A stretch of DNA of 64,000 nucleotides, taken from contig NZ_BOOO01000013.1 of assembly GCF_016863275.1 (NCBI RefSeq), forward strand, positions 248,001-312,000, read 5' to 3'. A program made the position numbers and the translations under genes. This stretch comes from Planotetraspora mira (GTDB lineage: Bacteria > Actinomycetota > Actinomycetes > Streptosporangiales > Streptosporangiaceae). Below are positions 1 to 64,000 of this stretch, in pieces. The notes under the pieces were generated by a model, which made no database searches, was not told where the DNA came from, and saw nothing but the letters and a program-made list of their open reading frames with translations. Position 1 is the first letter of the stretch. Each line of letters opens with the position of its first letter.

Positions 1-633
1 GGCGACGCCGTGACGGCGCTCACCGTCGCGGAGGCGACAGGTCGTCCCGCGTTCTGTCACGCCCCGCTCGTCCGGCCCGAGTTCCTGAAGCCGGATGCCG
101 ACACCGCGCGGGCCGGGGCGCGGGCGCGTGAGCGGCTCGGCATCCCGGACGGTGACCGGCCGGTGCTCGTCTCCGCCGGAGCCTGGGGTGTGGGGCGGGT
201 CGAGGAGACGGCCCGCGTCCTGGCGGCGTCCGGCCGCTATCTGCCCGTCGTCCTCTGCGGGCGAAGCGACCGTCTCCTCCGCCGGCTCCGGGACGCGGGA
301 ACCGGGCTGGCCCTCGGCTGGTGCGACGACATGCCCGACGTGTTCGCCGCGGCGTACGCGATGGTGGACAACGCGGCCGGCCTGACCTGCAGGGAGGCGT
401 TCGCCGCCGGGGTGCCGGTCGTCTCCTACCGGCCCATCGCGGGTCACGGGCGCGACGGCGCGCTCGCCATGGCGCGGTCGGGGCTGAGCGTCTACGCGCG
501 GAACGCGGCCGAGCTCATCGAGGCGCTCGACCGCCTCGACGGCACACCCGAGCGTGCCCGGATGATCGCCAGAGGGGCCGCGCTGTTCAGCGCTGCGTCC
601 GCCGAATCTCTTCTGGGTCGTCCACCCGGATGA
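1..633 (+). CDS. Glycosyltransferase, C-terminal part (5' end outside window)
   Basis: The reading frame is open from base 1, so the gene starts upstream of the window. The visible part looks like the nucleotide-sugar-binding half of a GT-B glycosyltransferase of the MurG/MGDG-synthase type. It has a LVSAGAWGVG strand-turn, then DNAAGLTCREAFAAG followed by PVVSYRPIAGHG, which resembles the donor-binding loop of diacylglycerol glucosyltransferases. It probably adds a sugar to a lipid or secreted acceptor at the membrane. Donor and acceptor cannot be read from the sequence. Its last 47 bp overlap the 3' end of the convergent transporter gene. The other glycan genes at 4.2-6.5 kb fit a polysaccharide or glycolipid locus. 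Confidence 0.75.
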   Translation, partial: GDAVTALTVAEATGRPAFCHAPLVRPEFLKPDADTARAGARARERLGIPDGDRPVLVSAGAWGVGRVEETARVLAASGRYLPVVLCGRSDRLLRRLRDAGTGLALGWCDDMPDVFAAAYAMVDNAAGLTCREAFAAGVPVVSYRPIAGHGRDGALAMARSGLSVYARNAAELIEALDRLDGTPERARMIARGAALFSAASAESLLGRPPG

Positions 634-1477
634 CGTCGTGGGCGAGGATGGCGGTCGAGCGTGAGAGCAGCACGCTGCCCAGGAGGATCACGCCGATTCC
701 CACGAGTTCCGGCACCACCCAGGGGCCCGTCCTGATGTCCTCGCCGAACAGGGCCACGCCGTAACCGGTGCTCGCCACCGGATCGGTCACGGTGAGAGCC
801 GGCTGGACGGCGACGAGCGACGAGCGCTGCAAGGCGTTCTGCAGGAGGAAAACGCTGCACAGGCCCGTGGCGATCATGGTGTAGAGGGACCACGTGGTCA
901 GCACGGCGGGCGGATTCCGCTCCAGCACATCGATGGTCCGCTTCATCAGCACCGCGGTGTAGGCGAAGCTGAGCCCGGCCGCGATCCCGAGTGCCACGCC
1001 GCGAAGCCGGCTGCCGGCGACCATCCCGACCGCGACCGCCAGCGTCACGAGCCCCGCCGTGACCGCCGCGGAGATCACCCAGCCCACGAGGCCGGGCAGC
1101 CGATCGGCGTTGGCTGGGGCGGCCGCGATGAGGAAGATGGCGAGGCCCACGGTCAGGGCGCCGACGGCCAGCCACGACTGCCGCCCGAGCCGGATCTTGA
1201 ACATCCACGCGGCGATGAGCATCGTGACGGGCAACTCCACGACGAGGAGGGGTTGCACGAGCGCGAGCCCGCCGAAGCCGAGCGCGGTCGCCTGGAAGAG
1301 GAAGCCGCCGATGAGGGCCAGGATGCCGAGGAGCCACGCCGGGCGCCGGATCAGATCCCACATCAACGCCAGGCGGAACGCCTCGCTCGCCGGGACGGAT
1401 CGGGCGGCCTTGCGCTGCAGCACGGAGGCGATGGCGTTGCACACCGCCGCCAGAAGTGCGAGAGGAACAGCGATCAT
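587..1477 (-). CDS. DMT-superfamily (EamA/NIPA-like) membrane transporter
   Basis: A 296-residue very hydrophobic protein with about nine or ten membrane segments and no large soluble domain, matching drug/metabolite transporters common in actinomycetes. The N-terminus (AVCNAIASVLQRKAAR) and the segment LALVQPLLVVELPVT are typical of EamA/NIPA-like proteins. The substrate is unknown. I place the start at the ATG at 1477, which begins directly with a membrane segment; the upstream in-frame extension is rich in Gly and charged residues and looks untranslated. The stop lies inside the convergent glycosyltransferase gene (47 bp tail-to-tail overlap). The promoter side faces the 53-bp repeat arrays. 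Confidence 0.7.
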   Translation of the reverse strand: MIAVPLALLAAVCNAIASVLQRKAARSVPASEAFRLALMWDLIRRPAWLLGILALIGGFLFQATALGFGGLALVQPLLVVELPVTMLIAAWMFKIRLGRQSWLAVGALTVGLAIFLIAAAPANADRLPGLVGWVISAAVTAGLVTLAVAVGMVAGSRLRGVALGIAAGLSFAYTAVLMKRTIDVLERNPPAVLTTWSLYTMIATGLCSVFLLQNALQRSSLVAVQPALTVTDPVASTGYGVALFGEDIRTGPWVVPELVGIGVILLGSVLLSRSTAILAHDVIRVDDPEEIRRTQR

Positions 1478-1594
1478 GACGTGGCCCCCGGATTCCGCGT
1501 CCGCTGAGGGAGCAATACCCCTCGAATGGTCCTCCCACGAGCAGATACCCCACGACCTGCCCAAACCCCCCAACCCACCCCAAAACCCCAGCCG

Positions 1595-1859
1595 TGATCA
1601 TGCGCAGGTTCGGCATCATGCCCCTCGACCAGCCCTGACGTCGGGCGTGATCATGCACAGGTTCGTGGATACGCGTGCTGACCAGCCCTGATGCCGGGCG
1701 TGATCATGCACGGATTCGTAAAGGTGCGGGCTGACCAGCGCGGACGGAGTTCGTGATCATGCACGGATTCGTGAAGATGCGCGCCGACCAGCATGGACGG
1801 TGTTCCCGATCATGCAATATCTCGGGCCGGACGTGCCGGTTGACGTGCGGGGTGGGCGA
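1595..1859 (+). repeat. Array of five 53-bp tandem repeats, forward orientation
   Basis: Units start at exactly 1595, 1648, 1701, 1754 and 1807. Each begins with TGATCATGCAC or a close variant, usually followed by a (G/A)TTCG block, and units 1-4 have GACCAGC at unit positions 33-39. Units 3 and 4 are the most alike; unit 5 has decayed after position 10. A C-rich tract (about 1556-1593) precedes the array. The period is not a multiple of three and the frames are not kept, so this is not a coding repeat. It is not CRISPR-like, because the whole unit is related rather than a fixed repeat with unrelated spacers. The core TGATCA is palindromic. Confidence 0.9.
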
Positions 1860-1860
1860 T

Positions 1861-2072
1861 CGAGGCGTGGAATGCGGCACGCCGGGATGGTGCCGCCCCC
1901 TCGTGCATGATCACGACGCTCGTTCGAGCAGGTGAGAGGGCGTGCCGCCGAATTCGTGCATGGTCACGATGTGCGTATGCGCAGGTGGGACGGTGTTTTC
2001 CCGAAAGTGTGCATGATCACGGCTGGGGTTTGGGCTGGTCGGGGGGCATGATCCCGAACCTGTGCATGATCA
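1861..2072 (-). repeat. Array of four 53-bp tandem repeats, reverse orientation
   Basis: On the minus strand, units start at 2072, 2019, 1966 and 1913, again exactly 53 bp apart. The unit at 2072 resembles the first unit of the forward array (same TGATCATGC, AGGTTCGG, ATCATGCCCC and GACCAGCC blocks). The two arrays therefore converge and meet at about 1860, forming one large imperfect inverted repeat of nine units between the transporter start and the ABC permease stop. Confidence 0.9.
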
Positions 2073-2136
2073 CGCCGGGGTGGATCACGCCGGGGGGTCA
2101 CGCCGGGGGTGGGTCACGCGGGGGGGTGAGGTGGGG
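2073..2136. repeat. G-rich flank with short TCACGC(C/G)GG repeats
   Basis: Between the reverse 53-bp array and the ABC permease stop, the + strand carries long G runs interleaved with GATCACGCCGGG, GTCACGCCGGG and GTCACGCGGGG. On the array's own strand it is a C-rich leader like the one before the forward array and before the 28.6 kb array. The G runs could form a quadruplex. No gene is visible. Confidence 0.6.
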
Positions 2137-2967
2137 TCAGCCGCGGGCTAGGCGGGGGAGTAGGGCCGAGGCGATGGCGATCATGACGATGGCCGACGCG
2201 AGCAGCACGCCGAAATCGAGCAGGAGCCGGGCGGAGGTGCCGACCAGCAGTCCCCGCAGGGCCTCGACCTCGTAGCTCAACGGGTTGATGTGGTTGACCA
2301 CCTGCAGCCAGCCCGGCATGAGCTGTACGGGATAGAGCGCGTTCGACGCGAAGAACAGCGGCATCGTGATGGCCTGCCCGATGCCCATGAGCCGGTCTCT
2401 GGACAACACCAGGCCGGCGATGGTGATCGACAGGCAGCAGAAGAACGCCGACCCCAGCAGCAGCGCGGCGACCAGAGCGATGATCTTGAGCGGGTTGGTC
2501 GCGAGATGCACGCCGAGGATCAGCGCGAGGACGAGCACGACGACGGCCTGGGCCACGGCGCGAACGCCGGCCGCGAACGCCTTGGCCCCGACCAGAGCGA
2601 TCCGCGGCGTCGGCGTCACCAGCAGCTTGGCGAGCACGCCCGCGTCGCGCTCCCAGATGATCTGGATGCCGTAGAAGATCGCGATGAACAGCGCGGACTG
2701 CGCGAGGATGCCGGGAGCCAGGAAGTCCAGGTATGGCGTCGAGCCGGTCGGGATCGCCCGGATCCGGGTGAACACCTGGCCGAACACGAGCAGCCACAGA
2801 GCGGGCTGGACGGCCCGGGTGACCAGTTCCGTCCGGTCGTGGCGGAGCTTCTGCAACTCGACCAGGCAGGTCGTGGCGATCCGCGAGGCGACGGTGCGGG
2901 CCAGGGCGAGTGGCCCGGGCTCGGTCTCAGCCGACGCGGCGGGCGGTGCGACGGGCAGCGCGGACAT
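2137..2967 (-). CDS. ABC-2 type transporter permease
   Basis: A 276-residue ABC-2 permease of the DrrB/daunorubicin-export type. A cytoplasmic N-terminus of about 45 residues is followed by around six membrane segments. Family features include LVTRAVQPALWLLVFGQVF in the first segment, PYLDFLAPGILAQSALF, and the conserved C-terminal LYPVQLMPGWLQVVNHINPLSYEVEALRGLL. It would form the membrane channel for the ATPase encoded just upstream. The two genes overlap by 41 bp, so translation is coupled. The MarR repressor gene is first in the operon, which suggests inducible efflux of a hydrophobic compound or antibiotic. The substrate is not known. Confidence 0.85.
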   Translation of the reverse strand: MSALPVAPPAASAETEPGPLALARTVASRIATTCLVELQKLRHDRTELVTRAVQPALWLLVFGQVFTRIRAIPTGSTPYLDFLAPGILAQSALFIAIFYGIQIIWERDAGVLAKLLVTPTPRIALVGAKAFAAGVRAVAQAVVVLVLALILGVHLATNPLKIIALVAALLLGSAFFCCLSITIAGLVLSRDRLMGIGQAITMPLFFASNALYPVQLMPGWLQVVNHINPLSYEVEALRGLLVGTSARLLLDFGVLLASAIVMIAIASALLPRLARG

Positions 2968-3733
2968 CGCGCATTCCTCCGTTTTCGTTGTCGCCGGTCA
3001 GGGCGTTGCCGGTGTGGTGGCGGAAGACGTCGTCGAGGGTGGCGCCGGGACCGAGGGCGTCCTTCAGGTCGTCGGGGGAGCCCTGTGCGCGGATGCGGCC
3101 CCGGTGCATGAGGGCGACGCGCTCGCAGTGCTCGTCGGCCTCCTGCATGGCGTGCGTCGTGACGAGCACGGTCATCCCGGTGGCGGCCCGGATCGAGGCG
3201 ATCTTGTCCCACACGCTGTCGCGGGCCACGGGGTCGAGCCCGACGGTCGGCTCGTCGAGGATCAGCAACTGTGGGGCGCTGACCAGGGCCTGGGCCAGCT
3301 CCAGCCGGCGGACCATCCCGCCGGAGTAGGTCTTGCTCGGACGGTCGGCCGCCTCGGTGAGGTCCATCGCGTCGAGGACGGCCGCGACCTGGGCGGCGCG
3401 GCCGACGCGCGGCACGTCGTACAGCCGGGCGAACAGGGCCACGTTCTCCCTGCCCGTCAGCGTCCCGTCGGCGGACAACTGCTGGGGGACGTAGCCGATC
3501 AGCCGGCGCACGGCGGTCCGCTGCCGCGCGACGTCGCGGCCGAGCACCTGGATCGCGCCGGGCGGTGCGGGGAGGAGCGTGGTGATCATCCGGATCGTCG
3601 TGGTCTTGCCGGCCCCGTTCGGCCCGAGCAGGCCGAACACCTCGCCCCGCTCCACCTCCAGGTCGAGTCCGTCGACGGCGACGGTGTCGCCGAATTTCTG
3701 GCGCAGCCCGACGCAGCGCAGTGCCGGTGTCAT
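2927..3733 (-). CDS. ABC transporter ATP-binding protein (DrrA-like)
   Basis: A 268-residue ATPase with the full set of motifs: Walker A GPNGAGKTT (residues 38-46), Q-loop near 84 (YVPQQ), signature YSGGM (136-140), Walker B LLILDEP (156-162) and the switch His in VTTHAMQEAD. After about residue 215 comes the DrrA-type C-terminal tail (GATLDDVFRHHTG). It powers the permease encoded immediately downstream. The start overlaps the MarR gene by 4 bp (ATGA) and the end overlaps the permease by 41 bp, giving a tightly coupled three-gene operon for regulated efflux. Confidence 0.9.
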   Translation of the reverse strand: MTPALRCVGLRQKFGDTVAVDGLDLEVERGEVFGLLGPNGAGKTTTIRMITTLLPAPPGAIQVLGRDVARQRTAVRRLIGYVPQQLSADGTLTGRENVALFARLYDVPRVGRAAQVAAVLDAMDLTEAADRPSKTYSGGMVRRLELAQALVSAPQLLILDEPTVGLDPVARDSVWDKIASIRAATGMTVLVTTHAMQEADEHCERVALMHRGRIRAQGSPDDLKDALGPGATLDDVFRHHTGNALTGDNENGGMRDVRAARRTARRVG

Positions 3734-4188
3734 GGGAGATCCTCCGCGAGTTCCGTGAGCAGGTGGCGCAGGGCGGGCAGAGCCGCCGCGACGGTGGCGG
3801 CCTCGCCGTCGCTCAGCTGGGCGAAGGCGTCGCCGACGAGCCGGCTGCGGGTTTCGCGCCAGCGGGCGAGCCGGGCGACCGCCGCGTCGGTGAGGAAGAG
3901 CCGGGCCGCCCGACGGTCCGCGGGGTCGATCTCCCGGCGCAGGAGCCCGGAGGCGCCGAGTTGGTTGACGAGCGTGCTCACCGAGTTGCCCGCGAGATGC
4001 AGGGCCCGCGCGGCCGCCGCGACGCCGATGCCGGGCTCGGTCTCGACGAGTTGCAGCAACTCCACCTGAGCGCCGCGCAGCGGTGGGCCGGGCAACTCGG
4101 CACGCAGGCGGCGGCGGACGACACGGCGCAGCGCCAGCATGACGCCCATCACCTCGTCGGCCGTGGCGGGAGTCCTCATCGGAGTCAT
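3730..4188 (-). CDS. MarR-family transcriptional regulator
   Basis: A 152-residue winged-helix protein. The recognition region contains GIGVAAAARALHLAGNSVSTLVNQLGASGLLRRE, followed by the wing DPADRRAARLFLT, both characteristic of MarR proteins. It probably represses its own operon and releases DNA on binding a ligand that the ABC pump exports. I choose the ATG at 4188. A -10-like TATAGT on the minus strand (4196-4201) would start transcription at about this ATG, so the message may be leaderless. A GTG at 4197 is an in-frame alternative. A perfect palindrome lies directly upstream. Confidence 0.85.
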   Translation of the reverse strand: MTPMRTPATADEVMGVMLALRRVVRRRLRAELPGPPLRGAQVELLQLVETEPGIGVAAAARALHLAGNSVSTLVNQLGASGLLRREIDPADRRAARLFLTDAAVARLARWRETRSRLVGDAFAQLSDGEAATVAAALPALRHLLTELAEDLP

Positions 4189-4195
4189 GAAACGC

Positions 4196-4218
4196 ACTAT
4201 ACCTCTTAGTAAGAGGTA
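4196..4218 (-). promoter_or_regulatory. Probable MarR operator overlapping the promoter
   Basis: A perfect inverted repeat, TACCTCTTA-G-TAAGAGGTA (4200-4218), lies 12 bp upstream of the chosen MarR ATG. It overlaps a -10-like hexamer (TATAGT on the minus strand, 4196-4201). The size and symmetry suit a MarR dimer, and the position would block RNA polymerase. Autoregulation is inferred from the position. Confidence 0.7.
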
Positions 4219-4241
4219 ATTTCAGGACAAAAGCCTCAAAG

Positions 4242-5207
<966 letters not shown>

Positions 5208-5515
5208 CGTGCGTCCACCTCCAGCGGCCCTGGGCCGCGTTCGCATCGGATCGCCTCCGTCGCGCGTGTGGTGGTTGGTTACCGCGACCGGCTCCGCTAA
5301 ACGGACTTTTATTGATAATTCAACTTAAATGGGGCACGGTCTCGCGAAATTGTCACGCTGCGTAGTCATTGGAGCTGTTTGCTCCAGTCGCTCCCGGGTA
5401 GCCGAGGGGGCCCGGGAGATGGCGCGCTGCTGGATGCCGTGAAGACGCCGTGAAAGACGCCGCGAGCAGGCGAACAGGCCGGGCGGGATGGCCGATCGAC
5501 GGGGAGCGAGGATCG
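5208..5515. promoter_or_regulatory. Divergent intergenic region with two hairpins
   Basis: About 300 bp between the epimerase and the glycosyltransferase. It has an AT-rich stretch at about 5300-5335 (possible promoter). It also has two stems, GGAGC/GCTCC (5371-5385) and a stronger CTCCCGGG/CCCGGGAG (5391-5418, 12-nt loop), the latter in the likely leader of the + strand gene. No coding sequence is convincing. Confidence 0.5.
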
Positions 5516-6478
5516 ATGAGAATCCTGGTGTGGCGCGTGCACGACTCGTGGACCACTTCGTTCGTTCAGGGAGGCCATGACTACCTGATGCCGCTCACGC
5601 CCGGCCGCGGGCCCGACGGCAGAGGCCGGTCAGGCACGTTCCCATGGCCGGACAACGTGCGTGAGGTGCCCTGCGACCTGCTCCGGGACGCCGAGGTGGA
5701 CGTGGTCGTCTTCCAGCGGCCGCACGAGATCGCGCTGGCCCGCGAATGGCTCGGGCGCGACGTTCCGGGGGTGTACGTCGAACACGACACCCCCGTGGGC
5801 GACGTGCCGGAGGCCGTGCATCCCGTGGCCGGCCGAGACGACATCCCCCTCGTCCATGTCACTCACTTCAACGACCTGTTCTGGGACTCGGGCGACGCGC
5901 CCACCCGGGTGATCGAGTACGGCGTCATCGATCCCGGTCACCTCTACAGCGGCGAACTCCCGCGTGCGGGCGTGCTCGTCGACGATCCGATCAGGCGATG
6001 GCGTGTCGCGGGGACCGACCTGCTGCCCGCCTTCGCGGTGTCCGCCCCCCTCGACGTCTTCGGCACGCGGGTGAGCAGCCTGCCCGCCGCTCTCGGCCTC
6101 CCCGGCAGGATGGCCGCCTTCGAGGACCTGGCGCAGAGGGAGGCGCACGCCGAACTGGCCAGGCGGCGGGTCTACCTGCACCCGTATCGCTGGACGTCTC
6201 TCGGGGCGTCGCTCATCGAGGCCATGATGCTCGGCATGCCGGTCGTCGCCCTCGCCACCACCGAGGCGGTGGAGGCCGTCCCGCCGGAGGCGGGGGTCGT
6301 CTCCACGCGCGTCCCCGCGCTCATGGCCGCGCTGAAGTGGTTCGCCGCCGAGCCGGAACCGGCCGCTCAGGCCGGCAAGGCGGCCCGGGCCGCGGCTCTC
6401 GCACGCTACGACCTCGGCCGCTTCCTGGCCGACTGGGACCGGATGTTGCTCGACGTGGTCGCGGGCAGGGCCGGCTGA
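5516..6478 (+). CDS. Glycosyltransferase, GT4-like
   Basis: A 320-residue protein with a GT-B layout. The N-terminal half is variable, with EHDTPVGDVPEAVHP in the middle. The C-terminal half has the donor-site pattern of family 4: YLHPYRWTSLGASLIEAMMLGMPVVALATTEA, where the Glu of LIEAM is the usual nucleotide-sugar ligand. It probably adds a sugar to an extracellular polysaccharide or glycolipid; the exact reaction is unknown. The start at ATG 5516 is preceded by GGGAGCGAGG, and an upstream in-frame start (5450) lacks such a site. It is divergent from the nucleotide-sugar decarboxylase gene, suggesting a shared pathway. Confidence 0.7.
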   Translation: MRILVWRVHDSWTTSFVQGGHDYLMPLTPGRGPDGRGRSGTFPWPDNVREVPCDLLRDAEVDVVVFQRPHEIALAREWLGRDVPGVYVEHDTPVGDVPEAVHPVAGRDDIPLVHVTHFNDLFWDSGDAPTRVIEYGVIDPGHLYSGELPRAGVLVDDPIRRWRVAGTDLLPAFAVSAPLDVFGTRVSSLPAALGLPGRMAAFEDLAQREAHAELARRRVYLHPYRWTSLGASLIEAMMLGMPVVALATTEAVEAVPPEAGVVSTRVPALMAALKWFAAEPEPAAQAGKAARAAALARYDLGRFLADWDRMLLDVVAGRAG

Positions 6479-6724
6479 TCTCGATGGTCGGTCCACCCGC
6501 GCCGGGACGGCTCACCCGAGGTCGATCTACCTGGCGGCCCGCACGATGAGGCCTGCGTTCTGACGGCCTGTCGCCTCGGGAGCCGGAGTGTCGATTAAAG
6601 AGGCCTTTGTGCGGGTTAGACCTCCACGCTCCCGGGTAGCGCTAACCGGACGAAAGTATTTAAATGCCGCAAAAGTCGCGCTTGGGATCGAGGTCGCCGA
6701 ATCTCCCGGAGCGGAGGCGGCGCC

Positions 6725-7915
6725 ATGGAGGCCGGAATCAGGTACGCGCAGGGTGGATTCACCGAACGTCACCGAGACGTTCTCGTCGACGTGTCGCTGG
6801 CGGTGGCGGTCCTGGTCTGCAGCCTTCCTCCGGCGCTCGTGGAACTGGCCGCTCCCGCGTCATGGGTGTCGGCCCCCCGCTGGTTCACCATGCTGTCCGC
6901 CGTCGCCGCGTCGCTCACCATGCTGGTACGGCGTCGCAGGGCCTGGCCGCCCCTCGCCGCCGCGGTGATCTGCCTGGCGGTCACAGGGGAGTTCCTGCCT
7001 CTGACTGTCGCGGTGTACTCGATGACGGCCCATGCGACCGTACGCAGGTGGGAACGGGTGGCCGCGGTGGCGTCGGTCGCCTACCTGGCGATGAGCCTGC
7101 TGGCCCGGCCGCCGTCGCATCTGCTCTGGGCCGAGGCGATCCGTGCCGTGGCGCTGGTCTACCTCCCCGCGATGATCGGGGCCTGGGTCAGGGGCTACCG
7201 CACGATACGGTCGGAACAGTGGCTGCGGGAGGAGCGGGCCGCGTGTGACGAACGCCGCCGCCTGGCGGGGGAGTTGCACGACACCGTCACCCACGCGGTC
7301 ACGGTGATGGTCCTCAACGCCGGCATCATCCGGGACACCGAGGACCGGACGGAGGTCGTGTCGCTGGCCAGGATCATCGAGGACAAGGGCGTGCGGGCGC
7401 TGTCCGAGCTGAGGGACCTGCTGACGGTGGTGCGCCGCGGGGACATCCCCGCGTCGGCCAAGGGGATCGACGCGATCCCGCAGTTGATCGACGAGTGCGC
7501 GGCGATGGGCCTGCGGATCGACCTCCGGCTCGACACGGGGACGCTCTCCAGGGAGACCGGCCACGCGTGCTACCGGATCGTCCAGGAGGGGCTCAACAAC
7601 GTCCGCAAGCACGCGCCGGGATCCGAGGTCCGGGTGCTCTGGGAGACCGCGGGCGAGGTGACCAGGGTGTCGGTGATCAACGGCGAGCCCGACGGCGAGC
7701 CGCGCCCGGCCAGGATGATTCTCCAGCCCGCGGGGACCGGCTTCGGGCTGGAGGGGCTCAAGGAACGCGTCGTCCTCTTGGGGGGCCTGCTCGCCTGGGC
7801 TCCGACGGAGGAGGGGGGCTTCGTGCTGACCGCCCGCATCCCCCGGACCAAGGACATGGGGTATCCGCCGCCGGCCAGGTGGGGGGCCGTGGGCGCCGCC
7901 GTCGGCCCTCCGTGA
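6725..7915 (+). CDS. Sensor histidine kinase, HisKA_3 type, orphan
   Basis: A 396-residue NarL-class sensor kinase. Residues 15-155 hold about five membrane segments with short loops, so the sensor is the membrane part itself. The dimerisation and phosphoacceptor helix is RRLAGELHDTVTHAV with His185. The ATPase part has CYRIVQEGLNNVRKHAP (N-box) and GTGFGLEGLKERV (G-box). An unusual Pro/Gly-rich tail follows. The start ATG 6725 has GGAGG seven bases upstream. No response regulator gene is adjacent; kinases of this group normally sit beside a LuxR-type regulator, so the partner must be elsewhere. Confidence 0.85.
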   Translation: MEAGIRYAQGGFTERHRDVLVDVSLAVAVLVCSLPPALVELAAPASWVSAPRWFTMLSAVAASLTMLVRRRRAWPPLAAAVICLAVTGEFLPLTVAVYSMTAHATVRRWERVAAVASVAYLAMSLLARPPSHLLWAEAIRAVALVYLPAMIGAWVRGYRTIRSEQWLREERAACDERRRLAGELHDTVTHAVTVMVLNAGIIRDTEDRTEVVSLARIIEDKGVRALSELRDLLTVVRRGDIPASAKGIDAIPQLIDECAAMGLRIDLRLDTGTLSRETGHACYRIVQEGLNNVRKHAPGSEVRVLWETAGEVTRVSVINGEPDGEPRPARMILQPAGTGFGLEGLKERVVLLGGLLAWAPTEEGGFVLTARIPRTKDMGYPPPARWGAVGAAVGPP

Positions 7916-8026
7916 GCTCGCCGGAACGTCACTCCAGCCGTACGGCGGATGATCCGCTTCCATTTCCGCATATATCCGGGTTTGTTGGCTACGTTGAGAT
8001 CAACATCGGATGCGGGCGAGGGGCGG

Positions 8027-8836
8027 ATGGACATGGAACAGGCACCGTTGGGGATCGATCCGGCGATTCCGAGCGTCGCCCGGATCTACGACTACCTCCT
8101 CGGCGGCACGGACAACTTCGCCTCCGATAGGGCGGCGGCGGACAAGCTCGCCGAGCTGACCCCCAACATCCGGGAGGGCGTCCAGGCCAATCGGCGCTTC
8201 CTCAGCCGTGCGGTGCGCTTCCTCGCGGAAAGGGGTGTCCGCCAGTTCCTCGACATCGGCGCGGGCCTGCCCACCCAGGAGAACGTCCATCAGGTCGCGC
8301 TGAGGGTCGCGCCGGACTCCCGGACCGTCTACGTCGACAACGACCCGATCGTGCTCGCCCAGGGCGGCCGCCTGCTGGCGGACGACCGGCAGTCGATCGT
8401 CGTGGACGGCGATCTGCGCGAACCCGAGGCCATCCTGAGCGACCCGCGGATCCTCGCTCACATCGACTTCGACCAGCCGGTCGGGCTGCTCATGCTCGCC
8501 GTGCTCCACTTCGTCCCCGAGGACGACGTCGCCGAGAGGGCGGTCCGCACGCTGTGCTCCCGGCTCGCTCCCGGAAGCGGCCTGGTGATCAACCACCTCT
8601 CCTTCGGCGACATCGACGACGGGAAGCTCCAGGAGGGCCGCGAGGTCTACCGCCGCACCGCCACCGGCTCCGTGACGCCCAGGACCCGGACGGAGATCCT
8701 GCGGTTCTTCGACGGATTCAAGCTGGCCGAGCCGGGCCTGGTGTCCACGGGGGAGTGGCGCCCGGAACCGGACGAGCCCACGATCCCCAAGCTGCCCGGC
8801 ATCGACGGTTTCAGCGGGGTGGGCCTTCGGAGCTGA
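8027..8836 (+). CDS. SAM-dependent methyltransferase, PF04672 (DUF574) family
   Basis: A 269-residue protein of the actinomycete-specific S-adenosyl methyltransferase family. The family hallmark near the N-terminus, IPSVARIYDYLLGGTDNFASDR, is clear, followed by the SAM-binding loop FLDIGAGLPTQENVH and the Asp-containing YVDNDPIVL. The acceptor is unknown; these proteins are numerous in Streptomyces and relatives and largely uncharacterised. Translation probably begins at ATG 8027 (MDMEQ), just ahead of the conserved domain; an upstream in-frame ATG at 7949 would add a leader without homology. The 3' end lies 19 bp from the convergent metallo-hydrolase gene. Confidence 0.85.
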   Translation: MDMEQAPLGIDPAIPSVARIYDYLLGGTDNFASDRAAADKLAELTPNIREGVQANRRFLSRAVRFLAERGVRQFLDIGAGLPTQENVHQVALRVAPDSRTVYVDNDPIVLAQGGRLLADDRQSIVVDGDLREPEAILSDPRILAHIDFDQPVGLLMLAVLHFVPEDDVAERAVRTLCSRLAPGSGLVINHLSFGDIDDGKLQEGREVYRRTATGSVTPRTRTEILRFFDGFKLAEPGLVSTGEWRPEPDEPTIPKLPGIDGFSGVGLRS

Positions 8837-8855
8837 GACCGGCTGAAGGCGCTCG

Positions 8856-9815
8856 TCAGACGGCACTCGCCATCGGGCCGCCGTTGTACCGTACGGCGTC
8901 GCCGATGGCTTCCAGGAGGTCGAACGGCGTGCCCGTGGCGTCGGCGTACGCGCGGTGCAGGTTGAGCGCCAGCCGCTCGGCGTCCGGCATGCCCGCGAAC
9001 TCGCCGAGGTCGCAGCGCTGCGCGGCCTCGAGCGGCGTCAGGCCCTCAGCGAGCCCGGCCTGCGCCGTGCGCAGCACGAGCTGGAGATAGCGCTCCATGC
9101 CGGCCAGCACCCCGGGCAACTCGGCCCCCGCGATGAGGGGGCCGTGACCGGGGACGACGTGGTCGGCGCCGAAGTCGGCGAGCCAGCCCAGCGACGCGAT
9201 CGCCCCCTCGACCGAGCCCATGAACACCAGCGGGGTGACGCCGTGGAAGATCAGGTCGCCGGTGAACAGGACCCGCTCCTCGGGCAGCCAGGCCACGACG
9301 TCGCCGGTCGTGTGCGCGGGATGGCCGGGGTGCAGCAGGTCGACGCGGCGCGAGCCGGTGAACAACGTCAGATCCGAGCGCAGGACCACCGAGGGGACCC
9401 GTCGCGTGACCCGGCCCCAGTCCGGCACCGGCTGCCAGACGGGCGGGCAGCCGTCGATGATCGGATCGACCAGCAGCCCCTCGCGCATGGCCTCGTGGCC
9501 GATCAGCACCGTCGTGCTCGGAAGCAGGCTGTTGCCGTAGGTGTGATCGCCGTGCAGGTGCGTGTTGACCGCCATGGTCAGCGGCGCGTCGCCGGTGGCC
9601 GCGCCCACGGCGGCCAGGAATCGGCGGGTGCGCTGCTCCGTGGCGCAGGTGTCGACGACGATGGTGCCGTCGAGGCCGTTCACCGCCCCGGCGTTGTTGA
9701 TCCACCAGGTGCCGTCGGGTTGCACCCAGGCGAAGACGCCTTCGACGATCTCGTGCAGGGCCGCCGCTTCGGGCGCGGAGCCGGCTCCGTCGTGCGTCGA
9801 TGTCACCGTTGTCAT
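8856..9815 (-). CDS. Metallo-beta-lactamase-fold hydrolase
   Basis: A 319-residue single-domain MBL-fold enzyme. The zinc-binding motif HLHGDH (residues 86-91, after NT) is intact. Further ligands are in LLHPGHPAHTTGD, FTGDLIFHG and DHVVPGHGPL. The layout resembles the cyclase/quinoprotein-relay group of hydrolases, whose substrates range from lactones to thioesters. No signal peptide is seen, so it is probably cytoplasmic. The ATG at 9815 is the first start compatible with the domain; the longer in-frame extension to 10034 contains no recognisable protein. It is divergent from phosphoglucomutase across a 227-bp region. Confidence 0.8.
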   Translation of the reverse strand: MTTVTSTHDGAGSAPEAAALHEIVEGVFAWVQPDGTWWINNAGAVNGLDGTIVVDTCATEQRTRRFLAAVGAATGDAPLTMAVNTHLHGDHTYGNSLLPSTTVLIGHEAMREGLLVDPIIDGCPPVWQPVPDWGRVTRRVPSVVLRSDLTLFTGSRRVDLLHPGHPAHTTGDVVAWLPEERVLFTGDLIFHGVTPLVFMGSVEGAIASLGWLADFGADHVVPGHGPLIAGAELPGVLAGMERYLQLVLRTAQAGLAEGLTPLEAAQRCDLGEFAGMPDAERLALNLHRAYADATGTPFDLLEAIGDAVRYNGGPMASAV

Positions 9816-10042
9816 CCCTCTGTTCGTGCGCGGATCACGGGTTCGCGGGCAGGTCGCGGGACCATCCGGTACCCGCGTGCTTCGGTTACGATACGACCCC
9901 TTTGGGTGATTCGATGAAGCGGTCCTCTCGTACGGCACGGCCGCCGGTGACCAGGGCGCCTCCCGGAGGGGAGAGCCGGAAGATATGGGGCAGACTGGCG
10001 GATGCCCCCGTCTGACGGCGAACCGCAGGAGCATGAGAGCCC

Positions 10043-11680
10043 ATGGCCGACCAACGCGCCGGACAACCCGCCGGCCCCTCCGACCTCGTTGACGTGGCCC
10101 GTCTGGTCACGGCCTACTACGCCTTGCACCCCGATCCCGGACAGGCCGGCCAGCGGGTCGCGTTCGGGACATCGGGTCACCGGGGATCGGCGCTCAACGT
10201 CGCCTTCAACGAGGACCACATCCTCGCGACCAGCCAGGCCATCTGCGAGTTCCGGGCGAGCAGGGGCGTGGACGGGCCGCTCTTCCTCGGCGTCGACACC
10301 CATGCCCTCTCCGAGCCGGCCCGTGTCAGCGCGCTGGAGGTCTTCGCGGCCAACGGCGTGTCCGTGCTGATCGACAGCCGTGACGGGTACACGCCGACGC
10401 CTGCCGTCTCCCACGCGATCCTCACCTTCAACCGCGGTCGCGAGACGGGGCTCGCCGACGGCGTCGTGGTCACTCCGTCGCACAACCCCCCGGCGGACGG
10501 CGGCTTCAAGTACAACCCGCCGAACGGCGGCCCGGCGGACACCGACGCCACGTCGTGGATCCAGGACCGGGCCAACGCGCTGATCGCCGGTGGCCTGAAG
10601 GAGGTCAGGCGCGTCCCCTACGCCCGCGCGCTGTCGGCGTCCACGACCGGGCGGTACGACTTCCTCGGGGCGTACGTCGACGACCTCGGATCGGTGGTGA
10701 ATCTCGAGGCGGTCCGGGACGCGGGCGTCCGCATCGGAGCCGACCCACTGGGCGGTGCCAGTGTGGCCTACTGGGGGGAGATCGCGGATCGGTACGGGCT
10801 CGACCTGACCGTGGTGAATCCCCTGGTCGACCCGACCTGGCGTTTCATGACGCTCGACTGGGACGGCAAGATCAGAATGGACTGCTCCTCGCCGTACGCG
10901 ATGGCGTCCCTGATCGGCAAGCGCGACGCCTTCGACGTCTCGACGGGCAACGACGCGGACGCCGACAGGCACGGCATCGTGACCCCCGATGCCGGGCTGA
11001 TGAACCCCAACCACTTCCTCGCCGTCGCGATCTCCTACCTGTACGGCAACAGGCCCGGCTGGCGGCCGGACGCGGGAGTCGGCAAGACCCTGGTCAGCAG
11101 CAGCATGATCGACCGGGTCGCGGACGATCTGGGCCGGCGCCTGGTCGAGGTTCCCGTGGGGTTCAAGTGGTTCGTGTCCGGGCTGCTCGACGGATCGCTG
11201 GGCTTCGGCGGTGAGGAGAGCGCGGGCGCCTCCTTCCTCCGTCGTGACGGCTCGGTGTGGACCACCGACAAGGACGGCATCGTCATGGCCCTGCTGGCGT
11301 CGGAGATCATCGCGGTCACGGGCCGCTCGCCGAGCGAGCACTACTCCGGTCTGGTCTCCCGGTTCGGGGACCCCGCCTACGCGCGGGTCGACGCGCCCGC
11401 GACGCGCGAGCAGAAGGCGGTTCTGAGCCGGTTGTCGCCTGAGCAGGTCACCGCCGCCACGCTCGCGGGGGAGCCGATCACCGAGGTGCTCACGTCCGCT
11501 CCCGGCAACGGCGCGGCCATCGGCGGGCTCAAGGTGTGCACGGAGAACGCCTGGTTCGCCGCACGCCCTTCCGGTACCGAGGACGTCTACAAGATCTACG
11601 CCGAGTCGTTCCGCGGCCGGGACCACCTCGGCGAGGTGCAGAAGGAGGCCAGGGCCCTGGTCGACACGGCCCTGGGATGA
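10043..11680 (+). CDS. pgm: Phosphoglucomutase (alpha-D-glucose phosphate-specific)
   Basis: A full-length 545-residue phosphohexomutase that interconverts glucose 1-phosphate and glucose 6-phosphate, linking glycolysis to glycogen, trehalose and UDP-glucose synthesis. All four active-site elements are present: GTSGHRG (42-48), the phosphoserine loop TPSHNPP with Ser146, the magnesium loop DADAD (304-308), the sugar-recognition GGEESAG, and the phosphate-binding ARPSGTED near the C-terminus. The length matches the bacterial Pgm family. AGGAG lies eleven bases before the ATG. Given the nearby sugar-nucleotide genes it could feed glycan synthesis, but it is also a housekeeping enzyme. Confidence 0.95.
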
Positions 11681-11755
11681 GGGACGGGCGCTTCGCGAAG
11701 AGACTCGGCGAAGCAGTTCGGCGAAACCGGAGTCGCGTGTTCCGGAGAGTTCCGA

Positions 11756-11792
11756 CGCGTGAGCCGGTGTCCGTGACGGGCCGGCTCACGCG
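11756..11792. terminator. Bidirectional terminator hairpin between convergent genes
   Basis: A perfect 12-bp stem, CGCGTGAGCCGG (11756-11767) and CCGGCTCACGCG (11781-11792), with a 13-nt loop. It lies in the 121-bp gap between the convergent pgm and acyl-CoA synthetase genes. There is no T-run, as is usual in high-GC actinomycetes. Confidence 0.75.
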
Positions 11793-11801
11793 CTGGGGCG
11801 A

Positions 11802-13649
11802 TCAGTCTCCGTAGAGCAGGTCGATCGCGTCGGAGTACTTGCTGTGGATGATCCGGCGGCGCAGGGAGAACTTGGGCGTGAGTTCCTCGGTCTGGGTCGA
11901 CCACTCCACGGGCAGCAGCTTCCACTTCTTGATCTGCTGAACGCGTGCCAGGCGCTCGTTGGCCCTGGTCACGATGGTCTCGACCGCGGCCAGCACCTGG
12001 GGGTGCTCGGCGAGGTCGGCGAGCCCGGTGAAGGTGAGACCCTGGGTGCGGGCCCAGGCCGGGGCGGCCTCGCCGTCCAGCGTGATGAGCGCGACCGGGT
12101 AGGGGCGGCGGTCGCCGAACGCGAGGGCCTGGCCCACCAGGGGATGCTCCTTGAGAAGGTTCTCGATGTTGGCGGGGGAGATGTTCTCGCCGCCCGCCGT
12201 GATGATGAGCTCCTTCTTGCGGTCGATGATCCGGCAGAACCCGTCCTCGTCGAGGGTGCCGACGTCACCGGTGTGCAGCCAGCCGTCCTCGTCGAGGAGG
12301 TCGGCCGTGGCCTGGGGCAGGTTGAGATAGCCCGACGTCCCGATGGGGCCGCGCATCAGCACCTCGCCGTCGTCGGCGATCTTCAGCTCGACGCCGGGGA
12401 GCGCCGGGCCCACCGAGCCGAGCTTGTACCTGGTGGGGGTGTTGACCGTGCACGCGCCGGTGGTCTCGGTCATGCCGTAGACCTCGAGGATGTTCAGGCC
12501 GAGGCCGGCGAAGAAGCGCTGCACCTCGATGGAGAGGGGCGCCGCACCCGACGACAGCCAGCCCGCCCGGTCGAAGCCGATCAGCGACCGGACGAGTGAC
12601 AGCAGGGCCGCGTCGGCCTGCTCGTAGGCCTGGACGATCTCAGGAGGAGGCGTCGCGCCGTTCTGGCCCGCCTCGATGTAGGCCACTCCCGCGGCCATCG
12701 CGGCCCTGGCCTGTGCCTGCTGCTCCTCGGGCTGGGTGTCCATGACCCCGAGCAGCCCCGCCATGATCTTCTCCCAGACCCGGGGGACGCCGAAGAACAG
12801 CACGGGCCGCACCTCACGGAGCACCGTGCTGAGCTGCGTGAGGTCGGGGCAGAAGTGGACGTGCGAGCCCTTGAACAGGGGCAGATAGAGGCTCAGTACC
12901 CGCTCGGCGATGTGGGCGTAGGTGAGGTAGGAGATCTGCGTCCCCAGGTTGGGGAGCGAGGAGGTCATCTCGATCGCGCTGACCTCGTAGCTGATGTTGC
13001 GGTGGCTCAGCGGCACGCCTTTGGGGTTGCCGGTCGTGCCCGAGGTGTAGAGCACCGTGGCGGTGTCGCCGGGCCGTACGGCCCGCAGGCGGCTCTCGAC
13101 GAGCGCGGGGTCGGCCGCGTGCCGCTCCCTGCCGAGGGCGACGAAGGCGTCCCAGGTCATGAATTGGTCGCCGGAAGGGCACGCCTCCGGGTCGAGCACG
13201 ATCACCTTGGTCAGGTGCGGGAGTTGGTCCAGGGCGTGCTGCCAGCGCGCCAGTTCGTCGGCTCCGCCGATTACCGCGATCTTCGCGTTCGAGTCTCCCG
13301 CGATGTACGTCACCTGCTCGGGGGCGAGCGTGGCGTAGACGGAGATCGGGGTCGCCCCCGCGTGGACGGCCCCCAGGTCGGCCAGCACGTGCTCGGTGCG
13401 GTTGACCATCATGAGCGTCACGGCGTCGCCCGCCTCCAGGCCCAGCGCGGCGAAGGCGGCCGCGAGTGCCAGCACCTCCGACCTGGCCTGGGCGAAGGTC
13501 AGCGTCTCCCAGCCGTCGCCGGCGCGCATCGAGTACGCGGGGGCGTCGGGGTGAGCCTCGGTGATGTCCTGAAGCCGGCTGCAGAGGGTGTATTCACGAA
13601 TCTGGTCCTCTATCAGGGAACGCTCGTGCAGAATGTCGGCTTTAGTCAT
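11802..13649 (-). CDS. Long-chain fatty-acid--CoA ligase (AMP-forming)
   Basis: A 615-residue ANL-superfamily enzyme of the FadD15-like bacterial long-chain acyl-CoA synthetase group, activating fatty acids to acyl-CoA through an acyl-adenylate. It has the P-loop YTSGTTGNPKGVPLSH, the linker motif YGMTETTG, LHTGDVGTLDEDGF, and the C-terminal domain IDRKKELIITAGGENISPANIE. The length fits the family. The start at ATG 13649 (MTKADIL) begins the normal N-terminal domain; an extension to 13703 is possible but unlikely. The gene stands alone, so it may serve lipid recycling or beta-oxidation. Confidence 0.9.
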   Translation of the reverse strand: MTKADILHERSLIEDQIREYTLCSRLQDITEAHPDAPAYSMRAGDGWETLTFAQARSEVLALAAAFAALGLEAGDAVTLMMVNRTEHVLADLGAVHAGATPISVYATLAPEQVTYIAGDSNAKIAVIGGADELARWQHALDQLPHLTKVIVLDPEACPSGDQFMTWDAFVALGRERHAADPALVESRLRAVRPGDTATVLYTSGTTGNPKGVPLSHRNISYEVSAIEMTSSLPNLGTQISYLTYAHIAERVLSLYLPLFKGSHVHFCPDLTQLSTVLREVRPVLFFGVPRVWEKIMAGLLGVMDTQPEEQQAQARAAMAAGVAYIEAGQNGATPPPEIVQAYEQADAALLSLVRSLIGFDRAGWLSSGAAPLSIEVQRFFAGLGLNILEVYGMTETTGACTVNTPTRYKLGSVGPALPGVELKIADDGEVLMRGPIGTSGYLNLPQATADLLDEDGWLHTGDVGTLDEDGFCRIIDRKKELIITAGGENISPANIENLLKEHPLVGQALAFGDRRPYPVALITLDGEAAPAWARTQGLTFTGLADLAEHPQVLAAVETIVTRANERLARVQQIKKWKLLPVEWSTQTEELTPKFSLRRRIIHSKYSDAIDLLYGD

Positions 13650-14046
13650 AAATAAGCCTTTTTGTGTGGGGGATGGCATCTGACTTGGGACGTATCGCAT
13701 CACGCGGTCAAATCGGTTACAAGAGGTTCACCTGAATGCCTTCTTCGAAGTGCGCTCAGGAGTGCGTCCTTCGAGATGGGACGCCTTTTCCCGTACGCAC
13801 GAGAAGGGGGATTCCCATTGGCCTAGACCATTCCCGGCGCCGTCGGGAAATCCGACTCGGACCGTTGATGTCTTCGACGGTCGGCGGAGAAGGGGGGCGG
13901 CCGTTCCGAAAGGCTCATCCGGCTCAGGGCGTCGGGCGGGGCCGTACCGTCAGGCGACGACGCGCTCTTCGGCCGTGAGAGCAGGTTCCCCCCGCGTGAT
14001 CCGAGGGTGAACCCCGGCCCGGCGGTCGCCACTGCGCTAATGGCGC
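13650..14046. other. Non-coding stretch upstream of the acyl-CoA synthetase
   Basis: About 400 bp with no convincing gene on either strand. A moderately AT-rich part at about 13645-13735 probably holds the acyl-CoA synthetase promoter. Short open frames here lack ribosome sites and recognisable sequence. It leads into the decayed patch at 14.05-14.5 kb. Confidence 0.5.
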
Positions 14047-14099
14047 CGCTTTTCAATTCTCACGGAAGTCGCTCACGATTCCGTGAGAATTGAAAAGCG
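14047..14099. repeat. 19-bp perfect inverted repeat
   Basis: The two arms, 14047-14065 (starting CGCTTTTCAATTCTCACGG) and 14081-14099, are perfectly complementary around a 15-nt loop. The arms are AT-richer than the surroundings. The right arm abuts the transposase-like remnant. It could be a terminator, an operator, or a relic of a mobile element end; the sequence alone does not decide. Confidence 0.8.
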
Positions 14100-14222
14100 A
14101 TCACCGATAACGCCTGGACCGACCGCCGCTGCCCTGACTTCCGCGCAGCCGTCACCCGACTGGTGGAGCACCCAAGGTTCATCCAGCCGCCTGCCGGAAC
14201 AGCAAAGGTCGAATGGTTCGCG
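14097..14222 (+). pseudogene. Remnant of an integrase-core (IS481-type) transposase
   Basis: In one frame the DNA reads ITDNAWTDRRCPDFRAAV, then HPRFIQP and TAKVEWF. This matches the order and spacing of the DDE integrase core of IS481-like elements (TDN-W, FRAAL, HRFIQPRRPQTNGKVERF). No start codon, upstream catalytic domain or second end of the element remains, and the frame is lost after about 14222. I take it as a dead fragment of about 40 codons. The match is short and from memory of the family pattern. Confidence 0.5.
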
Positions 14223-14357
14223 GAAACCTCGTCGGGAACTCGTGGGCGGTCTCGCCGACACGGCTGCGCGCAGCGCTCGGCCCTCTCGGTGACGCGATGA
14301 ACGCCGGGCAGGACTCGAGGCATGTGAGAAGAACTGGACCCACCGAAGGAGTGGATC

Positions 14358-14490
14358 GTGAGCAACGCCGCCGACACGTCCGTGCCGCGCGACCGCGCGG
14401 CTGCGGGAAGTCCACGACCTGCTCGGGGGGCCGGACCGGCCCCCCGGCGGAGAGGTGTCGCTGAACGGCCGGCCGCGCCGGCCTGACCGC
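14358..14490 (+). pseudogene. Decayed start of an ABC-transporter ATPase gene
   Basis: A ribosome site (GAAGGAG) and GTG at 14358 begin an ordinary-looking N-terminus (SNAADTSVPRDR). The Walker A motif GCGKSTT (14399-14419) is in a different frame. The expected following sequence, LLGGPDRPPGGEVSLNG, is in yet another frame (about 14419-14469). Deletions and frameshifts have therefore destroyed an ATPase of the nitrate/taurine or spermidine type. Nothing of the rest of the gene is visible. Confidence 0.6.
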
Positions 14491-14495
14491 CTGGT

Positions 14496-14528
14496 TCAGC
14501 CCTGAGTCAGCCCTGAGTCAGCCCTGAG
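14496..14528. repeat. Three tandem copies of an 11-bp repeat
   Basis: TCAGCCCTGAG occurs three times in direct succession (14496, 14507, 14518), and the next four bases, TCAG, contain the stop codon of the SnoaL-like gene. It probably arose by slippage. Confidence 0.9.
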
Positions 14529-14915
14529 TCAGCTCAGTGCCTTGAGCATGAGCGGGACGTCGACGTAGGACTCCATGCGGACGATCCTGCCGTCGCGCAC
14601 CTGCCACACGTGGACCTCGGGGACGTCGAAGGGGACGGAGCCGTTCGTGGTCGTGCCGACGGTGCGGCCGACCTCCACGACGCGATCGCCGGCTTCGACG
14701 ATCTGCTCGACGGTCACCTTGGAGTCGATGTGCTGGAGAAGCCCGGTGAAGAAGGTGACCGCTCCGTCGTGCCCCTTGTAGTCCCCGCCCCAGGGCAGCA
14801 GTTCCGACTGGTAGATCTCGACGTCGGGGTCGAAGAGCTCGGCGATCACATTGAAGTCGTGCGTCTCGAAGGCGTCGTAGAGCCGCCTGATAATCTCGAC
14901 GTTGTTTTCGGTCAT
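14529..14915 (-). CDS. SnoaL-like (NTF2-fold) protein
   Basis: A 128-residue protein of the SnoaL/nuclear-transport-factor-2 fold: an N-terminal helix NVEIIRRLYDAFETHDF, then LFDPDVEIYQS and a C-terminal sheet with EVHVWQVRDGRIVRMESYVD. Members are small ketosteroid-isomerase-like enzymes or ligand-binding proteins; this sequence does not tell which. ATG 14915 has GGGGGA upstream; a longer start at 14978 would run into the TetR promoter. It is divergent from the TetR gene at 15047, so the TetR protein may control it. Confidence 0.8.
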   Translation of the reverse strand: MTENNVEIIRRLYDAFETHDFNVIAELFDPDVEIYQSELLPWGGDYKGHDGAVTFFTGLLQHIDSKVTVEQIVEAGDRVVEVGRTVGTTTNGSVPFDVPEVHVWQVRDGRIVRMESYVDVPLMLKALS

Positions 14916-15046
14916 GGCTGTCCCCCAGAGAAAACGGGCTGAAGAGGCGACGGCGGACGGGCCCGGCGAAACCGTCATGAGAAGTCTTCAGATCGCCACC
15001 CAGGACGCACAAGTGGGCTCGGGATTGTCGGAAGGAAGCTGCCGCC

Positions 15047-15646
15047 ATGTTCGGAAAACCTGGGCGACCGGCCGAGGATCGGGTCGGGCGTCAGCAGGAG
15101 ATCTTCCTCGCGGTGGCACCGCTGATCAGTGCGTCCGGTGTCAAGGAGATCACCATGGCACGGGCGGCGCGGGCCGCGCGGATGTCGGTCGGGGGCCTTT
15201 ACCACTACTTCCCGAACAAGCGGGAGCTCCTGCTCTTCGGCCTCTCGCCCGCCAATCTCGAACGCCTCTGCGCGAGGTTCCGTGACCGGCACGGCCACCT
15301 GGCTCTGACCGATCCGCAGGCCTACCTCGCGGCCAGCCTGGACTCGCTGACCGCGGCCGCCGGCGCCTTCGTCGCTCCCTCGGTGCTCGCCGCCACCCAT
15401 CTCGGGGTCGACACGTTCCGCGCGCTCCTCGACGAGGCGCTCGAGACTGAGATCGTCGGTCTGGTCGACACCATCCGGATCGCTCATCCGGGCATCGGTG
15501 ACGAGTCCGCGGTCGCCCTCAACCGCGCCCTGCGCCGTCAGTGCGTCAGTGCGCTACTCGATCCCCAGATCACCGCGGCGGAGCTGCGTGCCCAGATCGA
15601 GGGCCTGGTCGTCGGATTCACCGGCATGGCCGGATCAGCCGTGTGA
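15047..15646 (+). CDS. TetR/AcrR-family transcriptional regulator
   Basis: A 199-residue regulator. The DNA-binding domain (about 15-65) has the classic pattern QQEIFLAVAPLISASGVKEITMARAARAARMSVGGLYHYFPNKRELL. The ligand-binding C-terminal half is variable. GGAAGGA precedes the ATG. It is divergent from the SnoaL-like gene with 131 bp between the starts, the normal arrangement for a TetR repressor and its target. The ligand is unknown. Confidence 0.9.
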   Translation: MFGKPGRPAEDRVGRQQEIFLAVAPLISASGVKEITMARAARAARMSVGGLYHYFPNKRELLLFGLSPANLERLCARFRDRHGHLALTDPQAYLAASLDSLTAAAGAFVAPSVLAATHLGVDTFRALLDEALETEIVGLVDTIRIAHPGIGDESAVALNRALRRQCVSALLDPQITAAELRAQIEGLVVGFTGMAGSAV

Positions 15647-15695
15647 CGCCCACGTCGGGGCGGAAGATCTCAGGGCCGATGTGCGATGGAGCCGC

Positions 15696-17051
15696 TCAGG
15701 CCGCCGTCAGCGGATCGCTTCTCTGGTCGAGGAGCCGCAACCGGAGAACCAGGCGGGCGCCCAGTGGCGCGTCCTCGCAGCAGAGGGTCCCGCCGTGGGC
15801 TTCGGCGATCTCGCGGGAGATGGCCAGCCCGAGGCCGCTGCCACTGGGATCGCGGCGCCTGCCGGAGTCCAGCCGCGTGAAGCGTTCGAAGACGCGCTCA
15901 CGGTCCCGGGGCGCTATGCCGTCGCCGTCGTCCGACACGGTGAGGACGACCTCGCCGCCCACCGTCTCGATGGTGACGTCCACCCGGGTCTCCGCATGAC
16001 GCTGGGCGTTGTTGAGCAGGTTCTCGATGACCCGCGTGAGCTGGACGCACGTGCCGTTGACGCGGGCGCCGCCTGATGGATGGACGTGCACGGGCACGCC
16101 GCCGTCCCGCCGCTCCACGGCGTCGCGGACCAGATCGTCGATGTCGACGGCGCCGGGTGGGGCCGGTTCGGCGCCGTTGATGCGGCCCAGGACAAGCAGA
16201 TCGTCGACGATCGCCTGGAGGCGGTCGACGCCCATGAGCGCCGATCTGATGGCATCGTGCGCGTTAACATTTTCCGGATCGAGAAGGGCGCTCTCCAGTT
16301 GGAGGCGCATTCCGGCCATCGGAGTCCGCAACTCGTGAGAGGCGTCGGAGGCGAACCGGCGGTGGTGCTGCACCGCCGTCTCCATCCGGTCGAGGACCTC
16401 GTTGGCGGTGCCGACAATCTGGGAGATCTCGTTGCGGCCGGGCGGCTGAGGCAGCCGCAGGCTCAGGTCGTTCGGAGTGATCTCCGACATCTTGGCGCGG
16501 CTCAGTGTCACCGGGCACAGGGACCTGCCGAGCAGAGCCCAGGTCAGCCGGGCGATCGCCGCCAGCAGCGGCAGGGCCGCGGCCGTGATCAACAACTCCA
16601 GGCGGTGCTTCATCAGGATGGACGGCGCGGGAAGCGCGGCGTAGACGAAGGTGGAGTCCGCCTCCCGGGAGGTCCTGATGGCCGTGAGAAGAGAGCATCC
16701 GCCCGGGCCGCACTCGGTCAGCTTCTGGATCGGATTGTCGGGCGGCGGCCGCACCGCGGACAGCGGCGGCAGACCGGCGGCCGGCTTGCTGGCCTCGACG
16801 ACGCGGTCCCTGGAATCCACGACCTGGACGAGCTTGACCTGATTGAAGACAGGGATCGTGTGCGGCACGTCGCCGTTGCGCATCGCCGTGCTCCACAGCC
16901 CGGCGACACGTCTGGTCTCGGCGCACGCGTCGGTCTCGAGCTTGTGGCGGATGACCATGTCCAGGCTCGCGCCCGCCCCGGTCAGGACCAGGAACGACAA
17001 CGCGGTCGCGGCCATCGTGTAACGCGCCCGCAGTGACTGCGGCCGGTACAT
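15696..17051 (-). CDS. Sensor histidine kinase, OmpR/PhoR class, orphan
   Basis: A 451-residue sensor kinase. One membrane segment at about 13-34, an extracytoplasmic sensor of about 115 residues (with a Cys pair at 114 and 119), a second segment at about 150-172, then a HAMP linker. The phosphoacceptor is His239 in SDASHELRTPMAG. The ATPase part has NLLNNAQRHAE, DDGDGIAPRDRERVFERF and GSGLGLAI. The usual upstream response regulator is missing: more than 700 bp of apparent non-coding DNA precedes it. I use ATG 17051 (MYRPQ); a GTG at 17108 would add 19 residues. It is convergent with the TetR gene. Confidence 0.85.
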   Translation of the reverse strand: MYRPQSLRARYTMAATALSFLVLTGAGASLDMVIRHKLETDACAETRRVAGLWSTAMRNGDVPHTIPVFNQVKLVQVVDSRDRVVEASKPAAGLPPLSAVRPPPDNPIQKLTECGPGGCSLLTAIRTSREADSTFVYAALPAPSILMKHRLELLITAAALPLLAAIARLTWALLGRSLCPVTLSRAKMSEITPNDLSLRLPQPPGRNEISQIVGTANEVLDRMETAVQHHRRFASDASHELRTPMAGMRLQLESALLDPENVNAHDAIRSALMGVDRLQAIVDDLLVLGRINGAEPAPPGAVDIDDLVRDAVERRDGGVPVHVHPSGGARVNGTCVQLTRVIENLLNNAQRHAETRVDVTIETVGGEVVLTVSDDGDGIAPRDRERVFERFTRLDSGRRRDPSGSGLGLAISREIAEAHGGTLCCEDAPLGARLVLRLRLLDQRSDPLTAA

Positions 17052-17816
17052 GGTCCAGCGGAATCTCCTGCCGCCGGTCGTGCCGTGGGAGATGGCGCGG
17101 GTCACCACGTCGCCCTCCGATGGGCCGGTGCGAGCGGGTCGGTGGCGGCCCTGGGCGTGGGTGCCCGGTTCGGGAGAGGAGGCCGCGATGGGCTATGAGT
17201 CACCTGCGCCCTCCACTGAACAGTCGGTATCGCCGGGGCTGGGGACGGGCCCGGACCTGGAGGTGACCGAGGTCTTCCGCGTCGGGGCGATGCCGGTCGG
17301 CGCGGGATCGCCCTTGCGTGCGAAGCCCAGAGCCTGGTGCGCGGCACGGCGGATATCTCCATGGAGTCCGTTGAAGTCCATTTCGTAACTGTATGAACAA
17401 AATGTGGCATTTGGGTGGCTGCGTTACACCTAGCCTAGGTGTCGGGTTATGTGAACATTGTGTAGGACCGTGCACGTTGGGGAGACTGTGCGCTTCGCAT
17501 GCCCTGTGTCCACGGAGGTTCGGCCGCCTCGTGTTCTCCCGGCGGACGGCCGGGAACGCCGGTCGCGGGGTGGCCATGCCAGATGGGCCGCCGTGGCGCT
17601 TTGTAAAAGTAAAAAATGCAACGATCTACGGTTGAGTCCCGTCCGATGTGGCGGTCGCGGATCCGGATGGCTGAAGTGCAGGGGGCGATGCTCCATATTG
17701 GAGCCGGCATCCCCGAATCGGGTTCATTACGTTATTTGCGGATCTTTGGCGTTGGACTAATCTGCCCTTGGCATATCTCGATTTTCTGTGGGTTGTAGTC
17801 CTTGGAGGCCGTGCCG
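17052..17816. other. Long intergenic region with stems and AT-rich promoter zone
   Basis: About 760 bp between the sensor kinase and the membrane protein at 17817. It contains the 17-bp palindrome at 17426-17442 and a small stem CTCCA-TAT-TGGAG (17691-17703). The last 200 bp are AT-richer and probably carry the promoter of the downstream pair. A possible 66-codon frame (17188-17388) has a good ribosome site (GGAGAGGAGG) but no recognisable protein. I see no missing response regulator here. Confidence 0.5.
17426..17442. promoter_or_regulatory. Perfect 17-bp palindrome, candidate operator
   Basis: ACACCTAG-C-CTAGGTGT is perfectly symmetric and sits in non-coding DNA about 375 bp upstream of the sensor kinase start and 375 bp upstream of the membrane protein start. 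The size suits a dimeric repressor. No function is shown. Confidence 0.5.
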
Positions 17817-18752
17817 ATGTCGTCCGGGAGCATGGAGCCTGAGGACGGCGACGATGGGCCTGCCGACAAGCCCCTCCCGCCCCTGAAGACCACACCGTCC
17901 GAGGACTCGTCCCCGGACGCCTTGGCCGCGAAGGCCCCGGCGCGGAAAGGTCGCCGGCTCTCCTGGGAGGCCGTCGGGGGCATCACGGCGATCGCCGGTG
18001 TCGTGGCCGCCGTCGTCTTCGGCGTGTTGCAGGTGGTGGCGCCCACGGAGTCGTCGGAACCCAGCCCTGGTGTTTCCGCCGTTCCCGCCGACGAAAGGCT
18101 GGAACTGGTCGGCATGCAGGCCTCGCGCGACCCGGTCGCCGTTCCGGTGAGGTCCATCTCCGACGGGGATGTGAGCACGGTCCCGACCGGCGGCGAGACC
18201 GAGGAGCGTCGCGCGCTCGTGGTGACCCTTCGCAATTCCGACCAGGATCCGGCGATATTGACCGGCGTGAAGCTCGTGGTGCACTCGACCCTCCGGCCGA
18301 TCGGGTGCGGTCCCGGTGAGGGCGATGCGGTCCTTCCGAGCCTCGCCTATGACTTCCGGTTCCCCGCGACGCTCTCGGAGCCGTGGACGCACGTTGATCC
18401 TCAGGTCTTCGAAGTGGCGCCGCACGAGGCGGACGCCCTGTCGATCACCATGGGCCCCGAGAAGGGTGCCGGTATGTCGTTGATGTGGCGGTTCTCCGTC
18501 TACGGAGTGTCCAAGGGCGGCAAGGAGGCTTACTGGGGAGACGGTGTTTGGACCGACTACTACGAGGCGTCAGAGGCTGATTACGCCCGCTATGTCCGGG
18601 GCGAGTCTCCGAAGCCCATCGACGACGAGGTACGGTCCTGCGCGGCCGGGGTCCTGCGTGGCTTGAAGAGTTTCACGGCGGATTCGTCTCTGATCGTTCA
18701 TCCGGGGGTCACCGCGATGATCGATTACTACCAGCGGCTGGCGCAGTCGTGA
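17817..18752 (+). CDS. Membrane-anchored protein of unknown function
   Basis: I do not recognise the family. The 311-residue protein has an acidic, Pro-rich cytoplasmic N-terminus (1-40), a basic cluster (about 43-47), one membrane segment (about 53-74), and an extracytoplasmic domain of about 235 residues rich in beta-type sequence. It contains ALVVTLRNSDQDPAILTGVKLVV and a Cys pair. The start ATG 17817 has TTGGAGG upstream. Its stop overlaps the GTG of the next gene (GTGA), so the two are translationally coupled and the products probably act together at the outer face of the membrane, perhaps as a sensor or assembly pair. Confidence 0.75.
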   Translation: MSSGSMEPEDGDDGPADKPLPPLKTTPSEDSSPDALAAKAPARKGRRLSWEAVGGITAIAGVVAAVVFGVLQVVAPTESSEPSPGVSAVPADERLELVGMQASRDPVAVPVRSISDGDVSTVPTGGETEERRALVVTLRNSDQDPAILTGVKLVVHSTLRPIGCGPGEGDAVLPSLAYDFRFPATLSEPWTHVDPQVFEVAPHEADALSITMGPEKGAGMSLMWRFSVYGVSKGGKEAYWGDGVWTDYYEASEADYARYVRGESPKPIDDEVRSCAAGVLRGLKSFTADSSLIVHPGVTAMIDYYQRLAQS

Positions 18753-20197
18753 CGGAGGACGAGCCGGCCGACCGGCCTGCACTCTCGCGCCGGACGGTCA
18801 TCCTGACAGGCGTCACCGCGGGCTTGGCGGCGGCCGGCATCGGCTGGTACATCCAGGGGCGAGCCTCGCAGCCGGGACCGCCCCCCAGACGCGAGTTCCG
18901 GTCTCCGTCGCCCTCACCGACGCCGTCCACAGCCGGATGGCACGCGCCCATCGAAATGGCGGATCTCTGCACGCCGCTGCGCAGTGGCAATGATCTCTAC
19001 CTGTACGACACGTCCGGCTCGGTCTACGCCCTGGCCGCCGACACGGGTGCGACCGTCTGGAAGGGCGACTACGGCATCGCGGTGGACCAGGGCGTCATCT
19101 TGTCCGGTGACGTGGTGGTGGTCGCCGGAGGGCAGCCGAGCAGCGCCGTGCTCGGGCTGGACAGACGGTCGGGCAAGCAGGTGTGGCGCCACGACACCGT
19201 CGGGTACGTCCCGATCCACCCCGGCCCTCGGCCTGGATCGGTTCTGGTGCACGACGCCGAGGGGGTGCTTCTGCTTCTGGAGGCCGCCACCGGCAAGGTC
19301 GTCTGGCGGAGCGCGCTCCCGTCGGGCGATTTCCACTTCACCGATGTCCAGCGCCTGGCGGTCAGCGGCCCGGTCGCCCTGGAAACGTTCGGGGGCACCC
19401 TGCGGGCCGACATGGACGACCCGATCACGCACCCGAACACCCAGTGGCTCCGGGCCGTCGATGGCGCCGACGGCACACCGAGGTGGACGGCCGACGTCGC
19501 CGCCGCGGAGTGGACCGTGGTGCCGCACGCCGGAGGCGGACGGCCGGGGACCTCGGGCCTCATCGATTGGCTCAGCACCGAGGTCGCCGGTTTCGTGCAT
19601 GTCGTCCGATCGATCGTCGCGCCTTCTGACGATCCGCAGTTCGCGCTTTCCACCACGTCGGAACTGGTCGGCATCGACGTCCAGACCGGTAAGAGCGGGT
19701 GGTCGTTCTCCGCGGGGATGATGTCGCGACCTGTGGTCAAGGAGGACGCGATCTACGTCGCGAGCGCCGAGACGCCTGAGGACCCCATGCGGATCCACGG
19801 ATGGGATGCCCGTACCGGGCGAGAGATATGGACGTTCGCGCCCAGCGGCGACGACGCCGAGATCGTGAATTCCGGGGTGTCGCTCGCGGTCGACGGGGAC
19901 GTCCTGTGCGCCGGGTCCGGTTACGGGATCCTTGCGCTGGACGTCCGCACCGGCACCAGGGTCTGGTCGGTTCATGATGGAGCGCAAAGTCTGGGCGGGA
20001 CTCCCGTCGCTTGGCGTGACGTCGTCTACATGACCACGCGAAGCGGCACGGCCGGAATTCGCAGTTGGCGGGTCAGCGACGGAATGGAGCGTCCGGCCGC
20101 CGGTCCGCAGGGGGAGCGCCCCCTGCTGTTCCTCGCGGATGACATGCTCCTGCTTCGTACAGGTGACGCACTGCGCGCGATCCCCTTCCGCTCGTGA
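18749..20197 (+). CDS. Membrane-anchored PQQ-type beta-propeller protein
   Basis: A 482-residue protein. SRRT near residue 13 and a hydrophobic stretch at 18-35 suggest a Tat-like signal or membrane anchor, followed by a Pro/Ser linker. The rest is a seven-bladed propeller: the blade motif with T/SG-x(3)-W recurs seven times (ADTGATVWK, RRSGKQVWR, AATGKVVWR, GADGTPRW, VQTGKSGW, ARTGREIW, VRTGTRVW). Such propellers may bind PQQ or simply serve as extracellular interaction platforms; no catalytic residues or PQQ-dehydrogenase signature are visible. It is coupled by a GTGA overlap to the preceding membrane protein. Confidence 0.8.
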   Translation: MTEDEPADRPALSRRTVILTGVTAGLAAAGIGWYIQGRASQPGPPPRREFRSPSPSPTPSTAGWHAPIEMADLCTPLRSGNDLYLYDTSGSVYALAADTGATVWKGDYGIAVDQGVILSGDVVVVAGGQPSSAVLGLDRRSGKQVWRHDTVGYVPIHPGPRPGSVLVHDAEGVLLLLEAATGKVVWRSALPSGDFHFTDVQRLAVSGPVALETFGGTLRADMDDPITHPNTQWLRAVDGADGTPRWTADVAAAEWTVVPHAGGGRPGTSGLIDWLSTEVAGFVHVVRSIVAPSDDPQFALSTTSELVGIDVQTGKSGWSFSAGMMSRPVVKEDAIYVASAETPEDPMRIHGWDARTGREIWTFAPSGDDAEIVNSGVSLAVDGDVLCAGSGYGILALDVRTGTRVWSVHDGAQSLGGTPVAWRDVVYMTTRSGTAGIRSWRVSDGMERPAAGPQGERPLLFLADDMLLLRTGDALRAIPFRS

Positions 20198-20222
20198 TCA
20201 CTCTCTGTGTGATTCCGCCGGG

Positions 20223-21389
20223 TCATCGGTGGACGTGGGGGAGCACCTCCCGGGCGTAGAAGTCGATCACCTTCTCCTGGTCGTCCTGGCCGGAGTGGAT
20301 GAACGGCGTGGCGCCGATGTCGAGCAGGTGCTGGACGGCCTTGATGTGCACCTGGGGATCGGTGCCGCGCGGCCACGAGGCGTAGACCTTCGACAACGGC
20401 CAGCGCTGCTCGGCGATGCGCTGGATGGTCACCGGATTGGGCTGGTAGAGCAGGTCGCCGAAGCCGTGGACGGTGAACCGCCACTTCCGCGCCGCCTGGT
20501 CGGCCTCCGCCTGGCCGCCCACCACGACCCAGGTCTCGACGAGTTTGGGCATGGTATCGGGGTTCTTCCCGGCGGCGCGCGCGCCCTCGTTGAACGCGTC
20601 GACCATGCGCTTGTCGGTGACGTCGTGTGTCTGAACCACCCAGCCGTCGCCGTACCGCCCGGCCAGGTAGGCGCTCTTCGGGCCGCTGGCCGCGACGTGG
20701 ATCGGCACGGGAGTGGCCGGCACGTCGTACAGCTTGAACTCCTCGGTCTGGTAGTAGCGGCCCTTGTGGGTGACCCGCTCGCCGGTCCAGAGCTTGCGGA
20801 TGAGCCCGATGGCCTCGATCAGCCGGTCATGGCGCTCGGGATAGCGGTCGAACCGGCCCGTCGAGGCCAGTTCGTTGAGCGCCTCTCCCGCGCCGACGCC
20901 GAGGAACACCCTCCCGGGCGTCAGGACGCCGAGGGAGGCGAACGCCTGCGCGACCTGGGAGGGATGGTGGCGGTACAGCGGGCAGGTGACACCCGTGCCG
21001 TACGTCAGCCGGGGTGTGCGGTCGCCGATCAGAGCCAGTGTCAGCCACGGGAACATGCTGTGGCCCTCGTTGTCCTGCCACGGCTGGGAGTGGTCGCTCG
21101 TCCATACGTATCCAAACCCGGCGCGGTCGGCCATCTCGGCGAAACGGACGAGGTCCGGTGTCCGGAACTGCTCGTGCCCGAGGACGAATCCGACCGGCGA
21201 CGCCGGCGGTCTCGCACCGCCCGACGGCGACGGGCTGGGCGTGGGGCCCGCCGCCCCGCGCAGGACGCCCGTGCCCAGTGCCGCGCCGCCCACCGCCACG
21301 GCTCCCAGCATGGAGAACTGCCGCCGGGAAATCGCCTCTGATCCGCTCGGCTCCGTTCCGGTACGCCGTTCGCGCTCGTGTCCGCTCAT
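20223..21389 (-). CDS. Tat-exported LLM-class F420-dependent oxidoreductase (Fgd2/fHMAD-like)
   Basis: A 388-residue luciferase-like protein. It starts with a twin-arginine signal (SRRQF at 21-25, then a hydrophobic alanine/glycine stretch and a Pro/Ser linker). The body has the F420-glucose-6-phosphate-dehydrogenase-like landmarks VWTSDHSQPWQDNEGHS, GVGAGEALNE, SGPKSAYLAGRYGDGWV and a C-terminal YAREVLPHV. Exported F420 enzymes of this type include the mycobacterial hydroxymycolic acid dehydrogenase (Rv0132c). The native substrate here is unknown. ATG 21389 is chosen because it places the twin arginines normally; an extension to 21536 would bury them. Confidence 0.85.
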   Translation of the reverse strand: MSGHERERRTGTEPSGSEAISRRQFSMLGAVAVGGAALGTGVLRGAAGPTPSPSPSGGARPPASPVGFVLGHEQFRTPDLVRFAEMADRAGFGYVWTSDHSQPWQDNEGHSMFPWLTLALIGDRTPRLTYGTGVTCPLYRHHPSQVAQAFASLGVLTPGRVFLGVGAGEALNELASTGRFDRYPERHDRLIEAIGLIRKLWTGERVTHKGRYYQTEEFKLYDVPATPVPIHVAASGPKSAYLAGRYGDGWVVQTHDVTDKRMVDAFNEGARAAGKNPDTMPKLVETWVVVGGQAEADQAARKWRFTVHGFGDLLYQPNPVTIQRIAEQRWPLSKVYASWPRGTDPQVHIKAVQHLLDIGATPFIHSGQDDQEKVIDFYAREVLPHVHR

Positions 21390-21616
21390 CGTCGTTCTCC
21401 CCCCGAGATCGACACGAGATCGACCCTCCATACCCCTGCTTATGTCGTACAAACAGCATGAAAGGTGATATATCGCACCTCTGGCATTAAAGGGCGCGGC
21501 GCGGAAGGTGAGTAGGGGCGTACTCAGGACGGTCATGGCGACGTCGGCTTAGCCTCCCTCCATGAGGTGGTGATCCCACCGGGATGACCCTCGTGAGAGA
21601 CCTCAAAGGGGGGCCC
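21390..21616. promoter_or_regulatory. Divergent promoter region
   Basis: A 227-bp region between the LLM oxidoreductase and the S41 peptidase-like gene. It contains AGGTG-(8 nt)-CACCT (21463-21480) around an AT-rich GATATATC core, a possible regulator site. No gene is seen. Confidence 0.35.
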
Positions 21617-23587
21617 ATGCCAGAGATTCCCGTTCTCGGCCTGGCGGACGACCACGCACTCGGCGACGTGCACGAGATGCCGCGGATGCGCGAGATCGTC
21701 CAGTCCAGCCCGCTCACCCCGGCCGACCGGGCGGTGCTGGTCGACCAGGCGGCCGTCGTCATCGACGGGCTCTACGCGCACCTGCTGCACAAGCGCGCGA
21801 TGTACGCGATCGATCCCAGCCAGCGGCTGCGCCTGCTGCGCGCCAAGCTGCCCACGCTGTCCGACGCCGAGTTCCACGTCGAGCTCGTCAAGATCTTCAA
21901 TCAGCTCCGCGACGGGCACACCGAGTACGTCCTTCCGGAGGCGTACCAGGGCCCGGTCGCATTCCTCGGCATCCGGGTCGAGCGGTGCTGGGACGGGGAC
22001 GCATCCCGCTACCTCGTCACGAGCCGCTACGACAAGCTGACGGGCGACCCGCAACTCGTTCCCGGGGTGGAGGTCACCCACTGGAACGGCATGCCCATGG
22101 AGCTGGCCGTGGCCAGGAACGCCGAGCGCGAGTTCGGCGGCAACCCCGCGGCCCGGCTCGCCCGGGGACTGCAGGCCATGGCGATCCGCCCGTTCGTCAC
22201 CTCGGCGCTGCTCGAGGAGGACTGGGCCGACATCAGGTACCGGACGCAGGCCGGCGTGACGCGTGACGTCCGCATCCCCTGGCGGGTCTTCGACTCCATC
22301 GGGGACCTCCGCGAGTTCCTCGGCCTCCGCCCGACCGTGGCGGGGGCGGTGCCGACCGCGGTCGGCTACGACCTGCGCACGAGCCTCGCGCAGCGGTTGC
22401 GCAAGCGGCTGTTCACCGCGTCGGGCGAGGAGCCCGGTGCCGGCGGGGCGGCGATGGGCGGCGATATCGCCACCACCCGGCCCGAGCTGAAGGCCAGGAT
22501 CATCCGCACCGGGGACGGCCGCGAGTACGGCCATCTGCGGATCTTCTCCTTCCACCTCGAGGACCTGAACGCCGACGGAGACTTCGTCGACGACATCATC
22601 GGCTTCCTCAACGAGGTGGCGAGGGTCCTGACCCTGATGCCGGAGAACGGGCTCATCGTCGACGTCCGCGACAACGGCGGCGGCTTCGTCGTCGCGGCCG
22701 AATACCTGCTGCAGATGCTCACCCCCAACCGGATCGCCCCGGGACTGGCCCAGTTCGTCTGCACTCCGACCACCGCCGCATTCACCCAGGCCCGGGACGA
22801 GATGGCGGACTGGCGCGCGTCGATCGCCGATTCGGTGCAGACCGGCGCGCAGTACTCCAGTGGTGTGCCGCTGGACGCGGCCGACTTCATCAACACGGCG
22901 GGGCAGCTTTACCACGGGCCGGTCGTGCTCGTCACCGACGCCCTCTGCTACAGCGCCACCGACACGTTCGCCGCAGGCTTCCAGGACAACCGCGTCGGCC
23001 CGGTGCTCGGGGTGGACGAGGCGACCGGCGCGGGCGGCGCGGAGGTCCGCACCCACTCCGCCATCCTGCAGGACTGGCCGGAAGGCCCGCTCCGTCCGCT
23101 CCCCGGCGGAGCCGACTTCCGGCTCTCCATCCGCCGTACGCTCCGGGTCGGCGCCCACGAGGGCCAGGTCATCGAGGACTTCGGTGTCGTTCCCGACCAC
23201 CTGTACCGACTGACCAGGCGTGACGTCCTCGAAGGCAACCTGGACCTGATGGACAGGGCCGTCGCGCTCCTGCGTGAAGGCAGGCCGCGCACCCTGGAGG
23301 TCGAGGACGTCGCCGTCGACGGCGCCCAGATCACGCTCACCCTGTCCACCCGCGCGCTCACCGGCGTCGACGCCTACGCCAACGACCGGCCGGTCGCGGT
23401 CGTCGCCGTCGCGGACGGGACGAACTCGATCTCCTTCGCCGTGCCCGAGGCGGAGCAGGTGACCGTCCGGCTGCTCGGTTTCGACGGAACCGTGCTGTCC
23501 GCCGCGAGGAACCTGCTCTTCCGGGCGGCGGACGGCGCGGACGAGGGAGGTAAGACCTCGTTCGTCCGCGAGCGGATCGCTCTCTAG
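21617..23587 (+). CDS. S41-family (tail-specific protease-like) peptidase
   Basis: A 656-residue protein. The N-terminal 110 residues are helical. The S41 core occupies about 290-520, with LIVDVRDNGGGFVVAAEYLL (oxyanion/structural loop) and the nucleophile loop TDALCYSATDTFAAGFQDN with Ser446. A C-terminal beta domain of about 130 residues follows (TLEVEDVAVDGAQITLTL). No PDZ domain or signal peptide is recognised, unlike secreted CtpA-type proteases, so it may be cytoplasmic. I chose ATG 21617 (preceded by AAAGGGGGG); ATG 21584 is an alternative. Substrate unknown. Confidence 0.75.
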   Translation: MPEIPVLGLADDHALGDVHEMPRMREIVQSSPLTPADRAVLVDQAAVVIDGLYAHLLHKRAMYAIDPSQRLRLLRAKLPTLSDAEFHVELVKIFNQLRDGHTEYVLPEAYQGPVAFLGIRVERCWDGDASRYLVTSRYDKLTGDPQLVPGVEVTHWNGMPMELAVARNAEREFGGNPAARLARGLQAMAIRPFVTSALLEEDWADIRYRTQAGVTRDVRIPWRVFDSIGDLREFLGLRPTVAGAVPTAVGYDLRTSLAQRLRKRLFTASGEEPGAGGAAMGGDIATTRPELKARIIRTGDGREYGHLRIFSFHLEDLNADGDFVDDIIGFLNEVARVLTLMPENGLIVDVRDNGGGFVVAAEYLLQMLTPNRIAPGLAQFVCTPTTAAFTQARDEMADWRASIADSVQTGAQYSSGVPLDAADFINTAGQLYHGPVVLVTDALCYSATDTFAAGFQDNRVGPVLGVDEATGAGGAEVRTHSAILQDWPEGPLRPLPGGADFRLSIRRTLRVGAHEGQVIEDFGVVPDHLYRLTRRDVLEGNLDLMDRAVALLREGRPRTLEVEDVAVDGAQITLTLSTRALTGVDAYANDRPVAVVAVADGTNSISFAVPEAEQVTVRLLGFDGTVLSAARNLLFRAADGADEGGKTSFVRERIAL

Positions 23588-23743
23588 TGGCCCGTCACGC
23601 AACCTTCGCCGGGCAACTGGTCGAGCTTCTGATGGGTGAGCTCACGGCGGTCGGCGAGTCAGGACCACCTCCAACGAGGCAGCCCGGCCTGACGAGTCCA
23701 CCGTCGGAGATCGATCAGCCGTCCGAGGTTCGGTCGCGGGCCA

Positions 23744-24454
23744 CTAGCTGTCGCGTCCGGGGAAGACGCCTTGCGTGCAGATCACGTAGGTCAGCCCGTT
23801 CGGGGCGGCACTGCGCAGGTCGGGCAGCTTGAACGTGGTCCGTCCGTCGCCTCCGTAGGAGGTGCCGAGCAACGCGAACAGCGCCTGGTTCTGGTTGATC
23901 GCCAACGTCTGTCCGGCGGCCGGGGTGCCTCCGGCGACGCTGCCGGCCACCAGCCACACGGACCCCATGGTGCACTCCGTTCCCCTGCCGGCCGTGGCGA
24001 GGCTGGTTCCGGTACCGAAACGCGGATCCGGAACGGAGTCGCCCTTGGGGCCCGCCGGGCCCGCCGGGCCCGTCGGGCCCGTCGGACCGGTCGCCCCCCG
24101 CGGACCTGTGGCACCCTTGGGGCCTTGAGGACCGGTCGCGCCGGTTTTACCCGCCGGGCCCTGGGCACCCGCTTTGCCTGTCGCGCCGGTCTTCCCCGTG
24201 GGGCCCTGGGGTCCCTTCACATTCCAGGAGAGCCGCGACTCGGTTGTCTTGCACTTGGTCGTCGAGGGAACGATCCGGGCGGCTCGGGTGGTCTTGCCGA
24301 CGCAGGCGTAGATCGTGCTCGGTGCAGAAGATGCACTCACCAGGGCGATTCCGCCCGACGTGGCGAGACCGCCCGCTGCGGCGGCCACGGCCAGGATGGC
24401 CGCCAATCTCAGCCCGCGTCCCGCCGGACGGCGCCACCGTTCGTTATGTGCCAT
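23744..24454 (-). CDS. Secreted collagen-like protein with phage tail-collar domain
   Basis: A 236-residue protein in three parts. A signal peptide or anchor spans about 13-45. A small Cys-containing segment leads into about nineteen uninterrupted Gly-X-Y triplets (81-138, such as [10 protein letters not shown] and [10 protein letters not shown]). The C-terminal domain (about 162-230) has [31 protein letters not shown], the tail-collar/Mdp-type fold. The triplets should form a trimeric collagen helix that displays the collar domains outside the cell. AGGAGG lies before ATG 24454. A stem-loop CGACCGTC/GACGGTCG (24474-24496) sits in the leader. Cysteines at 51, 68, 161 and 226 could pair. Confidence 0.85.
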
Positions 24455-24581
24455 ATGAGACCTCCTGGGTCCACGACCGTCATCTGCCGACGGTCGACGG
24501 TCGGGAGGGTCTCTGGGTTGGCGCATCCGACATCACGCTTCGGCACCGAAATACGGTGAGCGCCGGCGCGGTGACGAGCCA

Positions 24582-25010
24582 CTAGCTCTGGTCCTCCGAC
24601 AGCCACACCTCCGGGCGCATGCGAATTCTGATCATCCGGTCCGTCGCCTCCTCCGTGGAGGCGACGTAACGGTCGGCGCCCTCCTCACCGAGATGGCGCC
24701 GGGCGAAGTCGCGCCGCTCGTCCCGGGTCACGGACTCGTCGATCACGGTCACCGGCCCCTCCACCGAGACGTACCGGTAGGGCACCTCGGTGGACTGGAC
24801 GCAGAGACTGAACCGGCCCGCCTGCCTGATCAACCGTGCCTTACGGCTGTCGCGTGCGGTGATCAGGACGATGTCGCCCCCGGGCGCGTAGTCGTACCAG
24901 ATCGGCACGGTGAGCGGGCCGCGGTCGTCCCCGTCCACGACGCTCACCACCGCGACCCGCACCTCCGCGAGGAACGCCTCGCGCTCCCGGCCGCTCATCG
25001 CTCTCGACAT
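24582..25010 (-). CDS. Pyridoxamine 5'-phosphate oxidase-fold protein
   Basis: A 142-residue split-barrel flavin-binding protein. Landmarks are LAEVRVAVVSVVDGDDRGPLTVPIWYDYAPGG, then ITARDSRKARLIRQAGRFSLCVQ and VSVEGPVTVID. Related actinomycete proteins bind FMN or F420 and reduce diverse substrates. Nothing here tells which cofactor or substrate is used. I use ATG 25010; ATG 24998 is also possible. The collagen-like gene follows 127 bp downstream on the same strand but has its own leader and ribosome site. Confidence 0.8.
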   Translation of the reverse strand: MSRAMSGREREAFLAEVRVAVVSVVDGDDRGPLTVPIWYDYAPGGDIVLITARDSRKARLIRQAGRFSLCVQSTEVPYRYVSVEGPVTVIDESVTRDERRDFARRHLGEEGADRYVASTEEATDRMIRIRMRPEVWLSEDQS

Positions 25011-25354
25011 CGTCAGCCCTCTTCCGCCGAAGACCGTCCGGTACGGCTCGCCGACATGAAGTCTCCCGCCGGAACAGGACCGGAGAGCCCCGGTGTCGAA
25101 CCCTGTGTGACAAGCATCACAATCACCCTCGGCGCTCTCGCCCGACATGTCCACGTGTGCGTCTCAAGCCGTGAGAACAGTCATGCGTCCACGCAGGTGG
25201 TTCAGCGGTTCTCCCGGATTTCGGGCCATCCCTATCGGATCTCGCTGTCGAGGCGTTACATGGTGTCCGGAGGTTTACCGACTGTCAGCTTTCACGGTTT
25301 CGGCCATCTTCTTACGATCAGAGCGCTTTGGACCGATCTTTCCGTGAGGTTGAG
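25011..25354. other. Divergent intergenic region
   Basis: About 340 bp between the PNPOx-fold gene and the LamG protein gene. Both promoters must lie here. An AT-richer part from about 25270 to 25350 probably serves the + strand gene. I see no conserved RNA element or strong hairpin. Confidence 0.4.
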
Positions 25355-27376
25355 ATGAGATTCCTGTGGCCGGGAAAAACCGGCCGAAACCGCAGTCGTG
25401 AGCGCTCTCGACTGTGGAGTGCATCCGCCGCGTTCGCCCTGGCGGCGTCGTTGCTGGCGATTCCGCTCCCCGCGGCCGCCGCGGACGTGCCCCTGGCGCC
25501 GACCAACCTGATGTCGCACGGCAAGCCGTGCGTCACCGGGGACTCGCGACCGTCCGTGCTGACGGCCACGCCGGTTCTCGCGGCGAGGCAGCAGCACCCG
25601 ACCCCCGGCAAGCAGTCGCTGACCACGTTCTTCTACTGGTGGCCCCTCGGCGGAACCCGCAACGAGACCGACGTGTTGTCCCAGGCGTCCGGCAACCCGT
25701 CGAACGTCTCGCAGGCCATCCCCGCGGGCAGGCTCACCGACGGCTCGTCGTACGTGTGGCAGGCGCGGACCTTCGACGGCACCGCCTTCGGGCCGTGGTC
25801 GGTCAAGTGCCAGTTCACGGTCGACCTCACACCGCCGCCTGCGCCGGCCGGCGTCACCTCGAGCGACTATCCCGCGGACGGCATCCATGGCGGCGTGGGC
25901 GTCCCCGGCGTCTTCGAGGTCACCGCTCCGGCCGAGGGCGGCGACGACATCGAGGGTTACGAATACAGCTTCGACTCCGGAACCCTCGGTGGCACATTCG
26001 TCGCCGCTCGCGCGCACGACCACGGCGCCACGATCACGGTCGCCCCGCCGCACGACGGTTCCAACAGGCTGACCGTGTGGTCCAAGGACCGGGCCGGCCG
26101 GTTCTCCACGCCGTTCACCTACTCCTTCAGCGTTCGGACACCGGCGGGCCCCGCGGCCGAGTGGACGTTCGACGAGACCGGCGACGCCGGCGACCTCACC
26201 GGGCACGGCAATACGGCCGTCCTCTCCGGCGGCGCCACCCACACCGACGGAAGGGGCGGCGTGGGCGCCGCCCTCTCACTGGACGGTGTCTCCGCCTTCG
26301 CCGCCACGAACGGCCCGGTGCGCGCGCCGAACCCGGACACCGGCACGATGACCAAGGTGCGCACCGACCACACCTTCACGGTCACCGCGCGCGTGAAGCC
26401 GTCCGCGATCGGGGGCGGCGAGGTGGCCGCGGTGTCCGTGGACGGCGCCGTCACCTCCGCGTACGTGCTGGGCCAGTCCGGCGACCGATGGACCTTCCGG
26501 ATGGCGGGCTCCGACACGGACGCCCCCGTCTCGGCCGTCGTGTCCTCCGACGCCGCCGCGACGGCGGGGAAGTGGACGCACCTCGCGGGCGTCTACGACT
26601 CGTTCACCCATGAGCTGCGGCTCTACGTTAACGGCGTCAGGCAGTCGACCACCGCCACCCTCGAGGGCGGTTTCCGCGCCACCGGCCCGACGGCCATCGG
26701 GCGCGCCAAGGCCGCCGGAGTCGCGACCGGTTTCCTCGGCGGGGCCGTGGACGACGTCCGCGTGTACGACTACGCCGAGTCCGACTCCCACCTGGCGGCC
26801 TTCGCCGTGCCTCTCCAGCCGGGCGTCTCGTTCCCCGACGGGAACACCGTGACACAGGGAGAGAAACTGACCGTGCGGTTCGACGCGCGCGGCGACACGA
26901 ACGTGGTCAGGTTCGACTACGACGACAACGGCTCGAACCGAAGCGTCCAGGCGACCGGAGGCTCGGCCACGGTCACGATCGACGCGCGCTGGGCGGGCAC
27001 CGACTTCGTCAGCGTCGTCGCCGTGGACGAAGTGGGCCACAGGTCCCCGGAGGCCAGGGGCTGGTTCACGGTAGAAGGCGTGCCCAGCATCTCCGGCACA
27101 GTGGTGAACTACCCATGGTGGTCTCCGGTGGAGGGGGCCACCGTCACCCTGGAACCGGGCGGGATGTCGATGGTCACCGGCCCGGACGGCACCTACCGGT
27201 TCGACGGCTTTCCTGCGGGCCACTACACGCTGACCGCCACGAAGGATGGCTCATGCCCCCTGTCGTCCGGGGTCGTGAACAGAGACATCTCCGAGCAGCA
27301 ACTGGGGGAGGACCTGATCCTGTTCGGTCCCATCGGCGACGACGGATGGCCCATCTGCGAGCCTGAGCAGGAGTAG
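25355..27376 (+). CDS. Secreted LamG-domain surface protein
   Basis: A 673-residue exported protein. The signal peptide covers 1-43, ending in PAAAA. Two fibronectin/Ig-like beta domains (about 45-262) precede a LamG/concanavalin-type domain (about 268-485; EWTFDETGDAGDLTGHGN, SLDGVSAFAAT, WTHLAGVYDSFTHELRLYVNG, GAVDDVRVYDYAES). Then comes a PKD-like beta domain (490-575) and a carboxypeptidase-regulatory-like beta sandwich (578-640; SISGTV, PDGTYRFDGFPAGHYTLTATK). Such proteins bind glycans or partner proteins on the cell surface; no catalytic site is seen. ATG 25355 is chosen over an in-frame TTG at 25328. Confidence 0.85.
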   Translation: MRFLWPGKTGRNRSRERSRLWSASAAFALAASLLAIPLPAAAADVPLAPTNLMSHGKPCVTGDSRPSVLTATPVLAARQQHPTPGKQSLTTFFYWWPLGGTRNETDVLSQASGNPSNVSQAIPAGRLTDGSSYVWQARTFDGTAFGPWSVKCQFTVDLTPPPAPAGVTSSDYPADGIHGGVGVPGVFEVTAPAEGGDDIEGYEYSFDSGTLGGTFVAARAHDHGATITVAPPHDGSNRLTVWSKDRAGRFSTPFTYSFSVRTPAGPAAEWTFDETGDAGDLTGHGNTAVLSGGATHTDGRGGVGAALSLDGVSAFAATNGPVRAPNPDTGTMTKVRTDHTFTVTARVKPSAIGGGEVAAVSVDGAVTSAYVLGQSGDRWTFRMAGSDTDAPVSAVVSSDAAATAGKWTHLAGVYDSFTHELRLYVNGVRQSTTATLEGGFRATGPTAIGRAKAAGVATGFLGGAVDDVRVYDYAESDSHLAAFAVPLQPGVSFPDGNTVTQGEKLTVRFDARGDTNVVRFDYDDNGSNRSVQATGGSATVTIDARWAGTDFVSVVAVDEVGHRSPEARGWFTVEGVPSISGTVVNYPWWSPVEGATVTLEPGGMSMVTGPDGTYRFDGFPAGHYTLTATKDGSCPLSSGVVNRDISEQQLGEDLILFGPIGDDGWPICEPEQE

Positions 27377-27389
27377 GAGACCGTGAGAT

Positions 27390-27421
27390 CGGCGCGGCGG
27401 CACGACATGTGCGCCGCGCCG
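27390..27421. terminator. Terminator hairpin between convergent genes
   Basis: A 10-bp G/C stem, CGGCGCGGCG (27390-27399) and CGCCGCGCCG (27412-27421), with a 12-nt loop. It fills the 46-bp gap between the LamG gene and the convergent serine hydrolase gene. Confidence 0.75.
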
Positions 27422-27422
27422 G

Positions 27423-28469
27423 TCACGCGTTCTTCGGCGTGGACGACGTGGTGGACGTGGTGGACGTGGAGATCGCCTTGGAGAGCGCCTTGCGGACCAT
27501 CTCGGCGACGTGCTCGACGGTGGCGATGCCGTCTCCCATCGAGCGGGTGCGGCTCGACAGCACGGCGATCAGGTAGTCATGGTCGTCGCCCTGGACCCGG
27601 CCGATGCTGTTGATGGTCCACAGGTCCCCGTCGATCTTGCGGGGCAGCCAGCCGTTCTTGAGCGCCGTCGTGTCCTTCCGGCCCGCGGCGGCGCTGACCC
27701 CCCAGTCCTGCGACGAGACGACGTCGCCCATCAGGCCCAGGGCGTATCGGCGGTTCTTGGCGGTGAGCGGACTCTTCTTGGACGTCAGGGACTTCAGCAG
27801 GCGGATCTGGTCGGCCACGTCGGTCAGGGTGGCGCCCCAGTAGCCTGCCGGACCCACCGTCGTGTGGCGCAGCTTGAGCTTCTTGTTGGCGGCCGCAACG
27901 CCGTATGAGCCGCCGACCCGGTACCACAACGCGTCGGCGGCGTTGTTGTCGCTTTCAGTGATCATGCGGGTGGCCAGGGCGCGCTCGTCGCGGCTGAGCC
28001 CGCGCTTCTCCCGCTGGGCGCGCAGGAGGAGCGTCACAAGGATGTCGACCTTGACGATGCTCGCGGTGGCGTGCCGCATGTCGGCGTTGTAGCCGTAGGA
28101 CAGGCCCGTGGACAGGTCCTGGATCTGTACGGAGAGCTGGCCGGACCGGCCTTTCAGGTACGACCCGACGCGGCGGGTGAGGTCCTTGCGGGCCGACTTC
28201 GAGAAGACCGGCTTGGGAGTGGGGGTCGGCGTCGGACTAGGCGTGGGAGTCGGTGTCGGCGTCGGCGGCGGCACGGGGACGACGGCCTTGATCGTCGCAG
28301 AAGGGGAGGCCACGTGTGCCGCTCCGGAGCGCGCGGTGGTGGACCACGAGACGCCTCCGATCAGGGCCGTGACCGCCAGAACCGCCACTCCGGCACGGAG
28401 GACGCCCTGGTGCTTGGGCACAGGCCGCAGAGCGGCTCCGGGGGCGTCGCGGGGCCGCCTGAACGTCAT
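27423..28469 (-). CDS. Penicillin-recognising serine hydrolase (class A beta-lactamase-like)
   Basis: A 348-residue membrane-anchored protein. One membrane segment at about 24-44, a Pro-Thr repeat linker (69-86), then a class A fold domain. The active-site triads are SIVK (Ser137, Lys140), SDN (173-175) and KNG (271-273) in place of KTG. The omega-loop Glu-x-x-Leu-Asn of true beta-lactamases is not seen; that place reads TVGPAGYWGATLTD. It is therefore more likely a D,D-peptidase-type or other serine hydrolase acting on the wall than a resistance enzyme. ATG 28469 gives the short basic N-terminus expected before the anchor. Confidence 0.8.
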   Translation of the reverse strand: MTFRRPRDAPGAALRPVPKHQGVLRAGVAVLAVTALIGGVSWSTTARSGAAHVASPSATIKAVVPVPPPTPTPTPTPSPTPTPTPKPVFSKSARKDLTRRVGSYLKGRSGQLSVQIQDLSTGLSYGYNADMRHATASIVKVDILVTLLLRAQREKRGLSRDERALATRMITESDNNAADALWYRVGGSYGVAAANKKLKLRHTTVGPAGYWGATLTDVADQIRLLKSLTSKKSPLTAKNRRYALGLMGDVVSSQDWGVSAAAGRKDTTALKNGWLPRKIDGDLWTINSIGRVQGDDHDYLIAVLSSRTRSMGDGIATVEHVAEMVRKALSKAISTSTTSTTSSTPKNA

Positions 28470-28595
28470 GCCAGACAGGTTTATGCACGCATATTGGCCC
28501 AACCTTGGCCAAAGCTACAAATTTCCTGATCCAAATCACTCTGGTCCATGTGAAACCCCGGACACCCCCCGCCCCACCCCCACCCCCCCTCCGCG
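28470..28595. other. Promoter side of serine hydrolase and C-rich leader
   Basis: About 125 bp. The first 75 bp are AT-richer and probably hold the hydrolase promoter on the minus strand. From about 28555 the + strand is a C-rich tract like that before the 1.6 kb repeat array. Confidence 0.4.
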
Positions 28596-28753
28596 TGATC
28601 ATGCACAAGTTCGGCGACACGCGTCCGACCTGGTCCTCAGCCACGCGTGATCATGCACGGATTCGGGCGCGCACCCTTTGACGTGCGCGAATCGCAAGCG
28701 TGATCATGCACGGTCAGGCGTGCCGAAAGGGCTCCGCACAGACGACAGAGGCT
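28596..28753 (+). repeat. Second array of three 52-53-bp repeats
   Basis: Units start at 28596, 28648 and 28701 with TGATCATGCAC each time. The first two continue with (A/G)(A/G)TTCGG, and the first and second have GACCTGG or GACGTGC near unit position 33, as in the arrays at 1.6-2.1 kb. A C-rich tract precedes the first unit, the same layout as at 1595. The third unit runs into the terminator region. The two loci are 27 kb apart and both are intergenic. Confidence 0.85.
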
Positions 28754-28782
28754 CCGTACAGACATCTGTACGGAGCCTCTGT
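28745..28782 (-). terminator. Strong terminator hairpin downstream of the amidase gene
   Basis: A perfect 18-bp inverted repeat, 28745-28762 and 28765-28782 (ACAGAGGCTCCGTACAGA and its complement), separated by only two bases. It lies beyond the amidase stop on the minus strand. A partial direct copy of one arm (GGCTCCGCACAGAC) lies just beside it at about 28730-28743. Confidence 0.85.
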
Positions 28783-28798
28783 GTGGCCTGAGCCATGT

Positions 28799-28826
28799 GG
28801 CGAGCGGGGCGATCGCCCCGCTCGCC
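28799..28826 (-). terminator. 28-bp perfect palindrome just after the amidase stop
   Basis: GGCGAGCGGGGCGA followed by its exact complement forms an uninterrupted 28-bp palindrome four bases beyond the amidase stop codon. With the hairpin at 28745-28782 it makes a tandem terminator. Confidence 0.8.
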
Positions 28827-28830
28827 CGGC

Positions 28831-31167
28831 CTACTTGACGTAGGCGATGCCGTCCGTGGCGACGGTGGGCCGCGTGGCGGTGCCCGCCACCACGATCTTG
28901 ATGGTGTGCTTGGCGCTCGTGGTCCAGGACTTCGTCCAGATGATGTTCCGGTAGCTCGTCCCGGAGGCCTTGGTGTCGACCGTGGCGGTCTTGACGCCGT
29001 CCACGTAGACGTCGAAGGCGCCGGTGTTCGTCGCGCGCTTGACGATCAGGCCGACCGAGCGGCCGGTGAAGGTGTAGGTGGCGCTGGCGGTCTTCGCGGT
29101 GCTGTAGAGGATGCTGCCGCCGAGATAGGACGTGGAGGTCGTCGTCTTCCACGTTCCGACGCGCTTGGCGTTGGACTCGTAGAGGAGGGCGGCGGACTGG
29201 GTCACCGACGAGGTCTTCGTGTTCCCCGCCGCGTCGGACGCGCTCACCGACCACACGTTCCAGGCCAGGTTCTTCGACGTCGATGCCCACGAGGTCGCGG
29301 TCGCCGCCAGCGTGACCTTGGACGGCGAGGCGATCTTCATGGACTGCACCGACACGTTGTCCGTGGCCTTCCAGCGCAGGCCGACGGGGATCGTGCCTGT
29401 CGCGCCGACCGTGCCGGAGCTGATGCCGAGAGACGCCTGCGTGCTGAAAGTCGGGGCCGTCTTGTCCGTCACCACCGTGTAGGTCGGCGACGTCGCTGTC
29501 GTCCCGTTGATGTTGACGGCGCGCAACTGCACCTTGTGGGAGCCGGTCGCGAGGGTGACGCCGGCCGAGGTCGCCAGGTTGTAGGGCGTGGAGACGATGT
29601 TTCCGTCCACGAGGACCTCATACTTCGACAGCGCGGCCTGCTTGGCGGCCCAGGTGAGCGAGATCGTCCCCTTGGTGTAGTAGGTCGATCCCACCTTCGT
29701 GGCGCCCGTGATGCCGCTGAGGGCGATCGACGTGACCGGGGTCGTCCAGGTCTTGGCCGTCGTCCTGATGCCGGGGAGCGCCGCGTAGAGCTTCGTGCCT
29801 GGGCACGCCGTGGCGTAGCCGTCCCGGTGACCGGAGATCGTGTTGAAGGTGTAGGTACCCGGCTTGTACTTCCCGTTGTCGGCGGTGATCGTCATTGGGG
29901 TCGTGCCGGTCGGGTTACCGCCGGCCAGGCCGAGCTTCCACGCGGCGACCTTGGCGATCGCATCGAGGGCGGCCTTCGTCGGGGCGGGGTCGCTCGCCTT
30001 GTCGAAGCTGCCCAGCAGGGCGATTCCGGTGCTGGAGGTGTTGAAGCCCAGCGTGTGTGCGCCGATCACGGGCCTGTCGACCCCGCCCGCGCGACCCTCG
30101 AAGATCGTGCCGCACTTGTCGACCAGGAAGTTGTAGCCGATGTCGTTCCACCCGTTCGTCTCGACGTGGTACAGCATGATCCCCCTGATGATCGAGGGGG
30201 ACTCGGAACAGCTGTAGGTGTTGACGCCGTCGGTGTGGTGGACGAAGACCGCCTTGACCGTGGGCGCGTACTCGGGCGGATCGGTGACGAGCTTCTCGTC
30301 GGCGCCCCACGACGCTCGGGTCTTGATGGTCGGGCGGGGCGCGGTGCTCGCCGGGGCGGCCGCGAGCGCCTTCGCCGTCGGAGCCTCCGTCGGAGTCGCC
30401 TTCGGGGTCGCCGTCGCCTTCGGGGTGGCGCTCGGGGTCGTCTTCGGGGTGGAGCTCGGCGACGGCGAAGCGGGGGGCGTGGGCGTCGGGGTCGAGACCG
30501 GCGTCGTGGCCGGCTCCACGGGCGCGACGTCCCCGGCCGAGGGGCTCGGCTCGGACGCGGGCTCGGACGGCGCGTCGGGTTCCGTGGTGCTGACGGCTCC
30601 CGCGAGCGTCACGTCGCCCAACTGCCCGCCCGCGGCCCGGACCCCGGTCTTCCGCTTGCCGTTCCCCGGGTCGACGAGTTCGACGCGGAGTCCGCGGGGC
30701 AGGGTGGCGCCCTTGCCCGTCACGCGGACCTCCACACCGTTGGAGGGCCCCACCCACAGGGGCGCGGTGGCGCCGCGAGTCTGTCGATCGGTCGTGCTGC
30801 CCACGTCGGGCAGATCGTCGCTCTCGGCCTCGACCGGACGCCACGACGACCAGGTCCCGGAGGCGGTGCCGCGGGTGCGCACCTCCACCGCGCCGTCGAT
30901 GGCCTCGCGGGCGTTGTCCCAGCTCACGCCCAGCAGGCTGAACGGCTTGGTGGTCGCGGCCGGCAGGCCCTTGACCACCTGCTTGCCTGATCCGCCCGAT
31001 TGGCCGGAGGGCACGTCGCGCAGCGCGAGCGTGTTCACCTGCCCCGGAGCGGGGGGCTGGGCAGCCGGCGCCGCGGTCGACGACGGCCCGCCGACCACCA
31101 CGAAGGCCACGGCCGCGGCCGCCACAGGTACGACCGTGCTCAGCGCGACGATCATGCGCCTCTTCAT
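28831..31167 (-). CDS. Secreted PGRP-type N-acetylmuramoyl-L-alanine amidase
   Basis: A 778-residue exported wall hydrolase that should cut the amide bond between muramic acid and the stem peptide. Residues 1-33 are a signal peptide. A beta domain (about 60-190) is followed by a long Pro/Thr/Ser/Ala linker (196-280). The zinc amidase/PGRP domain (about 282-470) starts RASWGADEKLV and has ligand candidates His310/311 (VFVHHTDG), His447 (SGHRDG) and Cys455 (ACPG). Behind it lie three Ig/bacterial beta domains (about 480-778). ATG 31167 is chosen with GGAGA upstream; a much longer in-frame extension to 31452 is not protein-like. Confidence 0.9.
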   Translation of the reverse strand: MKRRMIVALSTVVPVAAAAVAFVVVGGPSSTAAPAAQPPAPGQVNTLALRDVPSGQSGGSGKQVVKGLPAATTKPFSLLGVSWDNAREAIDGAVEVRTRGTASGTWSSWRPVEAESDDLPDVGSTTDRQTRGATAPLWVGPSNGVEVRVTGKGATLPRGLRVELVDPGNGKRKTGVRAAGGQLGDVTLAGAVSTTEPDAPSEPASEPSPSAGDVAPVEPATTPVSTPTPTPPASPSPSSTPKTTPSATPKATATPKATPTEAPTAKALAAAPASTAPRPTIKTRASWGADEKLVTDPPEYAPTVKAVFVHHTDGVNTYSCSESPSIIRGIMLYHVETNGWNDIGYNFLVDKCGTIFEGRAGGVDRPVIGAHTLGFNTSSTGIALLGSFDKASDPAPTKAALDAIAKVAAWKLGLAGGNPTGTTPMTITADNGKYKPGTYTFNTISGHRDGYATACPGTKLYAALPGIRTTAKTWTTPVTSIALSGITGATKVGSTYYTKGTISLTWAAKQAALSKYEVLVDGNIVSTPYNLATSAGVTLATGSHKVQLRAVNINGTTATSPTYTVVTDKTAPTFSTQASLGISSGTVGATGTIPVGLRWKATDNVSVQSMKIASPSKVTLAATATSWASTSKNLAWNVWSVSASDAAGNTKTSSVTQSAALLYESNAKRVGTWKTTTSTSYLGGSILYSTAKTASATYTFTGRSVGLIVKRATNTGAFDVYVDGVKTATVDTKASGTSYRNIIWTKSWTTSAKHTIKIVVAGTATRPTVATDGIAYVK

Positions 31168-31482
31168 GAATCTCCGATCATTTGGTGGATCGATCCCGTT
31201 CACCGCGCCATGCCGTCGCCGGGAGAGGCCGGGAGAGGCCGGGGGAGTCTGCGGCTGCGAGCCAGGCAGTGCCGCGCCTGGTTTATCACAGATAGACCGA
31301 TCCTTCGCTTGGAAAGCGGCACCGCGCCTCACCGCTCGCAGGAGGAGGTGACACGCCGAGAGTGCGTCGGAAGGGTGGGGGTGGCGCGCCTGGGCTGGTG
31401 AGGGGCGAATCCGGACCAATTCAGAATGTTTCCTGTGTGATATAGCCCACATCGCCCCTCACGGCCGACCTCGGCGCCCCGA
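31168..31482. other. Intergenic region upstream of the amidase gene
   Basis: About 315 bp between egtD and the amidase. It must hold the amidase promoter. I looked for a c-di-AMP (ydaO-type) riboswitch, common before wall hydrolases in actinomycetes, and did not find its core motifs. A 10-bp direct repeat GGGAGAGGCC occurs twice at about 31221-31240. Confidence 0.4.
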
Positions 31483-32454
31483 TCAGCGCCGGAAGGAGAG
31501 CGACAGCCCGAACCTGCCCGCCCGGTCCGTCCACCAGTGGCGCAGGTCGAATCCGCTGGCGGCCAGCTCGTCCCGCACTCCCTCCGGACGGAACTTCGCC
31601 GAGATCTCGGTACGGATCTCCTCACCTTCGGCGAAGTGGGCGACCAGGTCCACGGCGGGAAGCCGTACCGACTGGCTGCGCAGGGAGCGAAGCCGCATCT
31701 CCATCCACTCGTTCCCGGCGTCCCACAACGCGTGATGGGCGAAGGCCGCCGGGTCGAAGTCGGCGCCCAGCTCCCGGTTGAGCACCCGGAGGACGTTGGC
31801 GTTGAACTCCGCCGTGACGCCGGCCGCGTCGTCGTAGGCCGCCACGAGGACGGCCGGATCCTTGACCAGGTCGGTGCCGAGCAGGAGGGCGTCGCCCGGC
31901 GACAGCGTGCCGTACAGATCGAGCAGGAACGCCGCCCGCTCGTCGGGAACGAGGTTGCCGATCGTGCTGCCGAGGAACGCCACCATCCGGCGTCCCATCC
32001 GGGGAAGCTCACTGAGGTGGGCGCCGAAATCGGCGATGACCGCGTGCACGGCGAGCTCGGGGTAGTCCGCCCGTAGCGCGTGCGCGGCGCTCATCAGCGC
32101 GCTCTCGCTCACATCCACCGGCACGTACCGGCTCAGTGTGCCCGCCGAACGCATCGCCCCGAGCAACAGCCTGGTCTTCTCCGAGGACCCCGATCCGAGC
32201 TCGACGAGCGTCTGCGCGCCGGCGGCCAAGGCGATGTCGCCGGCGTGGGCCACGAGGATCTCCCGTTCCGCCCGCGTCGGGTAGTACTCGGGCAGCCGGG
32301 TGATCTCCTCGAACAACTCGCTGCCCCGGGCGTCGTAGAACCACGCGGGCCGCAGCCGTTTGGGCTCGGAGGTCAGGCCGCCGAGCGCGTCGGCGCGCAG
32401 CGCGGCGTCGAGGTAGCCGGCGGACAGGTGGTTCTCGATGGTCAGCGTGGTCAT
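31483..32454 (-). CDS. egtD: Histidine N-alpha-methyltransferase EgtD
   Basis: A 323-residue SAM enzyme that trimethylates histidine to hercynine, the first committed step of ergothioneine synthesis. It has the family N-terminus (LTSEPKRLRPAWFYDARGSELFEEITRLPEYYPTRAE), the SAM loop VELGSGSSEKTR, and the EgtD-specific AFLGSTIGNLVPDE and SLRSQSVRLP. The length matches the family. It is the last gene of egtABCD; its ATG overlaps the egtC stop by 4 bp (32451-32454). Confidence 0.95.
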   Translation of the reverse strand: MTTLTIENHLSAGYLDAALRADALGGLTSEPKRLRPAWFYDARGSELFEEITRLPEYYPTRAEREILVAHAGDIALAAGAQTLVELGSGSSEKTRLLLGAMRSAGTLSRYVPVDVSESALMSAAHALRADYPELAVHAVIADFGAHLSELPRMGRRMVAFLGSTIGNLVPDERAAFLLDLYGTLSPGDALLLGTDLVKDPAVLVAAYDDAAGVTAEFNANVLRVLNRELGADFDPAAFAHHALWDAGNEWMEMRLRSLRSQSVRLPAVDLVAHFAEGEEIRTEISAKFRPEGVRDELAASGFDLRHWWTDRAGRFGLSLSFRR

Positions 32455-33209
32455 GGTTCCTCCGTGGCCGCGGTTTCGATGGGGGTCACCGACACCTCGC
32501 CGCGGCGGGCGACGAGCAGGCTTCGGTCCGGGACGTCGACCCATCCCGCGGTGTCGTCGGACGGCTCGGAGGCCACCACGACCCCGCGGTTGTCCACTCG
32601 GTAGGTGAGGGTGTCGCCGTAGGCCGTCGCGGCGATCGACTCTCCGTCGGTGATGAGCAGGTTCAGCCGGCCGCCCGCGTGCGAGGCCACCTCACGGACC
32701 GTACGGGCGAGGGCGGCCGCCATGGTCGCCCCTCCGGCCAGCCTGTGTCTGACCAGCGCCCACACGAGCGCGGAGTCCGTGCGGGCCGGCAGGTCGAGGA
32801 GCATCGCGGCGGGCAGCAGCCCGGCCAGCCCGGCCGCCGAGCCCGGCCAGCCCGTCACGATCCCGTTGTGGCTGAACAGGTGACGCCCGTCCCGGAAGGG
32901 ACAGGCGGCGGAGGCGCCGGGGGCGGTGCCCTCCGTCGCCGAACGGACGGCGGCGAGCAGCGCCCGGGTGCGGGTCACCCGCGCCACGTCGGCGAAGGAC
33001 TCGTCCGCCCACATCGGGACCGCCTGACGGTACCGGGCGGGCACCGGGTCGCCCTCGGCGTACCAGCCGGCGCCGAACCCGTCGACGTTGACCGTGCCGT
33101 ACCGCTGCCGCCGCGGGGCCCAGGCCTGACGGTGCAGCCCGAACGGCGGGTCGATCAACACCTCGCGCAGGGAGACGGGTTCGCCCAGGTAGGCCACATG
33201 ACGGCACAT
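32451..33209 (-). CDS. egtC: Gamma-glutamyl-hercynylcysteine sulfoxide hydrolase EgtC
   Basis: A 252-residue class II glutamine-amidotransferase-fold enzyme. The catalytic Cys2 follows Met1 directly (MCRHVAYLG), as required for an N-terminal nucleophile hydrolase. Further family marks are VNVDGFGAGWY, ACPFRDGRHLFSHNGIV and ARTDSALVWALV. It removes glutamate from gamma-glutamyl-hercynylcysteine sulfoxide made by EgtB. The start overlaps the egtB stop by one base (TGATG) and the end overlaps egtD by 4 bp. Confidence 0.95.
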   Translation of the reverse strand: MCRHVAYLGEPVSLREVLIDPPFGLHRQAWAPRRQRYGTVNVDGFGAGWYAEGDPVPARYRQAVPMWADESFADVARVTRTRALLAAVRSATEGTAPGASAACPFRDGRHLFSHNGIVTGWPGSAAGLAGLLPAAMLLDLPARTDSALVWALVRHRLAGGATMAAALARTVREVASHAGGRLNLLITDGESIAATAYGDTLTYRVDNRGVVVASEPSDDTAGWVDVPDRSLLVARRGEVSVTPIETAATEEP

Positions 33210-34519
33210 CAGGCGCCCTCGCCGGGCGCCGCGTCACGCGCTGTGCGGAATCCCGAGAAGATCTGCCGACGGATCGGGTAGTCCCAGTTGCGGAACGTGC
33301 CCCGGCAGGCGACAGGGTCGGTGGCGAACGAACCGCCGCGCAGCACCTTGTACTCGTCGCCGAAGAACACCTCCGAGTACTCCCGGTAGGGGAACGCGGC
33401 GAAGCCGGGATATCCGCGGAAGTCGCTGGAGGTCCACTCCCAGACGTCCCCGATCAGCTGGCGCACGCCGTAGGCGGAGGCGCCGGCGGGGTAGGCGCCC
33501 ACCGGGGCGGCCTGCAGGTGGCGCTGCCCGAGGTTGGCGTGCGCGACGCCCGGCTCCTCGTCACCCCACGGATAGCGCCGGGAGCGGCCGGTCGCGGGGT
33601 CGTGCCTGGCGGCCTTCTCCCATTCGGCCTCGGTGGGCAGCCGCCTGCCGGCCCACGAGGCGTACGCCTCGGCCTCGTACCAGCACACGTGCAGGACGGG
33701 CTCGTCCGGCGGGACCGGCTCGACGTGCCCGAACCGGCGCCGGAGCCACATGCCGTCTTCACGCCACCAGAACTTGGGACCGGTCAGCCCGGCGTCCTGA
33801 CGGTGGGCCCACCCCCGGGCCGACCAGAGCTCCGGCCGGTCGTACCCGCCGGCCTGGATGAACGCCAGATAGTCGGCGTTGCTCACCGGCACGGTGTCGA
33901 TCCAGTAGGCGGGCAGGTCCACCTGGTGCGCGGGCCGCTCGTTGTCCAGCGCCCAGGGCTCGGCCGACGTTCCCATGGTGAACGGCCCCGCGGGGACGAG
34001 CACCTCCTCCGGCCACCGTCCCGAGCTCGCCTCAGGCGGAGGGGCCGACAACACCGGGGTCCCGTCGCGTAACTGGTGGGTGGCCAGCATGGTCTCGTCG
34101 TGCTGCTGCTCGTGCTGCACGATCATCCCGAAGGCGAAGCCGTTCTCGACCAGCGGGCTTCCCTCGACGGGCGACCGCTCCAGCAGCCCGACCACCCGCT
34201 GTCTGACCGTCGCGATGTACCGGCGCGCCTCCTCGGGTGAGAGCAGGGGCAGCCTGGGCCGCTCGGCCCGTGGATGCTCGAACGCGTCGTACAGAGAGTC
34301 GATCTCGGGGCGCATGGGCTCCTGGCCGCCCACCGCGCGCAGCAGCCACAACTCCTCCTGGCTGCCCACGTGCGCCAGGTCCCAGACGAGGGGGGACATC
34401 AGCGCGGAGTGCTGCTTGATCAGGTCGTCCTCGTCGACGCAGCCGGTGAGCGCCAGGCTGCGCTCGCGGGCGGCGGTCAGCAGGTCGTAGGCGCGGCTGC
34501 GGATGTCTTCGCCGGTCAT
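33209..34519 (-). CDS. egtB: Hercynine oxygenase EgtB
   Basis: A 436-residue non-haem iron sulfoxide synthase that joins hercynine to gamma-glutamyl-cysteine with oxygen. The N-terminal DinB-like domain supplies iron ligands: His50 (DLAHVG), His136 and His140 in the HEQQHDE (HX3HXE) motif, close to the positions known in mycobacterial EgtB (51, 134, 138). The C-terminal half is a formylglycine-generating-enzyme-type domain (PTEAEWEKAARHDP, GDVWEWTSSDFRGYPGF, KVLRGGSFA). The start is ATG 34519, overlapping egtA by 4 bp; the same frame stays open upstream through egtA but that is not coding for EgtB. Confidence 0.95.
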   Translation of the reverse strand: MTGEDIRSRAYDLLTAARERSLALTGCVDEDDLIKQHSALMSPLVWDLAHVGSQEELWLLRAVGGQEPMRPEIDSLYDAFEHPRAERPRLPLLSPEEARRYIATVRQRVVGLLERSPVEGSPLVENGFAFGMIVQHEQQHDETMLATHQLRDGTPVLSAPPPEASSGRWPEEVLVPAGPFTMGTSAEPWALDNERPAHQVDLPAYWIDTVPVSNADYLAFIQAGGYDRPELWSARGWAHRQDAGLTGPKFWWREDGMWLRRRFGHVEPVPPDEPVLHVCWYEAEAYASWAGRRLPTEAEWEKAARHDPATGRSRRYPWGDEEPGVAHANLGQRHLQAAPVGAYPAGASAYGVRQLIGDVWEWTSSDFRGYPGFAAFPYREYSEVFFGDEYKVLRGGSFATDPVACRGTFRNWDYPIRRQIFSGFRTARDAAPGEGA

Positions 34520-35778
34520 GTACCGGCCTCCGTTCGGATCGGGTCGCGGATCTCGGAGCGGGGGGTGTCGTCGGCCGGGCAACGGCCGCGGCTGACGTAG
34601 GTGTCGGTGAAGCGCTCGACCGCCGTGCGGACGGCGCCGGGAGCGTCCATCCGGTCCAGCGCGTCCAGGGCGGCGGTGAAACAGGCGGACGCGGCGCCGG
34701 CCAACTCGCGGTCGGCCAGTCCCTGTGCGGCGGCCTGCCGCCAGGGCCCGGGCTCGAAGGGGTCCCAGCTCTCCGTCGCGGCCAGGGCCCGGTCGGCGGC
34801 CACGGGGTCCTCGACGAGCGCGGTGGTCACGGCCAGCGGGACGAGCCAGCCGTCGTCGCCGTGCTGGGCGTCGATCATCCGCAGCTCGAGCCAACCGTGT
34901 GGCCGTACCGGCGGGAACAGGGTGGTGAGGTGGTAGTCGACGTCCTCGCGGGTGACCGGACGGGGTCCCGCGCCCGCGAGCCAGTCCCGCAGCGTCAGGC
35001 CCAGCGGCACCTGCCACGGAGCCGGGCCGCGGACGCACATCACGGGCGCGTCCAGTGCGTACCTCGCCCACGCCTGCGCCGGGTCGGAACCGGCCGGGGG
35101 CGACGTCCTGCGAGGGTCGAGCTGGGCCCACACGGCCTGCCGCGTCGACTTCCAGCCGGTCGGCCTGCCGGCGTGACAGGGCGAGTTCGCGAAGGCCCCG
35201 ACCAGGACGGGCCCGATGGCGTGCGCCACCCGCCACCGGTGTTCCATCCCCGCGGGGCCGCCTCCGGGGAGCCCCGCGTCGAGGCACACCTGGACGGACG
35301 CCGTGCCGCACATCATGGTCCTGCCGTGCGGGCCCGCGCGGTCGAAGTAGCTCTCCATCGCCACGTACCGCGGGGCGTCCCGCACCCGCACCGGCGGGCG
35401 GTACGGATCGGCGCCGCCTCCGGACAGGCGCAGCCCGGCGGCGTCCATACCGGCGCGCATCCTCGCCATGTCGGCCGCCGCGGTCGCCACGGCGTCGCCC
35501 AGTGAGGGCGCCGCGGCGGAGCTGAGCTCGACCTGGCCGCCGGGTTCGCGTGAGATGCTGCCGGCCAGTTCACGCCCGTCCGGCAGCGCCGCCGTGACAC
35601 GGGCCGGGTCGACCTGCGCGTACGGATCACGCTCGTCGTGGACGAACCATTCCAGCTCGACCCCGACCGTTCCGGGCGGGCCGGTCGTCAGACAGGTCGT
35701 CGCGATGTATTCGATGGCGTCGTCGGCGCTCCACCTCGCCGCGCGCGGCGGCGCCTGTTCCCCTGATCCCCGATGCAC
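34516..35778 (-). CDS. egtA: Glutamate--cysteine ligase EgtA
   Basis: A 420-residue GCS2-family ligase producing gamma-glutamyl-cysteine, the sulfur donor for EgtB. Recognisable parts are VGVELEWFVHDE, EPGGQVELSSA, the metal/substrate region MMCGTASVQVCLD, and FANSPCHAGRPTGWKSTRQAVWAQLDP. It is the first gene of the egtABCD operon. The only suitable start is GTG 35778 with an AGGGGG-type site very close by. The upstream region faces a divergent sigma-factor gene, so the two promoters share 142 bp. Confidence 0.92.
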   Translation of the reverse strand: MHRGSGEQAPPRAARWSADDAIEYIATTCLTTGPPGTVGVELEWFVHDERDPYAQVDPARVTAALPDGRELAGSISREPGGQVELSSAAAPSLGDAVATAAADMARMRAGMDAAGLRLSGGGADPYRPPVRVRDAPRYVAMESYFDRAGPHGRTMMCGTASVQVCLDAGLPGGGPAGMEHRWRVAHAIGPVLVGAFANSPCHAGRPTGWKSTRQAVWAQLDPRRTSPPAGSDPAQAWARYALDAPVMCVRGPAPWQVPLGLTLRDWLAGAGPRPVTREDVDYHLTTLFPPVRPHGWLELRMIDAQHGDDGWLVPLAVTTALVEDPVAADRALAATESWDPFEPGPWRQAAAQGLADRELAGAASACFTAALDALDRMDAPGAVRTAVERFTDTYVSRGRCPADDTPRSEIRDPIRTEAGT

Positions 35779-35920
35779 GCCCCCTTGGTCTCAGGAGGAC
35801 GGCCAAGCGTTACGGACGTCGTCGACTATTTCGTCGCCGGATGTCGGTTGTTCAGATCGGCCTCCGCTCGGCCTCCGCGGCCATCCGCCTCTCGCCGAAA
35901 TGTCAGGAGGGCCGGTTAGA
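35779..35920. promoter_or_regulatory. Divergent promoter region, egt operon / ECF sigma gene
   Basis: The 142 bp between egtA and the sigma gene must hold both promoters. I looked for a SigR-type GGAAT-N18/19-GTT promoter on both strands and found no clear match. AGGAGGG at 35905-35911 is the ribosome site of the sigma gene. Confidence 0.5.
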
Positions 35921-36616
35921 GTGCGGGACATGCCCGAGGCCGACTTGCAGTCACCTGGCCCCGCCCTGCCGGCAGACGACGTCGTCGTGGAGGCCCTGCG
36001 CTGCGGCGACGAGGACATGTTCGCGGCGCTCCTCACGGCCTGGTCGCCGGGGATGTTGCAGGTCGCCCGCGCGTACGTCGCGGACGAGCACACGGCGGAG
36101 GACGTCGTCCAGGACGCGTGGGTGGGCGTGCTGCGCGGCATCGACAAGTTCGAGGCCCGGTCCGCCCTGCGCACCTGGGTCTACCGCATCGTCATCAACA
36201 GGGCCAAGACCCGGGGTGTCAACGACGCCCGCACGGTGCCCATGACGAGCCTCACCACGGCCAAGGAGGATTTCGACCCCGCCGTCGATCCCGGCGGTCC
36301 CCGGGGCGGCTCGCGCGGCGCCGACGATCCCCTCGCGCCGCCGCGGACGCCGGTCGCGTGGCCGTCCCCCGAGGGGGAGATCCTCGCCCTCGAGGTCCAT
36401 CAGCACATCGAGCGTGCGCTCGGCTCACTGCCCGCGCGGCAGCGGGTCGTGATAACACTGCGTGACATGCAGGGGTACAGCAGCGACGAGGTCTGCGCGC
36501 TTCTTGAGATCACCGCGGCGAACCAGCGGGTGCTGCTGCACCGTGCCAGGGCGTCGCTGCGCGGCACGCTGGACCGTTACCTGACGGCCCAGTCCGGCAA
36601 GGAGCCGACGCGATGA
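35921..36616 (+). CDS. ECF-type RNA polymerase sigma factor
   Basis: A 231-residue sigma-70 family protein with regions 2 and 4 only. Region 2 runs through FAALLTAWSPGMLQVARAYV, AEDVVQDAWVGVLRGIDKFE and ALRTWVYRIVINRAKT. A Gly/Pro-rich linker of about 45 residues is followed by region 4 (LPARQRVVITLRDMQGYSSDEVCALLEI, HRARASLRGTL). The start GTG 35921 has AGGAGGG nine bases upstream; ATG 35930 is an alternative. The stop overlaps the anti-sigma gene by 4 bp (ATGA), and the egt operon is divergent, so control of ergothioneine synthesis is plausible. Confidence 0.9.
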   Translation: MRDMPEADLQSPGPALPADDVVVEALRCGDEDMFAALLTAWSPGMLQVARAYVADEHTAEDVVQDAWVGVLRGIDKFEARSALRTWVYRIVINRAKTRGVNDARTVPMTSLTTAKEDFDPAVDPGGPRGGSRGADDPLAPPRTPVAWPSPEGEILALEVHQHIERALGSLPARQRVVITLRDMQGYSSDEVCALLEITAANQRVLLHRARASLRGTLDRYLTAQSGKEPTR

Positions 36617-36852
36617 CCACGATGAACTGCGACGAGTTCGTCCGCCTGGTCACCGCCTACCTCGACGAGGATCTCGAGGCGGGGACGGAACGACGCTTCA
36701 CCGGGCACATCGCCGAGTGCGGCGGCTGCGACGTCTACCTCCGGCAGATCCGCGTCACCGTCGCCGAACTCGGTCACCTGCCCGCCCACGGCCTGACCGA
36801 CCAGGCACGCGAAACCCTGCTCAACGCGTTCCGCGACTGGTCGGCCAGGTAG
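36613..36852 (+). CDS. Zinc-binding anti-sigma factor (RsrA-like ZAS)
   Basis: A 79-residue soluble protein with no membrane segment. It carries the ZAS zinc motif H-x3-C-x2-C at His32, Cys36 and Cys39, plus Cys6 at 26 residues before the His. In Streptomyces RsrA the zinc ligands are Cys11, His37, Cys41 and Cys44, so the spacing 26-4-3 is identical. RsrA releases SigR on disulfide stress. It should bind the sigma factor encoded immediately upstream, with which it overlaps by 4 bp. Redox response is inferred from the residue pattern and from the adjacent thiol-synthesis operon. Confidence 0.85.
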   Translation: MTTMNCDEFVRLVTAYLDEDLEAGTERRFTGHIAECGGCDVYLRQIRVTVAELGHLPAHGLTDQARETLLNAFRDWSAR

Positions 36853-36870
36853 GGCGCTTCCATCAGCGTG

Positions 36871-38553
36871 TCAGGGGCGCTCGGTCTCCAGTCGCGCGGT
36901 CAGGTCGGCGGTGATCTCGGTCGTCGCCCTCAGCGCGGGGTCGAGCGGGCGCAGGTAGGTCTGCTGGACGCCCGGCACCCGGTCCTCCACGACGAACGTG
37001 GCCCTGGTGTACGCCTCGGAGCCCGGTGTCTGCACGTGCGGCAGCACCTTGAAGTCGGCGGTCATGGCGTCGCGCTCGATCCTCGTCAGCACATAGCCGC
37101 GCTGGTTGTTGTAGAACTTCAGATGCGGGTTGATCGCCAGGTAGGGGTGCGTGGCCGGATCGGAGTCCGCGCCGTCGCCGCCGGTGCTGATCGAGGTGGC
37201 GACCAGTTCGGAACCCACCGACCGGCCCGTCGGGTCGTCGTAGTCGAGCTTGAGGTCGCTGGCCCAGTGGGCGTGCACGTCCCCGGTGAGCACGACGGCG
37301 TTGCGGACCTTGGCGTCCACCCACCCCTGGGTGATGCGCTGCCGGGAGGCGACGTACCCGTCCCAGGCGTCCTGACTGGTCACCTTGGCGGGACCCGCGT
37401 TGTTGTCGCGCTGTGCGAAGAAGACCTGCTGCCCGATGACGTCCCACCGGGCCTCGGACCTGCGGAAGCCGTCCAGCAGCCACGCCTCCTGCTCGGCGCC
37501 CGTGATGGAGCGGGCCGGGTCGGAGGCCTCCGGGCAGTCGTCGTAGCCGTCGCCGCAGCCCTGGTCGCTGCGGAACTGCCGGGTGTCGAGCATGTGGAAG
37601 GTGGCCAGGCGCCCCCAGCGGATCCGCCGGTAGAGCTGCATGTCGATGCCGTGCGGAATGGAGGCGCGGCGCAGCGGCATGTTCTCGTAGTAGGCGCGGA
37701 ACGCGGCCTCGCGGCGGGCCAGGAAGTTCGGCTGCGGAATCGAGGGGTTCTCCGGGACCTCGTCGGCCCAGTTGTTGTCGAGTTCGTGGTCGTCCCAGAC
37801 CACGAGCCACGGCGCGGCGGCGTGGGCGGCCTGCAGGTCCGGGTCGGCCTTGTACTGGGCGTGCCGCTGCCGGTACCCGGCGAGGGTCTCGGTCTCGGGG
37901 CCCTCGTGGTCGCGGACGTTGCCGCCGGGGATGGTGTAGGTGTCCCTGGTGTACTCGTACTGGTAGTCGCCCAGGTGCAGGACGAGGTCGGGGCAGTCCT
38001 CGGCCAGCCGCCGGTACGACGTGAAGTAACCGTGCTCGTACTGGGCGCACGAGACGAACGCCATGGTGAGCGGACCGCCGAACGACGACGGGCGCGGCGC
38101 GGTCCTGGCCCGGCCGGTGGGGGACAGATAGGGGCCGGTCCTGAAGCGGTACCAGTAGTCGCGGTCGGGCGAGAGGCCGTTCACCTCCACATGGACGCTG
38201 TGCCCCCACTGCGGGGTGGCCTCCGCGATGCCGGTGCGCACCACGTGACGGCAGCGCTCGTCGGAGTAGACCTGCCACATCACCGGAAACGACCACGGGG
38301 GCATGCCGCCCATGCCGTCCTCGGCGAGAGGGGCCGGGGCCAGGCGCGTCCAGATGACGAAGCCGGCATGGTCGGGGTCGCCCGAGGCGACGCCGAGGGT
38401 GAACGGGTCGGTGAGCAGGCCACGGGAGGCCAGACTCTTCGCGGTCTCCACGGCCGGGTCGGGTGCGGCGAGGGCGGGGGCGGACGGCAGGGCTGTGACC
38501 GCTCCCGCGGCCAGACCGGTGACAAGGAAGGATCGTCGATCGAGGTGCGGCAC
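36871..38553 (-). CDS. phoD: Alkaline phosphatase D (PhoD), Tat-exported
   Basis: A 560-residue PhoD-family phosphodiesterase/phosphomonoesterase. It opens with a twin-arginine signal (DRRSFLVTGLAAGA, Arg6-Arg7, cut near ALA). Domain marks are DPFTLGVASGDP, VIWTRLAP, LTMAFVSCAQYEHGYF, LVLHLGDYQYEY, VVWDDHELDNNW and VLTGDVHAHWASD, covering the Fe/Ca site residues. It hydrolyses organic phosphate esters outside the cell during phosphate need. GTG 38553 has AGGAG five bases upstream and puts the arginines in the right place; an upstream start at 38628 would not. I see no clear PHO box. Confidence 0.9.
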   Translation of the reverse strand: MPHLDRRSFLVTGLAAGAVTALPSAPALAAPDPAVETAKSLASRGLLTDPFTLGVASGDPDHAGFVIWTRLAPAPLAEDGMGGMPPWSFPVMWQVYSDERCRHVVRTGIAEATPQWGHSVHVEVNGLSPDRDYWYRFRTGPYLSPTGRARTAPRPSSFGGPLTMAFVSCAQYEHGYFTSYRRLAEDCPDLVLHLGDYQYEYTRDTYTIPGGNVRDHEGPETETLAGYRQRHAQYKADPDLQAAHAAAPWLVVWDDHELDNNWADEVPENPSIPQPNFLARREAAFRAYYENMPLRRASIPHGIDMQLYRRIRWGRLATFHMLDTRQFRSDQGCGDGYDDCPEASDPARSITGAEQEAWLLDGFRRSEARWDVIGQQVFFAQRDNNAGPAKVTSQDAWDGYVASRQRITQGWVDAKVRNAVVLTGDVHAHWASDLKLDYDDPTGRSVGSELVATSISTGGDGADSDPATHPYLAINPHLKFYNNQRGYVLTRIERDAMTADFKVLPHVQTPGSEAYTRATFVVEDRVPGVQQTYLRPLDPALRATTEITADLTARLETERP

Positions 38554-38760
38554 AAGTGCTCCTAGGGCGATCCGGGAGAGGGACCACCGTAGCCTGACCG
38601 TCCGGCATGACTCTTTGGTTAACTCCAACTGTCACGAATAAGGCGGAATGTGCCCCCGGAACCGCGTCCCCCGCGCCGTACGCGCCGATCCCTGGCCACC
38701 GAGAAAACCGTTCGTGGCCGCAGGGCCCGCCGTGTCACCGTGGTAGCCCGAGGAGGGAGC

Positions 38761-40164
38761 GTGCCGGTGGCGTCGATCGTCGTTTGCGGCGGAAGCGTGG
38801 TGGGATCGGCGGCGGCACTCATGCTGGCGCGTGACGGGCACTGCGTGACCGTGCTGGAGGCGGACCCGGGCGGGCCGCCGTCCGGCCCCGCCCGCGTGTG
38901 GACCTCCTGGGACAGAAGGGGCGTGCCGCAGTTCCGCCAGGCGCACAACCTGCTGCCGCGGTTCTGGCGCGTCCTGGAGGCCGAACTGCCGGAGGTGATC
39001 GGCCGCCTGCTGGAGTCGGGCTGCGTGTGGATGGACGCGCTGACACCCATGCCACCGGGGATCACCGACCGGGCGCCGCGTCCCGGCGACGACCGCTTCC
39101 GGTACATGGCCGGGCGACGCCCGGTCATCGAGGCCGCGTTCTCCGCCGCCGCGCAGGAGGAGCCCGGTGTGACCGTGCGCCGCGGCGTCCGGGTCGCGGG
39201 CCTCCTCGTGGGCGCCGGCCCGTCGCAGGGCACGCCCCACGTGGCCGGAGTGCGGACGGCGGACGGGGAGGAGATACGGGCCGACCTCGTGGTGGACGCC
39301 ATGGGCCGGCGCACGCCGTCCTCGGACTGGCTGGAGGGCATCGGCGCACGCAGGCCGTGGACGGAGGGCGAGGTAGGCGGCTTCGTCTACCACACCCGCT
39401 ACTTCAGCGGGCCTGACCTGCCGATCCGCAGGGGCGCGCCGTTCACCCCGATGGGCACGTTCTCGTTGCTGACCATTCCCGGCGACAACGGCACGTGGTC
39501 GGTGACGGTCGTCTCCTCGCGGAAGGACGCGCCGTTCAGGGCGCTGCGCGACCCCGGCACCTTCACACGTCTCGTGCGCGCCTGTCCCGCGCACGCCCAG
39601 TGGGTCGCGGGAACGCCCATCACCGAGGTCCTGACCATGGCGGGGATCCTCGACCGACGCCGCCGGTTCGTCGTCGGCGGCCGCCCCGTGACCACCGGGT
39701 TCGCCGCTGTCGGTGACGCGGTGGCCTGCACCGACCCCACGGCCGGCAGGGGGCTGAGCCTGGGGCTCGTCAACGCGCGACTCCTACGGGACGCCGTCCG
39801 CAAGCATGTGGACGACCCGGCGACGTTCCCCGAGGCTCTGGACGAGGCGACCGAGCAGTCGCTCACGCCGTACTACCGGGACCAGGTCTCCACCGACCAG
39901 GCGCGGATCGCCGAGATGGACGCGCTACGCCAAGGTGTGGAGCCGCGGTCCCCGGACACCGCCATGGCCCGGTTCGAGGCGGCCGCCTTCTCCGACCCCG
40001 ACGTCTTCCGCGCCCTCCTGGAGACGGCGACGTGCCTGGCGTCGCCCGCGGACGTCCTCGCGCGCCCGGAGCTTCAGGCCAGGCTGGACCAGGTGGGCCC
40101 GGTGGAGGCTCCCCGGATCCCCGACCCCGATCGCGAGCGCCTGCTCAGGCTGCTCGCGGAATGA
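38761..40164 (+). CDS. FAD-dependent oxidoreductase
   Basis: A 467-residue flavoprotein of the p-hydroxybenzoate-hydroxylase/geranylgeranyl-reductase superfamily. The dinucleotide fold is VVCGGSVVGSAAALMLARDGH with the acidic VLEAD at the end of strand two. The second FAD motif is FAAVGDAVACTDPTAGRGLSLGL. The middle has VVDAMGRRTPSSDWL. Related proteins are annotated as squalene-epoxidase-like or halogenase-like; the substrate is unknown. GTG 38761 is preceded by GAGGAGGG, and the domain starts right there. It is divergent from phoD. Confidence 0.8.
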   Translation: MPVASIVVCGGSVVGSAAALMLARDGHCVTVLEADPGGPPSGPARVWTSWDRRGVPQFRQAHNLLPRFWRVLEAELPEVIGRLLESGCVWMDALTPMPPGITDRAPRPGDDRFRYMAGRRPVIEAAFSAAAQEEPGVTVRRGVRVAGLLVGAGPSQGTPHVAGVRTADGEEIRADLVVDAMGRRTPSSDWLEGIGARRPWTEGEVGGFVYHTRYFSGPDLPIRRGAPFTPMGTFSLLTIPGDNGTWSVTVVSSRKDAPFRALRDPGTFTRLVRACPAHAQWVAGTPITEVLTMAGILDRRRRFVVGGRPVTTGFAAVGDAVACTDPTAGRGLSLGLVNARLLRDAVRKHVDDPATFPEALDEATEQSLTPYYRDQVSTDQARIAEMDALRQGVEPRSPDTAMARFEAAAFSDPDVFRALLETATCLASPADVLARPELQARLDQVGPVEAPRIPDPDRERLLRLLAE

Positions 40165-40179
40165 CCGCGGACTCCTGGC

Positions 40180-40495
40180 CGGCATCGCCTCAGGCATGGC
40201 ATACGTGTCCCCGACCTCGGCGCCAAGGAGGCGCTGCTGGCGGGCGACGGCGATATCTGCCTCACTACCGCACTGCGACGGATATACGAGGATCCTCATC
40301 CGGCTGGAGCGGATCGCCGTGCCGAACTCCAGGTACTGATCGCAGAGTCCCGGCTTGACCACGTTCCCAAGCGTCTCGCCGCCGCTTATCTCGCCGCCTC
40401 CTGCTACATGCAATGGGCGCAGGACTGCAGCTCTCCACCCACTTCGGCGCGGGCCCACGACTTCAATTCACCGAGCTCGCCACAGTATTTGACGT
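40180..40495 (+). pseudogene. Possible decayed coding fragment
   Basis: One frame reads as a plausible protein C-terminus (VPDLGAKEALLAGDGD, LRRIYEDPHPAGADRRAEL, SRLDHVPKRLAAAYLAAS) and has typical codon use, but no start codon or ribosome site exists for it. It overlaps the small gene on the other strand at its 3' end. I do not recognise the family. It may be the tail of a gene whose beginning was lost. Confidence 0.3.
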
Positions 40496-40670
40496 AGTCG
40501 CCGGTCCATCGTGCGCCCCGGGCGGGAGTCCCTGTGATGAAAACACACGTGGCACGGTGCAGTCGCAGGTATTTCGGGGTGGGAGTACGCGGGGTGTTCA
40601 CGACGAAATCGTCGGGATGCTCAGCCAGCCAATTCAGGTAGCCGGCGTCGTCATCAATGAAGGGCGACAT
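40404..40670 (-). CDS. Small uncharacterised protein with Cys-x-x-Cys tail
   Basis: An 88-residue protein resembling a short, uncharacterised actinomycete family. It has GYLNWLAEHPDDFVVNTPRTP, YLRLHRATC, the middle ARGARWTGDYVKYCGELGELKSWA and a final CAHC. Four cysteines could bind a metal. Similar domains occur alone or at the ends of other proteins, and no function is known to me. ATG 40670 fits the family start; an in-frame ATG at 40727 would add 19 residues. Its surroundings are low in recognisable genes, suggesting an accessory patch. Confidence 0.65.
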   Translation of the reverse strand: MSPFIDDDAGYLNWLAEHPDDFVVNTPRTPTPKYLRLHRATCVFITGTPARGARWTGDYVKYCGELGELKSWARAEVGGELQSCAHCM

Positions 40671-40751
40671 GTGGCCATGCTGCCCGCGCACAGATGAATC
40701 CGCCGGGATTCCGGCAATTCTTTCCATCGTGAGTTGAGGCGGGACGTTCGG

Positions 40752-41921
40752 TTAGAAGGTGTCCGCGCGGAGCAGGCCGGTGGGGAAGTGGTGGAGTGAG
40801 CGCGCGCCGTCGGCCGTGATCTCGAACATCTCCCCGGTCTGCACGCCGGCCCGCAGGTCGGTGGTGCAGACGTTCGGCTGCACGACCACGGTCATCCCCT
40901 CTTCCAGCGGGAGAAGGTCCCGTCCGGACGGCTCGGACCGGTGGCTGAGCACCGGGGGCAGGTAGCCGCCGCCGAGCCCGTGCACGAGGTCGTCGACGGT
41001 GGTGAATCCCGCGTCGAGCACCAGGTCTGCCGCCTTCCGCAGATCGAGCGGCAGAGCGCCCGGGCGGAGCAGTCCCGACATGGCCGCGAGCGCGGCGTCG
41101 GCGACATCGTGCAGTTCGCGGTAGAGAGGCGTCGGTTCCGCGTCGACGGTGACGGTCCGCAACAACTGGCCGGGATAGTCGGGGCCCCACGTGGTGCTCA
41201 GTTCGAAGACCACGACCGAGCCGGACTCCAGCAGGCGGGAGGTCGGCCACTGACCGGGCGCGCACCGGTCCGGCGACTCCATCGACGTCGCCGCGACGTA
41301 GTGGATGTGGTTCGCGCCGCCGATCGAGGCGTAGGCCGACTCGACCGCCGCCACCAGGTCCAGCTCCGTCGCGCCCGGGACCGCCGCCGACACCAGCGCG
41401 GCGGCCGACAGGTCGGTGAGCGCCGCGGCGTGGCGCAGCCAGGCCATCTCCTCGTCGCTCTTTCGTGCGCGCAGCCTGCCGTACTCTCCGTCGAGCTCCA
41501 CCACGGCGGCCACGCCGTCGAGAGCGGTGCGGAGGCTGACCGGCACCGGGCCGATCGTGCCGACTCGCCGCACGGTCCCGAGCGTCGACAGCACCGTGTC
41601 CGGCGTCCGCTCGACGATCGGGGCGACCTCGCAGCCTGTCGCCAGGCGGCGCGCGTTCGGCACGTGGTTGGGGAAGCTCACGAGGAGAGCGGGTGGGGCG
41701 CCCGGTCGCAGCACCGCGACCGCCTCGCGCGTCACCGGCCACCCGGTCAGCCAGGGAACCGCGTTCCCGAACTTGTTGGCGCCGTAGGCGATCACGGCGT
41801 CGAGTTCGTGCCGCGTGGCGAGCTCGTCCGTCGCGGCCCGCCTCCGGGCCATCTCCGCGTCGGAGAAATCGGGTGGTGGCGTCCCCACACCCCGGGACAG
41901 AAGGCTCGGTCGCGTCGACAT
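40752..41921 (-). CDS. M24-family (Xaa-Pro peptidase/creatinase-like) protein
   Basis: A 389-residue two-domain protein: a creatinase/prolidase N-terminal domain (about 30-150) and a pita-bread C-terminal domain. The catalytic His is in DDLVHGLGGGYLPP, and the late acidic ligands in LEEGMTVVVQPN and GEMFEITADG. In place of the usual first two Asp ligands (D-x-G...S-D-x-T-R) it reads VFELSTTWGPDYPGQLLRT, so the first is Glu and the second is missing. It may use an altered metal site or act like metal-free creatinase. ATG 41921 is chosen. Three AGTGCA copies lie just upstream. Confidence 0.8.
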   Translation of the reverse strand: MSTRPSLLSRGVGTPPPDFSDAEMARRRAATDELATRHELDAVIAYGANKFGNAVPWLTGWPVTREAVAVLRPGAPPALLVSFPNHVPNARRLATGCEVAPIVERTPDTVLSTLGTVRRVGTIGPVPVSLRTALDGVAAVVELDGEYGRLRARKSDEEMAWLRHAAALTDLSAAALVSAAVPGATELDLVAAVESAYASIGGANHIHYVAATSMESPDRCAPGQWPTSRLLESGSVVVFELSTTWGPDYPGQLLRTVTVDAEPTPLYRELHDVADAALAAMSGLLRPGALPLDLRKAADLVLDAGFTTVDDLVHGLGGGYLPPVLSHRSEPSGRDLLPLEEGMTVVVQPNVCTTDLRAGVQTGEMFEITADGARSLHHFPTGLLRADTF

Positions 41922-42265
41922 GGAGTGCACTGTAACGGCTATGCACTCGTTTGCACTAGATGGGATGTAAGGCCCGATGCGCGTGCTGGCGGACACGGCG
42001 TTGAAGGCGACGCGGGGTGTCGTGGGGAAGGCGTCGACGTCGCCGATGGTGTTGTCGTCGGCTGGGAACATTCCGCTGACGTGCATGGTCGAGGTGGCAG
42101 AGTTCCCGCAATCTGGGGAGTATCGGTCGACGATCGTCGGTCCGCTGAGAGAGCTTTCAGGGGGAACGGATGGGGCCACGACAAGACGCGCCACGCGGCG
42201 CATTTGCCGAAACCGGTGACGGATCAAGCGGCGGGGCCGCCGTATGGACCATTCGGGATCGCGAG
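41922..42265. other. Intergenic region of unclear content
   Basis: About 340 bp. Three AGTGCA repeats at about 41927-41957 (minus strand) sit at the M24 gene promoter. The rest is open in several frames but shows no ribosome site, no recognisable protein and no strong hairpin. It may be remnants of a lost gene. Confidence 0.35.
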
Positions 42266-42547
42266 ATGAGCGACGAGATGGCCCTGGCGGGCGCGAAGAT
42301 TCTCGATACCTCGGCTGATCTCCCGGATCGAGTTGCCGCCCTGGGCGAGTTGGCGAACCTGGATGCCGAAAGGGCGATTCAGATTGCGATCAATGTGACT
42401 GAGAATGCAGAAGAGCCCTCTGACGTGCTCATTGCCATGGGAAAAGAGCTGGCTCGAATTGCTTCGAACAGTCGCTGGCTTACAGAATTCGAAGTCAGGA
42501 ACATTGGTGACGCGGCTTTCGAAGCATACTGTGAACACCTCAAATAG
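42266..42547 (+). CDS. Small hypothetical protein, helical repeat-like
   Basis: I do not recognise this 93-residue protein. It is acidic and predicted helical, with two HEAT-like helix pairs (LPDRVAALGELANLDAERAIQIAINV and DVLIAMGKELARIASNS). The DNA has clearly lower GC and more AT-ending codons than the neighbours, a sign of recent arrival. ATG 42266 (MSDEM) is the most likely start, though its ribosome site is weak. Lone small helical proteins of this sort are sometimes immunity or antitoxin partners; no toxin gene is visible beside it. Confidence 0.55.
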   Translation: MSDEMALAGAKILDTSADLPDRVAALGELANLDAERAIQIAINVTENAEEPSDVLIAMGKELARIASNSRWLTEFEVRNIGDAAFEAYCEHLK

Positions 42548-42616
42548 CTCTAGATTGATTCATTCAATCGCGTTCACGGTGTGATCCGGGCCGCTCATAC
42601 GTGAAGTGGCATTCGC

Positions 42617-43564
42617 TCAGGTACGGCGGGCGCGGGCGCGGCGTTTGCCCTCGTGCATGGCCTGGACGCGGGCGATCGGGATCGTGTGGCCCTCCTCCAC
42701 CAGATCGGACGGCAACTCCTGCGGCTCGGGCATGAGCTCGGTCCACGGGTCGCCGTCGCCGAGCAGCCCGGCTGCGGTGTGCACGGTGAAGTCCGACGGG
42801 GAGACGCGATCGAGGTCGTCCCAGGCGACGGGGAAGGACACCGGCACGCCCGGCCGCACGCGCGGGCTGTAGGCCGCCACGACCGTGGCCCCGCCCGCGC
42901 GGGTCGAGTCGAGGAACACCTTGCCTCCCCGGTCCTCCCGGATGAACGCGGTCGTCGCGAGGGCCGGGTCGAGGCGTTCGGCGCGCGCGGCGACCGCGCG
43001 AGTGGCCGCGGCCACGTCCCATATGTCCGCCGCTGCGAGGGGGACGAACACGTGCACGCCCTTGGCGCCGCTGGTCTTGACCGCGCCCGCCAACCCCGCG
43101 TCCGACAACGCCTGCCGCACCAGGTGGGCGGCGCGTACGGCCATGCCGAACGCGTCACCTTCCGGCGGGTCGAGGTCGAGCACGAGATGGGTCTGGTGTC
43201 CCGGTTCGCCGGCGCGCATCAGGGCCGGGTGGTACTCGACGGCCCGCTGGTTGGCGAACCACAACAAGGTGGGGCGGTCGTCGCAGAGGGCGTAGGACAC
43301 CTCCCGCTTCGAACTCTCGGCCCAGACCGTGACCGTCCGCACGAACGGCGGGGCGTACTTCGGGACGTTCTTCTGCATGAAGGGGTCCTGGCCCGCACGC
43401 ACCCGGATCACCGACAGCGGCCGGTCGCGCAGGGCCGCCACCGCTCGATCGCTCACGGCGTCCAGGTAGTCCACCAGATCACGCTTGCTCGCACCGGCCC
43501 CGTCGAACAGCGGCTGGTCGAGATTCGTGAGCGACACTCCGTCCCGCACCTCATCGCTGGTCAC
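42617..43564 (-). CDS. LigD-type DNA polymerase/primase domain protein, stand-alone
   Basis: A 315-residue protein made only of the AEP-superfamily polymerase domain of LigD, used in bacterial non-homologous end joining. The metal-binding pair is LDLDPP; the nucleotide motif is KTSGAKGVHVFVPL; the third motif GKVFLDSTRA leads into VVAAYSPRVRPGVPVSFPVAWDDLD. The N-terminus (GVSLTNLDQPLF, RDLVDYLDAVSD) is also canonical. No ligase or nuclease domain and no Ku gene are nearby; actinomycetes often encode these separately. GTG 43564 is chosen; GTG 43603 would add 13 residues. Confidence 0.9.
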   Translation of the reverse strand: MTSDEVRDGVSLTNLDQPLFDGAGASKRDLVDYLDAVSDRAVAALRDRPLSVIRVRAGQDPFMQKNVPKYAPPFVRTVTVWAESSKREVSYALCDDRPTLLWFANQRAVEYHPALMRAGEPGHQTHLVLDLDPPEGDAFGMAVRAAHLVRQALSDAGLAGAVKTSGAKGVHVFVPLAAADIWDVAAATRAVAARAERLDPALATTAFIREDRGGKVFLDSTRAGGATVVAAYSPRVRPGVPVSFPVAWDDLDRVSPSDFTVHTAAGLLGDGDPWTELMPEPQELPSDLVEEGHTIPIARVQAMHEGKRRARARRT

Positions 43565-43865
43565 CAGCCCACCATGCCGACGCCGCGGCGAGAGGTCAAC
43601 CACGCGTCACACGTGATACCGGGCGACGGCCGAGATGAAACCCTCGTGAAACCGGTGCCGGATACCTTTGCCCCGACCAGCGCGACGTCCGTCCGATGGG
43701 GGCCACGGGGGCCCATGGCCGGACCCGCGCTGAAAGTCGCCGGCGGGATGACCAGTTACGGGGGCGCTGGTGATGTCACGGTGATACACCGCTCTCCTGG
43801 CGGTGGCGGCGCCGCCGGGAGAGCGGCCGACGACGTGCTCGACGAGGACCCTGGGGAGAACACCG
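43565..43865. other. Intergenic region with a strong hairpin before the peptide gene
   Basis: About 300 bp without a convincing gene. A stem of 15 bp with one G-T pair (43789-43803 with 43812-43826, 8-nt loop) lies 40 bp before the small peptide ATG. It could be an attenuator, an RNA-stability element or a terminator of upstream transcription. Confidence 0.6.
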
Positions 43866-44021
43866 ATGAAGAAGAAGACGGTGGCGGCGTTCGTCGCGCT
43901 CGTCGTCGCGGCCGTTCTCGGCGGCGGTGTCTCGCCGGCCGCGGCGGTCTCGTCGTGCGGTGAGAAGGTGTTCACCTGCGACAGCACCTGGATGGATCCC
44001 GGTCCCGCCAACGGCTCGTGA
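43866..44021 (+). CDS. Very small secreted peptide with two cysteines
   Basis: A 51-residue precursor. Lys2-Lys4, a hydrophobic core (TVAAFVALVVAAVLGGGV) and SPAAA form a textbook signal peptide, cut near residue 27. The mature part of about 24 residues has Cys-x6-Cys (SSCGEKVFTC) and an acidic-aromatic tail (DSTWMDPGP). GGGGAGA lies before the ATG. I know no family for it. A disulfide-closed small secreted peptide could be a signal, toxin or structural factor. It ends 22 bp from the convergent SARP regulator gene. Confidence 0.6.
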   Translation: MKKKTVAAFVALVVAAVLGGGVSPAAAVSSCGEKVFTCDSTWMDPGPANGS

Positions 44022-44043
44022 CGGTGGGGGTCGGGTGACCGGG

Positions 44044-46986
44044 TCAGGACGGCAGGAACGGCCTGGCCTCCTCGACGGCGCGCAGTTCCTCACGTGCGCG
44101 TTCGTGCCAGACGGGCAGGCCGATCTCGGCGAACGCCTCTGCGGCCGTGTCCAGCAGCGTCCTGGCCAGATCGGGGTCTCCTCGCGCGGCGGCGAGGCGG
44201 CCGCCCGCCAGCCGGGCACGGGCCGTGAGGAACGGCTCGCCCAACTCGGTGGCCGTGGCGAGGGCGTGCTCCAGGCGTTCGGCCGCGCCGTCGAGGTCGC
44301 GCGCCAGGACCAGAGCCTCGCCGATCCCCAGCAGGCCGTACGCCTCGCCGATCCGGTCCCCGACGGCCTGGGAGGCGGCCAGAACCTGCCGGAAGGCGTC
44401 CTCCGCCTGGCCGGCCGCGCCCTGGCTGAGGTGAAGTGCGCCCAGGCGGTTGAGGATCTGCGCACCTCCCCGCGTGTTGCCGAGGTCGCGGTAGACGGCC
44501 AGAGCCGTCTCCAGCAGGCGGGCCGCGGCCTCGGGACGGCTCTGCTCGATGTGGATCTGGGCGATGCTCCCCAGCACGTGGGCCTCGGCATGCCGGTCGC
44601 CGGCCTCGCGGAGCATCCGGAGCGCCTGGCGGTAACCACGCAGGGCCGTTCCGGCCCGTCCCTCGACCCGCTCGATCAGGGCGGCGTTGCGCAGGGTCAG
44701 AGCCTGTCCATGATGATCGTCCACGGCCTCGAAGAGCGTGAGCGCGGCGTCGAGATGCGGACGCGCGGCGGTGTAGTGCTGCCGGAACAGCTCGAGCGTC
44801 CCGAGCGAGTAGCGCATCGCCGCCTCACCGCGGGCGTCGCCGGCCCAGCGCGCCGTGTCGAGGGCGACCTGCGAGGTGTGCCGCCAGTCGTCGAACAGGC
44901 CCTGTGCCTCGAACAGGGTGATCGCCGTCATCGCCAGGTCCCAGCAGGTCTCGCTCAGGCCGAGCCCGGCCGCCTGCTCGACGGCCGCCACCAGGCCGAG
45001 CCGTTCGCTGCGCAGCCAGCCTCCCGGGTCCTCCAGGAGCCGCGCGGTGGTGGGCTCGCCGCAGTCCCAGCGGAGAGCCTCCCCGTGGAGGACCGTGTAG
45101 TCGCCGCCGTACTGCCGCCGGTGCGCCTGCTCGGCGAGGGCGAGGTACGCCCCGGTCAGCCGGGTCAGGGCGGCCGCGGTCGCTCCGGGCGGCTCGTCGG
45201 CCTCCCCGCGCTCTCTGGCGTGCAGCCGTACGAGGTCGTGGACCCTGTAGCGGGCCTCGCCGAGGTCGTCCATGCCCGCGTACTCGACGAGCCGCGCCTC
45301 CACCAGACCCTCGAGCACGTCCTCGGCGTCACGGGGCTCCTCGTCGAGAAGCGCCGCCGCGACCCATCCGGCGAAGTCCGGGATCTCCAGCAGCCCCAGA
45401 CGGCGGAAGAGGACCCGGCTGCGCTCGGCGAGTCCCGAGTAGCCGAGGGCGAGGCTGGCCCGCACCGACAGGGTTCCGTGCGTGAGCTCGTCGAGCCGGT
45501 CGCGTTCCGCCTCAAGCCGGGAGATGAGCCGCTCGACGGTCCAGTGCGGCCGCGCGGCCAGGCGGGCGCCGGCGATCCGGAGAGCGAGGGGGAGCCACCC
45601 GCACAGCTCGGCCAGCCGCGCCGCGGTCGTGGCGTCGGTGGTCAGCTCGGCCCGGCCGGTGATCGCATCCAGCAGTTCGACGGAGGCGCCGGCGTCCAGG
45701 ACGAGGAGGACGAGCCGGCGGGCGCCGGGCAGAGCGGTGAGCGCGGCCCGACTCGTGATCAGCACCGCGCAGCCGTCTCCCGGCGGAATCAGCGGTTCGA
45801 CCTGCGCCTCGTCCGCGGCGTCGTCCAGCAGCACCAGGACGCGCCTGCCGGAGAGCCGGGCGCGGAACGCCTCGGCGCGCTCGTCGAGACCGTCGGGGAC
45901 CGCGGTGCCCGGCGTCCCCAGCGCTCGCAGGAACCGGCCGAGCGCCTGCGAGGCGTCGACCGGCTCCGATCCCGCACCGCGCAGATTCACATACAGCTGG
46001 CCGTCGGGGAAGTCGTCCCGCACGTCGTGCGCCGCCTGCACGGCCAGCGCGGTCTTGCCCACCCCGGGCATGCCGGACACGGCGCAGATCACCGGCGCTC
46101 CGGGAGGCCTGCTCCGCAGGACGTCGACGATCCTGCCGATCTCGCCGTCGCGCCCGGTGAGATCGCCCACTCGTGGCGGGAGCATGCACGGCGGGGCGGC
46201 CTGGTCCTTGTCCTGCGCCGGTCGGGCGCGGGTTCCCGAGTCCAGCCCGGCGTGGGGGTCTCCGCGCAGGATGGCCTGTTCCAGCGAGCGCAGTTGCGGC
46301 CCCGGCTCGAGACCCAGTTCTTCCGCCAGAGCGGTGCGGATGCGCCGGTAGGCGTCCAGGGCCTCGGTACGGCGCCCCGCCCGGTGCATCGCCAGCATCA
46401 GGCGCGCCCCCATCGACTCCGCAAGCGGATCCGCCGTGACCAGGGAGATCAGCTCGGGGATGATCTCGGCGTGCCCGCCCAGGGCCATGTCGGTGTCGAT
46501 GCGCTCGGCCAGCACCCGCTTACGATCTTGTTCGAGCCGCTCCGCGGCCTCGGCGAGGGCGGCCACGTCGTCCAGACCCGCGAAGGCGCGGCCGTGCCAC
46601 AACGCGAGTGCCTCTCGCTGGAGCGCCACCGCCGTCTCCAGGTCCGCGGCGTCCAGTGCGTTCCTGGCCCGTACGGCGAGATCGGCGAACTGCCAGGCGT
46701 CCACCTCTTCGGGCGTGGCGGACAGGGCGTAGCCCGAACGGTCGTGCCGGATCCGCCCGGGGTCGTCCAGAGTTCTGCGGAGACGGTGCACGAGCACCTG
46801 AAGGTTCTTGCCTGCGCGCGGTCCGAGTCGCTCGCCCCACATCGCGTCGATCAACGTCTCGGCGGAGACCACCTGTCCCCGAGCGCAGACGAGCAGCGCC
46901 AGCAGTTGTTCCTGCCTCCGGGATGACAGATGAGTGGGACTCCCGTCGACGATCAGTGTCACATCGCCAAGTACTCGGAACCTCAT
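44044..46986 (-). CDS. AfsR/SARP-family transcriptional regulator with NB-ARC and TPR domains
   Basis: A 980-residue regulator of the AfsR type. An OmpR-like DNA-binding domain (1-95: LSSRRQEQLLALLV, NLQVLVHRLRRTL) is joined to a bacterial transcriptional activation domain (about 97-245; ELGLEPGPQLRSLEQAIL). Then comes an NB-ARC ATPase with Walker A GMPGVGKTAL (Lys311) and Walker B RRVLVLLDDA, and after about residue 620 a set of tetratricopeptide repeats. Such proteins switch on secondary metabolism or morphological genes. No biosynthetic cluster is adjacent in this window, so the targets may be distant. Confidence 0.92.
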   Translation of the reverse strand: MRFRVLGDVTLIVDGSPTHLSSRRQEQLLALLVCARGQVVSAETLIDAMWGERLGPRAGKNLQVLVHRLRRTLDDPGRIRHDRSGYALSATPEEVDAWQFADLAVRARNALDAADLETAVALQREALALWHGRAFAGLDDVAALAEAAERLEQDRKRVLAERIDTDMALGGHAEIIPELISLVTADPLAESMGARLMLAMHRAGRRTEALDAYRRIRTALAEELGLEPGPQLRSLEQAILRGDPHAGLDSGTRARPAQDKDQAAPPCMLPPRVGDLTGRDGEIGRIVDVLRSRPPGAPVICAVSGMPGVGKTALAVQAAHDVRDDFPDGQLYVNLRGAGSEPVDASQALGRFLRALGTPGTAVPDGLDERAEAFRARLSGRRVLVLLDDAADEAQVEPLIPPGDGCAVLITSRAALTALPGARRLVLLVLDAGASVELLDAITGRAELTTDATTAARLAELCGWLPLALRIAGARLAARPHWTVERLISRLEAERDRLDELTHGTLSVRASLALGYSGLAERSRVLFRRLGLLEIPDFAGWVAAALLDEEPRDAEDVLEGLVEARLVEYAGMDDLGEARYRVHDLVRLHARERGEADEPPGATAAALTRLTGAYLALAEQAHRRQYGGDYTVLHGEALRWDCGEPTTARLLEDPGGWLRSERLGLVAAVEQAAGLGLSETCWDLAMTAITLFEAQGLFDDWRHTSQVALDTARWAGDARGEAAMRYSLGTLELFRQHYTAARPHLDAALTLFEAVDDHHGQALTLRNAALIERVEGRAGTALRGYRQALRMLREAGDRHAEAHVLGSIAQIHIEQSRPEAAARLLETALAVYRDLGNTRGGAQILNRLGALHLSQGAAGQAEDAFRQVLAASQAVGDRIGEAYGLLGIGEALVLARDLDGAAERLEHALATATELGEPFLTARARLAGGRLAAARGDPDLARTLLDTAAEAFAEIGLPVWHERAREELRAVEEARPFLPS

Positions 46987-47219
46987 CGGTGCTTCCCCGA
47001 ACGATGGCGTACTTCAGGACCGGTGTGATCCGTTCCACGGTGAACGGATTCGGCGAGAATAGCCCGAATGATCCCTTCCGTGGTAGCGATCTCGGACATC
47101 TGCTGATCCGGCCCATGTGGGGTGCCGTCACGGGCCACGAAGCATGATCAGGCCCGTCGGCGTGACTGTGGGTGCAGCAGGACCACCTTCCCGCCCGGAC
47201 TCGGTCATAGCGTGGAGGA

Positions 47220-48176
47220 ATGGAAGGCGAAGGCCCTCTTGGCGAGTTCCTGCGCGCTCGGCGCCAGGTCACAACGATCGAGCAGGTGGGACTGACGGCG
47301 ACCGGGCCCCGCCGCAGGACGCCCGGACTGCGCCGCGACGAAGTGGCCATGCTCGCGGGCATCAGCATCGACTACTACAGCCGTCTCGAGCAGGGCAGAG
47401 AACGCCACCCCTCTGATCAAGTCGTCGACGCCCTCGCGCGGGTCTTCCAACTCGACGAGGAGGCCACCGGACATCTGCACGACCTCGCGCGTGGACGACC
47501 GCACAAGCTGACGCCTGAGGGGCGCGTCGATCGGGTCGAGCCCGGCCTGATCCGGCTGATCGACGGCTGGGACATCGCGCCCGCATACGTGGTGAACAGC
47601 CGTCTGGACGTGCTGGTCAGAAATGCCGTGGCGGAGGCCCTCTATGAGGGGTTCGAGCACAGCGACAACCTGCTCAGGCTCGCCCTGCTCAACCCGGCCG
47701 CTCGCGGGTTCTACCTCGACTGGGAGCTGGACACCACCTCCAAGGTGGCCCATCTGCGCGCCACGGCCGGCCCGAGCTCCGACGACCCCGACCTGATCGA
47801 GTTGATCGAGGAGCTCACGGCGGGGAGCGAGGACTTCCAGCGGATGTGGGCCCGGCACGACGTGCGGGGCAGAACGCGCGCGCCCGTCCGCTTCCATCGC
47901 GACGACGTCGGGGATGTGATCACGACGATGGAGGTCCTCAGCATCGACGGCTCGCCGGGTCAGAAACTGATCGTCTTCCAGGCCGAGCCCGGGAGTCCGT
48001 CCGAGAACGCGCTGATCGTGCTCCGCGACCGCATGCGGCCAGGCGGCGGAGGCCATGGGGGGCCGCCGGCGAGGCCGCCGGAGCAGGGGGAGCACCCTCA
48101 GGGCGGCCACTCCGATGGCCCTCATCTCGCCGAGCCGGGCGCGGTGGAACTGCGGCGTTGCGCCGAGCCGCGGTGA
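47220..48176 (+). CDS. XRE-family regulator with MmyB-like ligand domain
   Basis: A 318-residue regulator. The helix-turn-helix (about 8-85) has the signature RRRTPGLRRDEVAMLAGISIDYYSRLEQGRERHPSDQVVDALARVF. The second half is the MmyB-type domain (APAYVVNSRLDVLVRNAVAEAL, NLLRLALLNPAARGFYLDWE), which in relatives binds fatty-acid-like ligands. An unusual Gly/Pro/His-rich tail of about 40 residues follows. In actinomycetes these regulators typically sit beside the dehydrogenase they control; the convergent SDR gene downstream fits this. Confidence 0.9.
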   Translation: MEGEGPLGEFLRARRQVTTIEQVGLTATGPRRRTPGLRRDEVAMLAGISIDYYSRLEQGRERHPSDQVVDALARVFQLDEEATGHLHDLARGRPHKLTPEGRVDRVEPGLIRLIDGWDIAPAYVVNSRLDVLVRNAVAEALYEGFEHSDNLLRLALLNPAARGFYLDWELDTTSKVAHLRATAGPSSDDPDLIELIEELTAGSEDFQRMWARHDVRGRTRAPVRFHRDDVGDVITTMEVLSIDGSPGQKLIVFQAEPGSPSENALIVLRDRMRPGGGGHGGPPARPPEQGEHPQGGHSDGPHLAEPGAVELRRCAEPR

Positions 48177-48195
48177 TCCTCCCCTTGCCGAACTC

Positions 48196-49065
48196 TCAGC
48201 CGGCCCTTTTCACGGCCTTCTTCGCGGCCGTCACGCGGTAGAGCAGCGGGTAAGGCAGGAAACGGGCCAGGAGAGCGGCGATCTTGGCATCGCGGCCCAC
48301 GAGCTGACGCGGCCGCGGTTTGGCGGCGGTCAGTGCCTTGACGATGACCCGGGAGACGTGATGGGGAGAGATCCCGGTCTCACCGCTCTTGACGGCGCTC
48401 GCCCTCGTCTTGCTGATCTGCTCGGCGTAGCGGTCGGCCTCGGCGGGCAGTTGCTCGATCAACTCGTCGGCGGCGGCCCTGCCCCTCTCCCAGATGGGTG
48501 TCGCGATCGTGCCGGGCTCGACGAGGATCACCGCGATCCCGAACGGGACGAGTTCCGCGCGCAGGCTGTCACTGAGCCCCGCCAGGCCGAACTTCGCGGC
48601 GTGGTAGGGGCCGAGCATCGGCCCGGCGATCCGCCCGGCGATCGATCCCACCATCACGATCCGGGGATCGTCACCCGATTCCGCCGCCCGCCGGAGCGCG
48701 GGCGACACCGACTGAGTGACGATCAACTGGCCGGTCAGGTTGATCTCGATCTGGCGCCGGAACACCTCGATGGGCAGATACTCCAACGGCCCGGCCAGCG
48801 CCACGCCCGCGTTGTTCACCAGCCCGTGCAGCGGCCCGGCCGCGCACACGACCTTCCCCGCCGCCCGTACGGAGGCCTCGTCGGTGAGATCCATCCGGAC
48901 CACGCTCACCCTGTCCGGATGCTCGCGAAGCAGCGACTCCTCATCCTCGGTCCGGCGCACCGCCGCCCAGACGTGGAAGCCGGCGCGCACCAGGTCGGCG
49001 ACGCAGGCGCGGCCGATGCCGGTGGAGGCGCCGGTGACCATGACCGATCGCCGTTCAGATGCCAT
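48196..49065 (-). CDS. Short-chain dehydrogenase/reductase
   Basis: A 289-residue classical SDR. The NADP-binding turn is TGASTGIG; the Asn motif is LVNNAGVA; the catalytic residues are in VMVGSIAGRIAGPMLGPYHAAKFG (Ser, Tyr, Lys). The basic C-terminal extension (PYPLLYRVTAAKKAVKRAG) is typical of actinomycete SDRs that act on hydrophobic substrates. Substrate unknown. It converges on the XRE/MmyB regulator gene with 19 bp between stops. Confidence 0.88.
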   Translation of the reverse strand: MASERRSVMVTGASTGIGRACVADLVRAGFHVWAAVRRTEDEESLLREHPDRVSVVRMDLTDEASVRAAGKVVCAAGPLHGLVNNAGVALAGPLEYLPIEVFRRQIEINLTGQLIVTQSVSPALRRAAESGDDPRIVMVGSIAGRIAGPMLGPYHAAKFGLAGLSDSLRAELVPFGIAVILVEPGTIATPIWERGRAAADELIEQLPAEADRYAEQISKTRASAVKSGETGISPHHVSRVIVKALTAAKPRPRQLVGRDAKIAALLARFLPYPLLYRVTAAKKAVKRAG

Positions 49066-49133
49066 GAGATTCAGCCTCGCTCAATCCGCGATTCCGGTAT
49101 GTCCCGGAAGACTACGCGGGAGCCGGCCCCTCG

Positions 49134-50195
49134 TCAGGAATGGGCGGGGTGATCTTCCATGACGTACAGGCGCTCCCCGTCGTCGAACCGGTCCGTCGGC
49201 CGCAGGCCGGTCCTGACCGCCACCTTGATCGACGCGTGATGGTCGGGGTGCACGTGGGCCTCGACACAGCGGGCGCCCCGGGCGCCGAGCCACCCGGCGA
49301 GCGCTCCGGCCGCCTCCGAGGCGTAGCCCCGGCCCTGCCACGCCGTCCCGATCACCCAGGCGATCTCGGCGCGGCGCCCGCCGTCCACAACCGTCGCCTG
49401 GACGGTGCCGACGGCATGGCCGTCACCGTCGCGGACGATCCAGTTCAACCATTCCTGGGCGCCGTCGGGGGAGCGGCCCAGGGCGAGCCGGGCGTATCGG
49501 GCCCGCAGCGCGTCCCGGCTGGGCGGTTCGCCGCCGATGAAGACGTACAGTGCCGGATCGGCGAGCACCTCGGCCATCTCGTCGACGTCTGCGACGGTGA
49601 GCGGTGACAACGCGAGTCTGGGCGTCGTGATCCGGCCCTCCGGGCGGGCGACGTCGGCGGCCGAGACGGTGTAGTACCAGCCCTCCCGCCAGTCGAAAGG
49701 CGCGTCCACGGAATGCTCCAGCGCCACTCCGCCGGCCAGGAGTTCCAGCGCCCACCGGTTGGCCGAGTGCGCGATCACCAGGACCCGGGAGCCGTCCCAC
49801 GCGGCGATGAGATCCCGGAGGAAGTCACGGGTCTGGTCGACCACCTGGCGGTAGCTCTGCCCGCCCGGCCAGGGCGCCTCGATGTGCCGGGACCGCTCCG
49901 CCGCGAGCCGCGCCACCGGCATGCCGTTCCAGTCGCCGTAGTCGCACTCGCGGAGCCGGGCGTCCTGGAAGATCGGGACTTCCGAGCCGGTGAAGGCGAT
50001 CTCCGCGGTCTGTACGGCACGGCGCAGGTCGGAGGTGAACACCGCGGCGATCCCGTCGTCACGGCGGCGGACGCCGAGGTCGGCGGCCAGCGCGCGACCA
50101 CGCGGCGACAACTCGCCGGGCAGCCACCCGGTCGCGATCCCCGCCTCGTTGTCCGTCGTCATCGAGTGTGTCTCGTACACGATCGTCACTGTCAC
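49134..50195 (-). CDS. Fusion of histidine phosphatase and GNAT acetyltransferase
   Basis: A 353-residue fusion. Residues 1-185 are a histidine-phosphatase (phosphoglycerate-mutase-like) domain. The usual RHG triad is replaced by ETHSMT with the phospho-accepting His10 kept; the acidic and second His positions (LRECDYGDWNG, VLVIAHSANRWALE) are present. Residues about 195-350 are a GNAT domain (TPRLALSPLTVADVDEM, AEIAWVIGTAWQGRGYASEAAGALAGWL). The two activities may act on the same small molecule or protein. No partner gene is obvious. Confidence 0.8.
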   Translation of the reverse strand: MTVTIVYETHSMTTDNEAGIATGWLPGELSPRGRALAADLGVRRRDDGIAAVFTSDLRRAVQTAEIAFTGSEVPIFQDARLRECDYGDWNGMPVARLAAERSRHIEAPWPGGQSYRQVVDQTRDFLRDLIAAWDGSRVLVIAHSANRWALELLAGGVALEHSVDAPFDWREGWYYTVSAADVARPEGRITTPRLALSPLTVADVDEMAEVLADPALYVFIGGEPPSRDALRARYARLALGRSPDGAQEWLNWIVRDGDGHAVGTVQATVVDGGRRAEIAWVIGTAWQGRGYASEAAGALAGWLGARGARCVEAHVHPDHHASIKVAVRTGLRPTDRFDDGERLYVMEDHPAHS

Positions 50196-50237
50196 GGCCC
50201 GAAACCTATCCGAGCCGGGCGGGAACGGACGAGCCGG

Positions 50238-50435
50238 TCAGCCGCGGCCGCGGCGGCCCCGGATCCGCCACGCCCACAACAGAAGTGCCAGGCCGATCAG
50301 CATCACGATCGCGCCCAGCACGGCGTACTGACCCTTGCCGGACATCATGGAACCGCCGAGCGCTCCCGTGCCCTGGGCGATCCAGACGCCTCCGATGAGG
50401 CAGAACAACACCCCGACGACACCGCGAACCCACAT
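50238..50435 (-). CDS. Small two-span membrane protein
   Basis: A 65-residue protein with two membrane segments (about 4-22 and 36-55), a Gly-rich loop (GTGALGGSMMSGKGQY) and a basic C-terminus (RIRGRRGRG). Similar tiny proteins are widespread in actinomycetes without known role. Codon use is normal for the region. Confidence 0.65.
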   Translation of the reverse strand: MWVRGVVGVLFCLIGGVWIAQGTGALGGSMMSGKGQYAVLGAIVMLIGLALLLWAWRIRGRRGRG

Positions 50436-50566
50436 GTTCCCGCTCCGATCTGCGATCTGCCGGTGGCATGCCGCGCCACCACACAGTACGGCCCACCCGG
50501 CCCGCCACAGGGACCGCGAACCCTTACGAGGTCCTTACCGGATGGAACCGACCTCAAAGGACCACG

Positions 50567-51586
50567 TCACGGACGCTGCCCTGCTTCGTCCACGATGCCG
50601 GAGGCCAGTTCGGCCGTGGCGTAGACGGCTCCCTTGGGGATCCCGGGAAAGGAGTCGCGAGCGGCCATGTCGCGGAGGTAGATCGACCGGCTGCCGAGAA
50701 GGCGGAAGTCGCCCGGCTTGAGGATGAGATAGTCGCGCGTCAAGTCGTTCCGCGGATCCTTCCTGAAGACCCCCAGGCCCTCGCGGCCGGCGCCGTCGCG
50801 GACGCCGACCTCGATCTCGACGCCGGGGATCTTGGCCAGGGCGCGATACATCGCCGCCTCCAGTTTCGGAGGCATGACGGCCTGCTGTCCGAGGTAGACC
50901 GAGATCACCCGGAAGGCGCGCTGAGCGGAGTCCTCGTGCGAAGAGTCCTCGGAGGGCCGATCGATCCAGTGCCGGTCGCCGCTTATGCGCGCGAGCAGCG
51001 CGTCCGGGTCTGTGGGCAGCGCACGCAGCTTCCGGTCGTACCCCTCGGGAGACAGGTCGTCGTCGCCGGGGTCGGGCCCGGTGTCGCGGACACGCAGTTC
51101 CCCCGTGGCGTCGGAGAAGGCGGTCTGCTTCCCGTCGTAACGGATCCACTCCTCCATGACGTCCACCTCGCCCGGATCCCCCAGCGGCTGCTGGGACAGG
51201 TACTTGCGGTACTGCCACTGGTCCGGGCGAGGAGGGGCTTCGTCCGGTCGCGTCGCCGCGACGAGGGCGGCCTGCTCGAGCACCTCGGCCGGGTCGGCAT
51301 ACCGCGGCGCCGTGGAAGGCGTCGCAGGCGCCGCGGTGTGCCGACTGGGCGCCGCCTGCGGGGGAGCGCCCCCGCTCCGCCCGGCCAGGACGAGCGCCGC
51401 TGTGATGATGGTCATGAGCCCGACGGCCCCCGCCAGGAGCATCGGACGGCCGAGCCGGCGCAGAAATGGCCGACCGGCCTTGTGCCGCGTCCGGATCAGC
51501 AGCGCCGCCTGCATGGTGGCGATCCGGTCGGCCTCCGGCCAGGGTGTGTCGGCGCGCAGTTCTCTCAGCATCGCCAGGTCATCCAT
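50567..51586 (-). CDS. CU044_5270-family protein, putative sigma-linked membrane regulator
   Basis: A 339-residue protein with a cytoplasmic N-terminus (MDDLAMLRELRADTPWP), one membrane segment (about 48-67) and a large extracytoplasmic domain with QWQYRKYLSQQPLG, EEWIRYDG and KIPGVEIEVGVRDGAGREGLGVF. This matches the CU044_5270 family, usually encoded directly after ECF sigma factors, as here. It may act as an anti-sigma or surface sensor, which is inferred from context. ATG 51586 overlaps the sigma gene by 8 bp. Confidence 0.8.
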   Translation of the reverse strand: MDDLAMLRELRADTPWPEADRIATMQAALLIRTRHKAGRPFLRRLGRPMLLAGAVGLMTIITAALVLAGRSGGAPPQAAPSRHTAAPATPSTAPRYADPAEVLEQAALVAATRPDEAPPRPDQWQYRKYLSQQPLGDPGEVDVMEEWIRYDGKQTAFSDATGELRVRDTGPDPGDDDLSPEGYDRKLRALPTDPDALLARISGDRHWIDRPSEDSSHEDSAQRAFRVISVYLGQQAVMPPKLEAAMYRALAKIPGVEIEVGVRDGAGREGLGVFRKDPRNDLTRDYLILKPGDFRLLGSRSIYLRDMAARDSFPGIPKGAVYATAELASGIVDEAGQRP

Positions 51587-52187
51587 GATCACGCACCCCT
51601 TCGATGGCGGTCGGGTCGACGCCGCCGAGCGCGGCACGGGTCTTCTTCCTCGCCCGGTGCAGTCGTGAGCGCACGGTGCCGACGGGGATGCCCATGGCGT
51701 GGGCGACCTCGTCGTAACTCAGATCGGCCCAGGCGATCAGCAGCAGGACCTCCCGGTCGCCGGCGGACAACGTCGCGAGCGCGCTCGCCAGCCTGCGGTG
51801 CGCGGCCGACGCGGTCACTCTTTCCGCCACCCGGTCCGCGTACGTCTCGGCCACCTCGTCCACGCCGGTCCTGGCGAGGGCGCGGCAGAAGCGGACCTCT
51901 GCCCGGTGGTGTTTGCCGATGAGATTGGCGGCGATGCCGTACAGCCAGGGGCGGGCGTCGGGGCGCGTGAGGTCGTACCGCCCGCGCCGTCTGAAGGCGA
52001 CGAGGAAGGTGTCGGCGACGATGTCGTCGGCCAGGGAGCCGCCCAACCGGCGGGTGACATACCGGTGGAGCTCAGGCCCGTGCCGGCCGAACAGCGTCGC
52101 GAACTCGTCCGGCTCGTCCCGGGACCGTCGAATCAGCTCGGCGTCGTCGGCACGGTGCGACATGTCCGCGCGTAACGCATCCACCAT
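51579..52187 (-). CDS. ECF-type RNA polymerase sigma factor
   Basis: A 202-residue sigma factor. Region 2: ATLFGRHGPELHRYVTRRLG, DDIVADTFLVAFRRRGRYD, ARPWLYGIAANLIGKHHR. Region 4: LSAGDREVLLLIAWADLSYDEVAHAMGIPVGTVRSRLHRARKKTR. Start taken as ATG 52187; ATG 52163 is possible. It forms a two-gene operon with the CU044_5270-family membrane protein, a common pair in actinomycetes. The signal is unknown. Confidence 0.9.
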   Translation of the reverse strand: MVDALRADMSHRADDAELIRRSRDEPDEFATLFGRHGPELHRYVTRRLGGSLADDIVADTFLVAFRRRGRYDLTRPDARPWLYGIAANLIGKHHRAEVRFCRALARTGVDEVAETYADRVAERVTASAAHRRLASALATLSAGDREVLLLIAWADLSYDEVAHAMGIPVGTVRSRLHRARKKTRAALGGVDPTAIEGVRDHG

Positions 52188-52320
52188 GGGGCGGGGCTCC
52201 GCTCATCAAGCCTCTGCGGTCGCGAGGCGGGGGTGTCGTCACCTCTACTCCCCCGAACGTGCCGATCGAGTTCACGAGTGCGGGAACCGGCCTGAATCGG
52301 CCAGGCGCCGATGAGGATCT

Positions 52321-52926
52321 TCAGGTTCCCGCGGCGACGGAGATCGGATGACGGGCCTGGAAGGCGAGCCGGGCGTCCGCGTCCCCGGCGAGATCGCTGA
52401 GGATGTCGTCGAGGGTCATGAACGCCTGCCAGGGGTCCTCGCCGGACGCCTGGCAGAGCCGTCCGACGAGACGGTCTTCGAGATCCTGGACGCGTTTCGC
52501 CTTCCAGATCTTGTCCGCGAGGCTGACCAGAAGGTCTTCCGTACTGATGTCAGGGGGCGTCCACGTCGCATGGTTGCGGGCGAATCGCGCCGCACGCTCG
52601 TCGACTCCCCGGGCGAGGAGGAGTTCGTAGCCCGCCTGCTCGTGCGCGGAGCCGGGACCGGACAGCTCACCCACGTGGATCACCTTGCCGACGTCGTGGG
52701 TCGCGGCGCCGAACAGGACCTGTGTCGTGTCGAACGGGAGCAGGGGATACGCGCCGGCGATCGCGTCCACGAGCAGGCACGCGGTGTCGTGGACGGCGCG
52801 CAGATGCGCGGCGAGCCGCGGCGGCGCCTCCATGTCCAGCAGCAGCCGGGCGACGTCCTCCGGCAGCGGGCGCAGAGGCGGGACGGTCGATTCGGTCAGC
52901 GCGTTTCGCAGGGCGATCAGGCTCAC
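52321..52926 (-). CDS. HD-domain phosphohydrolase
   Basis: A 201-residue metal-dependent HD-superfamily protein. The key motif is GAATHDVGKVIH; an upstream His is in LRAVHDTACLLVDAI and a late ligand region in DLLVSLADKIWKAKR. Such proteins cleave phosphate from nucleotides or related compounds; the substrate is not known. The GTG start at 52926 is the only fitting one. It lies 18 bp after the SDR gene on the same strand, so the two could be co-transcribed. Confidence 0.8.
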   Translation of the reverse strand: MSLIALRNALTESTVPPLRPLPEDVARLLLDMEAPPRLAAHLRAVHDTACLLVDAIAGAYPLLPFDTTQVLFGAATHDVGKVIHVGELSGPGSAHEQAGYELLLARGVDERAARFARNHATWTPPDISTEDLLVSLADKIWKAKRVQDLEDRLVGRLCQASGEDPWQAFMTLDDILSDLAGDADARLAFQARHPISVAAGT

Positions 52927-52944
52927 CGGGGGAGCGTAACGGCT

Positions 52945-53682
52945 TCAGCGGGGGTGGCTGCCGCCGTCCACGCTCACGACCTGGTTGGTGAGGTAACCGT
53001 TGCGGAGCATGGCCATGGCGAGGTCGGCGACCTCCTCGGGCCGGCCGAACCGGCCGACGGGGATCGCGTGGGGGCCCTCGCCCAGCGCCGGCATCATCGC
53101 GGTGTCCTCGATCAACGCGGGCGCGAGGGCGTTCACCGTCACTCCGCGGCTCGCGACCCGGGACGCGAGGAAATGCAGGGCTCCATGCAGGCCGGCCTTG
53201 GACGCGGCGTAGTGCGGGCCCACGACGCCGCCGGTGAAGGCGGCGATCGACGAGATGAACAGCACCCGGCCGAACCCCCGCTCCACCATCCCGGGCACCA
53301 CCTGCTGGGCCAGCATGAACGGCGCGCGCAGGTTGACGTCGATGGTGCGGTCCCAGGTCGCCAGGTCCACGTCGGTGTACGCCTGCCGTACGGCGTAGCC
53401 GGCGTTCGGGATCAGCAGGTCGATGGGGCCGAGGGCGTCGACCGTCTCGGAGACGAGGCGCGCGGGCACCTCCGGGTCGGCGAGATCACCGGAGAGGGCG
53501 ATCGCGTCCAGCCCCGACTTCCCGGCTTCGATCACGAGGAGTTCGGCCTCGCGCGCGCGGGTGCCGTACGCGAAGGCCGTCCGCACGCCGGCGGCGATCA
53601 GACACCGGCCCAGCGCGCCGCCGATGCCGCCCGAGGCTCCGGTGAGCAGGGCCACCCGGCCTGTGAGGTCCATTCCGGTCAT
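52945..53682 (-). CDS. Short-chain dehydrogenase, FabG-like
   Basis: A 245-residue classical SDR of the 3-oxoacyl-ACP-reductase type. It has TGASGGIG, DLLIPNAGYAV, the catalytic ISSIAAFTGGVVGPHYAASKAG (Ser-Tyr-Lys), and the C-terminal VSVDGGSHPR typical of FabG-like enzymes. A housekeeping role in fatty-acid synthesis is unlikely without adjacent fab genes. It probably forms an operon with the HD gene 18 bp downstream. Confidence 0.88.
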   Translation of the reverse strand: MTGMDLTGRVALLTGASGGIGGALGRCLIAAGVRTAFAYGTRAREAELLVIEAGKSGLDAIALSGDLADPEVPARLVSETVDALGPIDLLIPNAGYAVRQAYTDVDLATWDRTIDVNLRAPFMLAQQVVPGMVERGFGRVLFISSIAAFTGGVVGPHYAASKAGLHGALHFLASRVASRGVTVNALAPALIEDTAMMPALGEGPHAIPVGRFGRPEEVADLAMAMLRNGYLTNQVVSVDGGSHPR

Positions 53683-53711
53683 CGCGCGCCTCCTCCGCCG
53701 ATCGCATATGA

Positions 53712-53759
53712 CCTTCGCCGGGGAACCGGCCCACCAGGAGGGCCGGTCCCCGGCGAAGG
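53712..53759 (-). terminator. Terminator hairpin after the MFS/small-subunit operon
   Basis: A nearly perfect 18-20-bp stem, 53712-53731 and 53741-53759, with one bulged base and a 9-nt loop (GGCCGG and CGCCGGGG blocks pair). It lies 50 bp beyond the stop of the small MFS subunit on the minus strand. Confidence 0.8.
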
Positions 53760-53808
53760 GGCGACTGACGTGTTCGTACCCGGCCGGGCCGGGTGTGCGC
53801 CGCTCAGA

Positions 53809-53937
53809 TCAACCGGAGAAGAGCTGGCTGAGCTTGAGCAACAGCTCGTAGACGCCATAGGCGAAGGGCAGGCCCACCCACAGCCAGGCCAGGATCATCA
53901 ACGGGGTGCGAGAGGCCGTCTCGGTCTGTTCGGTCAT
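53809..53937 (-). CDS. Small subunit of the MFS oxalate/formate-type transporter
   Basis: A 42-residue single-span membrane protein (MTEQTETASR, then hydrophobic TPLMILAWLWVGLPFAYGVYELLLKLSQLF). Its start overlaps the stop of the MFS gene by one base (TGATG), so the two are strictly coupled. Tiny partners of this length and sequence (ILAWLWVGLPF-YGVY) are known beside OFA-family carriers and annotated as MFS transporter small subunit. It probably stabilises the carrier. It is too short for most gene callers. Confidence 0.8.
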   Translation of the reverse strand: MTEQTETASRTPLMILAWLWVGLPFAYGVYELLLKLSQLFSG

Positions 53938-55349
53938 CAGGAGCCTCCCTGCGGAGTGGCCAGCGTGCCCGGTTCGTCGACCGTCACGAGCGGCGGTTCG
54001 TGGTACTTGTCCTTGACGGGACGGATCATCTCGTTGGACAGGAAGCCGATCACCAGCAGGCCGATCATGATGTACAGCGAGGTCGTGTAGAGATCGGGCC
54101 CCGTCTTGCCCGCCGCCTTCTGCGAGTCGGCGATGGCGTTGACGATCAGCGGGCCGAGGACCCCGGCCACCGACCAGGCGGTCAGCAGGCGGCCGTGGAT
54201 GGCCCCGACCTGGAAGGTGCCGAACAGGTCCTTGAGGTACGCCGGCACGGTGGCGAAGCCGCCTCCGTAGAACGACAGGACGCCGAGCGCGCACAGGATG
54301 AACACGACGGTGTGCGAGTCGCCCCACAGCGAGATGATCAGGTACAGCACGGCGCCCACGCCGAGATAGACGCGGTACATGTTCTTGCGCCCGATGAGGT
54401 CCGAGGTCGAGGACCACACGATCCGGCCGGTCATGTTGGCGAGCGAGAGCAGTGCCACGAAGCCCGCGGCGGCGCTCACGGAGATCGGGGTCGCCGTGTT
54501 CGCGAAGAAGTCCTGGATCATGGGCGCCGCCTTCTCCAGGATGCCGATGCCCGCGGTCACGTTGAAGCACAGGACGACCCACAGGAACCAGAACTGCGGC
54601 GTGCGGATCGCGTTGCGCGCCGAGACGTTCGCGGTGGTGACCAGAGCCTTCGCGGCGGACTTCGCCGGGTTGAAGCCCTTGGGCAGCCAGCCGTCCGCAG
54701 GGACCCGCACCAGGAGCACGCCCAGGGACATGAAGACCGCGTACACCAGGCCGTGCACGAGGAAGGTCTCCGCGATGCCGCCCGTACCGGTGCCGAAGGA
54801 GCCGAGCATCTGCGTGGACCACGGCGAGGCGATGAGCGCGCCTCCGCCGAAGCCCATGATGGCGATGCCCGTGGCCATTCCCGGCCGGTCGGGGAACCAC
54901 TTCATCAGCGTGGACACCGGCGAGATGTAGCCGATGCCGAGTCCGATGCCGCCCACGAAGCCGTACCCGAGGACGACCAGCCAGTACTGACTGGTCGCCA
55001 CGCCGAGCGCGGAGATCAGGAAGCCGGACGCGAAGCAGACCATCGAGACGAACATCGCCCAACGGGGGCCGTTGCGCTCGACCAGCGGCCCGCCGAAGGC
55101 GGCGGACAGGCCGAGCATGACGATGCCGAGTTGGAAGGGCAGCGCGCTTTGCGTACCGGACAGGTCGAGCGCCTTCTCGAGCGGCGGCTTGAAGACGCTC
55201 CACGAGTAGGCCTGACCGATGGACAGGTGCACGGAAAGGGCTGCGGGGGGGACGAGCCACCGGCTCCACGTGGGCGGTGCGATCGTGCGCGAACGGCTGA
55301 GAAACCCACCTGAAGTGTGAGATATCAGCTTTTGACCATCTTCGGGCAT
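53937..55349 (-). CDS. OFA-family MFS transporter (oxalate/formate antiporter-like)
   Basis: A 470-residue twelve-segment major facilitator. OFA landmarks: GQAYSWSVFKPPLE in the first span, FQLGIVMLGLSAAFGGPLVERNGPR, GYGFVGGIGLGIGYISPVSTLMKWFPDRPGMATG, and the second-half NMTGRIVWSSTSDLIGRKNMY with FYGGGFATVPAYLKDLFG. It should exchange small carboxylates. The gene for its small subunit follows with a one-base overlap. It is divergent from a molybdopterin formate-dehydrogenase-like gene, so formate or oxalate is the likely substrate theme. ATG 55349 is the only good start, although its ribosome site is weak. Confidence 0.88.
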   Translation of the reverse strand: MPEDGQKLISHTSGGFLSRSRTIAPPTWSRWLVPPAALSVHLSIGQAYSWSVFKPPLEKALDLSGTQSALPFQLGIVMLGLSAAFGGPLVERNGPRWAMFVSMVCFASGFLISALGVATSQYWLVVLGYGFVGGIGLGIGYISPVSTLMKWFPDRPGMATGIAIMGFGGGALIASPWSTQMLGSFGTGTGGIAETFLVHGLVYAVFMSLGVLLVRVPADGWLPKGFNPAKSAAKALVTTANVSARNAIRTPQFWFLWVVLCFNVTAGIGILEKAAPMIQDFFANTATPISVSAAAGFVALLSLANMTGRIVWSSTSDLIGRKNMYRVYLGVGAVLYLIISLWGDSHTVVFILCALGVLSFYGGGFATVPAYLKDLFGTFQVGAIHGRLLTAWSVAGVLGPLIVNAIADSQKAAGKTGPDLYTTSLYIMIGLLVIGFLSNEMIRPVKDKYHEPPLVTVDEPGTLATPQGGS

Positions 55350-55542
55350 AAACAGGCAGTATGTCGCAGTCGAATGTTCTTGTCTACGCTAACAATGCAA
55401 AGTCAAACCCGCCACCTTTGTGCGGCTCGCACAACCGGGCCCATCGGCCGACCTCGCCCCGCCTTCCGTGACCCTCGTTCACGCCCGCATGTCAAGACGG
55501 CGTATTTTGGACGTGGCGGATAGCCGAAAGTGAGGGTATCGG
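55350..55542. promoter_or_regulatory. Divergent promoter region, MFS / formate-dehydrogenase-like
   Basis: A 193-bp AT-richer region containing both promoters. GAGGG lies seven bases before the GTG at 55543. No strong palindrome is seen. Confidence 0.45.
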
Positions 55543-57843
55543 GTGGCAAAAAAAGCTCCACGGCACGACGTCGGGGATGAGGGGCTGGAGGTAGGTCCTC
55601 CGAAGGAGTGGGCGGCGGGAGTACCCGCGGTGGCCCACTCGCTGGCGATGTCCTACGCCCAGATGGGTGTCAAGCGCACACTTCTGACATTGGTACAGGT
55701 GAATCAGAAGCACGGCTTCGACTGCCCGGGATGCGCGTGGCCGGAAGGACGACACCGCAGCCCCGCTGAGTTCTGCGAGAACGGCGCGAAGGCGGTGGCG
55801 GAGGAGGCGACCCTTCGCCGGGTGACGCGCGATTTCTTCGCCGAGCACTCCGTGACGGAATTGGCCGGGCGCAGCGACTACTGGCTGGGCCAGCAGGGCA
55901 GGCTCACCGAGCCGATGTACAAGCCGTCCGGGTCCGACCACTACGAGCCGGTGGCGTGGGACGAGGCCTTCTCGATCATCGCGCGGGAGCTCAGGGCTCT
56001 CGAGAGCCCCGATGAGGCGCTCTTCTACACCTCCGGGCGGACGTCGAACGAGGCGGCGTTCCTCTACCAGCTCATGGTCCGCCGTTTCGGCACCAACAAC
56101 CTGCCCGACTGTTCCAACATGTGCCACGAGTCCAGCGGCTCGGCCCTCACCCAGACGCTGGGCATCGGCAAGGGAACGGTGTCGCTGGACGACCTCTACA
56201 AGGCCGACCTCATCTTCGTGGTGGGGCAGAACCCCGGCACCAACCACCCGCGCATGTTGTCGGCGCTGGAGAAGGCCAAGGGGAACGGCGCCCGCATCGT
56301 CGCGGTCAACCCGCTGCCCGAGGCCGGGCTGATGCGGTTCAAGAACCCGCAGAAGGCGAGTGGGGTCGCCGGGCGCGGCACGAAACTGGCCGACCGGTTC
56401 CTCCAGATCCGGCTCAACGGCGACATGGCGCTGTTCCAGGCCCTGTCGAAGCTGATGCTCGAGGCCGAGGACGCCGACCCGGGGTCGGTGATCGACCACG
56501 AGTTCGTCGAGACCCACACCCACGGGTTCCACGATTTCGAGAAGAACGTCCGCGAGCTCGAATGGGAGGACGTGGAGGAGGCGACGGGCCTGCCGCGGGC
56601 CGCCGTCGAGGAAACGGTCCAGGACGTGCTCGGGGCGAAGTCGGTGATCGTGTGCTGGGCCATGGGCCTGACCCAGCACAAGAACTCCGTCGCCACCATC
56701 CGGGAGGTCGTCAACTTCCTGCTGCTGCGCGGCAACGTCGGGCGGCCGGGGGCCGGGGTGTGTCCCGTGCGAGGGCACTCCAACGTCCAGGGCGACCGCA
56801 CGATGGGCATCTACGAGAAGCCCTCGGCGGCCTTCCTCGACGCGCTGCGTGACGAGTTCGGCTTCGAGCCGCCCCGCCGCCACGGGGCCGACGCGGTGGA
56901 GTCGATCCGGGCCCTGCGCGACGGGCAGGCCAAGGTGTTCATCGCGATGGGCGGCAACTTCGTCTCCGCGACGCCGGACACGGCGGTGACCGAGGCGGCG
57001 ATGCGGCAGGCCAGGCTCACCGTGCAGGTGTCGACCAAGCTGAACCGGTCCCACGCCGTGGCCGGTGAGCAGGCGCTCATCCTCCCCACGCTGGGCCGCA
57101 CGGAGAAGGACGGCGACCGGTTCGTGACGGTCGAGGACTCGATGGGCATGGTCCACGCCTCCCGTGGGCGGCTGGCCCCCGCCTCACCGGATCTGCTCTC
57201 CGAAGTGGCCATCGTCAGCCGGCTGGCCATGAGGCTCTTCGATCAGGACGGCGTCGCCGGCATCCCCTGGGAGCGTTTCGAGGCCGACCACGACGCCATC
57301 CGCGACCGCATCGAGCGCGTGGTGCCCGGATTCGACGACTTCAACGCCAGGGTGCGCGAGCCCGGGGGCTTCACCCTCCCCAACGCCCCCCGCGACGAAC
57401 GGCGCTTCCCGACCGACACGGGAAAGGCGAACTTCACCGCCAACGCCCTCGACGTCCTCCGTCTCGCGCCGGGGCGCCTCCTGCTCCAGACGGTGCGCAG
57501 CCACGACCAGTACAACACCACGATCTACGGCATGGACGACCGCTACCGCGGCGTGCACAACGGCCGCCGGGTCGTCTTCGTCAACCCCGGCGACCTCGCC
57601 GAGCGCGGCATCGCGGACGGCGAACTCGTCGACCTGGTCAGCGAGTGGCCCGACGGGGAGCGCACCGCCGAGGCGTTCCGTGTGATCGCCTACTCCACCG
57701 CGCGCGGGTGCTGCGCGGCCTACTTCCCCGAGACCAATGTGCTCGTGCCGCTCGACTCGACCGCGGACACCTCCAACACCCCCACGTCCAAGAGCGTCGT
57801 CGTACGGCTCGAGCGGCACGTCGCCGCAGGCGGCGCCGGCTGA
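55543..57843 (+). CDS. FdhF/YdeP-family molybdopterin oxidoreductase
   Basis: A 766-residue formate-dehydrogenase-like protein. The N-terminus has CPGCAWPE (Cys61, Cys64) and Cys78, a reduced iron-sulfur site compared with classical FdhF. The molybdenum ligand position is Cys194 in SNMCHESSG (Cys, not selenocysteine). Further marks are VVGQNPGTNHPRML, the bis-MGD domain CPVRGHSNVQGDRTMGI, MGGNFVSATPD, LPTLGRTEKDGDRF and SHDQYNTTIYGMDDRYRG. It may oxidise formate or a related acid. The GTG start has GAGGG upstream. No fdhD or small subunit is in the window. Confidence 0.85.
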   Translation: MAKKAPRHDVGDEGLEVGPPKEWAAGVPAVAHSLAMSYAQMGVKRTLLTLVQVNQKHGFDCPGCAWPEGRHRSPAEFCENGAKAVAEEATLRRVTRDFFAEHSVTELAGRSDYWLGQQGRLTEPMYKPSGSDHYEPVAWDEAFSIIARELRALESPDEALFYTSGRTSNEAAFLYQLMVRRFGTNNLPDCSNMCHESSGSALTQTLGIGKGTVSLDDLYKADLIFVVGQNPGTNHPRMLSALEKAKGNGARIVAVNPLPEAGLMRFKNPQKASGVAGRGTKLADRFLQIRLNGDMALFQALSKLMLEAEDADPGSVIDHEFVETHTHGFHDFEKNVRELEWEDVEEATGLPRAAVEETVQDVLGAKSVIVCWAMGLTQHKNSVATIREVVNFLLLRGNVGRPGAGVCPVRGHSNVQGDRTMGIYEKPSAAFLDALRDEFGFEPPRRHGADAVESIRALRDGQAKVFIAMGGNFVSATPDTAVTEAAMRQARLTVQVSTKLNRSHAVAGEQALILPTLGRTEKDGDRFVTVEDSMGMVHASRGRLAPASPDLLSEVAIVSRLAMRLFDQDGVAGIPWERFEADHDAIRDRIERVVPGFDDFNARVREPGGFTLPNAPRDERRFPTDTGKANFTANALDVLRLAPGRLLLQTVRSHDQYNTTIYGMDDRYRGVHNGRRVVFVNPGDLAERGIADGELVDLVSEWPDGERTAEAFRVIAYSTARGCCAAYFPETNVLVPLDSTADTSNTPTSKSVVVRLERHVAAGGAG

Positions 57844-57847
57844 CCGG

Positions 57848-57882
57848 CCGAACCCGGCGGGCGTTCAGTCCGCCGGGTTCGG
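57848..57882 (+). terminator. Terminator hairpin after the formate-dehydrogenase-like gene
   Basis: A perfect 13-bp stem, CCGAACCCGGCGG (57848-57860) and CCGCCGGGTTCGG (57870-57882), with a 9-nt loop, four bases after the stop codon. Confidence 0.85.
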
Positions 57883-57950
57883 TATCCCCGGCGCGGGACG
57901 CCGCCGCGATCGGGTGTCCCGCCGGCTCCCTGATCACCGACCGGCCGTGA

Positions 57951-58066
57951 TCGGCTAATTCAATGGATAAGAAGTAGGTTTATAGAGTTATTCAGACTTT
58001 GTGCACGTGTACATTCACAAGGAACTCTCAGTGAATTATTAGAAAAATCGAGTAGTCTCTCCCGCT
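57951..58066 (+). promoter_or_regulatory. AT-rich promoter region of the sulfotransferase gene
   Basis: About 115 bp of distinctly AT-rich DNA directly before the sulfotransferase ATG. It includes a weak TTGTG-(12 nt)-CACAA inverted repeat (57999-58020). It contrasts with the GC-rich neighbours and is the clear promoter zone. Confidence 0.5.
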
Positions 58067-58936
58067 ATGACCTGGCAGCGGAAGGTCAATAACGCCTTCA
58101 TCAAGTACGCAGGATTCCAGTTCAATCGAGTAGGGAAAGCAGGGCCGGCGGAGGCCGCGCCGGAGGAGTTGGTGCGGCCGCCGGAGGATCCACGGATCGA
58201 TCGACTACTGGCTGCGCCGATCTTCATCCTGTCTCCTGTCCGCTCGGGTTCCACTTTGCTGAGGGCGATGCTCAACGCCCACTCGATGTTGCACGCCCCC
58301 CACGAGCTCCACGTGCGGCGGCTCTTCGTGAACTTCGGGACCCCGCTGGCCGAGTCGGCGATGAGCGCCCTCGGCCACAACAGGGCCGACCTGGAACATC
58401 TGCTGTGGGACCGGGTGCTCCACCGGGAACTCGTCAAGAGCGGCAAGCGCTTCATGGTGGACAAGACTCCGGCGAACGCCTTCGCCTACCAGCGGATCAC
58501 GGCCTGCTGGCCCGACGCGCGGTTCATCTTCCTGCTGCGTCACCCGGCGTCCATCGCGACCTCATGGCACGAGGCCGACCCGGAGAAGCGCACTCCGGAG
58601 GAGGCGGCATTGGACGCCTTGCGTTATATGAAGGCGGTCGAGCGGGCGCGTAAGGCGCTTTCCGGCCTGACCGTGAGATATGAGGACCTGACCGCGGAGC
58701 CGGAGAAGGAGACCCGCCGGATCTGCGAATTCCTCGATGTTCCCTGGGAATCCGGGATGCTGACTTACGGCGATCTGGGCGTCGCGGAGAAGGGCCTCGG
58801 CGACTGGAAGGACAAGATCCGCTCCGGTCGCGTCCAGGCCGGCCGTGACCTGCCCTCCGAGGATGAGATCCCCGACGCGCTGAAGCCGATGAGCGCGCGC
58901 TGGGACTACCTTCCCCGTACGGCGGAGCGGACATGA
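58067..58936 (+). CDS. Sulfotransferase
   Basis: A 289-residue PAPS-dependent sulfotransferase. The 5'-phosphosulfate loop is SPVRSGSTLLRAML (Arg59-Ser64) and the 3'-phosphate region is RFIFLLRHPASIATSW. The C-terminal half has VRYEDLTAEPEKETRRICEFLDVPWES, a family hallmark. It transfers sulfate to a hydroxyl of a sugar, lipid or metabolite. The glycosyltransferase 19 bp downstream suggests that the acceptor is a glycan. Confidence 0.88.
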   Translation: MTWQRKVNNAFIKYAGFQFNRVGKAGPAEAAPEELVRPPEDPRIDRLLAAPIFILSPVRSGSTLLRAMLNAHSMLHAPHELHVRRLFVNFGTPLAESAMSALGHNRADLEHLLWDRVLHRELVKSGKRFMVDKTPANAFAYQRITACWPDARFIFLLRHPASIATSWHEADPEKRTPEEAALDALRYMKAVERARKALSGLTVRYEDLTAEPEKETRRICEFLDVPWESGMLTYGDLGVAEKGLGDWKDKIRSGRVQAGRDLPSEDEIPDALKPMSARWDYLPRTAERT

Positions 58937-58955
58937 GCCGTCGCGGGACGGTGCG

Positions 58956-60107
58956 ATGAAGATCCGCTACATGCTCCTCCACGCCTACGGCATGGGGGGC
59001 ACCATCCGCACGGTCCTCAACCAGGCCAACGCCATGGCCGCCGCCGGGCACGACGTAGAGGTGATCAGCACGGTCCGGCGGCGCGACGAGCCGCAGTTCG
59101 AGATCGATCCCCGCGTGCGCCTCACGGCCCTGGCCGACCAGAGGGGCGGGGTGCGTCCCGACTCCGTGGGCCGCCGGGCCTGGCGCATGATGCGCGGCAG
59201 GCTCGTTCCGGTCGGGGAGTTCAAGGCCGAGTACTTCACCGAGCGGGTGGAGCGGGCGGTCATCGACTACGTCTCGTCGCTGAAGGACGGGATCCTGGTG
59301 ACCACCCGGCCGGCCCTGAACCTCATCTCGGCCCGCCGCACCCCCGGGAGCGTGGTCCGCATCGCCCAGGAGCACATGAACCTGGGCACCTACCCGGAGA
59401 CCGTGCGCAGCGACATCGCCCGCCACTACTCCCGGTTCGACGCGGTCGTGACGCTGACGGCGAGCGACCGCGACGACTACCGCGATCTGCTGCCCGGCAC
59501 CCGCGTCGAGTGGCTGCCGAACGCCGTCGCCACGCTCGGCCGGACGCCCTCCCGGCAGGAGAACCCGCTCGTGGTCGCCGCCGGCAGGCTCGTCGGGCAG
59601 AAGGGCTTCGACATGCTCATCCCGGCGTTCAAGCAGGTCGTGGCGCGCAATCCGGAGTGGAGCCTGCGCATCTTCGGCACCGGCCCGAAGAAGGCCGACC
59701 TCAACGCGCTGATCGACGAACACGGGTTGGCCGGCAACGTCACACTCATGGGCCGCAGTGACCGGCTCGACCAGGAACTGGCCAAGGCGTCGATCTACGT
59801 GCTCAGCTCCCGCTTCGAGGGTCTGCCGATGGTGATGATCGAGTCGATGGCCCACGCGCTGCCGATCGTCGCCTTCGACTGCCCGACCGGTCCCGGCGAC
59901 GTTCTCACCCAGGAACTCGACGGTCTGCTCGTGCCGGGCGGTGACGTCGAGGCGCTGGCCTCCGGCGTGAACCGGCTCATCGCCGACCGCGATCTCCGTG
60001 TCCGGATGGGCGCGGCCGCCGCCGCGACGGCCCTGGAGTACTCGCCGCAGAAGGTCATGCCGATGTGGGAGAGCCTGTTCGCCGACGTCTCCGCCGCCGC
60101 CCGCTGA
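58956..60107 (+). CDS. Glycosyltransferase family 4
   Basis: A 383-residue GT-B enzyme. The acceptor half has GMGGTIRTVLNQANAMAAAGHDVEVIS. The donor half has VVAAGRLVGQKGFDMLIPAFKQVV, LRIFGTGPKKADLNALIDEHGL, and the retaining GT4 motif SSRFEGLPMVMIESMAHALPIVAFDCPTGPGDVL. It follows the sulfotransferase by 19 bp and is probably co-transcribed; together they could make a sulfated glycolipid or polysaccharide. The sugar donor is unknown. Confidence 0.9.
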   Translation: MKIRYMLLHAYGMGGTIRTVLNQANAMAAAGHDVEVISTVRRRDEPQFEIDPRVRLTALADQRGGVRPDSVGRRAWRMMRGRLVPVGEFKAEYFTERVERAVIDYVSSLKDGILVTTRPALNLISARRTPGSVVRIAQEHMNLGTYPETVRSDIARHYSRFDAVVTLTASDRDDYRDLLPGTRVEWLPNAVATLGRTPSRQENPLVVAAGRLVGQKGFDMLIPAFKQVVARNPEWSLRIFGTGPKKADLNALIDEHGLAGNVTLMGRSDRLDQELAKASIYVLSSRFEGLPMVMIESMAHALPIVAFDCPTGPGDVLTQELDGLLVPGGDVEALASGVNRLIADRDLRVRMGAAAAATALEYSPQKVMPMWESLFADVSAAAR

Positions 60108-60136
60108 AGAGGTCGCACGGCTTCGACCTTGGGTCC

Positions 60137-60167
60137 AACCCGACAAATAAGTGTCATTTGTCGGGTT
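60137..60167. terminator. 12-bp perfect hairpin between glycosyltransferase and monooxygenase
   Basis: AACCCGACAAAT (60137-60148) and ATTTGTCGGGTT (60156-60167) form a perfect stem with a 7-nt loop, 30 bp after the glycosyltransferase stop. It may be a terminator. Because it also lies 60 bp before the next start, an operator role for the monooxygenase gene is equally possible. Confidence 0.6.
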
Positions 60168-60226
60168 TAGGGTATTTCGTCCCCTTGTGGTGGGTCTCTC
60201 AGCGAGATCCAGCGGAAAGGGACGAC

Positions 60227-61714
60227 ATGGCTGCCGTAACGGACGTGGTGGTCGTGGGGGCGGGCCCCACGGGGTTGCTCGTCGCGGGCGATCTCGCCAC
60301 GGCAGGTCTGTCCTGTGTGGTCCTCGAACGCCGTCACGGCGAGTCGAACCTGAGCCGCGCGGCCGGCGTTCACGCGCGCACGCTCGAGGAACTCGACGCG
60401 CGCGGTCTGGCGGACGACTTCGTGGCGGCCGGCCTCCCCATCGACACGCTGAAGGTGTTCGGGCGTGGGGTGCTCGACCTGTCCTGTCTGGACACCCGCT
60501 TCCCGTACATGCTGGCCATGCCGCAGTTCATGACCGAACGGCTGCTCACGGAGCGGGCCAGGAAGATGGGCGTCGAGTTCGTGCCGGGCGCGGAGGTGAC
60601 GGGACTGCGCCAGGACGCCGACGGGGTGGACCTCGACATGCGGACCCACGACGGCCAGGAGTCCACCTGGCGGGCCCGCTACGTGGTGGGCGCCGACGGG
60701 GTGCGCAGCGCGGTTCGGCGCTCGCTCGGCCTGCCCTTCCCCGGCCTCTCCGTGGCGCGCTCGCTCCTGCTGTGCGACGTGCGGATGACCGACCCACCGC
60801 CGAACGTGCTGACGGCGGACGCGGTCAGGGACGGGTTCGCCTTCGTGCTGCCCTTCGGCGACGGCTGGTACCGCGTGATCGTGTGGAGCCGGCGAAGGCG
60901 GCGGCCCGACTCGGCCCCGGTGGAACTCGGCGAGATCCGCGAGATCACCCGGAGGGTGCTCGGGACCGACTTCGGCATGCACGACCCCCGCTGGATGTCG
61001 CAGTTCCAGTGCGACGAGCGGCAGGTGCCCACCTATCGCGTGGGGCGGGTCTTCCTCGCGGGCGACGCCGCGCACGTGCACTCCCCGGCGGGTGGTCTCG
61101 GGATGAACACGGGCTTGCAGGACGCGGCCAACCTCGCGTGGAAGCTCGCCGCCGTGATGCGGGACGGGGCGCCGGCCTGGTTGCTCGACACCTACGGCAG
61201 CGAACGGCACCAGGCCGGCGAGCTCGCCCTGCGCACCAGCGGCAGGCTCCTGCGCAGCGCGATGGCGCGTCCCCGGACGTTGCGCGCGGCCTGGCGGGCG
61301 CTTCTCCGGGTCGGGATGCGTTTCCCGTCGCTGGCCCGGCGCATGGCGGAGACGATCTCGGGGATCGGCCTCGCCTATCCCGCGGCGGCCGGCGCCCATC
61401 CGCTCGTGGGCCGCCGAGCGCCGGACATCCCGCTGGCCGGTCCCGGCCCGAAGAGCGTGTACCAGGCGTTGCGTTGCAGACGCTGGCTGCTGGTCGCGCC
61501 TGAGGGCTCACGGGTCCCTGCCCAGGCGGCCGCGGGGTGGGACGGCCGGGTGCGGGTCGTCACGGCGGGCGGCGCGACCAGCACGCTCGTGCTCGTCCGC
61601 CCCGACGGGTACATCGCCTGGGCGGCCGGTGCGGGATCCGAGTCATCCGCCGATCGGATCCGCACGGCCCTGGCCGAATGGTGCGGCCCGCCGCCGACCC
61701 CCGTCAGCCACTGA
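60227..61714 (+). CDS. FAD-dependent monooxygenase (PHBH/phenol-hydroxylase type)
   Basis: A 495-residue class A flavin monooxygenase. FAD motifs: VVVGAGPTGLLVAGDLA with VLERR, VVGADGVRSAVRRSLGL, and RVFLAGDAAHVHSPAGGLGMNTGLQDAANLAWKL. A thioredoxin-like C-terminal domain (about 400-490; LVLVRPDGYIAWAAG) is present, as in PheA/RdmE-type aromatic hydroxylases. It probably hydroxylates an aromatic compound or polyketide with NAD(P)H. ATG 60227 has GGAAAGGGA upstream. A palindromic hairpin lies 60 bp before it. Confidence 0.88.
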   Translation: MAAVTDVVVVGAGPTGLLVAGDLATAGLSCVVLERRHGESNLSRAAGVHARTLEELDARGLADDFVAAGLPIDTLKVFGRGVLDLSCLDTRFPYMLAMPQFMTERLLTERARKMGVEFVPGAEVTGLRQDADGVDLDMRTHDGQESTWRARYVVGADGVRSAVRRSLGLPFPGLSVARSLLLCDVRMTDPPPNVLTADAVRDGFAFVLPFGDGWYRVIVWSRRRRRPDSAPVELGEIREITRRVLGTDFGMHDPRWMSQFQCDERQVPTYRVGRVFLAGDAAHVHSPAGGLGMNTGLQDAANLAWKLAAVMRDGAPAWLLDTYGSERHQAGELALRTSGRLLRSAMARPRTLRAAWRALLRVGMRFPSLARRMAETISGIGLAYPAAAGAHPLVGRRAPDIPLAGPGPKSVYQALRCRRWLLVAPEGSRVPAQAAAGWDGRVRVVTAGGATSTLVLVRPDGYIAWAAGAGSESSADRIRTALAEWCGPPPTPVSH

Positions 61715-61748
61715 CCCGATTCCCCGGGGAGCCGGCGCCGCCGGGCGT

Positions 61749-62738
61749 TCACCGGACGGCGGGGTGGACCGTCCCGCTCGGCCGCGGACTGTCCTGGCCG
61801 TGCCGCCGGCCGCCGCGGCGCAGGAACAGCACCACGGCGCCGGGCAACGTGGAGACGAACGTGAGGACGCCGTAGACCACCGCGGCGGTGAGCCCCTGGG
61901 TGGCTCCCAGACCCGTGACGCCGAACGCCAGGGTGGAGACGGCCTCCCTCGGCCCCCAGCCTCCGATGTTCACCGGCAGGCCCATCACGAGGAGCGTCAG
62001 GACCAGCGGCGGCAGCAACTGCGCGACCGTCGCGTGCGATCCCGCGGTGCGGGCGGCGACGAGGAAGAGGACGAGGTGCCCCGCCACCGCGCCGGCGGAC
62101 AGCAGCGCCACCCGTGGCCAGACGTCGCGGGCGAGCAGGGCGGTGCGCCCCTCCGCCCATGCCGTCGCGAGGGCGCGATGCCACGGCGCCCCGCCCCGCC
62201 GCGACAGGGTCCATCCGCCGATCACGAGGAGGACGGCGAGCAGGACCAGTGCGCCGATCGTCAGCACGCGGCTCGGAGCGAGGTCGTGGGCCACGGCCGA
62301 GATCAGTGCGGGCTGGGTGAGCAGCACTGCCACACCCACGGCGATGAGCACCACCTGGCCGGCGAACCGTTCGAGGACCACGGCGCGCACGCCCCGGCCC
62401 ACGTTCCCGGACTGCCGGCCGTGACTCACCGCCCGGTGGACGTCCCCGAGGACCCCCGCGGGCAGCAGCACGTTGAGGAACAGCGCCCGGTAACAGTCCG
62501 CGACGGCCGTCGGCAGCGACAGCCGAAGGTCGAGGCGACGTGCGACGAGACACCAGCGCCAGGCGCTGACCACGGTGGTCGCCAGGCCGATCATGAGGGC
62601 CGCGATCGCCGACCAGCCGTCGATCACGCGAAGCCCGTCCACGAAGGCGCCCGTGCCGAGACGCCACACGAGGACCCCCAGGATGCCCGCTCCGATGAGC
62701 ATCCGCAGCCAGGGCCAGAGCCTGCGCATCAGCGTCAC
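61749..62738 (-). CDS. LPG_synthase_TM-family membrane protein (flippase-like)
   Basis: A 329-residue integral membrane protein with about eight spans, resembling the membrane part of lysylphosphatidylglycerol synthase (UPF0104). Marks are VSAWRWCLVARRLDLRLSLPTAVADCYRALFLNVLLPAG, GDVHRAVSHG and VMGLPVNIGGWGPREAVSTLAF. Such proteins are thought to move glycolipids across the membrane. GTG 62738 overlaps the preceding stop by 4 bp (GTGA), so I prefer it to ATG 62729. It is the last gene of a coupled three-gene operon with a methyltransferase and a glycosyltransferase. Confidence 0.85.
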   Translation of the reverse strand: MTLMRRLWPWLRMLIGAGILGVLVWRLGTGAFVDGLRVIDGWSAIAALMIGLATTVVSAWRWCLVARRLDLRLSLPTAVADCYRALFLNVLLPAGVLGDVHRAVSHGRQSGNVGRGVRAVVLERFAGQVVLIAVGVAVLLTQPALISAVAHDLAPSRVLTIGALVLLAVLLVIGGWTLSRRGGAPWHRALATAWAEGRTALLARDVWPRVALLSAGAVAGHLVLFLVAARTAGSHATVAQLLPPLVLTLLVMGLPVNIGGWGPREAVSTLAFGVTGLGATQGLTAAVVYGVLTFVSTLPGAVVLFLRRGGRRHGQDSPRPSGTVHPAVR

Positions 62739-63595
62739 GCGGCGACCGCCCGCGGGGGGAGCACGAGCAGGTCGGTGTGGTGGAGGACGACGTCGAGCTC
62801 GCCCGCCCGGCAGGCCTGGAGCCTTCTGCGCAGGTAGGGATCCGCCTGGGACGAGAGGTCGGGCCGCTGCTCGCAGGCGGCGGCGACCCATCCGCGCAGC
62901 CATTCCTCCGCCAGCGCGGCGGAGTCCGCGCCGAGCCGCCAGGGGCTGGGCCGGCTCCGCACCACCGCTCCACGACGCTCGAAGGCCTTGGTGGCGGCGT
63001 CGGGGGCGTCGGGGCCGAGCAGACGGCGGCCTCCGATCGTGCGTCGCTGATGGGCGTTGAAGGCCTCGGCCAGCTCGGCGTCGAGCGGGTCGGCGGGGGA
63101 CAGGTCGGCCCTGCCCGCGACGGACAGGGTCAGCAGAGCCGGGCATCCGGCATCGACGCAGGCCGCGGCCAGGTCGTCGATCTCGTCGAACGTGAGCAGA
63201 TCCAGCAGTGCGGACGCGGTCACCAGCGACGTGCCGCCGAAGTCCTCGGCGCGGAGAGCGGTGAGGTCTCCCTGGCGGGTCTCGACCGTCACCGCGCCTC
63301 CGCCGGCCGCCGCGGCGGGCACGCCCTCATCGACGTGGGCGAGCAACTCGGGATCACGATCACGGAGGATCCAGTGTTGCGGGCCGCGCAGCCGTCCGGC
63401 GAGCCACCGGACCTGCGAGCCGGTGCCGCACCCGAGATCCTGGATGACCAGCCGCTCCGGTGAGGCCTCCGCCAGGTAGGCCCGCAGCGGGTCGAGCAGC
63501 TCGGTCGCCCTGGCCGCGGCGTCCGCGCCCTCGCGCAACGCCAGCCAGTCCGGGGTGACTCGGGCCGGCTCGTCGCCGGATGCCGGCGTGCTCAT
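62735..63595 (-). CDS. Class I SAM-dependent methyltransferase
   Basis: A 286-residue methyltransferase. The SAM-binding loop is VIQDLGCGTGSQVRWLAGRL, followed by ILRDRDPELL and the motif IV region SLVTASALLDLLTFDEIDDL. The C-terminal part is unusual, with HQRRTIGGRRLLGPDAPDAATKAFE and LAEEWLRGWVAAACEQRP. Acceptor unknown. It is translationally coupled on both sides: 4-bp overlaps with the upstream glycosyltransferase (ATGA) and with the downstream membrane protein (GTGA). Confidence 0.82.
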   Translation of the reverse strand: MSTPASGDEPARVTPDWLALREGADAAARATELLDPLRAYLAEASPERLVIQDLGCGTGSQVRWLAGRLRGPQHWILRDRDPELLAHVDEGVPAAAAGGGAVTVETRQGDLTALRAEDFGGTSLVTASALLDLLTFDEIDDLAAACVDAGCPALLTLSVAGRADLSPADPLDAELAEAFNAHQRRTIGGRRLLGPDAPDAATKAFERRGAVVRSRPSPWRLGADSAALAEEWLRGWVAAACEQRPDLSSQADPYLRRRLQACRAGELDVVLHHTDLLVLPPRAVAA

Positions 63596-64000
63596 CGTGT
63601 CCCTCCTTGTAGTCGTCCGAGCACGACGGCCATGCGCCGTGCCGTCTCATGCCACGGTTCCAGCCGCTCACGGCGATCACGCGCCGAAAGCCGGAGCCGG
63701 CGCCGCAGGCCGGGATCGCCGAACCAGCGGCGAAGCCCCGCCGAGATCGCCGCGGGGTCCTCCGGAGATACAAGGATTCCCGGCGGACCGCCGTCGGAAG
63801 CCTCGCCGAGGGTCTGCGGCACGCCGCCCACGGCCGTGGCCAGCACCGGGACCCCGCGTGCCAGCGCCTCGGTCACGACCATGCCGTACGTCTCCGAGCG
63901 GGAGGGGAGCACCACGAGGTCGGCGCCCGCGTACTCCCCGGCCAGTCGCTCACCCGTCAGCGGGCCTGCCAGTCGTACGCGGCCGGCGAGCCCGAGACGA
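63592..64000 (-). CDS. Glycosyltransferase family 4, C-terminal part (5' end outside window)
   Basis: The frame is open to the right edge; the gene begins beyond it. The visible 135 residues are the donor-binding half: RVRLAGPLTGERLAGEYAGADLVVLPS, the Glu-containing SETYGMVVTEALARGVPVLATAVGGVPQTL, and a closing helix LEPWHETARRMAVVLGRL. It is the first gene here of an operon with the methyltransferase and flippase-like protein, so its product may be a methylated glycolipid. An internal GTG at 63915 is not a genuine start. Confidence 0.88.
   Translation of the reverse strand, partial: RLGLAGRVRLAGPLTGERLAGEYAGADLVVLPSRSETYGMVVTEALARGVPVLATAVGGVPQTLGEASDGGPPGILVSPEDPAAISAGLRRWFGDPGLRRRLRLSARDRRERLEPWHETARRMAVVLGRLQGGTR

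Follow-up and report, generated by a model that had tools for sequence, protein, structure and literature searches.

Converging arrays of a 53-bp unit near gene ends in Planotetraspora: a nearly frozen core and a possible directional role

The genome of Planotetraspora mira carries a large family of intergenic arrays built from a 53-bp unit, in which a short core hardly changes between sister species and the step between cores is retained, while the rest of the unit diverges faster than neutral DNA. The arms of these arrays converge, prefer gene 3′ ends and often start just past a stop codon. We take the frozen core and the retained step as signs of selection acting both on a recognition sequence and on the distance between its copies. 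The explanation that we favor, while holding it tentatively, is that the arrays are maintained in place, that their units are probably bound by a dedicated, putative protein, and that they act as directional punctuation at gene ends. The arrays may thus be landing strips for a DNA-binding protein and not idle repeats. Searches of the open-access literature returned no paper on Planotetraspora tandem repeats, on actinobacterial 53-bp interspersed repeats, or on Streptosporangiaceae intergenic repeats, and as far as that literature goes the family is undescribed.

The arrays in the window and across the genome

All window coordinates refer to the analyzed stretch of 64,000 nucleotides of the P. 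mira genome (9.03 Mb; labeled G000, with other genomes labeled likewise). A first-pass annotation had described nine units at 53-bp steps, five forward and four reverse, whose arms meet head-on at positions 1595 to 2072, and both the step and the geometry were borne out. Searching the window with the core 11-mer placed plus-strand cores at 1595 (one mismatch), 1648, 1701, 1754, and 1807 (two mismatches) and minus-strand cores at 2072, 2019, 1966 (one mismatch), and 1913, with all within-arm steps exactly 53 bp. At up to two mismatches, the 11-mer has 42 sites in the window, whereas 100 shuffles average 10.74 and never exceed 19. The annotation had also held that the first units of the two arms resemble each other most. 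This is true among left-right pairs, where L1-R1 ranks first (similarity of 0.83 versus 0.60 to 0.72 for the remaining eleven), but the pair L3-L4 within the left arm is more similar still (0.87).

Read from the left, the array begins with a flank (1551 to 1592, plus strand) that contains a coreless unit tail (CGACCTGCCCAAACC..., from 1553), the same tail being found in G104. The left arm follows (1593 to 1804, plus strand), with 53-bp units L1 to L4 and cores from 1593, 1646, 1699, and 1752 (CGTGATCATGC[A/G]C), and then a degenerate innermost left core (CCCGATCATGCAA; 1805 to 1817, plus strand). A centre without visible unit structure or strand (1818 to 1902) separates it from the innermost right core, R4 (CGTGATCATGCAC; 1903 to 1915, minus strand), and from the right arm (1916 to 2074, minus strand), whose units R3, R2, and R1 have cores from 1968, 2021, and 2074, read leftwards. 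Short repeats of 13 to 16 bp (TCACGCCGGGG on the plus strand; 2068 to 2127, minus strand) separate the outer right core from the stop codon of the permease gene; these repeats (GATCACGCCGGGG) are built around the start of the core as read in reverse. The ABC-2 type permease gene (2137 to 2967, minus strand) has its stop 62 bp outside the right arm, which runs in the sense direction of this gene. On the other side, the left arm faces the start of a gene for an EamA-like membrane protein (587 to 1444, minus strand; Pfam match under the curated cut-off), with the called start codon 148 bp outside the arm.

A second array in the window, absent from the first-pass annotation, is one-armed (28594 to 28711, plus strand) and has three cores from 28594, 28646, and 28699 (11-mer cores at 28596, 28648, and 28701, at steps of 52 and 53). 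A strong hairpin with a 17-bp stem (28745 to 28782, minus strand) lies between it and the gene end at 28831. Pfam places Beta-lactamase2 (PF13354, 27423 to 28469) and Amidase_2 (PF01510, 28831 to 31167) in the flanking genes.

The genome-wide search for 53-bp periodicity that the annotation had suggested was run and yielded 323 exact core pairs 51 to 55 bp apart, compared with 0 for the reversed control; among the matches listed, all but two of the exact pairs from the P. mira genome lie 53 bp apart. A sample of 846,220 bases from this genome contained 24 called arrays (162 cores); scaled up, the whole genome would have ∼256 arrays and ∼1,728 cores. The unit consensus, obtained from 206 cores in four stretches (151 of them with a following unit), is CGTGATCATGCAC-AGRTTCG-N13-YGACCTGC-N4-AC, that is, the core CGTGATCATGCAC followed by TTCG and YGACCTG as weaker blocks; the interiors vary yet contain these conserved blocks at 16 to 19 and 33 to 40. 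Cores for the consensus were preselected at ≤1 mismatch, which inflates core conservation there and leaves the between-species comparison described below unaffected. Conservation ends past the innermost core, so that an arm has the form core-(unit-core)n.

Arms with two, three, four, five, and six cores number 11, 44, 46, 25, and 4, respectively, and 54 of the 92 arrays in eight stretches are one-armed, the other 38 being two-armed (one two-armed pairing in G059 overlaps owing to misdetected cores). Forward units nearly always lie on the left and reverse units on the right: neighboring cores ≤300 bp apart at ≤1 mismatch in the eight stretches are ++ in 152 cases, -- in 151, +- in 44, and -+ in 2. 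At two mismatches the -+ class climbs to 18, chiefly through overlapping palindromic readings of a single core. The sole two -+ places at ≤1 mismatch, against the 44 converging ones, are G059C1 161824 and G022C2 346752 (joined-stretch positions). In 13 of the 38 two-armed arrays the innermost cores are only 31 to 32 bp apart, forming an inverted repeat in the cases listed. Of 338 exact GTGATCATGCRC sites, 8 lie >200 bp from any array; two lone cores fall within gene calls, at a similar position in two species (G000:C1:371405 and G125:C1:360314).

Spacing, divergence, and placement relative to genes

When same-strand successive cores less than 200 bp apart were tallied in four stretches without a preselected step, 151 of 163 spacings were 53 bp, the remaining 12 being 52 bp (two), 106 bp (two), and 21 to 35 bp (eight). 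Arm detection took steps of 51 to 55 bp, and in the G059 stretch 16 steps are 52 bp and 4 are 54 bp. Orthologous arms in P. mira and the sister species G022 have the same number of units in 12 of 13 cases, and the 2,222 bases of these 12 arms contain 1 length change and 180 substitutions, while array-free intergenic DNA, at 7.0 indels per kb, would predict ∼15 indels over the same length. The earlier idea of an array of protein-binding sites under selection for spacing is supported in part: what the 151 of 163 spacings and the length-stable orthologous arms support is selection on spacing. Helical phasing, with cores on the same side of the DNA as the annotation proposed, is conjectural: steps of 52 and 54 bp occur, and the A/T periodicity of 10.6 bp in the unit is nonsignificant (577 of 5,000 permutations were equally strong).

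Entire array regions, including centre and flanks, accumulate more indels than the control (9.1 versus 7.0 per kb between G000 and G022; 41.6 versus 20.5 per kb against G125), because whole units and centres change. Against the more distant G125, unit number agrees in only 5 of 14 arms, whole units having been gained or lost at a constant step. Slippage alone was rejected as the source of the arrays, given that the interiors have diverged and the step is retained. The first-pass annotation had named variable spacing and random intragenic copies as observations that would speak against its idea; regular spacing and intergenic position hold instead.

The contrast within the unit is seen most clearly between G000 and G022, for which 41 of 42 units from 10 sites were compared column by column (one misaligned unit was dropped, and innermost units were left out). 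Core columns 1 to 10 changed in 4 of 410 cells (1.0%) and variable columns in 172 of 1,189 (14.5%), with intermediate or higher values for TTCG (4.9%), GACCTG (7.7%), and the A/G column 11 of the core (24%); the reference rates are 6.7% for four-fold coding sites and 4.2% for other intergenic DNA. The core is thus slower and the interior faster than neutral; GACCTG changes at least as fast as four-fold sites, so that clear constraint is confined to the core. A conversion tract of ∼10 bp amid unrelated bases seems unlikely, which would leave selection on each core as the simplest reading. Substitution in the interiors, mostly by transitions both at and away from CpG, proceeds at about double the pace of four-fold sites. 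CpG methylation was rejected as the cause of the fast interiors, since transitions are elevated roughly threefold over intergenic DNA at CpG and non-CpG positions alike.

At each of the 12 G000 C1 sites (of 13) that could be resolved, one or more sister species also have an array between the same two genes, with differing unit numbers. Among G104, G022, and G125, compared at the locus of the window's array, it is missing from the first and kept with fewer units in the other two. Two further arrays of G000 C1 are affected in G104, that at 340178 being gone and that at 278947 reduced to one plus and one minus core, and the array at 60119 is missing from G125. Given that arrays are gained and lost, no single one is essential. 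Recent mobility would be expected to leave interiors common to several loci, as well as new sites; what we found is interior agreement at the level of composition (see below) and shared sites in the 12 of 13 cases.

To describe placement, we used codon-model gene calls made in this analysis for the eight stretches (2.45 Mb from six genomes). The midpoints of 129 of 130 half-arrays fall outside gene calls; 88 half-arrays adjoin a gene 3′ end, and 42 adjoin a start. Because five of the stretches (G000 C1, G125, G022, G104, and G077) are syntenic and therefore not independent, the main test was limited to the P. mira genome and G059. Here, 3′ ends hold 48 of 79 half-arrays versus 41% expected (p = 3e-4), and the preference is seen separately in P. 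mira (22/38, p = 0.016) and in G059 (26/41, p = 0.010). It is uneven, with 14/19 in G000 C1, 7/16 in G000 C4, and 1/3 in the window. Divergent gaps are avoided (3 of 53 arrays versus 115 of 373 gaps of ≥150 bp, p = 4e-6). Of the 48 half-arrays at 3′ ends in these two genomes, 40 begin between -40 and +30 bp from the stop codon, the corresponding figure for the start side being 4 of 31; the median 3′-end arm starts 14.5 bp past the stop. The TGA of the first core doubles as the called stop codon in 19 of 88 cases. Arms bordering a start codon (31 of the 79) retain nearly the same cores, although these are less perfect (0.61 versus 0.36 mismatches of 13, p = 0.007), which argues for a role in DNA. 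The linkers from stop to first core are C-rich (49% C, n = 62, often with runs like CCCCCCTTTTTTT), compared with 38% for the first 15 nt after array-free stops, and a C-rich linker is still present in G104 at a site that has no array.

A candidate mechanism and its alternatives

The favored reading has each 53-bp unit serve as a site for the putative protein, recognized through the core, with neighboring units occupied side by side, which would explain why the step is retained. Because an arm often starts just past the stop codon and points away from the gene, the punctuation would be directional: a bound array may slow or end the transcription that leaves the gene and so separate neighboring transcription units, and convergent gaps would contain two facing arms, one per gene. 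The asymmetric frozen core, the weaker blocks, the fixed step, the lack of covariation, and the retention of cores on the start side together point to recognition of double-stranded DNA; from this pattern we infer the protein, its binding, and its effect on transcription. A known counterpart is given by the TTF-I boxes after rRNA genes, which are polar arrays of terminator-protein sites, tandem and oriented, for one gene class. By analogy, the arrays described here are likewise tandem, oriented sites just past gene ends, but they occupy hundreds of loci and their protein is putative. A more ambitious form of the idea, which we consider rather unlikely as a whole, is that one dedicated protein acts at ∼1,700 sites in ∼250 converging arrays to provide directional stop or insulation, that protein and sites coevolve so that cores switch together and loci stay, and that this constitutes a chromosome-wide punctuation new to bacteria.

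The start of 3′-end arms so close behind the stop codon would also suit an RNA element of the 3′ untranslated region, in which the transcribed arm and a hairpin serve Rho- or hairpin-dependent termination or mRNA processing. The C-rich linkers agree with this, as do the closely set innermost cores, where a hairpin is possible, and the 76 nt past the 54 one-armed arrays, which at -20.4 kcal/mol show more structure than random intergenic DNA does (p = 2e-4; p = 0.055 against their own shuffles). The arms themselves, however, fold less stably than random intergenic DNA (mean of -14.2 versus -17.2 kcal/mol), and arms antisense to the bordering gene retain core and step. The units show no Watson-Crick covariation, only neighbor effects, and substitutions in mirrored units are not coupled beyond chance (11 shared positions with 10.0 expected, 11 pairs). 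Moreover, the C-rich linker survives the loss of the array in G104, and window positions 1400 to 2300 have no match in Rfam. We therefore regard the RNA element as unlikely. Compared with intrinsic terminators on hairpins alone, some array centres and some regions past one-armed arrays have a hairpin, and the arms have none. Two specific structures were rejected: a hairpin within each unit, between the seemingly complementary AGGTTCG and GACCTG, because there is no covariation, and a long hairpin between left and right arm, because there are no coupled substitutions and 54 of the 92 arrays have one arm only.

Very improbable, in our judgment, is a chain of 16-codon mini-genes, in which each unit reads ATG CAC ... 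TGA, the next ATG comes two bases on, and ribosomes restart along the array. The sequence TGATCATG does resemble a coupling junction, arrays sit after stop codons, and the frame is open in 342 of 375 units, but column-shuffled units have almost as many open frames (334.7 ± 5.5) and the third positions of the frame evolve no faster. Units of 51, 52, and 54 bp disrupt the frame, and the 31 half-arrays that adjoin a start codon are antisense to that gene. Translated mini-genes were rejected on the counts of open frames and the lack of a third-position excess. In this respect the same two observations set the arrays apart from MIRUs, which are actinobacterial intergenic tandem repeats, often of ∼53 bp, with small frames that overlap neighboring stop and start codons. 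Compared by description, both are intergenic tandem units of ∼53 bp, but a translated, coupled frame is not supported here, and we know of no MIRU arrays with two converging arms. The layout of the repeats, on which alone CRISPRs were compared, is similar in that a short conserved repeat alternates with variable stretches of a set length and in that conservation ends past the last core, whereas the present arrays have two head-on arms, conserved blocks inside the variable stretch, and ∼256 loci.

Doubtful, yet the strongest of the competing explanations, is a REP/BIME- or MIRU-like family without a cellular role, maintained and reshaped by some enzyme, through recombination of one arm with the other, or through biased repair; its position at gene ends would then reflect the harm done by insertions elsewhere. 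PMC3733652 describes REPs as for the most part following genes, in gaps between convergent or unidirectional neighbors, and as possible suppliers of stop codons; together with PMC2817692, it describes REP units as 20- to 40-bp palindromes, BIMEs as regularly spaced with alternating orientation, and the GTAG type as tied to RAYT transposases. On this description, our arrays resemble REPs and BIMEs in their many copies, their intergenic position 3′ of genes in convergent or unidirectional gaps, their species specificity, and their supply of stops (the TGA noted above). The variable unit numbers and the loss of arrays also fit a family of this kind, and the outermost units of opposite arms match in 0.487 of variable columns (38 pairs), with the mirrored mean attained in 0 of 2,000 permutations of unit order, as expected from copying between arms. 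Units from different arrays, on the other hand, agree in 0.377 of variable columns, where column composition alone predicts 0.382, and hence there is no sign of recent copying between loci; furthermore, a neutral repeat should not hold a frozen core beside fast interiors.

The units also differ from REPs and BIMEs: they are direct repeats of 53 bp, not palindromes, their core is asymmetric, their interiors are fast, and the arms that they form converge. No GTAG or CGTC tag occurs in the unit consensus of any lineage. The transposase domain PF01797 (Y1_Tnp) is absent from 6 of 10 array-bearing genomes (G000, that of the window, as well as G022, G104, G125, G059, and G186) and present in the other 4 (G077, G034, G084, and G119) and in 4 of 10 array-less genomes, and on this distribution RAYT-driven REPs were rejected. 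IMG/VR contigs have no match to the relaxed 53-bp pattern, nor do plasmids and phages have one to the window's array, and a phage, plasmid, or viral origin was rejected on these negatives. The arrays thus occupy the niche of REPs and BIMEs, the closest known kind by position, but are not members of that class by the palindrome, the tag, or the RAYT association.

Whichever reading holds, named, cultured actinomycetes offer countable, oriented arrays with a frozen core, a conserved step, and natural loss at single loci. Since the arrays can be counted and are naturally lost in sister species, pull-down and read-through comparisons should be simple. If the arrays end or insulate transcription, they would represent a protein-based separation of neighboring bacterial genes; otherwise, they are a repeat family in which something else preserves the core.

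Lineage-specific cores and the wider family

A scan of named genomes found at least 98 stretches with the array; among the 80 matches listed, 79 are from Planotetraspora and 1 is from Microbispora rosea. The strict core matches 9 of 297 genomes of the family. The relaxed core GTGATCNNGCA matches 7 of 90 genomes, with 730 pairs in G077, 477 in G022, 387 in G000, 373 in G059, 116 in G084, 28 in G034, and 2 in G051. At the level of the order, 5 of 101 genomes match, including G186 (110) and G119 (28), which are 2 of the 8 g65 genomes searched; a lone pair in a genome of another family (G297) is perhaps due to chance.

Related arrays with lineage-specific cores are thus present in other Streptosporangiaceae. 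The consensus core is CGTGATCATGCAG-AAGTTCG in G077 (20 units), ...TTCC in G059 (35 units), and CGTGATCTTGCAG at the g34/g51 loci (18 units), with a looser version of the latter in G186 (7 units). In G186 and at the g34/g51 loci the arms also converge (+- 10, -+ 0), and 3′ ends account for 20 of 28 half-arrays. Only 5 of the relaxed-core pairs in G077 have the ...CAC core, though the arrays lie at shared gene pairs, and we read this as a genome-wide switch of the core at loci shared with other species. Such a joint change between lineages would amount to a natural experiment on a factor and its many sites changing together. The sampled G077 cores have C12 replaced by G, and AAG ahead of TTCG, as at the locus of G000 C1 215395. 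In Microbispora rosea, a small two-unit array after a stop codon (L046:6168-6290) combines the variant core CGTGATCTTGCAG with the standard one.
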